Assembly (NCBI GenBank): GCA_025786725.1
Contig: JAHLTZ010000037.1
Location: forward strand, 124,001-188,000
From: Syncephalis fuscata
Lineage: Eukaryota; Zoopagomycota; Zoopagomycetes; Zoopagales; Piptocephalidaceae
Length of the DNA stretch: 64,000 nucleotides
Reading direction: 5' to 3'
The notes under the pieces were generated by a model that was not told the DNA's origin, made no database searches, and saw only the letters and a program-made list of their open reading frames with translations. A program made the translations under genes and the position numbers. The number at the start of each line of letters is the position of its first letter. Within the stretch, counting starts at the first letter, position 1. This document shows, piece by piece, positions 1 to 64,000 of the stretch.

Positions 1-92
1 AAAACAATTAGTTAAGCTATTCAACAAACAATATAATTATTTGTCAAAACTTACCTAGTTCAATATTGTAAAGTGCTTTTATTGCTAAGCGT

Positions 93-3000
93 TCAGTCTG
101 TTTGGCCATTAGACATGGCAAGACCTGTAGTATTGCTATTGGTCGAGTCCGATGGCTGGCCAGTGGCTGAATCTTCTGGACCAGCTGTTGGAAGGGTCGC
201 GTCAGAAGGCGTCGAATGGCGACGCACTTCACAAACTACACACGCATTCTCCCAAGTCTCAGCGTGGCCGACTCGTACACCAGGACCGCCGACATAAAGT
301 CGAATACGGAACTGACGGTATTCTCCGTCCAAAACGCGGAAATGTACGTTATCTTCAATGATAATATGCGCAGGCCAGTCTTGGGCTGGTGCAGTCAATT
401 CACCTGGTGATCGCTGAAAGACTGGCGCCGTCACATTACCAGGAAATCGAGTAAGATGCACATCAGATAAGCCACTTGCTGAGCAAATGACCCAGCGTAG
501 CCATTCGCGTAAAACGGCCAATTTGGGTCGGTCCGTGCGATGAAGTAACTCACTAAGTGACTTATTGGCAAATAGCATCGGATGATGGCCAAGCATGCTT
601 AGTGACTCGTCCGAAACACGTACTACACGCAAGTCCATAAAAGTTAATAGAATTACCATGGTTGACAGCATAGATGCATTACTGTCATTTGGATTGGTCG
701 TATTGGCAGCAGTGCTGCTCGTAGCCGTAACAACAGTAGCATTACTTGCTGCACCAGATGTAGTAGGTACAGGTGGAAAATAGTCTCGTCCACCTGAATG
801 CGATGGTGTCAATGGTACATGAGGTGTGGTAGGTGTAATCGATAGATTTGATGAGTGTGACGATATGTTATGATTACTACCGTTATGCTGCATACCGGCC
901 GGTGCCAATGACGCGTTAGGTGAACTGGCCGAGGTGGCAAGTCCTGTAGTTAGTGAGGAAAGTGGCGGTAGTGAAGGCCGATCCATCGACATATTCTGCG
1001 CAGTAAAAGATGCTGGCAGCGCAGAAGAGGCTGCTGATAATATCGATGGCAGCTTATGGCTTATAGGCATAGGCGGTCCATCCATAAGTGGCGGCAATTC
1101 AATGGGTGAGTATGGCTTTACTGCTATACCACTAAGAGGTGTATTCTGGCCCGAATCTGATGATTGCGGCGATAATGTACGTGGTGGCGCTAATACAGCA
1201 CTGTTTGAACTCATAGGCAATGACTGTGACTCTCTTACTGATGATATATGCTCATGGTGCGTATATACATCATTTGTCATTGATGGCGACATTGAACCAC
1301 TATTATCGATATCTTGTTGTTGTTGTTGTTGTTGTTGTTTAACAACGACCATCGGCACAGGCGATGATTCCATTGAATGATTTGACTCGGGCATTGATTG
1401 AATATATTCTTCTTTTACTGTAGGTTCAATCGATGTATGTGCTGTTGTTGTTGACTCTAGTATAGACGACGAGCGAGAATAGTTTGTAGTAGTAGTGTTA
1501 GTTGTTGTTGTTGCTGCCGACGAACCTCGTCGATGGCCTAATGAATAGGGTTGAAAGCGCGACGTACCTGTGGTCGTAGTTGAAGCGGCAACCGGTCCAC
1601 TACTACCACTACCAAGTATTGTTAACGGTGAAGTTTGCGTACGAGGTGAATGACTCGCTGAGCGTAATTCTTTCTTTATAGTCAAGTTAGCGTCCGATGG
1701 CGCAGTTATTTCTGTTACTTCTGTTGTTGCTTCTGGCGTTGCAGTTGTTGCTACAGACTCGGTCTTTGACTCGGGTTTAACAGAGGCTTCTTCTTCGGCA
1801 CGGCGACGTCCACGGCGGCGGTGATCCACGTCAATACAAGTATCAGCTTTCCCGCCCAGAATACAGCGGCGACAAGGACGATTAACTGTTAAAAATATAC
1901 ACAAGCTTAGTTATATAATAAACAGAATTAACAGCAATGAGTAGCAGGCAGATGCAACCAATGAGACGAAAAAGACAATTGAAAAGAGTAAAGATGAACA
2001 CAAGTGAAAGAAAGAGTGAAATCAAATGAGGCTACCAATTGGTATTATTAACTATAATCAATAGTTAATTACTCACGCACACGCACACACACACACACAG
2101 TTTGTACAAACAAAAGGATTATGAATTCGGAGATTAGAAAGGAAAAGACAAATTAAAAGGCGTCCCAATTCAGAAATACGCTGATGTTAAAAAGTGTAGA
2201 TCATTATAATTAAAGGTAATAATAGCCATTATTTTTAGATAGCACAGTTCGTGTTGGGATGAAAAAGGACACTGACCCTCACATCCATGATCCCTTATGG
2301 ATTGAACATGCCACTAGTACGGCTATTACTATGAATAGCATTATTGAGTCATTTTAGACAAGGCTGGGCACCTCCCATTACGCGTACATTAAGTCGTCGG
2401 GTTCACGTGTAGATGTGTGCGTATAATGTAGCATGTGTTCAATGTAGCAAAGGACTTGCCATAAAAAAAGGAAAAACTTGTATGGCTTATCGCTGCAACA
2501 TGTATGAATAATATGAAAGAATGATCAAAAGAAATATGACAACGTAACCTTTGGTGAACCAATCATTAAAATGCCAGTCTTAGTACGACCGAACGTGAAA
2601 TGGTAAAAAAAACACGGGCCGCTAAAATGACAAGGTGACTGTAGCACTTACCATCACAAGCAACATGTCCTTTACGACAATTAACACAGGCACGGAATAC
2701 ATGGCTTTTCTCGGAGTGCCAACGATGTCCATTCGAAGTCCAGGTGAAATAGGCGGGACGTGTATTGGCGGCCATACGACGACGGTGCATTTCGTCGTTC
2801 CGATGAGCTATGTCGTGATTGGCGGTGGCATTAGTTGTAATGGCGGCAACAGCAGTAGCACTAGCGGGTAGACCGGTTATCCTACTATTGGCATTATGCG
2901 AATAATGAATGACATGTGGGTGGCTATTTGGTAAGTGCGCATGATGAGAATGTGCGTGTAAATGTGACGGCAATGGCGGTGGTGGATATTGCTGCGCATG

Positions 3001-3660
3001 AAAATCTTGTGGCGGTGGTGCTGGTGCTACTTGATAATGATATTGATTTGCATAGTCAGGATAAACGCGCTGTGACGCTGTTGTATAATGATAAACAGGC
3101 AAATGTGTTTGATGTGTTGGCGGTGACATTATTTCACCATTGATGGGTGGTGTCGTTATAGGCCCATGTGTTAATGATGGGCTAGGATGCGTATAGGTGG
3201 CATAATAATGTGAAGGTGCTATAGATTCATGATGATAATTAGCGAGTGATGGATTGCCGTTATCGACAGGTATAGATGATCTATCCGTAGTCGAATAAGC
3301 ATGATTAGAGACGTGGAAACTGGAATGTCCATTAGGCATAGTTGGCGAACTATCATTGTTATGAGGGAAAGCATTAGATGACGCAGTATGTGTATGGTAT
3401 GCCATTGTATCATGTGGCGCAGATGGCCGTGATGCTGACAATGCCACTACTCCCTGTGGTGGAGGTGGTGGACACGATGGTGTATATAAGGTATGATATG
3501 AAGAGTCGTTCATAGTTGTCGATGGCCTATTACTACCAGCATATGCTGGTATAACGTGCTCTGGTATAAACTTTGTTGTTGTTGCTGTTAAGTTATTCGA
3601 ATTTTGATTATGCATTGTGTGCATACCTGGCAACACCGTAGTCGGCGAAGCAATTTGCAT
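93..3660 (-). CDS. Zn2Cys6 transcription factor with C-terminal PAS-like domain (copy 1)
   Basis: Fungal DNA-binding regulator, expected in the nucleus. Two exons, 3660-2652 and 1885-93, join with a GTAAGT donor and CAG acceptor and total 2802 nt (933 aa), an exact multiple of three. The Zn2Cys6 cluster straddles the splice: residues ACVNCRKGHVACDG, then VNRPCRRC and a sixth Cys before a basic stretch HRRRGRRR. The intron splits the codon after CDG, exactly as in the paralogue at 14328-16702. The N-terminal half is rich in His, Pro, Ser and Asn; the middle is Ser/Thr-rich with a run of eight Gln (1313-1340). The C-terminal third holds a PAS-like fold ending in YVGGPGV and VVCEVR, matching the paralogue. 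The family resembles fungal Zn cluster/PAS regulators of the Ert1/AcuK kind; target genes are unknown. A GTAAGT donor at 55-50 beyond the stop suggests a 3'-UTR intron or alternative 3' end outside the window. Confidence 0.85.
1886..2651 (-). other. Long 766-nt intron of the copy-1 transcription factor
   Basis: The intron separates the two halves of the Zn2Cys6 motif. It is about ten times longer than most introns here and contains a CA/TG microsatellite near 2080-2100. The paralogue carries an intron at the same codon, but only 182 nt long. I see no coding frame inside it. Confidence 0.75.
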
Positions 3661-6600
3661 ACTTTGGATGTTAATATATGTATATAGTATACTATATAAA
3701 ATATAAAATATATTTATATTCGTAAAATTGCAATAAAGAATCTGATAATTTTTGTCAATCGATTGTATTAATCCTACCTACTATCGATGCTACAGATAAT
3801 TGTTATGCAAATAATCGAGAAATAAGCCGAATATCAATGCAATAAAGGCTTAGAAAACAGCAAAAATAAAACTATTGAATAAATTCAGAAATAAAAGCAT
3901 TGAAAGTGACAACAAAGCAAAGCGGCAGTGGCCGAGTTTTAAGGTGCAAACGAGCGTGGAGCAATAGGATGGGCGATGATAATATACGACTTGCCGGATA
4001 GCAAAAACCGATACAAGCCGTAAACGTAGCAAAGTGTCGGATTAAAATAGGCGGCAAAAGGGGAATGATAAAAGCTATTCACATGTGTTACGAAAAAAAA
4101 GCAAGCGCCGGGCAACTAGGCGGAAAAGGCAGCCACGATTCTGATAACCGGTTCGTAAAAAGGCAGATGAAAGCTTGGAGAAGCAATGGCGAGTGCCCAG
4201 TACTTTTTGTCCAGAATCCGGAGCTAAATTAATCGGGAAACGAGAGGAATGAGACACGGCACAGAAGGATGGCAGTCGTTTGATCCGTGCTATACAGATA
4301 TAGATAAAACACGGTGGATGATGCTTAAGGGGAAATGTATGTGCTGCGGTATGTGGGGTCAATTTCTAAAGACAATTGTATATTGATGGCAGGTCCAATG
4401 CCTGCTGGAAACAGGGGTGTTTATTATACTGGAAAAAACAAAACAAGCGGAGAATTGCAGCATTTGCAGAGTGCATCAAGCCACCAAAACATTTACAATG
4501 CAACGACCAAAAATACAAAAACGTCATACCTTGCAGCTGCAAGTAATAAAAATAACACTGTATACGAAAGCATTGTATCGCGCCCCTCTACAAGGCATGT
4601 GCTGCATGGACGACAAGTTTGATGGTTGGGATAAGTTTCAGAGGTCGTACACGGCTCTCTCTCTTTCTCTCTCTATAGATAGATGGACGGATGGGCAGCC
4701 AAGTAGATGAGAGAGTAGGTGGACAAGTGTAGGCGTACGGTAGTCAAAGGAGAATGAGAACTTTTGATAAGTCATACTACATATTTCGGTCATACCCACG
4801 ACGGCACCCGCGTACAAAATTATAAAAAGAAAAACACAAAAATGACATCCAATAAAATGGCCTGGTGGCGATAGGCGAGAAAGAAATAGTACAGTAAAAC
4901 ATGGTAGAAAAGTAAGGGAGGACTAAAAGTCAAGTGATAAAGATAAAGATAGGTAGCGATAGATGGATAGATAGGTGGGCGGCCAAGTGAGGGAGACAGT
5001 GGTTGGCTGGTTGGTTGGTTAGACATGTGGAGTATGCGAGTAAGTACATGGCCGTGCAGATTATTGATACACAAACCGACCGATGCCGGCCCGTGGCAAC
5101 TAAAACAAAAGGCTAAGGAGAAAAAACCAGTCAAACAAAAGTCATTGATACATACGAACAATCGAGGAAATGAAGACAGTAATGGTAATAGAGGTAACAG
5201 TAGCGGTAACGGTAACAGTAACATTAATAAACAGTACAGTAACAATAATAGTAGTGACACTAACAATAATAACAAAAATAGTAACTGCAATTGTAATTAC
5301 AACAGTAATAGTAGCCATTAATACCGAATATTACGATAGTGGCTAGGAATGGCGATTTCATGTAAAACATAAAAGTAGCTTGTTTGCACGTGTAATTGCA
5401 ATAAAAGCAATCGGTGCTATATTACCATTAGAGGGGATGGTCTACCTTGAAACGTATAGTTGATTGTTGGCGTAAATATGTTTCTACAACGGTGATCAAT
5501 TGGCTCAAGCTGACTCAACATTCACCTTGATACGTTGGCCGTGAAGCTTCACAGCATTTGAGCAGGAGACCATGCTGTTGCAAACTCAAAGGTAGAACGC
5601 ATTTTAGCGAGATTGTACAACATTATACATCTATTTACGTCACTGTCACGAACCGGTTCGCGTTTCCAAGCTGGGTGCAATATCTAAAAGTAGTTCACGG
5701 GGCATTCGTAAAATTCTAGAAGCTACAAAGCAGTACCTTATACACGCTCCGATGCTAGAATGGCAACAGCGCCGACTGATTATGCTATCGGAAGTAAAGG
5801 TTGCCGCGGCCGCCGTCGCCTCCGTTGCGTCAAGTTAGTCGTACGCAATATTGTTTATAAAACCTGGTTAACACGTGCAACAGTGAAGCGAGGGAAACAC
5901 CGATAGCTATAGGCCTCATGGGATTCACGGTAGCTTGAATCGGTGGTGGCATAAGCGCATGTCATCGTTCAACTGCGTGTATGTGTGTGACGAAAACATG
6001 CGGCAACACAGTGTTAAATAGGATTTGAAAATAGGCGTTATTTAGATGCTGATATATACGCGCAATAAGGCTTGTAAAGAAACCCGATCATAGGCAATTA
6101 CCGAAAAGGTTCAGTGCTTTATCAATAGAATGTTGATTGTGTAAGTATCTGCGAATACGCAACGCCTGTTTCATTAACAAGCAACAATACAAATAGCGCC
6201 ACTGCATCCATTTATTTGGGTGATAAAGGCTGTTAGTGGCAATTTAATTGTTATAAATAACTATAGATAACACAAATAAATAGGTTGCTAAAATATAAAG
6301 ATAAAAAGCAACTTTTTATTATTATAATATAAAAAATAAAGATGATTTTATATAGCGTGTAGATTATTTAGCTTTTGTATTAGTGATTTGCCATAATGCC
6401 ATGTTATTTGAATAAATACAGATACAATTGTTTAATAAGAAAAGGCCGATAATACTTGATAGGTGATTATTGGGTGTAAATATTCGAGAGATTTCTAATC
6501 CAATTTTATTATGTTTCCTCAAGGGCCAAGTTCTATGCATGATTTTTTGTTTAAAATTTATTGGCAGGATTTTGTGTATATATTGCTCGGCATGTCTGGC

Positions 6601-8236
6601 TTTCTGTGATAGAATAATTGGCCAATTTAGAAATCTTTTTCCATTCTCGATATAGTGACTAATAATAGTTGCGGAAATATATTGAATATGAACAGCTTTA
6701 CCAGTAATTCTATATTAAGCATAGTAATACTATTTACTTGATTCAATAGTAAGTTGTTGGCAATATTCAGCCATTTGACAACATAAAACGATTTAATCCA
6801 TTCACACACACGTATGTATTCATATATATATATATAATGATCCGCGTAAATAATAATAGCAATTAGAACTAGCAAATCTATTTTAGCTATTTGTGAGATC
6901 ATTACTTAAATGGCCATTACTATTTATCGCTTGTATCTAAGCACAGCATATAATATATTGTAATAATTGTACCCCAATTATGTCCAAATAAATATTGTTT
7001 CCTACCAGTATCACAATAATACTTTCTAGCAACCAAAAAACGGTAAATATCTTTTTTAGCCGATAACAATACTATTTGATATTTAAAATGTCAACTTTCA
7101 AGCAAAGTTAAGCCGTCGTGTTTCAACAATTACCAACTAGGAATAACTAACGCACGCTTTATAAAGTAAATTCTAGGTAGAACCTCGACTGTAATGAGTA
7201 TTTAAAAATCAACACACTTAACGCTAAATGAAAGTAATAGCTGATTGTTTGTAATCTATTAATACAACATGTGACATCGATGAGAATGTTCAATTTTTAG
7301 TGCAATAATGCCATTTGACTATTTATCCACTTGATGGTCGTACTAGTAATTTGAGCGCATTTCGACGACGCAGCCCATCACGCGCATTGTATCTGATTGG
7401 TGTTCCGATGCTGGCCATCCTAGATTGTAGCGTGGCTATTTCCTTTTTCCTTTTCTATAGTAGCACACAGTAATTGTGTTTTCTCTCTGTCTCTCACACG
7501 CTCTCCACCTCTTCTATGGCTAGCAATGCTGCAGCAATACGGCCTTCTCTCACACACACACACATACGCACACTCTTTCCATTTTTCTCTGGCCAGCCTA
7601 CTGTCACCCTATCCCATTAATGCTATCCTCATTAGCACCCTCACCACCTTGTATTCCCGGCATGCATAAAGGCAAGCTGTATTAAAATGCAGCGGAAATA
7701 CTAGCCAAGCACCTATCGAGTAGCTGATGTGCATGTGGAAATGGCGATCAACTTGCGTGCTATTCCGGTTTGAATGGATGGTATTTTGCATTGATCCCAT
7801 GAAAACTGCAGAGTTTACCAATTACTGCTGCTAAAAAAACGTCTGCTTAGAACTCGATGGATTTTGGAACGAACTGACGCAGTTATACTTGTTATCTTTG
7901 GGGAATTATCCACGATGGCAGGAGTACATTATGATGAGTAGATGAGGTCGCCGCGTCTTTTTTGGCTCTGATGTCGCACATTAATCCCGTTTGCTTACCA
8001 ACTCCGCCATTGCACGACTAGTGGCCGCGTGGAGGTGATGGTGCGTCAAATCGGCAAATAATCGTTAGCCATCCATGACTACTGGAGATTATAGACCAAT
8101 ACCGTTACATTGTTTTTTGAGATTCATGTAAAAGTATCAATACATTTTTTTAGTTCTAAATGATTCGAGACACTTATTGGTAGGTGAGTCGTAGCTGCAT
8201 TGTCACGACCGGTTCTACCTCATTCTTTTCCCCCTA

Positions 8237-8242
8237 TATACA

Positions 8243-8273
<31 letters not shown>
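8237..8273. repeat. ATAC tetranucleotide microsatellite
   Basis: About eight uninterrupted copies of a tetranucleotide CATA/TACA unit, visible by eye. It lies in the long spacer. Confidence 0.95.
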
Positions 8274-9301
8274 GTACCTATCTACCTATGTACATACGTA
8301 CACGCATCTATACAGTCATACAAAAATTTATACAATGCTGTCCATGTTTTATTTGGTTTACAATCATACTATTAATTTCCGAAAACGTGCCAACAAGCTA
8401 CTCATCAATTATCACAATAGGCCAGTAGTTTTTATTAATAAAATAATATAGAAATCAGTACAATGGCTATTTTATTTAGTTAGTTATTTGCCAAACTAGA
8501 CAAATATGAGTAGTTAAAGTGCTTGAGTATAACATGCTTGGTATCGATAAAATTTACTTTGTATTTCGTCGTCGTACATAAATCAAAGATACGGCAGCAT
8601 TGCTGTGCCGTCTAGCTGAACGCAGTAATCGTCTTCAACGCTCATTCGTTCGCGGAAGAAGCTTTACACCCCACGATTTTTCAGGTTATTGACATGCATA
8701 TGCTTTCTCGCTCGTTTGCTCACTCTTTCTGTGTGTATGTGAGTGGATGTCTTGCCCACGCGCACGCCATTCCGCTAGTTTTCATTCCTTTGTTACCATG
8801 TCGAAGGCCTCGGCCTGGCCGGCTTTGTTCCGAAAACATACATTCCGACCTATTACTACCCAGAAAATACTTGTATATGCAGTTTAATGGGTAAATACTC
8901 AGTATTTCTGTTACAATATTATTTTGCCGATCTGCAAATATCGAGTCGTCATTAGTCTGCTTTTTCTTTTTATGTATTAACAAGTGCACAGCTAAGTCTA
9001 TTATATGGAGGCACACACGCACGCACATATACATACATATATACATACATACATTTATACACACGGTGTTTCATTACAGCTACACACTTATTCTTAATTA
9101 CATTTTATCTTGTGCGTTATAATTAACTTTGCACATTTTCTGGGTAAGCGTTCCTGTGGTACGGCATAGCTATTTATTCGTTTAAAAATTTAAACATTCC
9201 TTTGGTAACATTTTATTATACAGAGATAAATAGGCGGCCGATACGCAGTCATACAAGCACATACAGGTAAGCACATACATACATCGATGAATAGATGGAC
9301 A

Positions 9302-9440
9302 GACAGGAAGACAGGCAGGCAGGCAGAAAGGCCGACAGCTTCTACATCCATACACATCACACACACACACACACAGCCACACACATTGACATACATACAC
9401 GCGTGCGTACATCGCCCCCCTTCTCTCTCTCTCTCTCTCT
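9302..9440. repeat. Compound microsatellite (AGGC, CA, TC)
   Basis: Consecutive simple repeats: AGGC-type near 9302-9330, CA near 9357-9378 and TC near 9421-9441. Open frames over it are artefacts of the repeats. Related TACA repeats lie at about 9027-9054. Confidence 0.85.
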
Positions 9441-12400
9441 TCTCATCATATCTGTATGCGTGGTGCTGTGTACCCGTCACCATTGCTACGACCAGTCTCA
9501 TCCTTGAACATCTGCAGCTTGTCTCCCCGCACATCCATAGACGCGCGCACGTCCACTTCTAGCTACACAAATATACTCGCCTACTACTATACAAACGCCT
9601 AAAAGACATCTATAACTTATTTCTATACGCGTCTACACTCTTTTACACGCAACCAATCAGCATTATATTGGATTTGTTGTTGTGGCTGCCATTACAGGCA
9701 ATTTATTATAATTATTGTTGTTGGTTGCTGACAGAGTCCAGTGATTGACGGTCACTACAGTTGGTTCTTCTTTTTTGTGGAACCTATACTGTCCATTAGC
9801 TTTTATCCAATACATGCTTGTGTATCGACGCGTCGTTCCGGTAGGCTGCCCCACATAAATTACCTAGTTCTTGCTTATTGCCAATTTAATTGCTGTCTTG
9901 CTCTTCTTTCGCATTTCGCTTTCTTTCTTTTTTTCCTATTTCCTGGTTTTCGATATCATTCTCTGCACTTTGGCAGTAGATCCAAACTATATCGACCATT
10001 TACTTTCCTCTTCTTAACGGCATCTTTCACGTTTCGTTGCCCATCTGTGTCTATGAGCGTTAGCGCTATAGCCTCAATCCACTCAGATAGACAGCTTTTT
10101 CTTGACTGCTTTCTACACTTTTATTTCTTTTCCAAAGCGATTTCTTTTTTACGACTCGCTAGCCACTTGCAGGTGCTGTAAAACATATACGCGTACACAC
10201 ACGCAAGCCTACACTGCTATCACCCATTGATTGATTAATACGATTCGTTTGCTTGCTTGCCCAGTCATCGACACAAACTAATCGACCAATTAACCAATTG
10301 CCCTTGCCATCTTCTCTCATACGCACACACACGCACACACTTGCTCACTCCCTCGCACACATCGCGCCACTACTCGACTCCAATCATCGTCTATTCGCCC
10401 GCTGAGCGCCCATAAACGCATAAGAATATTAGCGCGCGCAGGTGCATATATACGCGACTCATACTGGCCATCCCGCGCGTTAGTCTCCTCCCCCTTTTTC
10501 CTCAACGCTTGCTAGCTTGTTCATTCCGCTCATTCTAGCGTCGTCATTCCTACTCTTCTATATTTCCTTTTCTAAACCGCTACCATATCACTTACCTCCC
10601 TTTCGCCGTCCATTTTTATTCCTTTTCTTGCTGTTCTTTTCTTCTCCTGTTGATCCTCTTCTATTAGTCCTCTACAGTGTTAACAACTTCGCCTCCCTAG
10701 TATTATTAGTACTACCATCACCGGTACTATTTCATCGTCTCATTCCTTTCCTCACCTTTTCTACCAACCAACATTACAGTCTTTTCCTTTTCCGCCAAAA
10801 CTCCGTCCTCAACTGTTGTTTGTTCGACTGCTAATTCCTTCCACGATAACCACTTGTGCAACCTAGCCCGTCTTTATTCCCTTTGCTGAAGGTTGGTAAG
10901 TTTGTTATGGCAATTGCCAGTATACTGAGTAGTCTACTCTATTGGCCCATTGATTCGTTGTATGAAGTGTGTAAGCATTATATCATATGATATAAGCAAT
11001 TCACTAGAACTAAATATCTCTATTGGGTGTGACAGTGTGTCAAGCGCGTCACTATTCATTAGAGCAATAATGGAAAAGATCAGATGGCACGTGTTTAGCA
11101 CGCACACGCACGCACGCACGCCTAGATGTGGAGATGTATTATTTCTGTTGTGTGTCCGTCTCTTTCCATTGTCGTCGTCATACCTTTGCAGTTTCATGTA
11201 TTGGCCCTAATAGATTGTATGATGTCTGTCCTCTTTCTTCCTTTACTGTTTATTCTTGATTGCATGTCAACACTGGATTGGTGGATGTTTTGTGCACCTA
11301 TCAATGTAAACGATGGCTTGGAGTTATTAGATATTTTCCAATGCGTCTCGGTGTAATGTTTGCATTGAGTCCGAGCCATTATCCAGTCCATGGCGACTGG
11401 CCTTTTTCCACTTGCGTGCGCATCCACTCCATTGAATGCATAGCCAATTGGTCGAGCCATGCACACGGTCACATTGCCAATATTAAGTTTGAGAGAGGCG
11501 AGCACAGGCCGCCCAAAAGTTTCTATGCGTGATAATGATGCTGGCAATACTATTTCTACTGCTTTCCTGCTTCTTGCGCTTTTCTATTGCATCTACTACT
11601 ATTACTACTGCTGTCACTGCTGTTACTGGTGCTGTTATTGATGTTACCTTTGTTATTGCTGCTACTGCTACTGCTTCCGCCGCTATTGATGCTAGTAATT
11701 TTTCTAGCAGCGTTCAGTAGACACATGCCGCAGTGTAATAGTTTTATTGTCCATTGCAGCAATTGGGAGACCACGAGTAGCAGCTATTCTTTAGCTGTCA
11801 TCCAATTGCTATAATAGACAATAAAATTATCTCTATTGTGGTATACTTTTGTTGAATATTGCCAAGTAAACACTAACACGAATGACGGCAATAGTAACAG
11901 TATAAACGACTAATAGTAACTAGCTTTTTATTATCTTTTATTACATACAATTGTTTCAATCTCCGCAATCAGATATGTAAGTATGTGTGCGGACACGTAA
12001 ATAACACACAATTGAATTTAAAAGCAAATCACATTGAATACAGTGTAAATGTCTTTTAAATGCAGGATTTAGTGCAAATCACGCACATGTGTGATCGCGG
12101 AGATTGAAATCAATTGTAGATAGTATGAGTGGGCGATTTAAGTGGCAGTATGTAGTAGTATGCATATACTTCATCTACTCTCTCTTCTTCCCTTTCTAGA
12201 TATTTGTAGATATCTATAGATCAATGGATAAATGTAGATGCGTGCATATGTCTGTATGTCCATGTGGCATTTATGCCATTGTCATTGTCATTGTGATTTC
12301 TATTCTCTATCACCTTGACAGATGCGTGGACTGTTCACGCAGTCGCAATGCATAGTGATGCATAAACCATAAAAAAAACCTCGGTTGTGTACAGTTTTAC

Positions 12401-13300
12401 ATTGATGATTATTTATAAATGCTTTATTTTTACAATGCTTTAAAATAATTGTTAATGTGCTGTATCTAGCCGTGGTTTTGCTAAGACAAGTATGGCCAGT
12501 TAAAATGGCTTAGACATTGGCTATGTGCCATGCACATCACTATTTTCGTCTTTTTTTACTTCCATTTACGATCATTTGCACTGACCTTTTCTTTCTACGC
12601 CTGCCAATGAGTAAAACGCATGGTAGAATGTCCGCGCGTACATACACGCCTTGATCTACCCCCTTAAATTGCTGTCACTTGCGGAAGGTTGACAATGATG
12701 GGTGCATTTCGCCATTGCATTTTTTTTGGTGTTGGCACGGCATACACACATTAGCCATTATTCCGCTCGCGCATACATGCCTTGTTTTTTCTCCTAGCCT
12801 CTTGTGCGTATTCTATTTGGAATAACAATTACCACTTTGCTTGGCTGAGCTACCATGTTGTCAGACTAACAACCTATTTTATCTATCCGTTGGTACATAT
12901 ATGTACCTTAGTGTGGTAATGCACCCCAAGCTTTAATCAATTTCTATTTCTCTAGTTTATTTTTTTCATATTACTCAATTTCGTTGCGTTTTCTATACCA
13001 AAAAATACAATTTATCTCTTGTCAGATACTGATTTGATTGTTATTTTGATTGCTATTTGTTGTTGTTGGTGCCAACTTGTCATATAAGCACGCACTTTAT
13101 ATATATATGTATGTATTTGTGTATTTATGCGTTGTATCGTTTAATATTCGCGTATTTAAATGAATTTGTATATTGCCTGCTATCGTTTATTCACTGCCAA
13201 TCCATTTAGCGACTATTGTCATTTTTAATTCATTACCATAAACAGCGGTTGATTATTGCGTGTTATTCGCGCGCACATCTGTATTTAGTACGTATTGATG

Positions 13301-13346
13301 TAACGCTTGGCTACTTTGAATAGAACGGCAAAGCCGCCAAGCGTTA
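13301..13346. other. Perfect 11-bp inverted repeat (hairpin)
   Basis: TAACGCTTGGC at 13301-13311 is repeated as its exact reverse complement at 13336-13346, with a 24-nt loop. The stem is GC-richer than its surroundings. It lies about 1 kb upstream of the copy-2 transcription factor start. Whether it is transcribed is unknown. Confidence 0.7.
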
Positions 13347-13406
13347 TACCAACGTGTTCAAATACAGGTATGTGTGTGAACGATATAACTTCATTGGCTG
13401 TTTATT

Positions 13407-13463
13407 TACAGCCTTCATTACCGGTTTACTCGGCCAATTGATCGATTGATAATGAAGGCTGTA
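13407..13463. other. Perfect 14-bp inverted repeat (hairpin)
   Basis: TACAGCCTTCATTA at 13407-13420 is matched by its exact reverse complement at 13450-13463, with a 29-nt loop. It follows the preceding hairpin by 60 bp, so two stem-loops stand in tandem. They could be a structured transcript, a protein-binding site or mobile-element ends. Confidence 0.7.
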
Positions 13464-13914
13464 CTGCCTATGCCATTAACTTACACAGCAGCAACTGGCT
13501 GCCAAATCATTAGGCCAGCATATTCTTGCCTTGAACATTTCCATTTTATTACTTACTACCGTTACTTGCGTTAATTACAAGTGCAACAGTTTATCGCTGT
13601 GTGATTTTTTGTGATCACCTTGAACGGTATCAATCTTACATTTTAATTTAAAAGCTATTGGACTTGCCTTCATATGGTCAATGCTTAGTGACTGTCTTGC
13701 ACCAATTTATCACATTGTAGTATTTTTTGCTTTACTGTAAATGTGTTTACATAAATAACATTATCAGTGACAGATATTATAGTGAGAGTTGTTACTAACT
13801 TTGTATTTACATATTCTAACCAATTACTTTATTTTTTATTCTTATATAATTATAGCTCTCGCTTTTCTGTTTGTTGTACCTGTCAAGTCAACGAATTATC
13901 TATCCGGTCAAGGT

Positions 13915-14327
13915 AGCTTCCCTCCTTTCTCCCTTCCTCCCTCTTTCCCTCCCTTCCTTTCTAGTTGAAGAAGAAGTAGTAGTTTCATAGTTGTTTACGA
14001 CGCAAAGTGATTTGAATTCATTCCATTCACTATAAATCAATACACTTGTTTCTACTAATCGATCGACGGGCCATCAACGGACGACTACCGACCAATCGAC
14101 TGATCAATTAAACAATTGATTAATTAAGCAATCAATTGGATACACTATCGTTGTCGCTATTTACCGGTCTAATATCGAACGAATTATCTGCTCATAAACT
14201 ACTACACTACTATTACTTTTACTCTTACTACACTTGCTGATACCTTCTCTTCTTCTTCTGCCACTCCACTCCACTCCTACTACTACACTACAATTAGAAC
14301 AGTTACAGTTGAGGCATAAATTGGCCC
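13915..14327 (+). promoter_or_regulatory. Pyrimidine-rich leader/promoter of the copy-2 transcription factor
   Basis: A dense CT tract (about 13918-13965) ends in CTTTCTAG and is followed by more CT- and CTACTA-rich sequence up to the ATG at 14328. Plus-strand pyrimidine tracts just upstream of the coding start are typical of fungal promoters and leaders. No single TATA box is convincing. Confidence 0.4.
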
Positions 14328-16702
14328 ATGTACACATCCTCTACAATATACTCTGCCGTTCACGGTGTCGACGGTGTCACGCCGCGTGACGCTTCCCCCA
14401 TTATCACCGCCACCACTACCAATACTACCTCTATTAGTAATGCCCGCCCACTAAACAATTCATCTTCGTATCATCAGCATTCACACTGCCAAGATAATGC
14501 ATCTGCATCAATGCAGCAAACTAGTCATTTTCAAAGTATGGGCCAATCCACCGGTTATACTGCAGTGAATTTTACAAATTCTACCGCGCATCATCCTATG
14601 GAAACAGACACAGATGTTACCCATGAGTCTTCTTTTCCTTCACCGACCAATCCAACTGGAGATGATGGAAACAACACGCCAAGTTCCATGAATCGTGCCC
14701 GATCACCACGACGTGGTACAAAAACCCACGTGGCTAGTGCCTGCTATAACTGTAAACGAGCCCATTTGGCTTGTGATGGTAAGTAAACTGTATGAATATA
14801 CTTAAATATACATACATATAATGCATATATGCATATATAGTATTTGTGGATGTAATAGACAAACAAGTCTTAATATTTACATTATACAAACATTAAATAG
14901 TATTTAATGACAAATTAGCTAACTATTAAATATGCTATTTTTTATTTTTTCTATTTACAGTTAGTCGGCCATGTCAGCGTTGTCGAGCATCTGGTAAAAC
15001 TGACGGCTGCTACGACGTTCAGCATAAGAAGCGCGGCCGTCCTAAGCTTAAGGATCGTAAAACAACTACAACTACTCGTAGATCCTCAGAAGATGTTGGC
15101 CGCTCTACCATGACGGTCACTTCACCTAGTATGGCGGCCGTTGCTGGAACAGTAGCGCTTCATAGCATTCCGTCGTTATCGGCCACGGCGAATACAAATA
15201 ATCTACATGTCAAAGTATCACTGCCCCTTAATTATCCGGCTACAGTAGCACCGCAACCAATTGCCGCTATGCCTTCTGCAACATTTGCTAATGCATCTTA
15301 TGTGTCTAATACAGTGATGGCCACAACGACCACGGCATCTAATCGTTATTGTTCCAATAACGGCTGTTGTTCTCCGGCCCCTTCCAATTCGCCCGTATCG
15401 GTGAATAAAGATTATGAATTGTCGCCGACCAGCTTTAATAACGCTACTGCATATCATCATAATGGATCTGGCATGTCTGTTGATCAAAGTCGTCCATTGT
15501 TTTATGCGATGTCATCAGCGGCACCGTCTCCACCAAGATATCACGATCTATACGATCAAGAACCATCGAGACAGCGTCGTCATGGCTCATTGGAAGAAAT
15601 AACCAAAATTCATTCAATGACGCAGCAATATCCGCATCAACAGCAGCAACAGCGATATCATGGACAGTATCCACAGCTACGATCCATGCCAACATCTCGT
15701 GACCATTCTTATGATCGTCAGCCGTATCCGGTATCACCGCCGTATATTAGTGGTTATGGTACACCTGATGCACTTGCACCTACCCAAGTTGTATCCAATA
15801 AGTTATCGTCATCATCATCAGCATCACCGCCACCACTTTTACCAAATATTAGTGGCAATGTCGATCCATCCCCGCATCTTTATCCTGTCACTAGTGGTGT
15901 ATCGCCCATATCACCACCGCTATCGGCCAATGACTATTCTGCATTGGCACTACGTATGACATTACGTGATTTCCGTATTGCTACTGCATCCGATGCGGCA
16001 ATTGATTTGTGGATGTTCTCACCAATGCAATTGATTGGTATGCCATTAGGCGATTTGGTCCATGCATCGGACCATAATCGTTTAAAGCATATGCAATCGT
16101 CATTAATGCGCACGTTGGCCCAAGTAGCCGGCTTACCAAGCGTTGATTCAAAGTCACCTATGACCGAATCGGCATTAAGTCGCCTCCCAGCTGATGTTAG
16201 TCATCCAACATTCCATCAATTGGCCCAATGTCCCACGCGTAATACGCCGATGGCATTGCATCCAGATACGGTTGGGCCATGTCCACCGGTAGCAGGCTGG
16301 CCATTGGATGCGGTAATTCAGGATTCATTGCATGTACGCGTATGTGGTGGTGCCTATCGATTCTTTAATGTGCGTATGTACATTGGTGGCCCAGGTGTGG
16401 ATATCACACAACCAGATCAATGGAGTCGCGCCTTTGTTGTTTGTGATGTTCGTCCTTTTTCATTGGATGCATCGACGACATCTGGCATGGCCACTGGTGT
16501 CGCTGCAACAGCTACAGCCAATACCACGGCCATGGATACGTGTCCATTACCATTACAGCCACAACGCAGTGCTAACAATCTAATGACTGCACGCCCACCA
16601 GTCGTTTGTCAAGACTTTTTCTCTAGTCGTTTACCAGAACGGCATTTGCCTGCGCCAGCATCATGGAATTTTAGCGGTGTGGTACCGCCCATGACACGTT
16701 GA
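14328..16702 (+). CDS. Zn2Cys6 transcription factor with C-terminal PAS-like domain (copy 2)
   Basis: Nuclear regulator paralogous to the gene at 93-3660 but on the opposite strand. Exons 14328-14778 and 14961-16702 join at a phase-1 intron with GTAAGT donor and TTTACAG acceptor, giving 2193 nt (730 aa). The Zn2Cys6 cluster reads ACYNCKRAHLACDG across the splice to VSRPCQRC, followed by GKTDGC and a basic DVQHKKRGRPKLKD segment, a hallmark of this fungal family. The middle is Ser/Pro/Gln/Tyr-rich. The C-terminal region (about residues 480-660) has the same PAS-like pattern as copy 1, including MYIGGPGV and FVVCDVRPF. Frame and codon use look intact. No target can be named from sequence alone. 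Confidence 0.9.
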
Positions 16703-18600
16703 TGAATTTCCCTAAATGCCACTGTAAAGGCTATATTCGTTTGTATACTTTAAGATCTTGTATTTACATTTTTGTTACGTTGTTGTGATATACAACTACA
16801 ACTATCAACACCTTTATCTTGTCTATCGACGTAACAGCTGTTTATATCGGACCTTTACCTTCACTCGTTTCCGCCTCGCCCTATACATATAACAACAACA
16901 ACAACAAGAAAAACCACTTCCTTCCTTATACCACTTTTCTCCTTCATATAATCTGTAATCAATTTTAACTTTTTATATATTTGCATATATTTGTTTTTAT
17001 ACTAAGACCATCCACGCACTCTCTTTCTCACCTTGTTGACCTATCTGTCATCAGTGTCGCCCTGGTTGGTCGGCATGTTTTCTTTACATTTTTTATTATT
17101 ACTACTATTACACAATTACTCTATTCTAACATCAGTTGACTTTTACCGCTACGATCATCACGACCATACCACAAACATCATCATATCACATTACATTATC
17201 ACATTACATCATCATCATCATCATCATCATCATCACTATTACTAGAACAACACACAATTCATACGACAACTATACAATTCTCTATATTAGTATTATCATC
17301 AGTATTAGTATCATCATCAAAAGCTCAGTTTATTCGATTAATGTTACCTTTTCAACTAATGCCAATCCAATTGCTGTTGATGATGTCCTTTCCTTTAATT
17401 GCATTTTATTCCTTCGATTTGCTTCGTGTGGCATCTCCCAAGCAATGCCGTTCTCGTTCTCGTTCTCGTTCTCGTTCTCGTTTCTGTTCTCGTTGTCGTT
17501 ATTCGCCGTTACCGCCTTTGTTACCGCCTTTGTTACCGCCACCGCCTCCCTCCGCTTATTGCTCGACCCAGATTCACATCCGCTCCAGTGTATGTGTGGA
17601 TAACAATAATGACGATGCATCTTCTATTTGCTTGCATAATGATTTATTCCAGGTCAATTTGCTACAGCAGCGACTGGGCATACTGATATGTAGAGTTATC
17701 ATTGTTTTTTATAGCTTTTCTCTATACCTTTTATTTGCGTTCACCTTGGTGTATCCTGGCCCTTTACGGCTTGGCCAAGCATCTATATACTGCATTCATA
17801 TATCTACCATTCAATTACGCGTTAATCGACTAGCTCATTTATTGACTTCTTTAGGCTATTAACGTTTATTGTCGTGTAGGCATAATCAATTTAAAACATA
17901 TTGCCATCATTAGTAGTAGTGTTGTTTTGTCGATTATTTATATCAATATAAATTGATAATTAAAAGCAATTTATAGTATACAAAAATGGTTTATTAATTG
18001 TTATTAATGCTATTAGTATTGATGTAATTATTGTTAGCAATTAATGCTAATATCCGATATATGTATTATCATTGTTTGACCACATGTAATGTTAACAAAT
18101 TGTTTAATTACACAGTGTATATCTTAGGCATACCATCATACTAAAACAATGTTGGTTGCACAATAAAATAATTGATATGATATAATATTTAATTATATGT
18201 TAGTGTTATAGGATGTTGATTCAGAAATAAACACTAACAAAGAAGTATAATAACAGTAAACGACAGCCTATAGTGAAGTAATAATTTATTGCTAATTATT
18301 TACTATTAACAGACATGTTTTTAAATGATCATTAGCTGTTGAAAGTAAATACATGTTGGCAAATAGTACAAATGATTGCGTATATTGAAGTCTACAATGG
18401 TGTGTGGCAATTAAATTTATTATTCGTGTAGAATTTATGGGGATGAGTTAGGCGGCAAAACTGATCCATTTTCTGAAAAAGTATCAAGATTACCAATGTG
18501 CCATCCCCAGCTAACGGCGTATACTATGTCAAGGCAACGCAAAATAAGCAGCCTATTACACTTGCATGTGAACCAAATTTAAATTCAAACAACAACGCTC
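16703..18600. other. Spacer and probable 3' UTR with microsatellites
   Basis: No supported gene. It contains a CAT trinucleotide run (about 17206-17234), a GTTCTC hexanucleotide run (about 17450-17482) and a short tandem repeat of a 12-15-bp TTACCGCCTTTG-like unit (about 17508-17542). A 173-aa frame at 17341-17862 is built from these repeats. From 17870 onward the sequence is plain AT-rich. Confidence 0.6.
17450..17482. repeat. GTTCTC hexanucleotide tandem repeat
   Basis: Five to six near-perfect copies of a hexanucleotide. In one frame it encodes an Arg-Ser run, which explains a misleading open frame over it. Confidence 0.9.
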
Positions 18601-18659
18601 TTAAGTATATCAGGCAAGTTTATATAACAATGGATATGCAATAACTAACAAGTATTGCT

Positions 18660-19475
18660 ACAATAGAATTTAATGAAAGCTTACAAACCGTTTAATAAAA
18701 AATCCTCCGGCTGCTGTACCTACAGGAAAAATCATGATTCCAGAAAACACATGCTATGTTCTACGAGGTTAATGTAAAAACAGATATAGAGATTTTCACT
18801 GTATTCAACAGGTATGTCGAATTTAACGGTATTAATTTGCATAAGAAATATTATTCTAACTTCAACTAATCCTAATGATCTAAAGAAAGTACAAAGTTTG
18901 TGGTGGGTATTGGAGATGGTACAAGTCTTTATTGTTTATATACTATATATTAATTATTATTAGGTCTAGAAGCTTTAAAAAATGAATGGTATGCCGATAG
19001 AGATTGTAAAGGTAAGTACGATAATCATCACTGATGTTTATATTAACAATATCGCTAGATATTTGCATTACCAAAAAAATATGGATTACAATTATATTTC
19101 ATCAATTTCAATAAGATTACTCCAGTAGGACAAGGCATTTCTTATAATATTTATGATATTTATGATAAAATGGATGAGTTTGCTCTAAGCGCTAGTCTTG
19201 TCTTGCTAGTGAAAACGTAAAAGCTGCAATAGCGGAAAGGCTATATAATCTTCTTTTAAAGGGTGGCAATACTAGAGAGACCTTACTAAAGAACTTGACG
19301 AACATATTTATATAAATACAACTTGGGATCAATAGGCGACTTTACAAATTTAATCAATAAAATAGCATTAGGTCCAAGGGGTGAATAGTGGACCTTGCAA
19401 ATAATCAGTGATTATTTAAATAACGTCATGGCATGTTATAATTTGCTTATTAAAACTGTGCAATGTTTCTAATAT
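18660..19475 (+). pseudogene. Decayed protein-coding fragments of unknown family
   Basis: Short protein-like stretches appear in changing frames with stops between them. Examples are NPPAAVPTGKIMIPENTCY near 18700, YGLQLYFINFNKITPVGQG near 19080, ENVKAAIAERLYNLLLKGG near 19212 and GSIGDFTNLINKIALGP near 19325. Possible splice signals (ACAATAG near 18660, GTAAGT at 19012) lie among them. No single intron arrangement restores one frame, so this looks like a degenerated gene. I do not recognise the family. The plus-strand order of the fragments is consistent with a single ancestral gene. Confidence 0.4.
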
Positions 19476-19784
19476 TGGTATTTGTTTATTAAATAATGAT
19501 ACTTATTGCTTCATCAGTTGCTTATTTAGATTTAAGTGCAAAGGTCAAGAAAATAAGAGTTCAGCTCATTTCTCCGATAATTTCCGGATCATTCCGAGTT
19601 CTTTATGTTTCTCTATTTTTCGGTTACGTGTGCTTCTTTTTTTTACAGTTGTCAAATGTGTTTATTTTTCTCGTTTAAATACACATTTGTTTCTCTTTTC
19701 AGCCTTTCGACTGTTTGTTTGTACTAGAACGCTTGGTTGTTGTTTTTTATTAACGTCTATTGCCTCCGATCTAGTTCTACGACA

Positions 19785-22239
19785 ATGAAGACTGGCGAGA
19801 AAGCTGCAGTAGCACTGGGTGTGTTGGCCCTGCTTGGTGTAGGATATGCCGTCTATTTCGATCATAAACGTCGTAATGATCCAAAGTTCCGTCGCAAATT
19901 AAGTATGTATACTATTTAGCGCAAAGTAGAGCATATCGACAGCATATTGATGCCGTTATATTATTGGTTACAATGATTGATAGAGCGTCAACGTAAGCGT
20001 GCCGAGAAAGACCGTAAGATAAAGAGTGACGTCGGTGAAACGGCCACTGCCAATATCATTGCTTCGGCGTTGGCCCGTTGTGACGATGAGATGGCGCCAA
20101 CAAGTGTTGAAGGCAAAGAGAAGTATTTCATGGATCAAGTAGCACTTGGTGAATCTTTATTGCCTAAAGGTAAGTGAATACGGCATAATCAATTATATAT
20201 ATATATATATATATGTTTTATTAACATGTAATGATGACCACAATAATAATAGGCCCATCGGCATATGAAGATGCCGCTGTACATTTCTACCGTGCTTTCC
20301 GTGTGTATCCATCACCTATGGAATTGTTAATGATTCTACAAAAACATTGCCTACTGAACTATTCCAGATTATTATGGGCATGATGCAATTAGAGGTAATT
20401 TAAAAGCAATAATATTGTTTAATTATACTAATATTTTGTATTTAGATGATGAAGAAGCAAGAGAAATACTATGAACTATTCCCTCCATCAGAAATGAATG
20501 TACGTCTAGCAAAACTTAGTGAAATTCCACAGCCAGATGGTACCAAGATTGTAAAACGAGCTCTTTTATCATCAAAAGGTTTTAAAGAAGGCGAAACCAT
20601 TTTCACGGAACAGCCAACTGTTTCAGCCTTACATCCTAGTCTTGAGGTAAAATAATTAATCAATAAATAATAATGTATATTAATTTGTTAATATTTATAG
20701 GGTGGTCCTTTCTGTACACATTGCTTGCGATTTATTTCACACGGTGAACCATCTCGCTTCTGTACAAGCTGTGGTGACAAGGTGCGCTTCTGTAGCGAGA
20801 CTTGTTATGAAAAGGCACAGTCAAGCTATCATACACTTCTGTGCACTGGAACCCACGCAAATCCTGATGAAAAGACGACTGCCTTGCTCAATATGGCCAA
20901 AGAAGGTGAACAAGTGCTACCGCTAATGGCTGCCCGTTTCCTACTACAAACTGTCCAAGAAGAACAGCGCCGTGTGGCTGCTGGTGAATCCGATGAAGAA
21001 TACGGCGTTTGGGAGCATTTAGAGCGTCTAAAATATCTTGAACTACGCCCGACCGACCAAGATATGAAAGAACGTCAATTGGTACTCAGTGTACTTGAAA
21101 ATAAAGTACCTGGTGTAGCCGACTTCTTTACCGATGAACGCTACATGACCTTAAAGGGCCGTATGCTCTATAATACCTATGCTATTGGTACAAATAGCGA
21201 TGTAGACGGTATTAAAATACCTACTTTTAAGGAGAAGGCCCGTATTGATGACCAACTCACCCGTGTTGGCAGTGGACTCTACCTCTTCTCGTCACATCTC
21301 ACCCACTCATGTGAGCCAAACTGTGCTATTCGATTCGTCAATGGCAAGAATGGCAACGAGCTATCCTTGGTCGCATTGCAGCCAATCACTGAAGGTGAAC
21401 AGCTTAATATTACCTATGTACCAGCCGGTGAAGACAACCATTACAGTGAACGCCAAAAGACATTGGCCGAACAATGGCGATTCCAATGTTCATGTGCTCG
21501 TTGTGAACGTGAAGAAAAGAGCGAGCCACCGCGTGATGCTGAGCCATTACTTGAAGAAAAAACACCAGAAGAAATTGAGAAAGAAGGCGCATCGACCATC
21601 GATTTAAATACAGTGTCATCTACTGAAAAGGAAACGACTCAGCATCAATCGGATAATGATGAAGACGAGGAGATTGTTGCTGAGCCACGTATTCGAAGCA
21701 ACAGTGCTGATCTTAATCCAAATGCACCTGAATTTAAGCCTACATGGGCAACACAAGAATTGGATGCATCAGTTGACACGACTCAAACTGGTTCATCTTA
21801 TGCATCAGTGGCCAGTCCAAAGGTCTATCAAACACATACAAAGACTACGACGACAAAAACAGCACCAGCTGATGACGAGGGTACAAAAACAACAACTGTA
21901 CACGAGTATATGACAGAGACAATTGAAGAATTGACCGAAGAGGAAGCAGCAGCAGCCATTGCTGCCGGTGAAGCAGTTGAAATCCTTGAAGAAGGAGAGG
22001 TAATGACACCAGTATCTGGTAAATCAAATCAAACTTACACAGTGCACAGTCAAGATGATGATGGCAAAACAACGATTACTACAACAACCACTACGGTTAC
22101 TGTAGGATCTGATGAAGATGAAGATGAAGATCATGTTAAAGTATCACATACATCAGCACATTCTGACAGCGTTGAAGCAAGTATGATTGAAGTAACTGAA
22201 GAGGTGGTCGCAGAGGCACGATCAGCTGAGCAACCATAG
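19785..22239 (+). CDS. Tom20-type mitochondrial receptor domain fused to a zinc finger/SET domain protein
   Basis: Five exons: 19785-19902, 19984-20169, 20253-20394, 20446-20646 and 20701-22239, about 728 aa. The N-terminus is Tom20-like: a membrane anchor at residues about 7-25, then YFDHKRRNDPKFRRKLKRQRKRA, and a receptor core (AAVHFYRAFRVYPSPMELL). This implies an outer mitochondrial membrane anchor facing the cytosol. The second half has a MYND-like Cys cluster (CTHC, CTSC, CSETC) and a SMYD-type SET domain with THSCEPNC, ITYV and post-SET FQCSCARC, as expected for a lysine methyltransferase. An acidic, Thr-rich disordered tail follows. One base appears missing in the A-run at 20340-20344 of exon 3, which breaks the frame inside the Tom20 core; both sides are clearly homologous. 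Free Tom20 is normally under 200 aa, so the fusion is notable. Confidence 0.8.
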
Positions 22240-22496
22240 CCGAATAATCTACCTATCGATATATTATGAATTCCAATTTATTTCCTTTCTTTCTTGGTTA
22301 TTTTTAATTGATTTATAATAAAATAGAAAGAAAGTAGAAGGAAAGAACGATATTGGTGTTTATGTAATAATATTTTTATATGATAGTATAAAAGTATATA
22401 GAATTATAGAATTATAAAGTTATAGAGTTATAAATAACGACGACACGTGTTGATAGGATTATAGAGATATCATATCACACTTCTCTTCCTATTAAA

Positions 22497-24154
22497 ATGA
22501 GTATTTTTACTATAGTATCTAGTTTAGCCTTTGAGAATATCAATATTATTGCAGTGGCACTTTTTTTAATAGTTATTACTATCACTATGGGATTTGGTCG
22601 TTCTTCTGATTTCAATCCAGCTGGCAAGGCAAGTAGTATAATAATTGGCAATACTGAGTCTTTTCTACATAAAGCGATAGTATAATAGTGTTGGCTGGGC
22701 ATTAACGTTTAACGGGTGTTTAGCACTGTTATATTACAGGTGGCAGTACTGGACTTGGTCTAGCACTTGCCAAACAATTGGCAAGTCTTGGTGCTCATGT
22801 CACGATTGTAGCCTGTAAAGAAGCGACGCTTAAGGAAGCAGCCCAGGCTATTAAGGTATAATCAAATATGTTATTAGTATTAGTGTTATTGCTGATGACC
22901 AGCATGCTTATCGCTCTACAATAACGATAACATGTGATTTAACGTATGGCATGCATCTCTATTGACATGTACTTGTATAGGCCGCATGTCAGTCACCGAA
23001 TGAACAGCGTGTGCAATGGATATCAGCCGATGTGGGTATTGCTGAACAGGCCACTGCAGCACTTCATCGGGCAAAGACTGGGTTTAATGGCATGACACCT
23101 GAATACATCTTTACTTGTGCTGGTAAATAGGCTAATGTTATTAATATGAACAAGTATTAAATATATGTGTATATATGTGTATGTGTATGTGTATGTGTAT
23201 GGCTGTTTGTTATAGGTCTTGCTTATCCACGATACTTTGTCACCCAACCATTAAGCGAATTCGAATTTCTTATGCAAGTCAATTATATGGGAACACTTTA
23301 CACTGTACATGTTAGTAACAGATGAAATACACGTTATAATGAGGCTACTATCGATGGAACTAACGTTGGTTTACAATAGGAAGCAACTCGATTAATGGTT
23401 GCAGAAGGTATTCGCGGTAAACTTGTTATGGTCAGTTCAACGCTAGGCTTTCTTGGATTTGCAGGCTATACCCAGTATTCTCCGACCAAATATGCCGTAC
23501 GAGGTAAATAAGCAGTATAGATCTAATAGATAATAGATAATTGCTAATTGCTAATACCTTTTATATTTTATTACTAATTAGCTTTGGCCGAGTCACTACG
23601 TCATGAATTACTATTCTACGGTATCGGTGTTCATTGCCATTTCCCTGGTAATATTGATAGCCCAGGCTATGAAGTTGAGAATAAGACAAAGCCACAATTT
23701 ACACGTGAATTGGACGGTGATAGTGAAGTGAAATCACCAGAAGTCGTGGCCGCTAATTTAATACGCGGTGTACAAAATGGATATACATTTATTACAAATG
23801 AGTTTGAGTCACAAATGTTTCGTGCCTTGGGATCAGGTAATTATTATACTATTGCAATGGAATACATGTTGATTAATGGATTAGGCAATGTGCCGGGTAA
23901 TAATAAACTAATCGATGGTGCACTTGCTATGATTGGATGGGTAAGTGATATGAATAGAGATAGAAATATAAAGTATAACTTAATAACAATAATTATATAT
24001 ATATATATTATAGGTTGCATCATTCTTTTGGAGATCAAGTATTGATAAACGTGCCCGTACTTATGGCAAGACATTGGCAGTGAACATGCGAATTTTGTTC
24101 GTGAACAACTGGCTAATAATTCAAATCAAGGCGATTCACTTGTCGCTGGTATAG
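22497..24154 (+). CDS. TSC10: 3-ketosphinganine (3-ketodihydrosphingosine) reductase, short-chain dehydrogenase
   Basis: Predicted NADPH-dependent ER enzyme reducing 3-ketosphinganine to sphinganine, the second step of sphingolipid synthesis. Seven exons: 22497-22647, 22740-22855, 22981-23122, 23216-23310, 23380-23503, 23582-23940 and 24014-24154. The first six sum to a whole number of codons. An N-terminal membrane anchor (residues about 5-33) is followed by the nucleotide motif GGSTGLGLALA, the NYMG segment, catalytic YSPTKYA (Tyr-x3-Lys) and a FPGNIDSPGYEVENKTKP segment typical of this family. Intron 1 seems to use a GC donor (ATTG then GCAATA). Near 24068-24071 the final exon may have lost one base: the alternative frame gives a more natural tail (DIGSEHANFVREQLA) ending at 24165. 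It starts 257 bp after the Tom20-SET stop. Confidence 0.85.
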
Positions 24155-24480
24155 CTGATAATTAAAGAGGCCACACTTGTGATCGTATGATAAAGATAAT
24201 AGTTGTACTAATTTTCTTTAAATATTATTATACTGTTAATTGTATAATATAGTGGAATAGATTGCAATTAACAGTATAATATTTATATGAAATAAAGTAA
24301 AGTTTTATTAAATCAAGTGTATATTAGCTACATTAATTAACTCTTTAACATATCAATCCATTTTGTTTAATATTAATAATTGAGTCTTTATCCACTTTAA
24401 CTACTTTGTCTACGTTTATTCGTTTTTTATTCTTTAACACTACTACCACTACACTATCACAGTGATATATATAAGCTATA

Positions 24481-25028
24481 ATGGCTGAGCGTAGTTTAAA
24501 AATCAATACCGGCGCGTTAAAGCGGTAAGTAGAATCGTGATGACGCGGCGTTAGAGACTACCAACAGTCTTTAAACAAACAACATAAAACTATAGACTAA
24601 CTAAATGATGACTAGCATTACTAAAGAGCACAAGTACTATATTGCCGAAGCCGAGAAGCAATCAGCTAAGATTGAACAAATGTTAGTTGACAATGCCGAT
24701 CCTTATGACGTAAAGAAACAGGTAAATATAACAAATACAATATAACATGACTAATCTATCTATCTATATCTATATTATCTATAGCGTGAAGTACTTGATG
24801 ATACATTGCAAATGATTCCAGATGCACTACGACGTATTGAAGAAATGCGTGCCAAAGTTACTCAGTTAATAGTAAGTAATAAAAGCCAGAATAACGCTAT
24901 TACAACTATAGTCGTAAAATTAACGTAAAAACTTGCTTTTCTCTTTATAACAATAGAGTGATCCGGATATCGTTGATGAAGCAGTTAAAATTGCTGCTCA
25001 AGAAGCAATAGCAGAATCGAATGAATAG
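24481..25028 (+). CDS. TBCA: Tubulin-specific chaperone A (tubulin cofactor A)
   Basis: Small cytosolic chaperone that captures beta-tubulin during tubulin folding and dimer assembly. Four exons (24481-24524, 24616-24721, 24785-24871, 24957-25028) total 309 nt (102 aa), about the family's usual length. The protein starts MAERSLKINTGALKR, followed by ITKEHKYYIAEAEKQ, VKKQREVLDDTLQMIPDALRRIEE and an acidic C-terminus: the helical pattern of TBCA. The acceptor of intron 1 must be the second AG (24615), because using the upstream AG at 24590 would bring a stop; a CTAAC branch-like element lies just before it. All junctions keep frame. Confidence 0.9.
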
Positions 25029-25230
25029 TACATATATATATACATATATACAAGTAGTACAATACGTACTTTACTGCGTATATTAATAAAAATACTTGAT
25101 TCATTCATTCATCTCGTTGTTATTCTATCTACACATGTAAAATATTGCCGCGACAATCGTATTTATTAGATCTTTTGCCGGTAGGCCGACTCCCTTAACA
25201 GCACAGCAATGTAACGAAAAGTATTATTAA

Positions 25231-26160
25231 TTAACCAAGTTTACCGGCTGCTTCCATCTCGGCAATCAGTTCATTTAAAGGTGTCAGTTCTTTTTTCTCT
25301 AGTAGATCAAATTCACGGGAGAATGCCATATAGTGCGCAAATAACGAGTTGAAATGGCCTTCCAAGCAAAGATGTATTAATTTGTCGTAGTGTGTCCAGT
25401 AGATATGCGCAAATACACGGAACAGCTGTTTAACACTTGATGGGCCGTCGAGGGGAAGTCTCGGGGGAAATCATGGCCTAAATAATAAAGTTAGTATATT
25501 TTATTATTTATAAACTTAATAAAGCAATGGTGTTTATTTCTATCTCACCATATGTACTTACCGGCACGTGTAGGGAATATAGTCTCGTCATCAAGTAGAT
25601 TCTGAATCCAAGTGGTTACATAATCGATGTAGTGTGGTGCTGGCAATTTGACATTACGGCGTTGTGAATCTGTCCATGTATATTCGACCCTATTAAATGA
25701 TACATAATAGTTATAATAATTATAATAATCATGCTATTAATCAATTAAATCGGAAAATAAAGACTTTTAAACTTACCCAGTGCCTGCGCCCATGACTGAG
25801 CATTCATGCGGTGTACAAAACTCAGATACAGCCGCGTAGAATAAATTAAGATTATGGAAGAAATCAAACGCTGTTATATAGTAGTATTTAGTAAATATAA
25901 CCTTTACTTAATCGCTATTACTTACTATTAGTGGCAAGCCACTCATTCTCGTCTGTGTATTTTGGTAAACCAACGAATTTACGGAAACTGCCATTGGCCA
26001 CGGACGCGTGCACGAATGGCCGTTGTAAAAAGAGTGGCTGCGACGATGGCAGGTCGGGCCGTTTGGACTTTGTCTTGGAGGTCAGCTTACTAGAGATGGA
26101 CGTGAGTACATTGTTATTTTGACTTGTCTACTATCGTTGCATTTACCTGATGAAACTCAT
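25231..26160 (-). CDS. Mob family kinase activator (Mob1/Mob3-like)
   Basis: Mob proteins bind and activate NDR/LATS kinases in mitotic exit, septation or polarity signalling. Exons: 26160-26147, 26089-25926, 25870-25777, 25689-25562 and 25477-25231, about 215 aa. Family marks are LPKYTDENEWLATNTFDFF, FCTPHECSVMGAG (zinc Cys pair), WIQNLLDDETIFP and LFRVFAHIYWTHYD (zinc His pair). The first exon encodes only MSFI plus two bases. In the last exon one base seems missing around 25437-25444: FPRDFPSTA is in one frame and SSVKQLFRVFAHIYW in the next. A 12-codon upstream frame (26284-26246) and a TACTAAC branch site suggest a spliced 5' leader. Confidence 0.8.
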
Positions 26161-26889
26161 GATGAACGCGTGTAATTCAAATAGGCCTCAATCTAATAAA
26201 ATACATAATAAGCAGTATCGTTAGTACACGTATAATAAACTACCGCTACTTTATCGTGGACTGTTGCTGTGGCTGTTTGGTCATAACACGTTACCTGTAA
26301 TAATAATAAACACAAAAGATAGCTGTAGATTCACAGATAGTCACAATAACCGTAGTAAGTTCAAAAGCAAATAACAGCTGGACAACAAAGCGTATAAGAT
26401 GGTGATGGTGTTAGTTGGAAGTGCCGAAAGAAAGATGAAGATAGTGTTCAAGTGTAGTGTAGTGTGAAAGGAAAGTAGTATACGTTCGAGGGGTGTAGTA
26501 TGCACACACACACACACACGTATTTAATTATCTCCGCCCAATGACTTGACCAGCTACTTACCACGTGCTGTAATAGAGAACAGTCTGTGCTGGTTTATTA
26601 TATCAATATGCCATGCGTAAAGAGGGCAGCCATCATCGTAACATCCCAATTTCTATTTTGATATAAAGGACATACATTCATAGATACAAGTAGAGACACG
26701 CGTATCAACACGCATCTACTTGGACACGTGTTGACAAGCACACACACTTACACACACATACCACACACTATACATTCTATTACACATCATATAGATACTA
26801 GATACACAGATACTACTTGTAAACATGTTATTGATATGGAATTCATTTTTATTAAACCATGCGATAAAAAGTCACGCATAGATACACAT
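26161..26889. other. Spacer between Mob and phosphoglucomutase genes
   Basis: Contains the likely Mob promoter and 5' leader: a small upstream frame at 26284-26246, a TACTAAC-type branch point and a TTAG acceptor. A CA microsatellite lies at about 26501-26518, with more CA-rich sequence near 26735-26770. No gene seen. Confidence 0.5.
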
Positions 26890-28797
26890 TTATCGAACTA
26901 GTTGATTACGTTCTGGTTCAAGAAGGTTCTCAACAACTGCATTAACAATTTGCTCAAGTTCTTGAGTCACTGATTGAGGATCTGGTCCGTAGTGTTCGAT
27001 ATACCATTTGATTTTAGGCTCTGTGCCACTTGTGCGCAAAGTAATACTGCAGCCATTTTCAAGCTGGAAGGTAATCATTTGTGCTGATGACGAGACAGGC
27101 AGTGTAGGACGTCCATCAGGTTGGCTAGAATCGTAGCCGATGGTAAGATCGCGTATATACGCCACTTTGGCATTAGCAATGGTTTTTGGATAGTGAAGAG
27201 CATAAGCATAGCCGGAATGTTCATTAGCAGTAGCTGGCTGGGGTGTTTCACCAAATCGTATACGATCAAATAATGTACGAATGGTTACGGGGTCATAACA
27301 TTTTACATAGGCATTATTGGAACGGAAATGGCCGTATTTCTCATAAAGCCCATTTAAATGACCACCTATTGTCTTATTGGCCGCGTATAGCCTTGCTGTT
27401 AATTGTGCAAAATAAACAAGTGCGCTAACACCATCTTTATCAGGCACTGTATCTCCAATCATATAGCCAATTGCTTCTTCATAGGCAAATGGGACGGTGT
27501 AGCCTTCAGATCGTAGACTCAGTGCACGATTACCAATCCATTTAAAGCCAGTCAAACACTCTTCAACGCGAAATCCTTCAATTTTGCTCATACGTGCTAG
27601 CATCTTTGAGGAAACTGCGCTGCATGTCATTGCAATACGTGATGGTTCGATGTATGTCGTTTGACATGGTCTTGGAACAATGCCTCGGCAAAAATTACGC
27701 CCAATTCATTGCCAGAGAATGTTCGCCACTCGCCGCTTGCTTGACGTTCAATGGCGGTAAAACGGTCAGCATCCGGATCATTTGCCAGAATGACCGTTGC
27801 ATGCATCTCGTTAGCCACTGCTTGGGCCACATCAAGTGCACCTCGTTCCTCGGGATTTGGAAAGGCCACTGTTGGAAAGTCAGGGTCTGGCTTGCGTTGC
27901 ACTTCAACTGAAGCATAAGCTGGCAAGCCAAATGTTTCAAATGCTCGGCGTGCAAATGGCTCACCAACACCGTGCATTGCCGTGTAAGCAAATCGGACAG
28001 AGCATGTGGCATTCGCCGTACGATCGCAGATAAGTGACGTGAGCGAGTCGTAATAAGCATTTGATACCTCTTCTATTGGATCAGAGCATAGTGTTGATGC
28101 GGCTGTATCCACAAGTGTTTTGTTCCATAGCCATGGCTCTAGATTCTGGTTAATTGCCTCGGCAATACCTTTATCGTGTGGTGGTATAATCTGGCAAGCA
28201 TTATCCCAATAGACTTTATAGCCATTATCGTCTTTTGGATTATGCGACGCTGTAATCATCACACCACAGGCAGCCTTTAAATACTTGACACCAAATGGTA
28301 CAAGTGGTGTATGCACAAGATCGTGATAATAGTAGACGCGCACTCCGCGATGCAGAAAAGCTGACGCAGTTAGTCGGGCAAACGACTCAGAGTGATGGCG
28401 ATGATCGTGACCGATAACGATGCCTTTCGTTGCAGCCTGGTCTATGGTACGCAGTACATAATCACATAGGCCCTGTGAGGCTTGAAGAACGGTAAGATCA
28501 TTCATACAAGCGAATCCCGGTGCCATACGGGCCCGCAGACCTAATAACACAGCGGTATAAGCATTTATTTACACTAAATAAGCCAGTTATTACCAGCAGT
28601 GCCAAATGCGATGCGTGGCATCATCAGAGCAGTTAATGCTGACACTCACTAGCATCAACAAGTGCTTGCACGGCAGCATGAGTTTCGGGATTCTGTAGAT
28701 GGCTTTAGTTTAGTATTTGTCAGTACACATAGCTATGCAAAGTTACCTGGTCCATACGAAGCCATTGCTCTGCTAAAGTGGCCAGTTGAGTATTCAT
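26890..28797 (-). CDS. PGM2: Phosphoglucomutase/phosphopentomutase of the PGM2 type
   Basis: Cytosolic alpha-D-phosphohexomutase interconverting glucose-1- and glucose-6-phosphate, or ribose phosphates in the PGM2 branch. The symbol denotes the vertebrate-type PGM2 branch. Exons 28797-28747, 28692-28594 and 28540-26890 give about 600 aa. Diagnostic sites are FGTAGLRARM near the N-terminus, the phosphoserine loop MITASHNPKDDNGY, the metal loop NDPDADRF, the sugar loop EEAIGYM and the phosphate loop RTSGTEPKIKWY. Two single-base losses interrupt it. One lies near 28642-28650, between the Ala-Val-rich N-terminal helix and the RIAFGTAG motif; the other near 27648-27654, between FQDHVKRHT and EPSRIAMTCSAVSS. 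Each side of both breaks is in the right order, so the gene is otherwise complete. Confidence 0.85.
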
Positions 28798-30160
28798 ATT
28801 GGCTATTCAAGGATATAGAAATAGATGGTTGGTAAAGGTTCTATTTTTTATGAGTCATAACAATGCAAATGCTATGTACTCGTGTTACTTGGAATGATAT
28901 ATTTAGTAACATGAATCGATGTGTTTATTTTTATTCTAATCTCATTCACTATTAGCTGTGTAGGTTGTAAGTAGTTGGTTTACTGAGATATAAAAAAAGA
29001 ATAAAACTATTGAATTCAAAAATAAACAAATAACTAGCCATATGCAACTAAAATGACTATTTGCATTTCTTTGTAGCAATTTCTGTGCTTGTCTACGATA
29101 TATCATAATCTCTCAAGTCAGTATACTGATGCAACTGCTGTCAAGTCCAAGTGTGTATTGGAAGAATAATAAAACAACATGGTTTAACGCCACTGTCCCA
29201 TAAACACTAGTTTACCGCCTATTGAGTTATTTCATAGACTATTACCACATTAAGCCATTTATCCTTTGTCTCCACAATTCAACTGTATTTGTCCTTATTA
29301 TCCAGATAAATACAGCGATCTCAATGGAGTAAATAAATACTGGCTTGTAGTGCAATTTATACGTGAGATTCATTTATACCATAATGATGAATTTTATAGC
29401 AGCAATACAAACCTACAAATTGTCTATCTACTTTTTATTTGAGCTGATAAATAATATACAATTGTTTAACTAGTTAAATTAAATAACATTATAGCTAACA
29501 ACATAAAAGTGCCAATTATACAATGTTCAACGATACAGTATTTATTTCATAATATTGCATACATTCAAACTGAATGATGCAATAACGCTGTTATATACAA
29601 TCTATATCATTTGCGAATAAGCAACAATCTAATAGTAGTTTTGTGTTAATCAAATGACGACTTTATTAAGTAATAATGATTACATATTAACAATAATTTG
29701 AGTACTTATAGTATACCTGTAAATAATTAAATACTAATTGCTATTTGAATGATAATAGCATTAAAATTACTTTAGTTTACATTGTTTACTAACATAGCGC
29801 ATTTGTACAAGTTTATTGTCAATATAATAAACTATTAATGTTTGCTAGTCTTTGTAAGCAAATGGAATATGAACATAGCTATAAGAGCTTAATCAAACAT
29901 AATTAGAGTGAAACCATATGTTTATTACTATAAGTCTGCATAGCTGAGTGTGTACAGAAAAATAGAGACATGTTGGCAATATAGTGGGTCCATCGATTAA
30001 GAGTTGAATAAACCGGAGAATTAGTTGGAATTTGATATATGAATGGACTGAATGGCGTAGTTGTCAAATGAGCTTGATTTTTGCCGAATATATACCTAAA
30101 ATATATGTAACTTGCAGTCCAACCATACTACCAATACTAATATCTTGGATGCACCGGTTA
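28798..30160. other. AT-rich spacer, no gene seen
   Basis: No supported coding region. It covers the PGM2 promoter side and the 3' end of the microexon gene. No tandem array or splice-site periodicity extends into it. Confidence 0.6.
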
Positions 30161-32544
30161 TTCTATAATCATAAAACATATATAAAATATCATATGATTA
30201 GCGTATGAGTTAACACTGTAAGTTGCTACTTACAAGCTATTATTACAAATGGGCAATTACATACAGCACATGGTATATATTTAGTGCATAGTTGATTATA
30301 GTATATAATACCACTTACGAGCTATTAGTGCAAATCATCAAACACATACAATACATAACATATGCTTAGCGCATAATTAATTAGTATAAAATAACACTTA
30401 CTAGCTATTGATACAAATGGTCAAGCACATACGGCAGGTGGCATATATTTAGTGCATAGTTGATTAGTATACAATACCACTTACGAGCTATCAATGCAAG
30501 TTATCAAGCACGCGCAGTGTATGATGTATGTTTAGCGTATAGTTAGTTATACATAATATTACTTACTAACTATTAATGCAAATTATTAAGCATGCAGTAT
30601 ACATGGCATATGCTTAGCGTATAGTTAATTAATATATATTGTTATTTACCAGCTATTAATACAAAATATCAAATACACAAAATGCATGGTCTATGTTTAG
30701 CACATAGCTAATTAGTATAAAATGTCACTTACTGCCTATTAATACAAATTATTAAACATGCATTGTACATGGTATATGTTTATCGCGTAATTGATTAATA
30801 TACTATATTACTTACGTCCTATTAATACAAATTGTTGTAAGTAAAAAGCATGGTATTTGTTTAGTGTGTAGTCAATTAGTATACAATGCCACTTACCAGC
30901 TATTAATACAAATTATTGAGTACACAGAGTGTATAAAATATTTTTAGTATGTAGTTAATTGATATATAGTGTTATTTACCAGCTATTAATACAAATTATT
31001 AAATACACAGAGCGTATAAAATATTTTTAGCACATAGTTAGTTGGTATACAATGTCACTTACAACCTATTAATACAAAATATTGAGCATGCATTGTATAT
31101 GACATATACTTAGTGTATAGTTTTGTTATAAAATATCACTTACCAGCTATTGATACAAATTATCAAACACGCACGTATATAATATATGTTTAGCACGTAG
31201 TTAGTTAGTATACAATACCACTTACATTCTATTAATATAAATTATTAAGCACATACAGCACATGGTATATGTTCAACGCATAGTTAATTGATATAATATC
31301 ACTTACTAGTTATTACTATAAATGGTCAAGTACATACAGCACATGGCATATGTTTAACGTATAATCAATTAGTATATAGTGTTACTTACTTCCTATTAAT
31401 GCAACCCATCAAACACACAAAGTGCATGGTATATATTTAACGTATATTTAGTTAATATACAATACTACTTACGGCCTATTAATACAAGTAATTAAACACG
31501 TAAAGTGTACGATGTATATTTAGTATATAGCTAATCAATATGCAGTACCACTTACCATCTATTAATACAAGCCATCAAACACACAAAATGCATGATATAT
31601 ATTTAACGTATATTTAGTTAATATACAATGCCACTTACTTTCTATTAATGCAGGTTATCAAACACGCAAAGTGTACGGTGTATGTTTAGTATATAGCTAA
31701 TCAATATGCAGTACCACTTACCATCTATTAATACAAATTATTAAATACACAGAGTGCATAATATATATTTAGTATGTAGTCAATTAGTATACAATGCCAC
31801 TTACCGACTATTAAAATTATTAGACATGCATTGTACATGGAATATGTTTAGTGTATAGTTAATTGATATAAAATATCACTTACCAGCTATTAATATAGGT
31901 TATTAGACACACATAGTCCATGATATATGTTTAGCGTATAGTTAATTAGTATATGATGTTACTTACGAACTATTAAAATTATTAGGCATACATTGTACAT
32001 GGCATATGTTTAGCGTATAGTTAATTGATATAAAATATCACTTACCAGCTATTAATATAGGTTATTAGACACACATAGTCCATGATATATGTTTAGCGTA
32101 TAGTTAATTAGTATATGATGTTACTTACGAACTATTAAAATTATTAGGCATACATTGTACATGGCATATGTTTAGCGTATAGTTAATTCGTATATAATGC
32201 TACTTGCCTTCTATTAATACAAATTATCAAATACACATAGTCCATGATATATGTTCAGTGCATAGTCAATTAATACACAACATCACTTACGAGCTATCAA
32301 TAAAAGTTGTTAAACACATACAGTAGATAACATATAATTAGTATATAAATGATTGATATACAATATAACTTACGCTCTATTGACGTTAGTTTGTTGACAA
32401 AAAATAATATTTAGCCAAGTGAATAGCTAACTATTGTAACTGCAACATACCACGACGGGCTAGAACTGGCTTAGCATCCACCATAGCTGTAGCGGCTATC
32501 AAAGCCACAATGACGGTGCAGACGACGGCAATAGAAAGCTTCAT
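30161..32544 (-). CDS. Secreted peptide precursor whose mature part is encoded by 27 consecutive 3-nt exons
   Basis: Exon 1 (32544-32451) encodes 31 residues: a signal peptide MKLSIAVVCTVIVALIAATA..VDA, then KPVLARR, and ends one base into the next codon at GTATGT. Then come 27 trinucleotide exons, each flanked by AG on its 5' side (26 of 27) and by GTAAGT (24), GTAAAT (2) or GCAAGT (1) on its 3' side. Plus-strand starts: 32374, 32291, 32208, 32129, 32046, 31967, 31884, 31805, 31722, 31639, 31556, 31473, 31390, 31307, 31226, 31144, 31063, 30980, 30897, 30816, 30733, 30650, 30567, 30485, 30402, 30319, 30234. The last exon begins at 30162 with AA and completes a TAA. Joined after the exon-1 G, the triplets read EPQVPVPVDENGRT then KSGSAGRTVTPTP, then stop: 58 aa in all. 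The Arg-Arg before the microexon part resembles a kexin site. All introns are phase 1. Function unknown; micro-exon secreted genes of schistosomes are a structural parallel. Caution: 12 of 27 triplets begin with CT, so part of the Pro/Thr/Ser/Ala bias reflects the repeat consensus. Confidence 0.75.
30234..32376 (-). repeat. Tandem array of about 26 intron-microexon units (period 79-85 bp)
   Basis: Each unit on the minus strand runs GTAAGT, an AT-rich body with conserved TTAACTATACGCTAAACATAT-like and CATGG elements, TATTAATAG, and then a variable triplet. Spacings between successive triplets are 79-85 bp, most often 83. The bodies have diverged, but the splice signals are nearly invariant, while the triplets vary freely (CTG is the commonest, 6 of 27). 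Some adjacent pairs are almost identical, for example 31884-32045 and 32046-32207, showing recent duplication of a two-unit block. The first (32377-32450) and last (30163-30233) introns are more diverged relatives or outsiders. Confidence 0.9.
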
Positions 32545-33757
32545 GGTGATATTGATTTGTTAAGACAAACAAGTAGAATGAACGATAGATTGTAGTAGTA
32601 TAAAGTAGGTAGTAGTGAGTGGTTGTCAGAAAGCAGAAAACGATGATGATACTGCTAGTTAGTTGTATGTATTTTGTGAGCTATTTAAGTCTATGTTTAT
32701 TTTAAAGCATCAGCAATTTATTTTATAAAATATGCCATTGGAGCGCAATGTGAACCAATAAAATGCATTGACATGATAGTTTGAAGCACGGGTATAATGC
32801 TAGAATAATGACCTATTACCGTGTAGCTTAGCCTTTGTTCTGACCGGTTTGCCCTTACACCAATGATACAACAATATCAATAGTCCAATACACATATGTA
32901 GGGACTTGTCTATTGATGTGTACCCTATCGGTACACAACTCGACTATTCAATGCAAACTAAATCTATTGGTTCTACAGAAGCAGTGACGATGCATCTTCG
33001 TGCTTTTATTGCTGCTTCACCAAAAACATTCTAATCCCAATATCTGCATCATTTCAAACTACACATAACTTAAAAAATAGCGCATTGTCATTGAACATAC
33101 CTCGATATAAGCTTTTTTATGAAATTAGTTTTGTTTGACACCAAACTACATTCTCTTCATTTTATAAATGACCACACGTTTATTAATAGCTGGTAAATAA
33201 AAGCTATTTATTCCTCTTTCAAACTGCATGACACCGATACAAAACCAGCATCAATAAACTGAGCTTGTACTTTTCTACATGTCTATACTGTTGTGCATAA
33301 ACTAATTGCAATTGTTAAATCATGCACTATATTGATTGGTTCACGTGGCCATTCTACTTGACATTGCGGCTTAAACTACAAGAATTACCAGTTCATTTCT
33401 AGCCCTGTGCTACCAATCATTAATACAGGCCTTATCGCTACCAGTCAATTCCTGTTATTAATTATTGGCTGCTGCGTAATGGTATTCCCGATAATGAAGC
33501 ATTGGACTCGAGTATTGATGTTGTTGATTGATTGATTATAAAATAATGTAAAGACGCTAGAGTTTATTCATCAGACCATTTTAGTTGAATATATGTCTAT
33601 TATTGCTAAAATGGATAGTTCAATTGTGTTTGTATCTACGTAATTAATTATCACGTATTAATGGCTACGAAAGAAAAGCTATTTTTAATTAAACTAAAAA
33701 TAAAATATAATGGCGATAACATCAAAATGAACTAAACATATGTACTGTATAACGTTA
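32545..33757. other. Spacer upstream of the microexon gene
   Basis: Promoter side of the minus-strand peptide gene; a TATAAAG-like motif lies at about 32599-32606. A plus-strand stretch near 32925-33035 reads as protein for about 35 codons (QLDYSMQTKSIGSTEAVTM) without support on either side, perhaps a gene relic. Otherwise nothing is seen. Confidence 0.45.
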
Positions 33758-35493
33758 CTACGGAATACGTACTGAGCGAATTACGTGGTCATTTGTCGTC
33801 ATCTCTTCTTGTAGATTTATGTAAACTAGTTGATACTGCCTAGCTTTAGATATTTTGATTGTATCACACCGGAAAGCATTAAGCCATCGTTGAGGACGTC
33901 GATTAAGATCCATGGGCACCGGTATCGCTGGATCAAACAATAGCAGATATTGAGTTCCATTTGCCAGTTGCTCCAGACCTACAATACAACGGCTATGTCC
34001 TGTAAACAACTGTATTAATGCCCATTGCTTCAATAATCAATAATACAATACCTTGATGTTGCAAGTAAAGAGGTGGCTTTTGTGTATAGTAGATCCTATT
34101 GGTGCTTGAACGTTGTGATAAAGGATGATTGTCTACATCAAAATATTCCTGGACTACACGAAATAGTTCATCATGTTGTCCTCGAGGACCACTTGGGCAA
34201 TGAAAGTCAATAATATGGCATCTAGTAACAATATTAATATTAGTAATCTTTTCGATTAAACACTGCTTACTTGACGCCAAGATATGAAAAAAACGTGTAC
34301 ATCTCCGTGGCTCCAATCCATTTGCTTGTTCCTTGTAAATGATAGCCAAGTTGCTGCGCGCCTGCCATATCCCAACCTATTATTGAGCTTTTTAATGCTG
34401 AACGTAGATTGAGTATCTTTGTGTACCTACCCTGTTGCCATGCTTCCTCGATATGCCGTTGGATTTCCGATATTTCCATTACATGGGATATTCGCTCGGG
34501 GCACAGCGATACTAGTACAGACATAAACATTTGTATATTACGATAGCCACAGCCCCAACGTTGATCTTGACGGCCACTAGGAATGTGCACTATACCAGTA
34601 TGACATAGATTTGCTGAGCCTATCAATCGTTGTTGCATTACTGGCAGTACACCTAGTAGTATATAAATATAAACATTAAAGTTTAGCAATTAACATTTTA
34701 CTCATTTACCTAGTGTAACGCATGTTTGATGCAAATAAGCATTGCAAAATTCTGTTGCTATATTTTCTTCTTCTGTTGGAAGTTCTACTTTAGTATTAGC
34801 CGTCTAGTTCATCAATTAATTAAATATATATGTAAGATAAATGGCTTTATTAATACCTGTATGGAGTTTTCTTCAGCCAATTCGATAATAATAGTTTCAT
34901 CAAAGTTATCGATTTGTTGTTGTACTTTTTGTGCCAAGTGCAAATCTTTATGGCTAGTCCATTGGTCTTTAGGTACTAAATATTACTTGCCAATTAATTA
35001 TGAGCGTTTTGTTGTCTACACTGCCTACCTAACTGTTTACAACATTCACAGAGATGGGCAGTGGACTTTGATGAAGATACTTGTTCTGAATCTTGTTTAG
35101 TTTTATTATCTTGTGATATAAAATGCATCTCAACATGGAGTTCACGTTCATGCAATGATCCTGTTAGCGCAAGCTGGCAAACTGGACATTCAGATATTAA
35201 AGCATTGCAAGCATCTTCTGTAGTTGTTATGTCACCCATCATTGATTCTATAATGTTAAATTAATTATTAAACGAAGTGCAATACAACTATCTACTATTT
35301 AGTTGGTAGTTTTAAAATCCTACTGACCAGAAATTATGGTATCATTATAGTCTAGGTCGTTGAAATGCTCGTTAACATGATGGAGAAAAGCCGGTTCATC
35401 TCCTAAAAAATCAGACTGACATATAGGACATTGCCGCCTATCGTCAGCTTCGTCAGTAGTATTGGAATAAAAATGCTTATGCCAATCATCCAT
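33758..35493 (-). CDS. ZUFSP/Mug105-type ubiquitin protease (peptidase family C78) with zinc fingers
   Basis: Seven exons (35493-35328, 35247-35029, 34975-34857, 34803-34710, 34652-34271, 34221-34052, 33999-33758) sum to 1392 nt (463 aa) with all phases consistent. Two N-terminal C2H2/UBZ-like fingers (CPICQSDFLG..HVNEH and CPVCQLALTG..HVEMH) would bind ubiquitin chains. The catalytic domain has the Cys motif QRWGCGYRNIQM, KWIGATEMYTFF, and the His/Asp pair in LQHQGHSRCIVGLE and LLLFDP. The family contains the K63-preferring deubiquitinase ZUP1 (ZUFSP), linked to genome maintenance, and yeast Mug105. A CCK-like Cys cluster (HLCECCKQL) sits at the end of exon 2. It is intact, unlike several neighbours with single-base breaks. 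Confidence 0.88.
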
Positions 35494-36381
35494 GCTTTCT
35501 TTTCTTGATATTACCGCGTGTAATATACAAACTAAAAATTTAAGTTGATGTAACGCCTCCTTCTGAGCGCTGCAATAGTTATGCTAGTATGTTGAATTGT
35601 AGTCGAAGGGAATAAGAGTGTGATATAGGTCATAGAATATGGCCAAAATATCCCATTCTAAATCAACAAATACATGGGCCTCAATAAAAAAAAAAGAAAA
35701 CTTGAAAAACTAGTTTACAGCCAAGTATCCAGTATAAATACCACTGTGTTACTACTAACTGCGCTGTCTTTTATGTCTTACCTTTTTATTTCTTTTCTTT
35801 CATGTTTTACTTCAATGTTAATCAAGTCAGACATTGCTAATATTCAATTATTTTATTACATCATTTATTTTAACTACCATGATAACAGTATTCCGTTTTT
35901 GATGATATTATAATTGTATGTGCCACTCATTATTCTAAATAAAATTTATTATAATAAAATAAATATAGGTCAAAATATAACGTATATCGTTTGTTATAAA
36001 ATAAAATAAAATAATTTTATAGCTATTCAAGGACAAAAATAAACAAAATAGCAATAGGATCATCAGTAATATTGAGCATAGTCGACGTAATTATAAATGC
36101 TATAATACAATAATGGTCAATTAGTTGCCATATCTATATACTACTACAATCAATTAATTAAAATACTAAAAAAGTGTACATCGCGTTACTATTATTACGA
36201 TACTATGTCATATTATTATAACAATTTGACTAATTATATTATATAGTTAAACAATACACCATACGTGAATGGTTTTAAGAATAGCAGATATATCGGATAG
36301 CAACACCAACTACCATCTTCATTTAAACACTTTACTATTGACTTATAATAGTTAAGGACAGCTTAACAAAAGCAATTATAA
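35494..36381. other. AT-rich spacer, no gene seen
   Basis: Contains the promoter side of the C78 protease gene. A 79-aa frame at 35674-35913 is low-complexity and unsupported. Confidence 0.55.
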
Positions 36382-37335
36382 TGTAATTAGGTGGTAAAAG
36401 ACAATGTAATGTGAATTAAAAAACAATCATAGCTATTTAATTAAAAAGCTTTATTAATATTTTGTATAGCTTTACGTAGAATAAAGCAAATTGTCTGATA
36501 TTTTGCACAGATATACGTATAACATATAGCTAACTATTGGCAAAGTATACTGTAACTATATTGCATGACGGTGTAATAATTGTGATAATACACTAATAAA
36601 TGTGCAAAAATAACAGTTTCTAGTCATTCATGGCTTATATACTTAAAATACAGCAAAATGATTGCCGAATTTGAATTCTCCATGCTTAGCTATACAGATT
36701 GGCATAAGCAATGGAACAATGGTTTTTGCAGCAAAATTTAGTCGAAAATGCAATTTACGTGTTATTAATTAACAAAATTGATTAAACTTTATGCTTTCAA
36801 ACATTAAATACTAAAATGAGATTTAATCTAAAGTAAATTTAAAACACTTTAAAGTAATCAAACAAGCATAAAGAAGCTGCTATTAAAAATACTGATATAC
36901 TGTGACAATCCATGCCATATACATATACATAGCGTAAAGTTTTGTTAATTAATAACACGTAAATTGCATTTTCGACTAAATTTTGCTGCAAAAATCATTG
37001 TTCCATTGCTTATGCCAATCTGTATAGCTAAGCATGGAGAATTCAAATTCGGCAATCATTTTGCTGTATTTTAAGTATATAAGCCATGAATGACTAGAAA
37101 CTGTTATTTTTGCACATTTATTAGTGTATTATCACAATTATTACACCGTCATGCAATATAGTTACAGTATACTTTGCCAATAGTTAGCTATATGTTATAC
37201 GTATATCTGTGCAAAATATCAGACAATTTGCTTTATTCTACGTAAAGCTATACAAAATATTAATAAAGATTTTTAATTAAATAGCTATGATTGTTTTTTA
37301 ATTCACATTACATTGTCTTTTACCACCTAATTACA
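36382..37335. repeat. Large near-perfect inverted repeat (two 396-bp arms, 162-bp spacer)
   Basis: Left arm 36382-36777 and right arm 36940-37335 are both 396 bp and reverse complements. I find only two mismatches, one near each end (about 36449-36450 and 36722). The spacer (36778-36939) is AT-rich and holds a small nested inverted repeat (ACTTTATGC / GCATAAAG). No open frame of note and no clear target-site duplication. If transcribed it would fold into a long double-stranded hairpin. Candidates: a foldback or MITE-like element, a hairpin-siRNA locus, or an assembly artefact. Confidence 0.9.
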
Positions 37336-38150
37336 ATCGCCTTATTTTTTTAGTATTCTGCATATTATCGTAGCATTGAAACACTAATCTTATATTTAAA
37401 ATTCTGATTTAGTGTTTTATCGGTCTTTCAAGGTATTCTTGCTGTAGTCATAGCTATGAGAAATAAAATATTACATTTTTGGGATGGGCATATTACTACC
37501 ATTTCAATATTATGATTATATTGCTATGGTGATGTGACGAAAAAGTGTATAATTTGCTTGGATAATCTCCAGTATGTGAATAGTTATGTGAGCTGATAGT
37601 GCTGCGTTAATGATGCATGGTACAAAGCATTCAAGTTCAGCTATTAGCTTATTTATTATAAATGATAGCTTTATTTAATATCAATAAAAATATTATTGGT
37701 TTCTAGTCCCATTCTATCTCTTTTTAGTGTCATACAAAATTATTCGGTTTATTATAGTTAAACTATGATAATTCATGACCAATATACAATAAACTTATTA
37801 TTAAAATCAATATCAATAAACATATTGTATTCTAAGCGTTAATTCAAGCTTTAATAAGCATTATAAATTAACGTTATCAGCTAAGGTGTTGCTTGGTCAT
37901 TTAAGTTAAGGTTTTTAAATCAAAACTATAGCAAAATGAATATTTAAATAAAAAGAGCAATATGAATGCTAAAAATATATTTTCACAAACATTTAGTTAA
38001 ACTTTGTTTATTGTTATCATACTATATTCCAGTGACTTATTTATATTTGAATTACTATGTTTGTTAGCACAGTATCAAGTTAATAAATTATAACATATAT
38101 TTTTTATTAAAATAGTATTTGTTATTTTAATTATATTGCTAAACAAAATT
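37336..38150. other. AT-rich spacer, no gene seen
   Basis: No coding frame, repeat array or RNA gene recognised between the inverted repeat and the kinase relic. Confidence 0.55.
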
Positions 38151-39240
38151 TTATTTATATTTTAATTGTAAATTATTATTCTGTAGCCAATCAACGGTAT
38201 TCTTAAAGGCTGTAATGCGACTTGAACGCTTACAAATGAGTAATTCTACTGTTTGCAAAATCAATTTCAATTTAGCAATAATAATAGTTAATTGTCGTGC
38301 TTCTAGTATCTCAGTCTTTGCTTTGAAGCTAACTTCACTGATGGCTTTTGCATATGTGTCCCAGCTGGATGTATACTTAATTTGCAAATTAGCCAAATCA
38401 CTGTTGGTCAAGATATATATCGAATTGTCTATTGATTCATTATCATAACCGCATGTGTTGTAGCTAATGCCATCAACATTCACTATTTTTTTAAACTTGA
38501 AATAGTTACTTTACTGTTTTCACTTGAATGTAAAGCAATTAAAATATATTAGTCAATAGTTGTTGCCGTTGCTTTACCGGTATTTGAATTTTGATTAACA
38601 AAATATCTATAACAAGCGACTAGTGAGTAAAACATTATTTAAAAAGCGCTTACTTTGCGGCTTCAAGTCTCTATGTACAATACGAGCTTGATATAAATAG
38701 CTGTGCCTAGTAAAGACTACTAAACTGTATTGTTCTATTGCTTAGCAGTTGCCTTTAAGTAACTGGGATATGATTTTATAAATTGGCATAATATTTTCGT
38801 AGATTGACTTTTCTTAGGCATATTATTTAGTGAATCGCCACCAACAAAGCTATAAACAATGCATAATGTATCTTCCTTAGTATTAAACGTATAAAATGCA
38901 CACTGTAATTTTTTTTGATCAATTGAATTAGACTCGGTTAGTGTACTTTAAGCTTTAAATAATGTCTAGTATTTATATTTAGTCGATACAGCTAATGATA
39001 TAATATACTGAATAACACACTGTAGCTTTAAGAGAACACCTTGACTACACTTTACAAAAAACTGGATGGCCATGCCATTTGGCACTAGCAAAACTTGATC
39101 AAGCATTCCTTCAAGCTAATTGATATTAATAAAGCCTCTATTTATACTAGCAAATGTCTAAAAATACCAAGAATAAATTAATATAATAGTTGACTAAGCT
39201 CATTTGCCAATCATCTGTCCAAAACCACCAAAAATCATTT
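38151..39240 (-). pseudogene. Decayed eukaryotic protein kinase relic
   Basis: Kinase landmarks appear in order on the minus strand but in broken frames. They are a Gly-rich-loop-like KMIFGGFGQMIGK then stop (about 39205-39240), a hinge-like TLCIVYSFVGGDSL after a TTACAG acceptor (about 38835-38910), YKIISQLLKG in a shifted frame, and the catalytic loop ARIVHRDLKPQ joining NILL across a GTAAGC/TATAG intron (38653-38607). No DFG motif is found; stops follow. A 110-aa frame at 38151-38483 downstream has protein-like sequence (SSWDTYAKAISEVSFKAKTEILEARQ) but no recognised domain. Several frame changes and stops argue for decay rather than sequencing error alone. Confidence 0.6.
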
Positions 39241-39694
39241 TCGTTTTTTGTAGTTTATTATTTTTACAAGTACTCATTCTGTGCTATATACAATGGCTGT
39301 AAAACATATGCAATACGATACTTGCTTTTTAAAATATTATAATCTATAATAAACCTATTACGATGTGTTTTCAAAATTATCTTTATTGCTTATCAGTTTA
39401 TTTAAAGTATCAACGTGCAACAGGTTAAGTATTGTGTTCAGTTTTATTTGCCCGTTTTCATTATAGCGGTTGCTTATTTTTTCCAAACAAAGAAAGATTA
39501 ATAAAAATTATAATATTATAATAATTTGTCACATTTAAAACGATTAGCAATAATAGCAAACTATTTAGTAATTGAATTAATTAATTATATAATAATAAAC
39601 CAATTTTACAACAATTAATAAATAAACACACTGATTATAATTGAGCATTACTTTATTGCTAATAGCTCAATAGGCGTACACCTGTTGTTGTTGT
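39241..39694. other. Spacer downstream of dynein heavy chain
   Basis: AT-rich; includes the probable 3' UTR of the minus-strand dynein gene. Nothing else seen. Confidence 0.5.
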
Positions 39695-42600
39695 TTAGGA
39701 CCAGGCGACGAGTGAAATACCACGTTGAGCAATAACTGCTCGTTCGGTACCACGCGATGGTAGTCGAACACTAAAGAGCAATTCACTACGATCGCTATTA
39801 AGATAGACAGGTAGAACCACCGATGTACTGTCTGGCGCTAGGGCATCCGATTTACGTATCCAGCGGATTTGTGATGCAGCCAACTTGGTTGATGGCTCTT
39901 TAGCCAGTTGTACGCCGTTGTCCTCTTGCCAGCGTGCACCTTCCATGCTTAGACCGGAGACGGCAAAGGCATTCATATCACTTGGCTCGACATATTCCAA
40001 ATCAAGTTCCATTTGTAACTCTTCAAGTGACCAGTTATTACGTTGGGCCACCACTTGTCGAGTAGCCGTAACGAAAGCTTCTGGAATAAATAGACCACCA
40101 AGCCATATTTGACCCAAGGCCATTTCACCTTCGGCCTCGGCAATGTTCGTTACTTGTTGAAGACGTACATTTAGATCGGCCACCCATTGGGTAAGTGTCG
40201 TTTGTTTAGAGACAGTGTAGCGACGCCAGTGATTTGGAATAAGTCCCTTGGTAAAGCAATTCATCAACATACGTAAATGATTCGTTTGTTTAAGTTGGCC
40301 TTCACAAACAAGCTTAAGATCGGCAAGATCTTGTTGGATAGATGCGAGAAGTGAACGACCAATCTGGTTTTCACGATCAAATACTCGGAATAATGGATTT
40401 TTGATACTTTCGGCTGTACGTGGCAATTTCGGTACCGAAGCTGGTAACATTTGTTGCCAGTTTTGTACATTGGCATAGAGAGCACGCATCCAGCCTGGCT
40501 GTTGCGATCCAGCGGCGCGTGGACCTGAACTGTCCGATTCCAACTCTTCATCATCGGCCAAACTTTGCATACGACGAACCTTTGAAAGTAATGTATGTCC
40601 TAAATAGCAAAATAGTATTAATATCATTTATGATGATTTAAATACCATTGCTTACCTTTAGTCGTTAATAGGACACGTTCAGCATTGGCCGGCAATCCAA
40701 GCCATGAAGGCGGTTCGCGTTCCGGCAACTTATTGACCCAATCCAAAAAGTGTTCCATCTTTGTACCTTCTGGAATGGTGATCGGTTTACCATCATCGCC
40801 CGTATGAACCAAAGCAAAGTCAAGATCGTAGCTCGATGGTGTAAATAGCGTATTAACGAATGAATCCAATAATTTTTGATCAAATTCATTATCGATACGA
40901 CCACCGTAGACCGATTCACTCAACAGCGTACGAATAGCATCCCATGGAATCTTTTCTGGTGAAATATTGGCTCGACCTTGAGCAACCACATCCAACCAAC
41001 TATCGATGGTATTCAATGCACAGTCTTGATCCGAATCGTTAAATTCATAAATCTTTGTCCAACCTAATGGTACGTAGCGTAGACGTTCCTGCACCGTTGC
41101 GTGTAACCAGGCCAGCAAGAAGTAGAGACGAGCTCGCTCAGTTGGCCCTTTGTTAAGACGTGCAGCAGGAATACCACGTAGCGAGTCGTGTAGATTTGCC
41201 TTAATACCTGGTGGTGGTTCAAATAGCAATACACGCGACATACGCAGTAGATTGACTGGTACTTTAGGATTCGTTTCCATTGTAAGGAAGAGACGGAACG
41301 ATCTATTTGGTTTCAAGCTATGTAGTCGCTTCTCGAGTTGACCCAACCATGATGGTGCTAAATGTACATTCTTTAACAACACCCATGTACCCGTCTTCAT
41401 CGCCGAGGTAATAGCCTGATCGGCCAGTGTAAAGCCTTCGGCTGAACCCATAGCCACTGACACACATCGCACATTTGCTTCAGATGCTAGATTATCCACT
41501 CGATAACTTGCATCATAGCCAGGAATTGAGCAAAGTGCCACTGGTGTACCAGCCTTCACTTCTTCCAATACCAAGCTTTTAAAGTTCAATTCAGATTGAT
41601 TAACAAAGCTTTCATCGAATACTGATTGAACGAAAAGAGAAGCAGCCGGTAACATACGATCTGGTCGCATGCACTTAATAATCAACAAACGTCTAAACAA
41701 GTTAACCGGCGAATCTAAAAGAAAAGATAACAAACAGTATTAATAACAATAGCATTAATACTATCATACTATTCTGTTATTACTTACCGGCATCCATTGG
41801 TCCATCCCAGCACATAGGCACACATTGTTCAGGCTCATTACTTTCCAATAATGTTTCCCATGCTGGCTCGTTATCACCAATATGTTCAATAATGTTACGG
41901 AAACAAGGTAATTTGACGTATTCACGTATACGCGCTGCTTTTTCCTCGTTAAATAGGCCAGAAGGTAAACCAATCTCTGCGGCCGACACACTACCTGTAG
42001 GTACCATATCACCACCACCACCTAGCAAGAACTCGTATTCGGCATCTTCTGCTTGGAATGGTGTGCCACGTGTCTTAATTTGTGCCAATACCATAGCAAA
42101 GGTCAAATGGTCTTCGTGTAGCAGTGTATGGGCCACGCGCTGATATGTCACGTTAAATAGATCACGGGCCAGTACTTCTAAGCGTGAATCTGGATCTGTT
42201 AATGATTTAAGATTTGGATTCTCATTTAGAGTGTAATTAAAGATATCATAGAAGAAATCCAATGAGAACTGATAAAAGTGATGCAATAAATTCAACTGCT
42301 CCATAACAAAGTAAAGTGAACTACACGCTTGAGCCAATGGCGTATAAATCTTTGTCGTGGCATCCACTTCTTGCATAATACTATCCGTCTCTTCCACTTT
42401 GCGTGATACTTCGGCCGCTTCTTTCTTCAATGTCTCGAGTGTAGTAATAATATTATCGTCATCGAGAATATTACCCGTCGTCTCACTAAGCGCTTGCAAT
42501 AGCGACTTCTCCAAATGACGTAAACGTAATTTGAATTCGCCTTGCAGCTTAATCAAATCGGTACGCTTCTTGTCCACGTCTGGTCGCTCCACCTTCAATA

Positions 42601-45600
42601 CCTTGTTCAAACACTGGCTTTGTAAACTACTACGTGTTACCGTAAAGTTAACAAATGTAACACGACTGCACACGTCAGGCGGGAAGTTCACCGATGGATC
42701 ACGTGTCGATAAGAAGAGCGTAAAGCTGGGTGAAAAGTCAATGTCTTGTCCACCCAAGCGAATAAGTACACGACCACCCGTACGGCGTAATTCCTTATTA
42801 AGTACCGGATTAAGAATAGGATCAAGATTTTCCACGTCTTGAATAAGCAGCGGATTACCAAAACGTAATGCACTTTCCAAGTTCTTAAGGAAAGCATCAT
42901 CAAGGAAACTAGTCACGGTAATCTTACGATCCTTGTATTCATTTACCAAGAAAGCCGTGGCTTGTCCCGATGGATCAATAATCAGCGGATACCTGTTGAA
43001 TCGTTTAAGCATAATGGCATTTTCGGTACACAGATCATCGGCCGGTAGTGAGTTAGCCTGCCAGCCCAGCCGTTCATCGGCACTCGACAAGTATTCGTAA
43101 GTGACAGATCCTTCTTAAACGATATATTCGACTTGATAAGGTGATCGATCCAATGATTACATAGCAGTTCACGATAATGTTGGTCAAAGTAGCCGCCATA
43201 AGCCATAAAAGCGGCAGATAGCAATACATCACCAACAATGGTGGCCATTTGTGTCTCGAATGTTTGACTGCCGGCTTCCCAACGTTCCTTTTCGGATGAC
43301 AAACTATCAAGCAACATGACACTTCGATCGACCTTCGACTTGACACGTTCCATTTCCAGTTTAATGGCTTGTACTTCACTGATTAACATGGCGTATTCAT
43401 CCTTGTACCGAGCAATACTGGCTTCTAATTCACCAATCATCTTTTCAATAGACGCGGCTTGTACCTTAGTATCTTCGGCACTCTGTTCCAAGTCATACAC
43501 TTCCTGACGTAGTGGACCAACTCTATCGAGGATTTCTGAATAATTCACCTGAGCAATGACCCATTTAACAAGTGGACCACAAGCACGCGATGCACGATCC
43601 ACAACTTCAAAGTTGTAATTAGCATTACTTAAATAGTCACGCTTCATCTTTTCACGTAATGATCGTTGCATACGGCCTTCTGTGTCATAATTCAAAATAC
43701 TTGAAATAAAGTCATCACGACGTAGAATTTGTTGGATAGTACGCCAATCACTAAACTTATGACCTAATAGTGTGCACACCGATTCCATAGCCAGTTTAAC
43801 GGGTACAGGTGGATTGGCCATAGAACGTACTTCCGTCAATTGATTACGCTTGATACCACTGACGGCGCTTTGGGCCTCTTCTACAGCTGGTTCAGCATTG
43901 GCCAAGTCGTGCATTACTACTCGACGGCGTTCTTCAATCTCTTTATTCTGCACATTCAATGCTTCTTGAATTTAATAGAGGCTGTTTTCTTTTGTTCAGC
44001 TTCTTGTTGATCGGCCACCATCTTCTTTAGCTTTTCATTAGCCTCTCTATTCTTGGCTTCCAGCTCATTATTCTTAATAGCTAGACTCTTACGTAGTTCT
44101 TCTACTTGCACCACGGTATCGCGCAACTTTTCCAAACCAATATTTAAATGGCGCTGTTGTTCTTCCAAATCATCGCGCTTCTCATTAAATAGTCGTACAT
44201 AATGATTAATAAAGTCGAGGAAGTGACGTGGTGTAGCATAGTTGTATCGGCCTTGTCGCTTACTAACCTTGGCATTAATCTCATACAACGATTGATGTAC
44301 ATAGACGAATGCATTAACAATAGCATCGCGATAAGTAGGTGGCATTGGCAGGTCACGATAGGCAATTTGCAGCGTATTCGGTGCCGTGTATAATGGCTGA
44401 TCCAAGTCAAGGTTATTAGTAAATTCCTTGCCGACTTGGAAGAAGGCTTGATCGGACCAGTCACCGAACCAATCAAGTACACATCGATTGAACAAGGCCG
44501 GCGAAGTGGCAGCACGTGAACTAAGACCGCCTTCAGGTGGATTCATAGTAAATACAACGTGCAGATTCTTCATTACTTGATGAGTGAACCATTTATAAAG
44601 TTCATCATGTGAATCAAGCATCAATCCTTCTTTCTGTGCACCTTCTTTACACTGAGTCATTAAGGCTGAGTATTCATCACCTTCGAATAGACCAGGTACT
44701 TCAGCATTGGCCAATAGCGTATTCATACGTTCAAGGAAACCAGAGTCAAGTACATTGGATTCATCCATAATAAAACAAATCTTTTCACTCTTACAACCAG
44801 CACGTCGTAGTACAGTACGCAAATCTTCGTCAAAGTCATCACCGGTATATTTGTTATGAGCCTTAATCTGGAATACACTAAGACCATTCATCCAAGCACA
44901 GAATCTAGATAATGTAGTCTAAAAAGTATTATTAAATGTTAGTAAATATATATATATATATTAATTAATTAATATTTTTACTTACTTTACCAGATCCAGA
45001 TACACCAATTAACAACAAGTGACCCTGCATTTGTCGGAATACTCGATCAATACGTAATACGTGTTCGAGCACATCATTGAATAGTACAAGTGGCACATCC
45101 AATTCTTCTTCATAAAACACTTTAAGACGCGCTTTAACAAAGTCGCGTAATTCTTCTCGTTCAACAGGAATATAATCCTTTGATAGCCAGGTTGAATAGA
45201 GAATGGGTCGATATAGTGATTCATTCTGATTAATACCTGGGAAGTGACGCATCGCTACTTGATCGATATTATCATCGGTCCATTTACGTTCATCTTCAGT
45301 TACTAAACGATCCTGGAATAGACGTAATGCTTCATGGGCCCATATACGCACTAGTCCTTCAACACTAAGCGTTTCTAGTGGTTTAATCGCTTCAAATATA
45401 CCACGCATCCATCGCGTTAATTCACGCGGTGAATAGATATAATGGGCTTGATTATCTGGCGTGAAATGCTTTTGTGACATTAAATAAAATTCAACCATTG
45501 CATTCGTTAATGGTTCAGCATAACCACGTAAAGTAGGTACTACTTTAAGCATAGCTCGTGTAAATGTACCATAAATTTGTCGTAATGAAATCTCTCCTGG

Positions 45601-48600
45601 ATAATCAACCATAACGAGTGGTGAATGACGTAAGAATCGATGCGATAATGGTACACGACCTGGATCTGTAGGTGGATTACAAGCACCTACAAATTGGATA
45701 CGTTCCAGTGATACCCATGCCTTATCGGTGGTACGCCAAAAGCCATTACATTCAATTAATTGACGCAAGAATGAAATGACGCGTTGCGTGGCATATTTAT
45801 CGGTGGCCGGCAAGTTAATCTCATCACAAAATACCACTAGCCATTTGCCAATAAGTATAGGGGACAATATAACACCATTTGGCGTCTTTCGGTATTCACA
45901 ATACTGTTCAAAGGTCTTTAGAATAAGCTCTGGCGTAGTGGCACTGGAGAAGTTAAGGCCCACAACTTCCATATCGGGTAATTTACGCAGTGCACTAAAT
46001 AGCGTCATTGTTTTACCTGAACCAGGTGGACCACACAACATTAGTGGTTTATGTTCAGACAACCACGAGTAGAGTACTTCTTCATGTCGAACAGTATCCA
46101 TCGTTGGAATAACGACGTCTGCCTGTGATACAGTTTGGGTCTCGATTTCAATAGTGGGTACTTTGCCTTCCCATGCCGACCATTCCGCTGTCTTGACATC
46201 AACGTCATAGTCAAGCACTGATCCACCGACGGATGGTAGTTCAATGGTGGTAATACCGCGTATATATTCACCAAGTTGAGCACGGATATCTAATTTACCA
46301 TCACCGGAGAAACTCCAGATAATAGAGTAGATAAGTCGGCGTGATACATAGTTCTCTAGATGTTCAGCCGCCATAGGGAAATCAACGTGCTGTGAATTGT
46401 ATTCAACAATATTGCGGATGGTCTTGTTCAATAGTGAGAACAGTGTAGTCATCACACGCATACGAGTAAAGTCCATAATGTGTACCAGTGTATTGGCATA
46501 AGCAAGTGATTTAGCAATAATACCATCCAATGTAAAGTGTGTTTCAAGTACATTGGCCACTGCTCGCTGTACAACCATGGCGGGTGTCATCGATGGATCA
46601 TCAACGTCTTTTCTACGCGAAGCAGATACATTCATATCTTCATCGACATCATCTAGTGGATCGGCAAGAATAGTCTCAAGGTAATGGCTGAATATCATCG
46701 GTAGAGTGACAACCTCTTCACTGAACCACACCATACCACAACGACTAACAGTAGCAAGTGTGGCGTATTTCAAGTTTTCAACTTCAAACATAATACGGAC
46801 ATTTGGAGGAAGACCGAGACGTTCACCATTAGGCAGCGTTAATAGTCGATTGTCATCAAGGACACTATTCAAATTTTCTACCCATTCTGGATCGACATCG
46901 CCGTCAAAGATGATCCAGTGACGTTTGGTGCTTTCACCACGCACATTATCGACGATTTTACGTAGAATATGCGTAAATAGACCATCAGTCCATTCACGAG
47001 TAGTTGGGTCGAGTGTGCCATAAAGTAATTCTTTAGACATGGCCTTGGGATCAATGACATAAGAAACGCCTTCAACGCTTTCAACGCGTTCCATGGCTTC
47101 AAGTAGGATTTGCCAGGCCTTGGATTTACCAGAACCAGATGGACCGACCATCATTAGACCGTGATTAATATTTTGGATTTGATAGACCTGTAGTACTTTC
47201 TCCATCCATAAATCACCGGCCAATAAATGGCGTTCTTTACAAACGTTTTTGATTTCAACACGTAACTTGTCAAGATCAACTGGTTTGTAATCGACACCAG
47301 GGAACACATCCGACAACAGACTATAACAAACAAGTAAATATATAAATAGATATTAGTATCATCTATCATTAATAATACAAACTTACCTTTGAAGCAGTGG
47401 AATGTCATCGGCTACTAGTTTTGGCACCATGGTTTCACGTATACTTTGAATAAGGATTTCTTGTTCCGATGTACCTTCTGACATTTGTTCTACGCCACCA
47501 TCGGCTACATTGCCTGATTCGAGGGCAGCACGCATACTTTGTAAACGGTCTCGTTTCAAGTTACCGGCTGTAACGAGCACACTCTTAAGGGCACGTAATC
47601 CAAAGTCATAATGAGACTGTGGCGATAATTGTTCGGAACATAGATTGAATAGCGGTACAACCTTGGAAGCGAGCAATTCAGCAGTACGGAAACCTTGGGA
47701 GTAAAGCATGACTTGGGCAATTAATTCACGATCTGGCTTGGTCATGGCCATACTACGGAACAATTTCTTCAAGTTATCTGGTAAATTGGAACGACCAGCA
47801 TAGCCAGGATTCATAGTAATAAAGATACCTAGTAATAATAAATAAATATTGTTAGTATTAATACGGCAACATAACAATAACACTATTATTAATTATTATT
47901 ATTATTAATTACTTACCGGTATCGGCATTAATCTTTATATTCTTTTCAACTATTTCGACTTCATGATTTGGATTGGTTCTCAATTCCTTAAGTCCCAATT
48001 GAATACTTTGTACTTGTTGTGATACAGCACTTAAAATACGTTCTTCCAATCGATTGAATTCATCGAAACAGCCCCATGCACCAACCATACATAGACCAAC
48101 AAAAATACGACCCATAGCTTGGAAATCGAATGTTTCATCACAACAAAAGACAAGAACAAATCGACCCAATTGGACACCAAGTGCCTTGACCGATTCAGTT
48201 TTACTATTAATCATTATTAGTGGTAGTATTGAAACAATAATCTATTAAACTTACCCTGTACCGGCTGGTCCAAATGGTGAACCACCTAGACGACCTTCCA
48301 ATGCTTGGGTCAATGTTAAATAGCAACGATCGGTCAATGGCGTCTGTACTAGACGATCTGGTACACCAAGATATTCATAGCCGTAGTAGAAGGTGGCATT
48401 GGCCATATGAATACTTAAGCGTTGCAATGGATTATCAACGCTGGCTGAATAGTAAAAGCGCATTTGATACAACCAGTTGAAGTCTTTAGTTGAACGAACT
48501 TGATCACGAATCATTAAACGGATGACATCACGTTGATGTACAAGTTCAGTGATAAGATGTTCGCATTTACAACGTTTAATAGCTGGTAAATTAGTTAATA

Positions 48601-51600
48601 CCGTATCAGCCAATAAATTAAGACCTCTTGCTACCACTTGCAATGCTTCGTTTAATGGTTCAGCCAAATCATTGGCATTACTATTGGCCGGTAGCTCAGA
48701 TATGGTAGCAAGTGCCTTTTCGACCGACTGAGTCCATACCGCTTGAGCGGCTAATACGACTAATTGAGCTGGATAGCGATCAATCCATTCCAAGAATGCA
48801 TCACGGCCTAGTTCAGCACCAAGGAAGAACGTGCTCATTTCAACGACAGCTTCGCCAAGTAGCAATGCTAATGACATACGCATTTCCTTCTCCAACAAGG
48901 CAAGCCAGTCATTAATCTTCTCATTGTCTTTGATAGAGACTGGTGTACGGAACAGCACTTCTTCGCCTTCACGGGATGACATACCAAGAATAGTCGATAG
49001 ATCTTCACTTAGTACAATGCTATTAATACCGGCAAACATCTTCTTGAAATGTTTTTGAATACGCATAATATCCTTGCTATTACCAATGATTTCCAGTAAA
49101 TCTTCATCGCCAACAAAGTAGAACCGAGGGAAGCTGGATCGTTCACGTTCCAAGTATTCACCTAATGCCTTTTGTATTTTGCTCAATAGATCGGCCAATC
49201 GTTCAAGTGACTTTTGGATATTCTGGATATTAAGAATATCAAGCACAAATGGTGACTTGTACACCTTCTTCATCACCGTTAAGAATTCAGTATTGATATT
49301 TTGGAATCGAGATGATTCAACTGGCATAAGATGTTTGATGGCTGCACTGCCTGCAAAGATACCTTCCAAGTTGGCCCATTGTCGTTGTACATCAATCCAG
49401 ACATCGAATAGAACGTGGATTCTATTTAGCTTTTCCTCCCAGCTAGATGCTTCTTCTTCAAATACTTTGTAATAAGGTGAAAGTCTCATAGCTTGTAGTG
49501 AATTTAAATGTTCACCACACTTGGCAAATAGTTCATCCCAACCTTTGATCAATCGACATCTAAATTTCATTTTATATATTAATATTTGTCCATCCATCCA
49601 TCTATTTATCTATATCAATATAGTAACGCTTACTTGTTTTGGAAATTGACCAGTTCTAATACGTAATTGGTCCATGTTTCTTTAACTTGCTTCAAAAATT
49701 CTTCAAGGGCCATTTCACCTTGAGCACCGGTAATTACTTCACGTACTATGGCTTCATTGCGTTTGAGATCAAAGTCCCACAAGTGGCCAACGGTCATTTC
49801 AGATAATAAAATGGTTTTATCTGTACGTAGCATTTTAAATAATTGACGCCAATGCCGTTCACGTAAAGCATCGGATTTCAATTCAGTTAATAGTACATTA
49901 ACTTTGATATAGCCACGAATAGTTTCTTGCATGTATTCAAAGGCGGCATATTGACGCATACGATTGGGCATTTCTTTGGTTGAAGTCATGAGATTGTTAA
50001 GTTGCTCACGTACTTTACGTGGCACGACACTGGTCCATAGTGTGTCTTTAATTTCATAAACCGATTGCCATACGTTGGATAAGGCAGACCATACTGATTT
50101 AAGATCGCGTAATTCTTCAAGTACCGGTTCAAGTCGGTTGTCGCTGGTTAACTCAAGATCGAGTGCTTCTTTAGCGCGGCATAGGGCGTCATATTCATCC
50201 TTGGATCGAGTAACACGGCCTTCGAAGATGTTAAGCGTGTTGGTGGCAATGTCTGGTTTGATATCGCCTTGGACTGGCTTGTTGGACTCCCATTCACCAA
50301 CAAGAGCACGAATCTTTTCTTCAATAATTTTATCTTCAGCAATGATCTTCATTTGTAGACCAGCTAATCCAATTGTAAGTATTTGTCTGTTATATACAGA
50401 TATATAGATATGGATATTATTATATCCACCATTACTTACCAACTTGTTCTTGAATAGCGTTGTTTTTACGCGTTAAAATTTCATTAAAAGCACTCCATTC
50501 GCCTTCAATTTGATCGACATAAAGCCAATCATTTGAAAATTGGTAGCGTTGTCGTTCAAGCGTCTTTTGACCTTGGCGGAATAGTTCAACATCAACGGTC
50601 CACTTGTTAACCTTCTTCTTCAAGTCTTGCAACAGCGTAATAAATGACACTGCTTCACTAGTGGCTGCACTATCGACAGAGTGCTGTTCAAGGTCAAATC
50701 GAGCCTTTGATACTGAAGAATGGAATTCACGCATGCCATTGCCAAGCATAGCACCAAACTTGTTAAGCAATTCACGTTGCCATGAATCATATTTGGCATT
50801 AACTTTGCTTTGCACTTGTTCATAGTCAATGATCATTGGGCCAAATGATTTTTCTGTTTCGGCATTATCAAATGTGCCACGGGCCTTTTTAATCTCTAGC
50901 AAGATTTGTTGCCATTGAGCAAGATCATCACCAAGACGGGTTTGTACGTAATTTGATTCCAAATCCCATAATGATTGATATTGAAGCCAGATGTTCACAT
51001 ATTCACTGACTTGTTTAACCTTATTTTCAATCATTTCATAGACTCGTTCTAACGAATCATCGCCCATACGCATCAATAGACTGGCGTATGTTTGATCTTG
51101 ATCAGTTAGACCGTGGATATTAAGGCCAAGATCGTAGCGTGTACTTTGAACACGCGGTAAATGGCATACAATGGCCAACCATGAGTGAAGTTGATTGTAC
51201 CAACTGGCACGGGCCTGTTCAATAGGCGGATCCAGATACATGACTTGATTGCGAATACGGATTTCATGAACGAGTACTTTAAGTGCTGGTTTGGCTGCAT
51301 CAACTTCGGCAGCCTCGGTGTCATCATCGGCAGTTAAGCCACGACGACGCTGCTTCTTCTTGTTGATAAGTTCACGTTCCAGATTATCGTCTTCACTGGC
51401 ATTCTGGAATTCATGCATCCATACTTTAACCGCTTGTTGTAGGCGGGCATTAAGCACCGATTCAACTTTACGATCAAGTGCAGCGACCCAATTGCCAAGG
51501 TTAGAATAGCCTTCAAGATTGAGACGATCAACAAGCTTCTGAATACGGTCGAGTAATTCGGTCAACTTCTCACTATTGTAGACACAATGCTGCAATTCTT

Positions 51601-54600
51601 CAACGGCATTGGCAATGTTTTCATAATAGTCGACCAACGCATCTACCTTATCACGATAAATGCTTACTACACTGGCAAATTCACGTACAAATAAGACGTG
51701 ACGACTTTCACGGCCTTCACCACTTGAACTGTAGGTAATGGCCAATGAACGTTGATGTGCTTCAAACGCATTAACAAAATAGTCCCAACGAAGTGTAATA
51801 CCTTTGCTGACCATATGCTGTACATCGCGATGATAGCCGGCAACTAGAATAGCAATATCGCCATGCTGATCGACTTTATGGACCGTTTGCGTGTAAGTTC
51901 GAGTCGTTTCCATTAAACTGACGGCAAAAGGATAGACACGCTTGGCGTCTTTAGCAATATTCGTAATAGAATGTGGCACTTGGAATCCAAGCCATAATAG
52001 ATTGCGCACTTCTTTGAACAGCGTAATAACCTGAGCATCAAAGTTAACACCAAGCTGTAGCGCATTATTCATTGCTCGATTGCGAGTAATAACAAAGATA
52101 CGGCCTGAAACTTTAAGGTCGCGATTGCCAATTTCCAACACCCATCCATCGTATACTTTGCGTGTATCAAGCTTTTGACGGAATCCATTGCTTTCATTCT
52201 GCAAACGCTGACCTTCTGCGTACATTTCCCAGCCTTTACCAAGTACGTCTTCAACACGCTTCATATACGTCTTAAGTTGGCGTTCAATTTGACGAGCCCA
52301 AATAATAGCACCGGAAATGGGTGGCAAATCACGTAACTGACTCATGTGATATGCTTCAGAACTGCGATAGTTCTGTGTAAACTTCTCGTGTAGTCGCTTA
52401 ATATCATCTTTAACGCTGTCAATAAGCTGCGTTTGATATTCTTGAATAGCACCACGAATCTTTGGACGAACGAAAAGAGCATTAAACTTTGAAAATACAC
52501 GAAACATTTCATTGGCGTTCTTTGCTGTGCCAAGTCGGTCACGTAGACTGGCAATCATTTGGTTTTCAACACGGGATACTCGTTCGTTGTACGTATTTTC
52601 TGCACCAACCCACATTTCAGTACCTTCAACTGAAACATCGAGTACATCGATGTTTTTCATGACTTCATAAGCCAGCACAACCTCTTCAACTGCATCAATG
52701 TCTTCAGCAGCCATAGGCTCAACCGTTGCTTCACCTTTGGTGGCTGTAATAACAGGACGGGCCATTACACGTACAATAGTTTGATGCAATTGTTCGTGTT
52801 GTTTACGGAATGTACATACAATCGAGATACGCTGCTGAAGCATGGCATGGGCTGCGTTAATCTTGATGGGCAAAAACTTTTCATTACGTCGACGTGTCAC
52901 TTCACGTGCCACACTAGTAAATTCTTTGACTAATTCATCCCATGTACGGAATACTTTTTCTGCACCGGCTGTTGCCTATAAGTATAAATACAAATATAGA
53001 TACAAATATACGATTAATACATGATTAATATATAATAGTATAAATAGCATTATATTACCTTATCAAAATCATCATAATCCATATACATAAGACGACGGCT
53101 ACCAAGCACTCGAAGTAATTGATCGTTTAAATCACGGGAAATGGTTTCAACCAACGGCAAAGCACGTCGAATAGGATATGGTCTATTATGCAAATAAACA
53201 AATTAATAGACATGTGTTGGTTATTTAATACAACTAGTAGAATAATGACAAAATAACTTACGATAAACGTAGCTTTCGATTTAAATGGCCAAAGATAAGC
53301 GTCAACGCTTCATGGCATCGATCGACATCAGTAGCCGATAACAGCTCATTGAGCGGAAAGTCTTTCATCAATTGATTATACTTGAACACTATATAAAATA
53401 TACAATATTAAACAATTAACGATGGATTGTATTAATAATACAATAGTTTACCTTTTTCCATGCCTTCTTTAAGACCAGTATCAGCTAGAAAACTGACCGT
53501 AGCATGGAAACGTTTGGCATGTTTAAGAATATCAAGTGTAAGTTCTAATATCGTTAAATTAGTATACAATTCATAGTGTTATTAATGCAATTACTAAATA
53601 CTTACGAATTTGATCACTTTTTAACTGTTCATCAATACGTTCAAGTGCACGTTCCATGCTTAACCAAAAGTTAATTTCTTGAATAGCTTGACCAGACGAT
53701 GGATCACGTGACAGTTTTGTGACCTTTTGAATCTCTTTAATCCAGCCATTAACATCGGCTTGCAATCGATTAAGGAATGAAGAGTCGCTTAATAACGATT
53801 GATCGATAGCATCGACAGTAACGCGACGACCTTGCTCGCGACATTTATCGACGGCACGCTGAACAACTGGGTGGATTAAAAGATTAATTTCTGGAATTTC
53901 CACATTCTGTTGCAAATGTAACAATGACAATTCAAGTTCGGCAAACTTCTTCTTAGCCATGGGAATACCCATTCGTGCGTCCTTTTCAGGATCACGTTTA
54001 CTAGTGCCAGTATTGCTAACTAGTTCTTGCTTGCTCTTAGAATTGACGTAGGCATTAAAGTAGGGACTGACGGCCAAATGGATATAGGCATGAAGTGCCT
54101 CGTATGGACTAACCATCGTTGTTGTAGTGGCCGTTGGATGATTGGCTGCACCTGCTTCATCGGCCGATTCAATAGTAGGCGATGTAGGCGGTAGAGCAGC
54201 AATAGCGGGATCTGAATCATCTTCAGAGGCTGGACCAGGCAAGTTAATAAACTGCAACTGTGACTGCAATGGACGAGCAGCTTCCAGAATAGATTGCCGT
54301 TTAATAAGTGCCACGGATGCCACTAGCGAATTAGAGTAACTAATTTCCGCCTTAATGGCATAGCTAAAAGCAAAACGAGCCGATGACTCGGCTAATAAAT
54401 AGTATTGTATATTAGTATATAATCATTAAAAATATATTATAAATAAAGTTAATTACCATCACTACCGTCATCCGACTGTTCAACACGTTCTTTAATCACG
54501 TAGATCACTTGACACTGTGGATCACTGATAAAACGACGACATAAATCCTGAGCATCTGGATAGGAAAAAAGCGATGTGGAGACATCCTCGGTACGAGCAC

Positions 54601-54733
54601 TAAGAACTAGAGGTAGCAAACGTTCCAAGTACTCGCGTAACATATAAGGCTCAGCTGGCGTAGTCGTTGCTGCTGCCGCCGCTTCCAGTGCCTCGGTAGT
54701 CACGGCACTGGCTAGCAAAGTATCATCTTCCAT
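39695..54733 (-). CDS. Cytoplasmic dynein heavy chain
   Basis: Minus-end-directed microtubule motor, about 4712 aa. Fourteen exons: 54733-54457, 54391-53606, 53544-53452, 53388-53262, 53182-53059, 52975-50440, 50363-49634, 49559-48255, 48203-47917, 47828-47387, 47320-44986, 44918-41788, 41714-40656 and 40599-39695. Phases agree throughout once two missing bases are allowed for. The tail and linker precede the AAA ring. Walker A loops are GPAGTGKTE (AAA1, across the exon 8/9 splice, about residue 1990), GPSGSGKS (AAA2), GPPGSGKT (AAA3) and GVSGSGKT (AAA4, across the exon 11/12 splice). The stalk coiled coil and microtubule-binding domain lie in exon 12. Sequence such as [19 protein letters not shown] is typical of cytoplasmic rather than axonemal dynein. 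Apparent one-base losses occur at about 43967-43976 (stalk helix) and 43096-43101 (before the AAA5 segment). Confidence 0.95.
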
Positions 54734-55457
54734 GATGGAAGTTGTTTACTGCAACAAACACGCGCGCACACACACGTACGCACACACAATCAAATATAGT
54801 AAATAAACAAGAGTCTATCGTAGAGTAGTATATAATATTAATATTAGTTAAAATAAACAAGAAAAGTAACTGTAAAACTATAGATAGTAGAGTAATACTT
54901 ACGCGTCTTAACTGGGTTTAATACAGTACAAGTATACGCACTCGTACCAACACCACACTTGGTAATAATAATAAGTTCAAAAGTAGTAAATACACCGTAT
55001 AAATAACGATGAAAGAATAAGATGAACAGATGGTGACGTGGAAGGATGAAGAAAGAAAAGCGGAAACTGAAGTGGCAATGTCTATAGATAGTTGTAGTCT
55101 ACAATAGAATTGATTGGTCGGGATAAATGTGCGTATGATATGTGGGGATTTGATTCAACAGAAGAACGTGATTAATAAATTACAATGGATAACAGTATAG
55201 ACTGAATAGTCTTGAATTGATTGGATAAAAGAATAACACGTGCGCATATGACTTATAGGATAGACGATACTGATAACGCGATAGTATTACTAGTTGGACT
55301 AGATATAATTCAATTGGAGTATAATTATTACAATTAGTATTGGTATTATTACTATCATTTTATTACACAATTGTGTGTTCTTATCATTTTAATCATATAA
55401 TGTTTATTGGTATCAAGTAGTAAACATAAGAATACAAATCAATCACAAGTAGGTATG
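54734..55457. other. Dynein promoter region and spacer
   Basis: Immediately upstream of the dynein start lies a short CA/CG-rich tract (about 54755-54790). The rest is AT-rich. No gene seen. Confidence 0.5.
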
Positions 55458-56266
55458 TTATTGATCGCGTTCTCGCCATAATTCGGCCATTCGTTGAGCA
55501 CCGCGCCATGCAATACGGAATGCTTCACCTTCCAAGGCACGTTGATAGAACTGCCAGAGAATACGTTGCTGTGTGCCGTTCTCCCAACTTTCCTTGTATC
55601 GTTGGCCCATATGCCAAACAGGTGTGAATACACCAGTGGCCATATGTTTACCTTTAATCCAACAGACAAATGATAAATATAATTAAATATCAATCATTCT
55701 TATAAATTACTTACCATATTCCATGTATATATCCGTGGCTAGCCATGGTTCTATAATTTCGTATTGATAATCATCAGGCATGACCTCTCGACGTCTAATT
55801 TATCATAAGCTATAACACCAAAGCTAATTTAACAAGTTTACTTACTGAGCCCGTCGGTCACGTTCTTCGCGTGTCATTACGGTAGGTTTTGCGGCACCTA
55901 CAGTTTGTAAGCAAATATTCTGCCTACTTATTTATCTATTCGCTACTTACCCGCCTCGTCACGTAAACATGCTGGCGTACCACGTAGAAAGCGCAAAAAC
56001 CAGCGATGCTCCCAGGCAAGCCAATGCTTTTCTTCATTAGATTTCTATATACAGTGTTGTATAAGTAATCATCTTGACTCTTTTGACAAACTTACAAGTT
56101 CACGGCGTAAACAGTAGCGATTACAATGAGGCGGTTGCTTTTGATCAGGATCCACGTAACACACCGTAACACACCATTGTCTAGAACCGTCGGATCCATG
56201 TCGACGACCTCGACCCGACGGAAGTGGTGTTAATGGCGGTCGCAGTGGTGGTATAGGTAACGACAT
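55458..56266 (-). CDS. Conserved-looking small protein of unknown function
   Basis: Five exons (56266-56096, 56044-55951, 55897-55846, 55794-55715, 55651-55458) sum to 591 nt (196 aa) with consistent phases, which supports a real gene. The N-terminus is Pro/Arg-rich. It carries paired CX3C motifs (WCVTVCYVDPDQKQPPHCNR then YC), 11 residues apart, similar in spacing to twin-CX3C proteins, though other features of small Tim proteins are absent. Next come EEKHWLAWEHRWFLRFLRG, an acidic segment MPDDYQYEIIEPW, and a Trp/Arg-rich C-terminal helix region. No membrane segment or signal peptide is evident. I do not recognise the family. It is transcribed in the same direction as dynein, 725 bp upstream of the dynein start. 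Confidence 0.7.
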
Positions 56267-56541
56267 GTTAAAGGTATGTAAACGATCAAAGGAAAGAAAT
56301 GGGTGCTCCTTAAATTGCTATTGACATTTAATATACCAATGATTTGGTATATTAATAGTAAGTCACCTATAAACAGCTTCATTTAATTAGTTTCTTTGGA
56401 ATGTAAAAAATAAGCGTTTCTAGATTTTTATTATTATTAAATTGTCTAAACAGTAAATATGTTATATTACTGTTATATTGTTTGTAAATAATAAATCTAT
56501 AATTGATTATAGTACTATTATAAAATCAAAGTTTAACATTA

Positions 56542-57538
56542 CTATAGTGTGTGATATGTCGAATATTCAGTGTCGAGCTGCGAATGACCAGGTATATGAG
56601 TGGTTTTTGGACGATTAGATAGTTTGGTAGCCATTTTTATGCGTTTACAATGGTTGTTCAGTAATGTGCTAACAACCACCCTATCGTGCATGTGTTAGCG
56701 AGGCATTATAAATTGTCGGCCACACTTACCAATCTCCAGTAAAAAATAAATCAGCATTACTTCCGCCTATTTGAAGCGGTATGCAGATACAGCAGATAAT
56801 ATTGAATAGAGCGGCAAGAAACATTATTTGAATACCATCGTGTGCCAATCGTTTCCACGCTTCCGATCCAAGCGCACGATACTGTTGCAAAGCCGTACGA
56901 CAAAAGACGGCAGAAAGAAGTACATTAAGCGGTATTATAGTTACGGTCCAGACCCAAATAAAAAACGGCGGATAATGAATAGCACAGCCATTTGGTACAT
57001 CCAATGTGGCAAAACAGCCAAATATTACCATAAAAGCAAAACTTAGTTGCGGCAGAATTAGTGGAATACACGTATATAAAACCCATTTTTTTCGGTAAAG
57101 AATTAGATATGCCTTCTGAAGCAATATCAAGCTATTACAAAAATATGTAACTGACATTCCAAATCCGATGGACCATATTAAATATCGACAGTTAAAGCAA
57201 AAGCCTAGATACACCAGTATAAATGTTGTAATAGTGATAACACCCGTAGCTGAAGGAATAAAACAGCACCAAGAGGCGAGAAGATGTGGACGGTTGAGAA
57301 CCATTTTGGCTGAGATATATACATTGAGTGCGATAACGGGGAGGGCTCCCATTACAAATGCTATCTGGAATCTGATGCCTGAAAACTGGTCGTATTTTCT
57401 ATTTCCGCTTTCAAAGCTTTGTACCTCGAAATCAAGCAAATTCATCTCGCCATATGGATGGAGTGGGATTCCCCATACTTTGGTGGCATTATTTTGCCAT
57501 TCAAGCTCTTCTGGATTGCTATAGTTGAATACTGGCAT
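56542..57538 (-). CDS. Seven-transmembrane receptor-like protein (family member 1)
   Basis: Two exons, 57538-56730 and 56680-56542, joined by a 49-nt intron inside the GDW Trp codon, give 315 aa. I chose the start at 57538 (MPVFNYSN) because the paralogues begin MPxxxY/D at the same point. A short extracellular-like N-terminus with WGIPLHPYGEMNLLDF precedes six hydrophobic segments in exon 1; the seventh (GDWVVVSTLL) starts at the splice. Conserved features are SWCCFIP, CNSLILLQKAYLILYRKKW, NGCAIHYPP and EAWKRLAHDGIQ. The tail carries NRPKTTHIPGHSQ. The topology suggests a G-protein-coupled-receptor-like role at the plasma membrane, but no known GPCR class motif is clear. It heads a cluster of four. 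Confidence 0.75.
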
Positions 57539-59004
57539 TGTAAAATGGTGGGAACTGATATCTAGGAATAAATGAAAATACAAGAATTATTATTTACAGA
57601 AAAAACTAAACCATTCTACTTTATACCATCTAAGCTCAAAGTTATCCAAGCACATTGTCTCGGCAATAAAACCGGTAATTATATGCAGTTTTAAACCAGT
57701 TCTACGCGTGAACTAAAGCATTGTCTGCTCAGATTTCCTTTATATATAATATCGGAATTAACCTCATATATGCAATGAATTGATTTTAAAGTATAACTGC
57801 CATATATATGGCACGATATTACAAAACTATGCACATTTCATGTATGTTAGTAGCTAAATGAATACAAGTACTTTAGAAAATGTACTGGAACCAAGAACCA
57901 ATTTCCGATGGGTTTTCCAATCGTGCCACGTGATTGCTTAATTTGGCAGTAATGCACTAAAGTGTGTTTTTTTGCTATACACAATCGTCTCTCTGCTGGC
58001 TTGTGTGTCATAATATAATGAGAAATCTTACCAATATCATGTATCATATTTTATCTTTATCGTCAAACTGATTATATTGTACTATACTAGTGTAGTATAA
58101 TGACAGCTCATTACATCTATGTAATTAAAATTTAAAAATCGATGAAATTAAGTAATACGAGCTATATACAAGCTGTGGCTAGTGAGTTGCTTTAAGATTG
58201 AATTATTCTAGAATTAAATAATTAAAAAAGATCCATTCAAAATGAGCATTAAAATATATTTATAGCAATATTGCACAAATACAGCTTCACTATTTTACAA
58301 TAATGTGCTTAACTAATGGCATTTTATATGTAGTAAACGCTTGTATAGTTGGTAATGATAATCGATGCATCACACAATACTTTAAATATCGCGATGTTGG
58401 CATTACAGCTTAACATGAGCTGATTTGTAATGTGATTGTTTTAATTTTAACGTAAATGTTAGTTATAGTAAAATTTGATAGTTATGAATTATTGTGATCA
58501 GACTGATTGTTAATTTCAGTAGCAATCATTCGTGGTAAACGCACCATAATTTGTTGATGTTTAAATTTTCGTAAGTGAATATGATAGCGTAGAGATTAAA
58601 ATAATAAACAACAACTAAATTTATTTAAAATGCTGCTGGTAGTCTGGCATATTGGTGCATGTATTAAATCACTTAATTAGCAATTAATATATTTTGCTTT
58701 TGTGCAGAATAATACTATCACTTCAAGGTATAAAACTGTTTTAGGATGACTGACGATAAAGCATGTAAAAGATGGTAAAACTGCATGTGCAATGAGTCTA
58801 TTTACACACAATCTTTGCTGCGTGCACTTGTTTTTCTATATATGTCACCATTTACCGGTTTGTTATGCAGGCAACCAAGGCCGGCAAATCTAGCTTTTTA
58901 CCATTGTCTTTTCGATTCCGCCGGCCTTATCCAATTTCACTTACTCTAATTCACCTACAATCTTATAAGCGTCTTTGTATAATCATACTAAACATATCCC
59001 ATTA
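57539..59004. other. Intergenic region between divergent receptor-like genes
   Basis: AT-rich, carrying the promoters of two divergent paralogues. A frame at 57847-58047 has no support. Nothing else seen. Confidence 0.5.
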
Positions 59005-59989
59005 ATGCCTATCATCAGCGATACCGATCCAGCAGAGGTCGAGTGGATAAAGAATGCCACTACACTGTGGGGAATTCCACTTCATCCGCTCGGTGAGCTA
59101 GATTTATACGATTTTTACACTCAAACAATTAGAGAATCACCCGAAAAGCACCACTCAATGGCCGGCGGCAAACTTCAAGTGATATTTACTATAATAGTGC
59201 TATCTATACATGTACGAAATTTTATTGTTTCGAGTAAAATGATAGCATCTTCTCCTCATTCGCTTGCCCCATGGTGCTGTTTAATATCTGCTTTTCTAGG
59301 CTTTGTGGCAGGCTCGACCTATATTTTTGCATTTTTAGGCCTTCTTCTAAAGTGCCGAGTCGTAGTATGGCTTGTTTTGTTTAAGCTAGCTTTGGTGTAC
59401 TTTTTTAATAGCCTAATACTGCTACAAAAAGCCTATCTGGTACTGTATCGTAAAAAATGGATTATATACATTAGCATTCCATTTATGCTAATGCAGCTTG
59501 GTTTTGGCGTATTCAGCATATACTTTAGCTATGTCAAATTAGAAGCAGAAGCCGACTGTACGCTACATTATTGTATATACCTAATTTACTACTGGCTTGT
59601 AATTAGCATACCGCTCAATGTATTCTTCTCTGTTATTTTCTCCCGTGTCGCATTTCAACAGTATTCGGTGTATGGATCGGATGCATGGAAGCGATTAGCA
59701 CGAGACGGTATTCAAGCAATGTGCTTGGCAGTATTTTGCAATCTATTTTTCTGTGCACTGCTCATGTTTCAGATAGGCAAAAGTAGATCAGATAACTGTT
59801 TCGTCTTGGATCTGTAGGTACTATACGATTATTATTTCAACTTACTAATACACTTTTAGAGTAATTGTCACCACTATATTGGTCAACCATTGCCAAAACA
59901 TGCGTAAAGTCAGCAGGATCTCCAATCGTCCAAAAACCAGCTATATACCTGGATATTCACAAATTGACACTGAAAACAGCAAACAATAA
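59005..59989 (+). pseudogene. Seven-transmembrane receptor-like protein (family member 2, broken splice)
   Basis: The only plus-strand member. Exon 1 (59005-59817) starts MPIISDTDPAEVEW and runs 270 codons with the family landmarks WGIPLHPLGELDLYDF, PWCCLIS, NSLILLQKAYLVLYRKKW and DAWKRLARDGIQAMC. Where the other copies have GDW split by an intron, this one reads DL then an in-frame TAG just before GTACTA. A matching second exon is still present at 59860-59989 (VIVTTILVNHCQNMRK, NRPKTSYIPGYSQ), but no splice restores it without a stop. It therefore encodes either a six-segment truncated protein or is a young pseudogene. The rest of the frame is undamaged, so the change looks recent. Confidence 0.65.
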
Positions 59990-60789
59990 TACTTTATAAT
60001 AGAGACTCTGTTGCCAAAATAGTATTAATAAATACTTTAGTTTAAATATCATGTTTTGCACATGCATAAACAATGCTTGAATTTTATTTGTTGTTCGGGA
60101 CAGTTTAAAAAAGCCAAAAAATGATAATAAACAGTTAAGCCTCTGTGTTTTTTCTGTGCTTTCTCTGCATTTAGTATGATGTTACAGTTACTATTCAACT
60201 TAATTAAATAGAGCTGTGTAGTAAAAATTGATTAAAAAATAATTGGTCGGTGTATAGTCATCAACTTGAAAAATTAGTTATTGTCAGCTTTTACAAACAT
60301 TATGCATGACACCAGCCATAACACGATTTATATTTATTAAAACTTTTGCCATTTATAGGAATATATAGAAAGAGAGAAAACAAAGGTCCCACAATCCTTA
60401 GTATTTAGTTAGAAATCGTTCCAAAAAAGGCTATTTTTGTAACCCACTGTGTAAATACAAAATATCTCGACAAGCTGCTTGTACTGTGAAGGCACATTAT
60501 AAATTATAATGCATCACGGTCGCGCTACCACGTCCCAACTTCAGTACAGTTATCTGCGCTTTGGATGAGCGACTGGGTTATCGTCTAGGTAGAGCAACAT
60601 TTGGATGCAAGTTCAAATGTGCCAGCCTTTGAGTCTGACCTTTGCCTATTATACTCCGCATTGTTTAGAATTATGTGCTGGTACAAATTTATCATTGCAT
60701 TTTTAACAAAGTATAAGTATAGTAATAAATATCAGCTTAGTTTTATTATTTAGACTTTGCTAAAGGTAAGGTAGTTTATAATTGCTTCA
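59990..60789. other. Spacer, no gene seen
   Basis: AT-rich sequence between convergent family members 2 and 3. The stretch near 60500-60650 is somewhat GC-richer, but no frame or RNA gene is supported. Confidence 0.5.
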
Positions 60790-61775
60790 TTAGATTGCAG
60801 AACTTGCGATATGAAATTGTGACTGTCCAGGAATGTAGCTAGTTTTTGGACGATGTGAAAGATTGGTGACTCGTCGTATATTCTGGCAATGATGAGTCAA
60901 TATTGTGCTGACGATTACCCTGAGCAATAGTCAATAAATAGTAACTATCAGCGTAATAGTACTTACCAGTCTCCGGGGAAAAGTAGGTCAGCATTGACTC
61001 CACCCACTTGAAATTCAATACAAAAATAACAGAATATGTTGCAGAATACGGCCAGACACATTGCTTGAATGCCGTCACGCGCCAGTCTTTTCCAAGCATC
61101 CGATCCATATGTGCGATATTGTTGGAATGCAATACGGCAGAAGATAATAGAGAAGATTACATTGAGCGGTATGGTAATACTGAACCAGTACCACATCAGG
61201 AAAGATGAATAGTGTGCAACGCAGCCTGTTTCCGCTTCCAGAGTAATGTATGTGTAAAATATAGAAAGAAATGGGTACGGCATTTGTAATAATATTGATG
61301 GAATACCAACGTATAGCACCCATTTCTGTCGACAAAGTATTAGATAAGTCTTTTGAAGTACTATTAAACCATTGCACGTATAAACTACAGTTATTCCGAA
61401 TACAATGGCCCACAAGACGTATCGGCAAGTAAAGAAAATGCCTAGCTGCACCATTATAATAAGCAAGCCGGTTAAGATGCCCAAAAATGCTGGGATCAGA
61501 CAGCACCATGGAGCAAGTATTCGTGGCCGCTCGACTACCATTTTAACGGAAATAACAAAATTATTGAAAACAATAGAGAGCATCATAATGGTAAACACTA
61601 TCTGAAATTTGCTTCCAACTAAACGATGGCGCTGTTCCTGCAGATCGTTGGGTGTCTGCATATAAAAGTCAAATATATTCATTTCACCAAGTGGATGGAG
61701 AGGAATGCCCCAAAACGTCTTGGCATCCTTCATCCACGCGGTTTCTGTAACGTTGGTATAATCGATAGACGGCAT
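60790..61775 (-). CDS. Seven-transmembrane receptor-like protein (family member 3)
   Basis: Exons 61775-60967 and 60919-60790 with a 47-nt intron splitting the GDW Trp codon; 312 aa. It starts MPSIDYTNVTETAW. Landmarks are WGIPLHPLGEMNIFDF, APWCCLIPAFLGI, CNGLIVLQKTYLILCRQKW, ETGCVAHYSSF, SDAWKRLARDGIQAMCLAVFCN and GGVNADLLFPGDW, then the seventh segment VIVSTILTHHCQN and a polar tail NRP-like HRPKTSYIPGQSQ. Exon lengths match member 1 exactly (809 nt). It is very similar to member 4, including intron and 3' sequence, which marks a recent tandem duplication. Function unknown. Confidence 0.8.
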
Positions 61776-62685
61776 TAGTGAATTATTATAATGTATAAAA
61801 TAATAACAAATATTTTAAAGACTGAGGTAAGCTAGTACAAAGTGAAAAAGAAACGATACTCATTTAATGGCGAACTAATCAACAAGCCATTTAATAATAC
61901 CATGCCTTGTGGCTATGCATGTTAAACCGGTATTCAATCCTCGTTTGTCCTTGCACTAAAATCAACAAACTAATGCACACGACTATTGTATCATCTGCCT
62001 TTTTTACACTAGAAAATAAGTCTGCTACACTATTGCATATCTTACTAGTATGAGATTGCTATTATGTTCTGTTTATGAATATTGCACACGATCGATTGAT
62101 TTTTGAGATATGTAAAATTATGTGGTGACTTAATGTAGCAATCAACTGCAAATCCATCCAAAGGTTTGTTATACATACTGCCAATTAGTACAAACTGTTT
62201 ACCTGCTTTGAGTCCCCTCAGGTGACACGAAACCGCATGCATACTGCAGCTAAACGTCACGTGCAGGCTTCGTTTCGTTGTTTTTTCGTAATCCACCTTG
62301 AATGATAGCGCGAGGCTTTGATGAAATCAACGCCAAGTGGCTGTGTGGACTGATTCCATGTTACCAGGCCGATGAATCAAACGCTGATAACGCATACAGT
62401 GGTAGCATTTAATAAGCTGATACAATTTCAATAGTTTTCAATAAATGATCTAACGCTAAAACTATATTAAAGCAATAAACCCCATAAAATATTGCTTGGT
62501 ACATAAAATGTTTGCAGCATTTGTATTCAATTCTATTAACATTTGTATGTGTAAATTATTATGAAAAGTTATGCTTTATTCTACCTTGAAATTACTGCAT
62601 TGCTTTCGCCAACATATATGAAATAAAAACAGCAACTTTGAATACTACTTTACTACGTTGAAAGTAGTTTTGAATCAGTTTTAAG
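61776..62685. other. Spacer, no gene seen
   Basis: Promoter side of member 3 and 3' side of member 4. No supported frame. Confidence 0.5.
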
Positions 62686-63671
62686 TTAAATCCTTGAGCT
62701 GGCAATGCCAATCTGAGAGCTTCCATGTAGATAGCTGATTTTTGGACGATGTGAAAAATTGGTGACTTGTCGCATATTTTGGCAATGGTGGGTCAGTATT
62801 GTGCTGACGATTACCCTAAGCAATAGTTAGTAAATAGTAACTATCAGCGTAATAATACTCACCAGTCTCCGGGGAAAAGTAGGTCAGCGTTGATTCCGCC
62901 TATTTGAAATGCTATAACAAACCAGCAAAAAATATTGCACAATACAGCCAAACACATCGCCTGAACGCCGTCGCGTGCCAAACGCCTCCAGGCATCCGAG
63001 CCATGCGTGCGATATTGTCGAAAGGAAACGTAGCAGAAAATAGCAGAGAGCAATAGATTAAGCGGCAAAGTGATACCAAGCCAGTACCATATAATAGCCG
63101 GAGGGTAATGCGCAACACAGCCGGCTTCTGTCTCTATCGTGACATAGGTGAAACAAACACTAAAAATAGGATATGCTAGTTGAGGCACCATCGATGGGAT
63201 GCCAACGTACAGCACCCATTTTTGCCGACAAACAATCAAATATGCCTTCTGAAGCAGTATCAATCCATTGGAGATGTACACTATAGATATTCCAAACACA
63301 ATGGCCCATAAAACATCTCGGCAATGAAAGATGTAGTCCAACTCCATCATTATGATAATCAAACCAGTTATTATGCCCAAAATAGCAGGAATCAGGCAAC
63401 ACCAAGAAGATAGCACACGTGGGCGATTCACCACCATTTTGATAGAAATAATCAGGTTGTTGAAAACGATAGCAATCATTATGACGGTGAATATTATTTG
63501 GAATCTATTGCCCGCCAATTGATTGTGTCGTTCTTTTAGATTGCCAGGTAGTTGCGTGTAGAAATCAAATACACTCATTTCTCCGAGTGGATGAAGCGGA
63601 ATTCCCCATAGGTCATCAGCATCCTTAATCCACTCCGTCTCTTTTAGATTGCTATAATTGATGATTGGCAT
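62686..63671 (-). CDS. Seven-transmembrane receptor-like protein (family member 4)
   Basis: Exons 63671-62863 and 62815-62686 joined by a 47-nt intron with GTGAGT donor; 312 aa. I placed the start at 63671 (MPIINYSNLKETEW) rather than the longer in-frame ATG at 63731, by homology with the other copies. Landmarks as in member 3: WGIPLHPLGEMSVFDF, SWCCLIPAILGI, NGLILLQKAYLIVCRQKW, EAGCVAHYPP, SDAWRRLARDGVQAMCLAVLCN, LLFPGDW and VIVSTILTHHCQNMRQ. Its tail (HRPKISYLHGSSQ) has drifted from the YIPG consensus. Confidence 0.8.
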
Positions 63672-64000
63672 TAATGATTTTTGTATAATATATGGGTAAA
63701 TATAGAGCTGTATAAATATTACTAAAAACAAACCGAAGAAAGAGGATGCAATAGCGAGGATACCGGACTAACCAGCTGTTCCATAATAACCAACTATACT
63801 TATAATGCTGTTTTCAGATCTAATCAAATGTTAAACTTGCCTTGTGTTGCATGCAAAGTAAACCGGTAAGTGAACACAACTCATTTTTGCAAAACAACAG
63901 GTGAACAATATGTACGATAGCCTTACAACCTGTTTCACCATTTGCAAATCAATGCGATTCGTTCCATCGTGCTTAATTAACGTAAAATAATGGTCATACT
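63672..64000. other. Promoter side of family member 4, window end
   Basis: AT-rich upstream sequence; nothing else recognised before the window ends. Confidence 0.5.

Follow-up and report, generated by a model that had tools for sequence, protein, structure and literature searches.

Can the mature part of a protein be written one codon at a time, with an intron between each codon and the next? This question is raised by a locus on the minus strand of a 64,000-nucleotide stretch of contig JAHLTZ010000037.1 of Syncephalis fuscata (Zoopagales, Piptocephalidaceae), which was analyzed as a whole and is referred to here as the window. Species of Syncephalis are parasites of other fungi. A sequence-only reading of the locus had proposed 27 minus-strand exons of 3 nt in a row, and a weight matrix that is blind to the letters of the triplets locates all 27 of them, from position 32376 to position 30234, at successive spacings of 79 to 85 nt. 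The plan of the gene is an exon 1, 27 units of ~83 bases that each consist of a short intron and a 3-base exon, a split stop codon, and a 3' UTR (Table 1). The same reading had described the flanking AATAG acceptors and GTAAGT donors as almost invariant. This holds for most of the array, where 21 of the 27 triplets have the exact AATAG-NNN-GTAAGT arrangement (0.05 are expected, and the maximum in 100 shuffles of the window is 1), but the other 6 deviate from the exact pair. The acceptors are AATAG (24), GATAG (2), and AATAA (1), with 26 of 27 ending in AG, and the donors are GTAAGT (24), GTAAAT (2), and GCAAGT (1). The AATAA acceptor belongs to the 14th triplet (CTA, 31309) and is kept in L009, a near-copy of this locus on contig C84. 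This triplet may be skipped, or it may be part of a 9-nt exon that starts from an upstream TATAG; the reading frame is kept either way.

Table 1. Parts of the predicted window gene (window coordinates)
Feature	Position	Strand	Remarks
Exon 1, secretion-signal/pro type: MKLSIAVVCTVIVALIAATAMVDAKPVLARR + 1 nt	32451..32544	-	94 nt, ends in phase 1
Intron 1	32377..32450	-	74 nt, GTATGT ... CTAACGTCAATAG, branch-like A at -10
3-nt exon 1, AGC	32374..32376	-	
3-nt exon 2, CTC	32291..32293	-	
3-nt exon 3, AAG	32208..32210	-	followed by GC donor
3-nt exon 4, TTC	32129..32131	-	
3-nt exon 5, CTG	32046..32048	-	
3-nt exon 6, TTC	31967..31969	-	unit pair 6-7 97.5% like pair 4-5
3-nt exon 7, CTG	31884..31886	-	unit pair 6-7 97.5% like pair 4-5
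3-nt exon 8, TCG	31805..31807	-	
3-nt exon 9, ATG	31722..31724	-	
3-nt exon 10, AAA	31639..31641	-	
3-nt exon 11, ATG	31556..31558	-	
3-nt exon 12, GCC	31473..31475	-	
3-nt exon 13, GAA	31390..31392	-	
3-nt exon 14, CTA	31307..31309	-	acceptor AATAA (no AG)
3-nt exon 15, AAT	31226..31228	-	
3-nt exon 16, CTG	31144..31146	-	
3-nt exon 17, GTT	31063..31065	-	
3-nt exon 18, CTG	30980..30982	-	GTAAAT donor
3-nt exon 19, CTG	30897..30899	-	
3-nt exon 20, GAC	30816..30818	-	
3-nt exon 21, GCA	30733..30735	-	
3-nt exon 22, CTG	30650..30652	-	GTAAAT donor
3-nt exon 23, TTA	30567..30569	-	
3-nt exon 24, CTC	30485..30487	-	
3-nt exon 25, CTA	30402..30404	-	
3-nt exon 26, CTC	30319..30321	-	
3-nt exon 27, CTT	30234..30236	-	last T = base 1 of split stop
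Last intron	30163..30233	-	71 nt
Last exon: AA completes TAA stop, then 3' UTR/3' flank	29908..30162	-	homology to intronless paralogs

Joined in the phase set by exon 1, the triplets of the window gene read EPQVPVPVDENGRTKSGSAGRTVTPTP and then run into a TAA stop that is split T|AA over the last junction (the last exon begins AATAACC), which is the open frame and stop codon that had been claimed. By itself this frame proves little, because 48% of shuffled orders of the same triplets are also stop-free in phase 1. If the joined triplets are read in the two remaining frames, there are 2 stops in one and none in the other, and the triplets taken each as a codon contain 0 stops. Since the window gene alone is inconclusive, the proof has to come from its family.

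The genome that was searched for this family consists of 28.95 Mb in 299 contigs. The strict arrangement AATAG-NNN-GTAAGT occurs 3183 times (1400 + 1783), compared with 28 times (11 + 17) for the reversed control, while exon lengths of 4 to 30 between the same flanking sites (27 lengths pooled) give 1444 occurrences versus 982 in the control. Thirty-nine arrays were parsed (see below), with 10 to 40 exons each and a median of 27. Of their 1056 exons, 766 are strict; strict sites of lengths 1 and 2 number only 1 and 3 in these arrays. If the strict share of 766/1056 holds genome-wide, the total would be ~4,400 3-nt exons. When the genome was searched with the exon-1 peptide, 150 of 322 candidates were scored matches. 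Among 30 of the exon-1 loci (L009 to L038), 17 have arrays and 12 have an uninterrupted reading frame, and one shorter locus (L014) was left unjudged. The proposed series of 3-nt exons is upheld, but it is not limited to the gene for which it was described; it belongs to a family with thousands of such exons. Two further arrays, at C2:519736-522460 and C2:655089-660306, lie outside the 150 scored matches, and their introns resemble those of the window array by eye.

In order to determine whether the triplets are joined in order, we counted stop codons at the joins between them. The main set comprised 42 array loci (L039 to L080), of which 38 could be parsed and used and, together with the window gene, make up the 39 arrays. 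Two loci were left out for unusual or broken first donors (L047 and L055), one because it has only 4 candidate exons (L063), and one because its stretch had been taken from the wrong side of its exon 1 (L053). Splice sites were picked blind to triplet content. All 39 arrays have an exon 1 that ends in phase 1, and an in-phase stop follows the array in 21 of the 22 for which the last exon was located. When adjacent triplets are joined in the phase of exon 1, there is 1 stop in 945 joins, whereas shuffling the triplets within each gene leads one to expect 52.6, and the lowest of 1000 runs still had 37. In contrast, skip-one joins contain 62 stops in 978, skip-two joins 63 in 939, adjacent joins in reverse 67 in 945, and the frame that starts from the second triplet base 73 in 945. 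Stop rarity alone does not pick the frame, since triplets read as stand-alone codons also hold few stops (3 in 1056). The frame is picked instead by the neighbor-only stop pattern, by the share of cysteine, which is 0.6% in stand-alone triplets, and by the phase of exon 1, from which the stand-alone frame does not follow.

The same pattern is found at strict sites throughout the genome. A triplet that ends in T is followed by one that starts with AA or AG, which would give TAA or TAG, in 4 of 567 joins, two of which are apparently in copies of one gene, while such a start follows a triplet that does not end in T in 229 of 1256 joins. At skip-one joins the value is 77 of 438, which is the background rate. 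TGA occurs in 0 of the 567 T-ending joins, for which the background was counted for AA and AG starts only. A Fisher test on the genome-wide joins gives 2.6e-34, a value that is overstated because paralogs are not independent. In 8 partial arrays outside the main set, there is 1 stop in 88 adjacent joins and there are 3 in 75 skip-one joins; the one stop lies in L022, which is apparently a copy of the gene (L052) that accounts for the single stop in 945.

The peptides predicted by joining the triplets in order are mostly rich in cysteine. They contain 142 cysteines in 945 codons, compared with 76 in shuffles, and 49 CxxxC motifs, compared with 5.4. A framework of the form C..C-gap-C..C is present in 20 of the 39 genes versus 0.7 in shuffles. 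CxxC is not significantly enriched in the array products (11 occurrences, with a shuffle mean of 5.8 and a maximum of 14). Exon 1 of the family encodes, as judged by eye, a hydrophobic N terminus of the secretion-signal type. The cysteine content can be compared directly with that of the intronless paralogs, which include L013, L015, L016, L019, L021, L023, L029, L030, L033, L034, and L037; these share their signal exon, upstream DNA, and 3' flank with the array genes, and their mature part is contiguous and usually cysteine-rich. An example of what follows the signal exon in these paralogs is GDRCTDCIDACTATKKNAVVCLNQCTNQKKCPA, in which the cysteine framework is similar. L015 is letter-identical to the database protein BDF19DRAFT_453325. 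Cysteine makes up 15.0% of array codons and 15.7% of the 382 codons of 11 distinct intronless proteins. Codon choice in arrays and intronless genes agrees for Cys, Pro, Gly, Lys, Gln, and Thr (for example, the share of TGC is 0.74 and 0.77, that of CCT 0.77 and 0.83, and that of GGC 0.41 and 0.41, respectively), and the fit is poorer for Ser, Asn, Glu, and Ala. Based on the stop pattern at the joins, the CxxxC spacing, and the cysteine share, we conclude from the genomic sequence that the array triplets code for protein in the phase that exon 1 sets and that the product under selection is the one made by joining every triplet, in order, to the one next to it.

All 204 of the compared pairs of array and intronless loci have homologous upstream DNA, and the 15 longest of these alignments extend over 1290 to 1547 columns at 74 to 80% identity. 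An origin of the intronless paralogs by retroposition is therefore unlikely, and the change between the two forms probably took place in situ. The intronless genes are either products of in-place intron loss or the ancestral form. In the 5 family members that were scanned against Pfam, there was no match above the cut-off and one below it (E 0.016). A profile search gave 12 matches, all of them from S. fuscata, and found no protein from outside the species. The alpha-hairpinin pattern consists of two CxxxC motifs on a helical hairpin. CxxxC is enriched in this family, and the predicted model of one protein (P0001, single-sequence prediction, mean pLDDT of 66) has helices; when this model was compared with the PDB, no match was better than E 2.8.

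The window gene is not typical of this family, in that its product is not cysteine-rich. It belongs to a class of 7 arrays with at most two cysteines, which is uninformative alone, with 1 stop at adjacent joins versus 3.5 expected (not significant) and 1 stop in 99 skip-one joins. Serial splicing could thus be real in the cysteine-rich arrays while the window array is decaying or unexpressed, a reading that is compatible with our explanation of the family and that would also account for the acceptor without AG found in both copies. Against this, exon 1, the phase, the stop codon, and the 3' UTR of the window gene are intact, all acceptors but that one end in AG, the 3' flank matches that of 10 of the 12 intronless loci, and the intronless L037 has a similarly short, non-Cys mature part. 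We consider it unlikely that the window array is decaying or unexpressed.

The earlier proposal of one codon per exon applies to nearly every internal exon, but many arrays also contain an exon of 6 nt. In the 39 arrays there are 50 gaps of about double length, and 22 of these contain a 6-nt exon with a good score (above 8). These exons usually read NNNAAT, stand just before the triplet that completes a cysteine codon, and contribute two codons' worth of sequence in phase. The candidates in other gaps are of 2 nt (4 gaps), 1 nt (1 gap), 4 nt (1 gap), and 3 nt (1 gap), and the remaining 21 have nothing above the score limit, with a 6-nt exon as the best candidate in 15 of them. Exons of 1, 2, or 4 nt would break the frame if used, and they may mark damaged genes or a lower limit for inclusion. 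In three loci (L022, L025, and L028), gaps of 497 to 897 nt near the start of the array hold similar-looking sequence, most clearly in L022 and L028, which may come from the insertion of a mobile element into an intron.

The introns of the arrays are short (median of 78 nt in the 39 arrays). Their sites were picked with a matrix made from strict matches, and the uniformity of the following counts is partly by construction: among 1056 donors, 1041 are GT and 14 are GC, with GTAAGT at 901, and among 1056 acceptors, 1053 end in AG, with AATAG at 894. Column frequencies give a branch-site match YTRAY with its A at -10, and intron 1 of the window gene has CTAAC with the branch A at the same distance. 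The window also contains a dynein gene, with cytoplasmic dynein as its best match. In a small sample inspected by eye, a few introns of this gene have signals of the same kind (GTAAGT and either AATAG or TTTTAG). With their GT/GC-AG ends, branch motif, and genome-typical signals, the array introns have the features of predicted U2-type introns. The third base of the triplets is T in 307, G in 287, A in 273, and C in 189; G is thus not preferred immediately upstream of the donor, and what is recognized must lie in the intron.

An exon of 3 nt is too short for exon definition, and splicing factors could not occupy its two splice sites simultaneously; textbook splicing models predict that such exons are skipped. 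We propose that the ordinary spliceosome would take out the array introns one after another by intron definition, probably cotranscriptionally. The partner of each GTAAGT donor would be whichever AATAG acceptor is transcribed first after it, with pairing taking place before the following acceptor exists, and the upstream exon would lengthen by 3 bases with each splicing step, so that exon definition would never be needed for a 3-nt exon. The serial reading proposed earlier is borne out by the avoidance of stops between neighbors only, by cysteines whose share and spacing resemble those in the intronless paralogs, and by ordinary GT-AG signals. It is very probable, as far as sequence can tell, that the family consists of small genes for putative secreted peptides, in which the mature part is an array of one short intron and one 3-nt exon after another that is spliced serially.

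The closest precedents in style for such genes appear to be the micro-exon genes (MEGs) of Schistosoma and the bicycle genes of aphids. As far as the consulted part of one source describes them, MEGs are multicopy parasite genes for secreted proteins that are made up for the most part of very short exons with lengths usually divisible by 3 (6 to 81 bp, or 3 to 81 bp according to the abstract, most often 15 bp, with 10 to 20 per gene), and that have introns of 0.1 to 5 kb and alternative splicing (PMC10526429). Like these genes, the S. fuscata genes as predicted have most of their mature region in short in-frame exons; the exon 1 in front of these ends in phase 1 in every one of the 39 arrays. 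Unlike those described in that part of the source, their internal exons are nearly all 3 nt, with up to 40 per array, their introns are ~78 nt and similar to each other, and selection favors full inclusion. No homology to MEG proteins was found, all matches in the profile search being from S. fuscata itself. By architecture, the array genes as predicted are extreme micro-exon genes, and MEGs are the nearest known kind.

The likeness to MEGs suggests a different use for the arrays, namely, that they exist so that triplets can be skipped and each gene can give peptides of many lengths. The units are alike in splice signals and phase, so any skip would keep the frame, and the central exons of schistosome MEGs are indeed spliced alternatively, according to the same part of the literature (PMC10526429). 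However, stops at skip-one joins occur at the background rate both in the 39 arrays and genome-wide, from which it follows that the products of skipping are not kept clean by selection. We regard combinatorial splicing as the purpose of the arrays as quite improbable; triplet skipping at a low level is possible. Serial inclusion, as proposed above, is the reading that we follow below.

Comparison of related arrays indicates how they change. The window array has one TTC-CTG pair more than its near-copy on contig C84, with which it shares 1500 bp of upstream DNA at 99.0% identity; the two TTC-CTG pairs of the window array match at 97.5% over 162 nt, and with the extra pair VP becomes VPVP. Neighboring introns are more alike (0.765) than introns from different arrays (0.707), and similarity falls roughly with distance. 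Tandem Repeats Finder reports the window region as a tandem repeat with a period of 83/166. This and the likeness of neighboring introns might be taken to mean that the array is a satellite-like repeat within one long intron, in which case the triplets would be passengers and exon 1 would be joined directly to the last exon, but a passenger repeat gives no reason for stop avoidance between neighbors only, for CxxxC peptides, or for a paralog-like share of cysteine, and the exon 1-last exon join would leave the window gene with at most one mature residue, which makes this reading scarcely credible.

In five pairs of paralogs, differences were found at 22 of 1182 splice-site bases, 929 of 8634 bases of intron bodies, and 86 of 329 triplet bases. 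The triplets thus differ ~2.4 times as often as the surrounding intron bodies and are the fastest-changing part of the arrays; misalignment of units and constraint on introns may add to the difference. In the same five pairs there was no excess of change at the wobble base and no signature of purifying selection. Because each of the three positions in a triplet is more divergent than the introns, positive selection is neither proved nor excluded. On the reading of serially joined codons, unequal crossing-over would lengthen or shorten the arrays by whole units, and each gain or loss would add or remove codons with the frame unchanged and so diversify the peptide, plausibly for interaction with the host fungus. 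The arrays may in this way be an engine for the fast diversification of putative secreted peptides. On balance, and with less assurance than for the gene structure, we favor the view that codons serve here as cassettes: the mature proteins would be written codon by codon in a satellite-like array of look-alike introns, in which duplication, deletion, or swapping of units makes whole-residue edits with the frame intact, and the spliceosome would read up to ~40 exons of 3 bases serially with high fidelity. Two related arrays, C1:475325-478090 and C1:531562-534399, lie ~55 kb apart in opposite orientation, and their products have long stretches in common with gaps between.

Genomes that contain many similar introns are known from introner elements. 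The introns of S. fuscata differ from these in that they sit in tandem at a spacing of 3 nt and are most alike between neighbors, which points to tandem duplication. The aphid bicycle genes form a large divergent family of putative effectors with ~17 exons, of which the small internal ones are nearly all of one phase, and one "megacycle" gene has >100 micro-exons (PMC9168663, in part). None of the small exons mentioned in the consulted part of that source is of 3 nt, and the likeness considered here is one of architecture. Inclusion of exons of 1 to 3 nt is within the capacity of the spliceosome, as described for Arabidopsis APC11 and others (PMC4674806 and PMC8831610, each in part), but the 1-nt and 3-nt cases covered in these excerpts are isolated, and at most two micro-exons, of 5 and 12 nt, are adjacent. 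Among titles and abstracts, with few subscription papers covered, we found no description of genes with serial one-codon exons in Syncephalis or other fungi. Thousands of 3-nt exons under selection for ordered joining would be a severe test of RNA splicing, and they make intron definition, splicing order, and fidelity testable in one organism. The arrays also point to a novel route by which the peptides of a parasite may diversify in evolution.

A large family of putative secreted proteins can escape gene finders, as the 12 public models compared with 150 scored exon-1 matches illustrate. None of these 12 deposited models has more than 4 consecutive residues in common with the mature part of any of 42 parsed products. 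One of them (P0005) consists of exon 1 and the first triplet of the array at L011, in the predicted phase, and then continues into the next intron. Another (P0002) joins exon 1 to an 81-nt piece ~230 nt further on, and this piece is similar to what a parsed array intron would encode (score of 98 of a possible 147). P0005 therefore reads an array intron as coding, and P0002 seems to do the same. Three other models (P0007, P0009, and P0010) have the same signal exon before quite different mature parts, for example, a longer one rich in lysine and histidine, and the signal exon thus seems to be common to several classes of peptide. Elsewhere in the window, positions 56726 to 63767 contain four related frames of 282 to 302 amino acids that include hydrophobic stretches and seem to represent a membrane-protein family local to this region.
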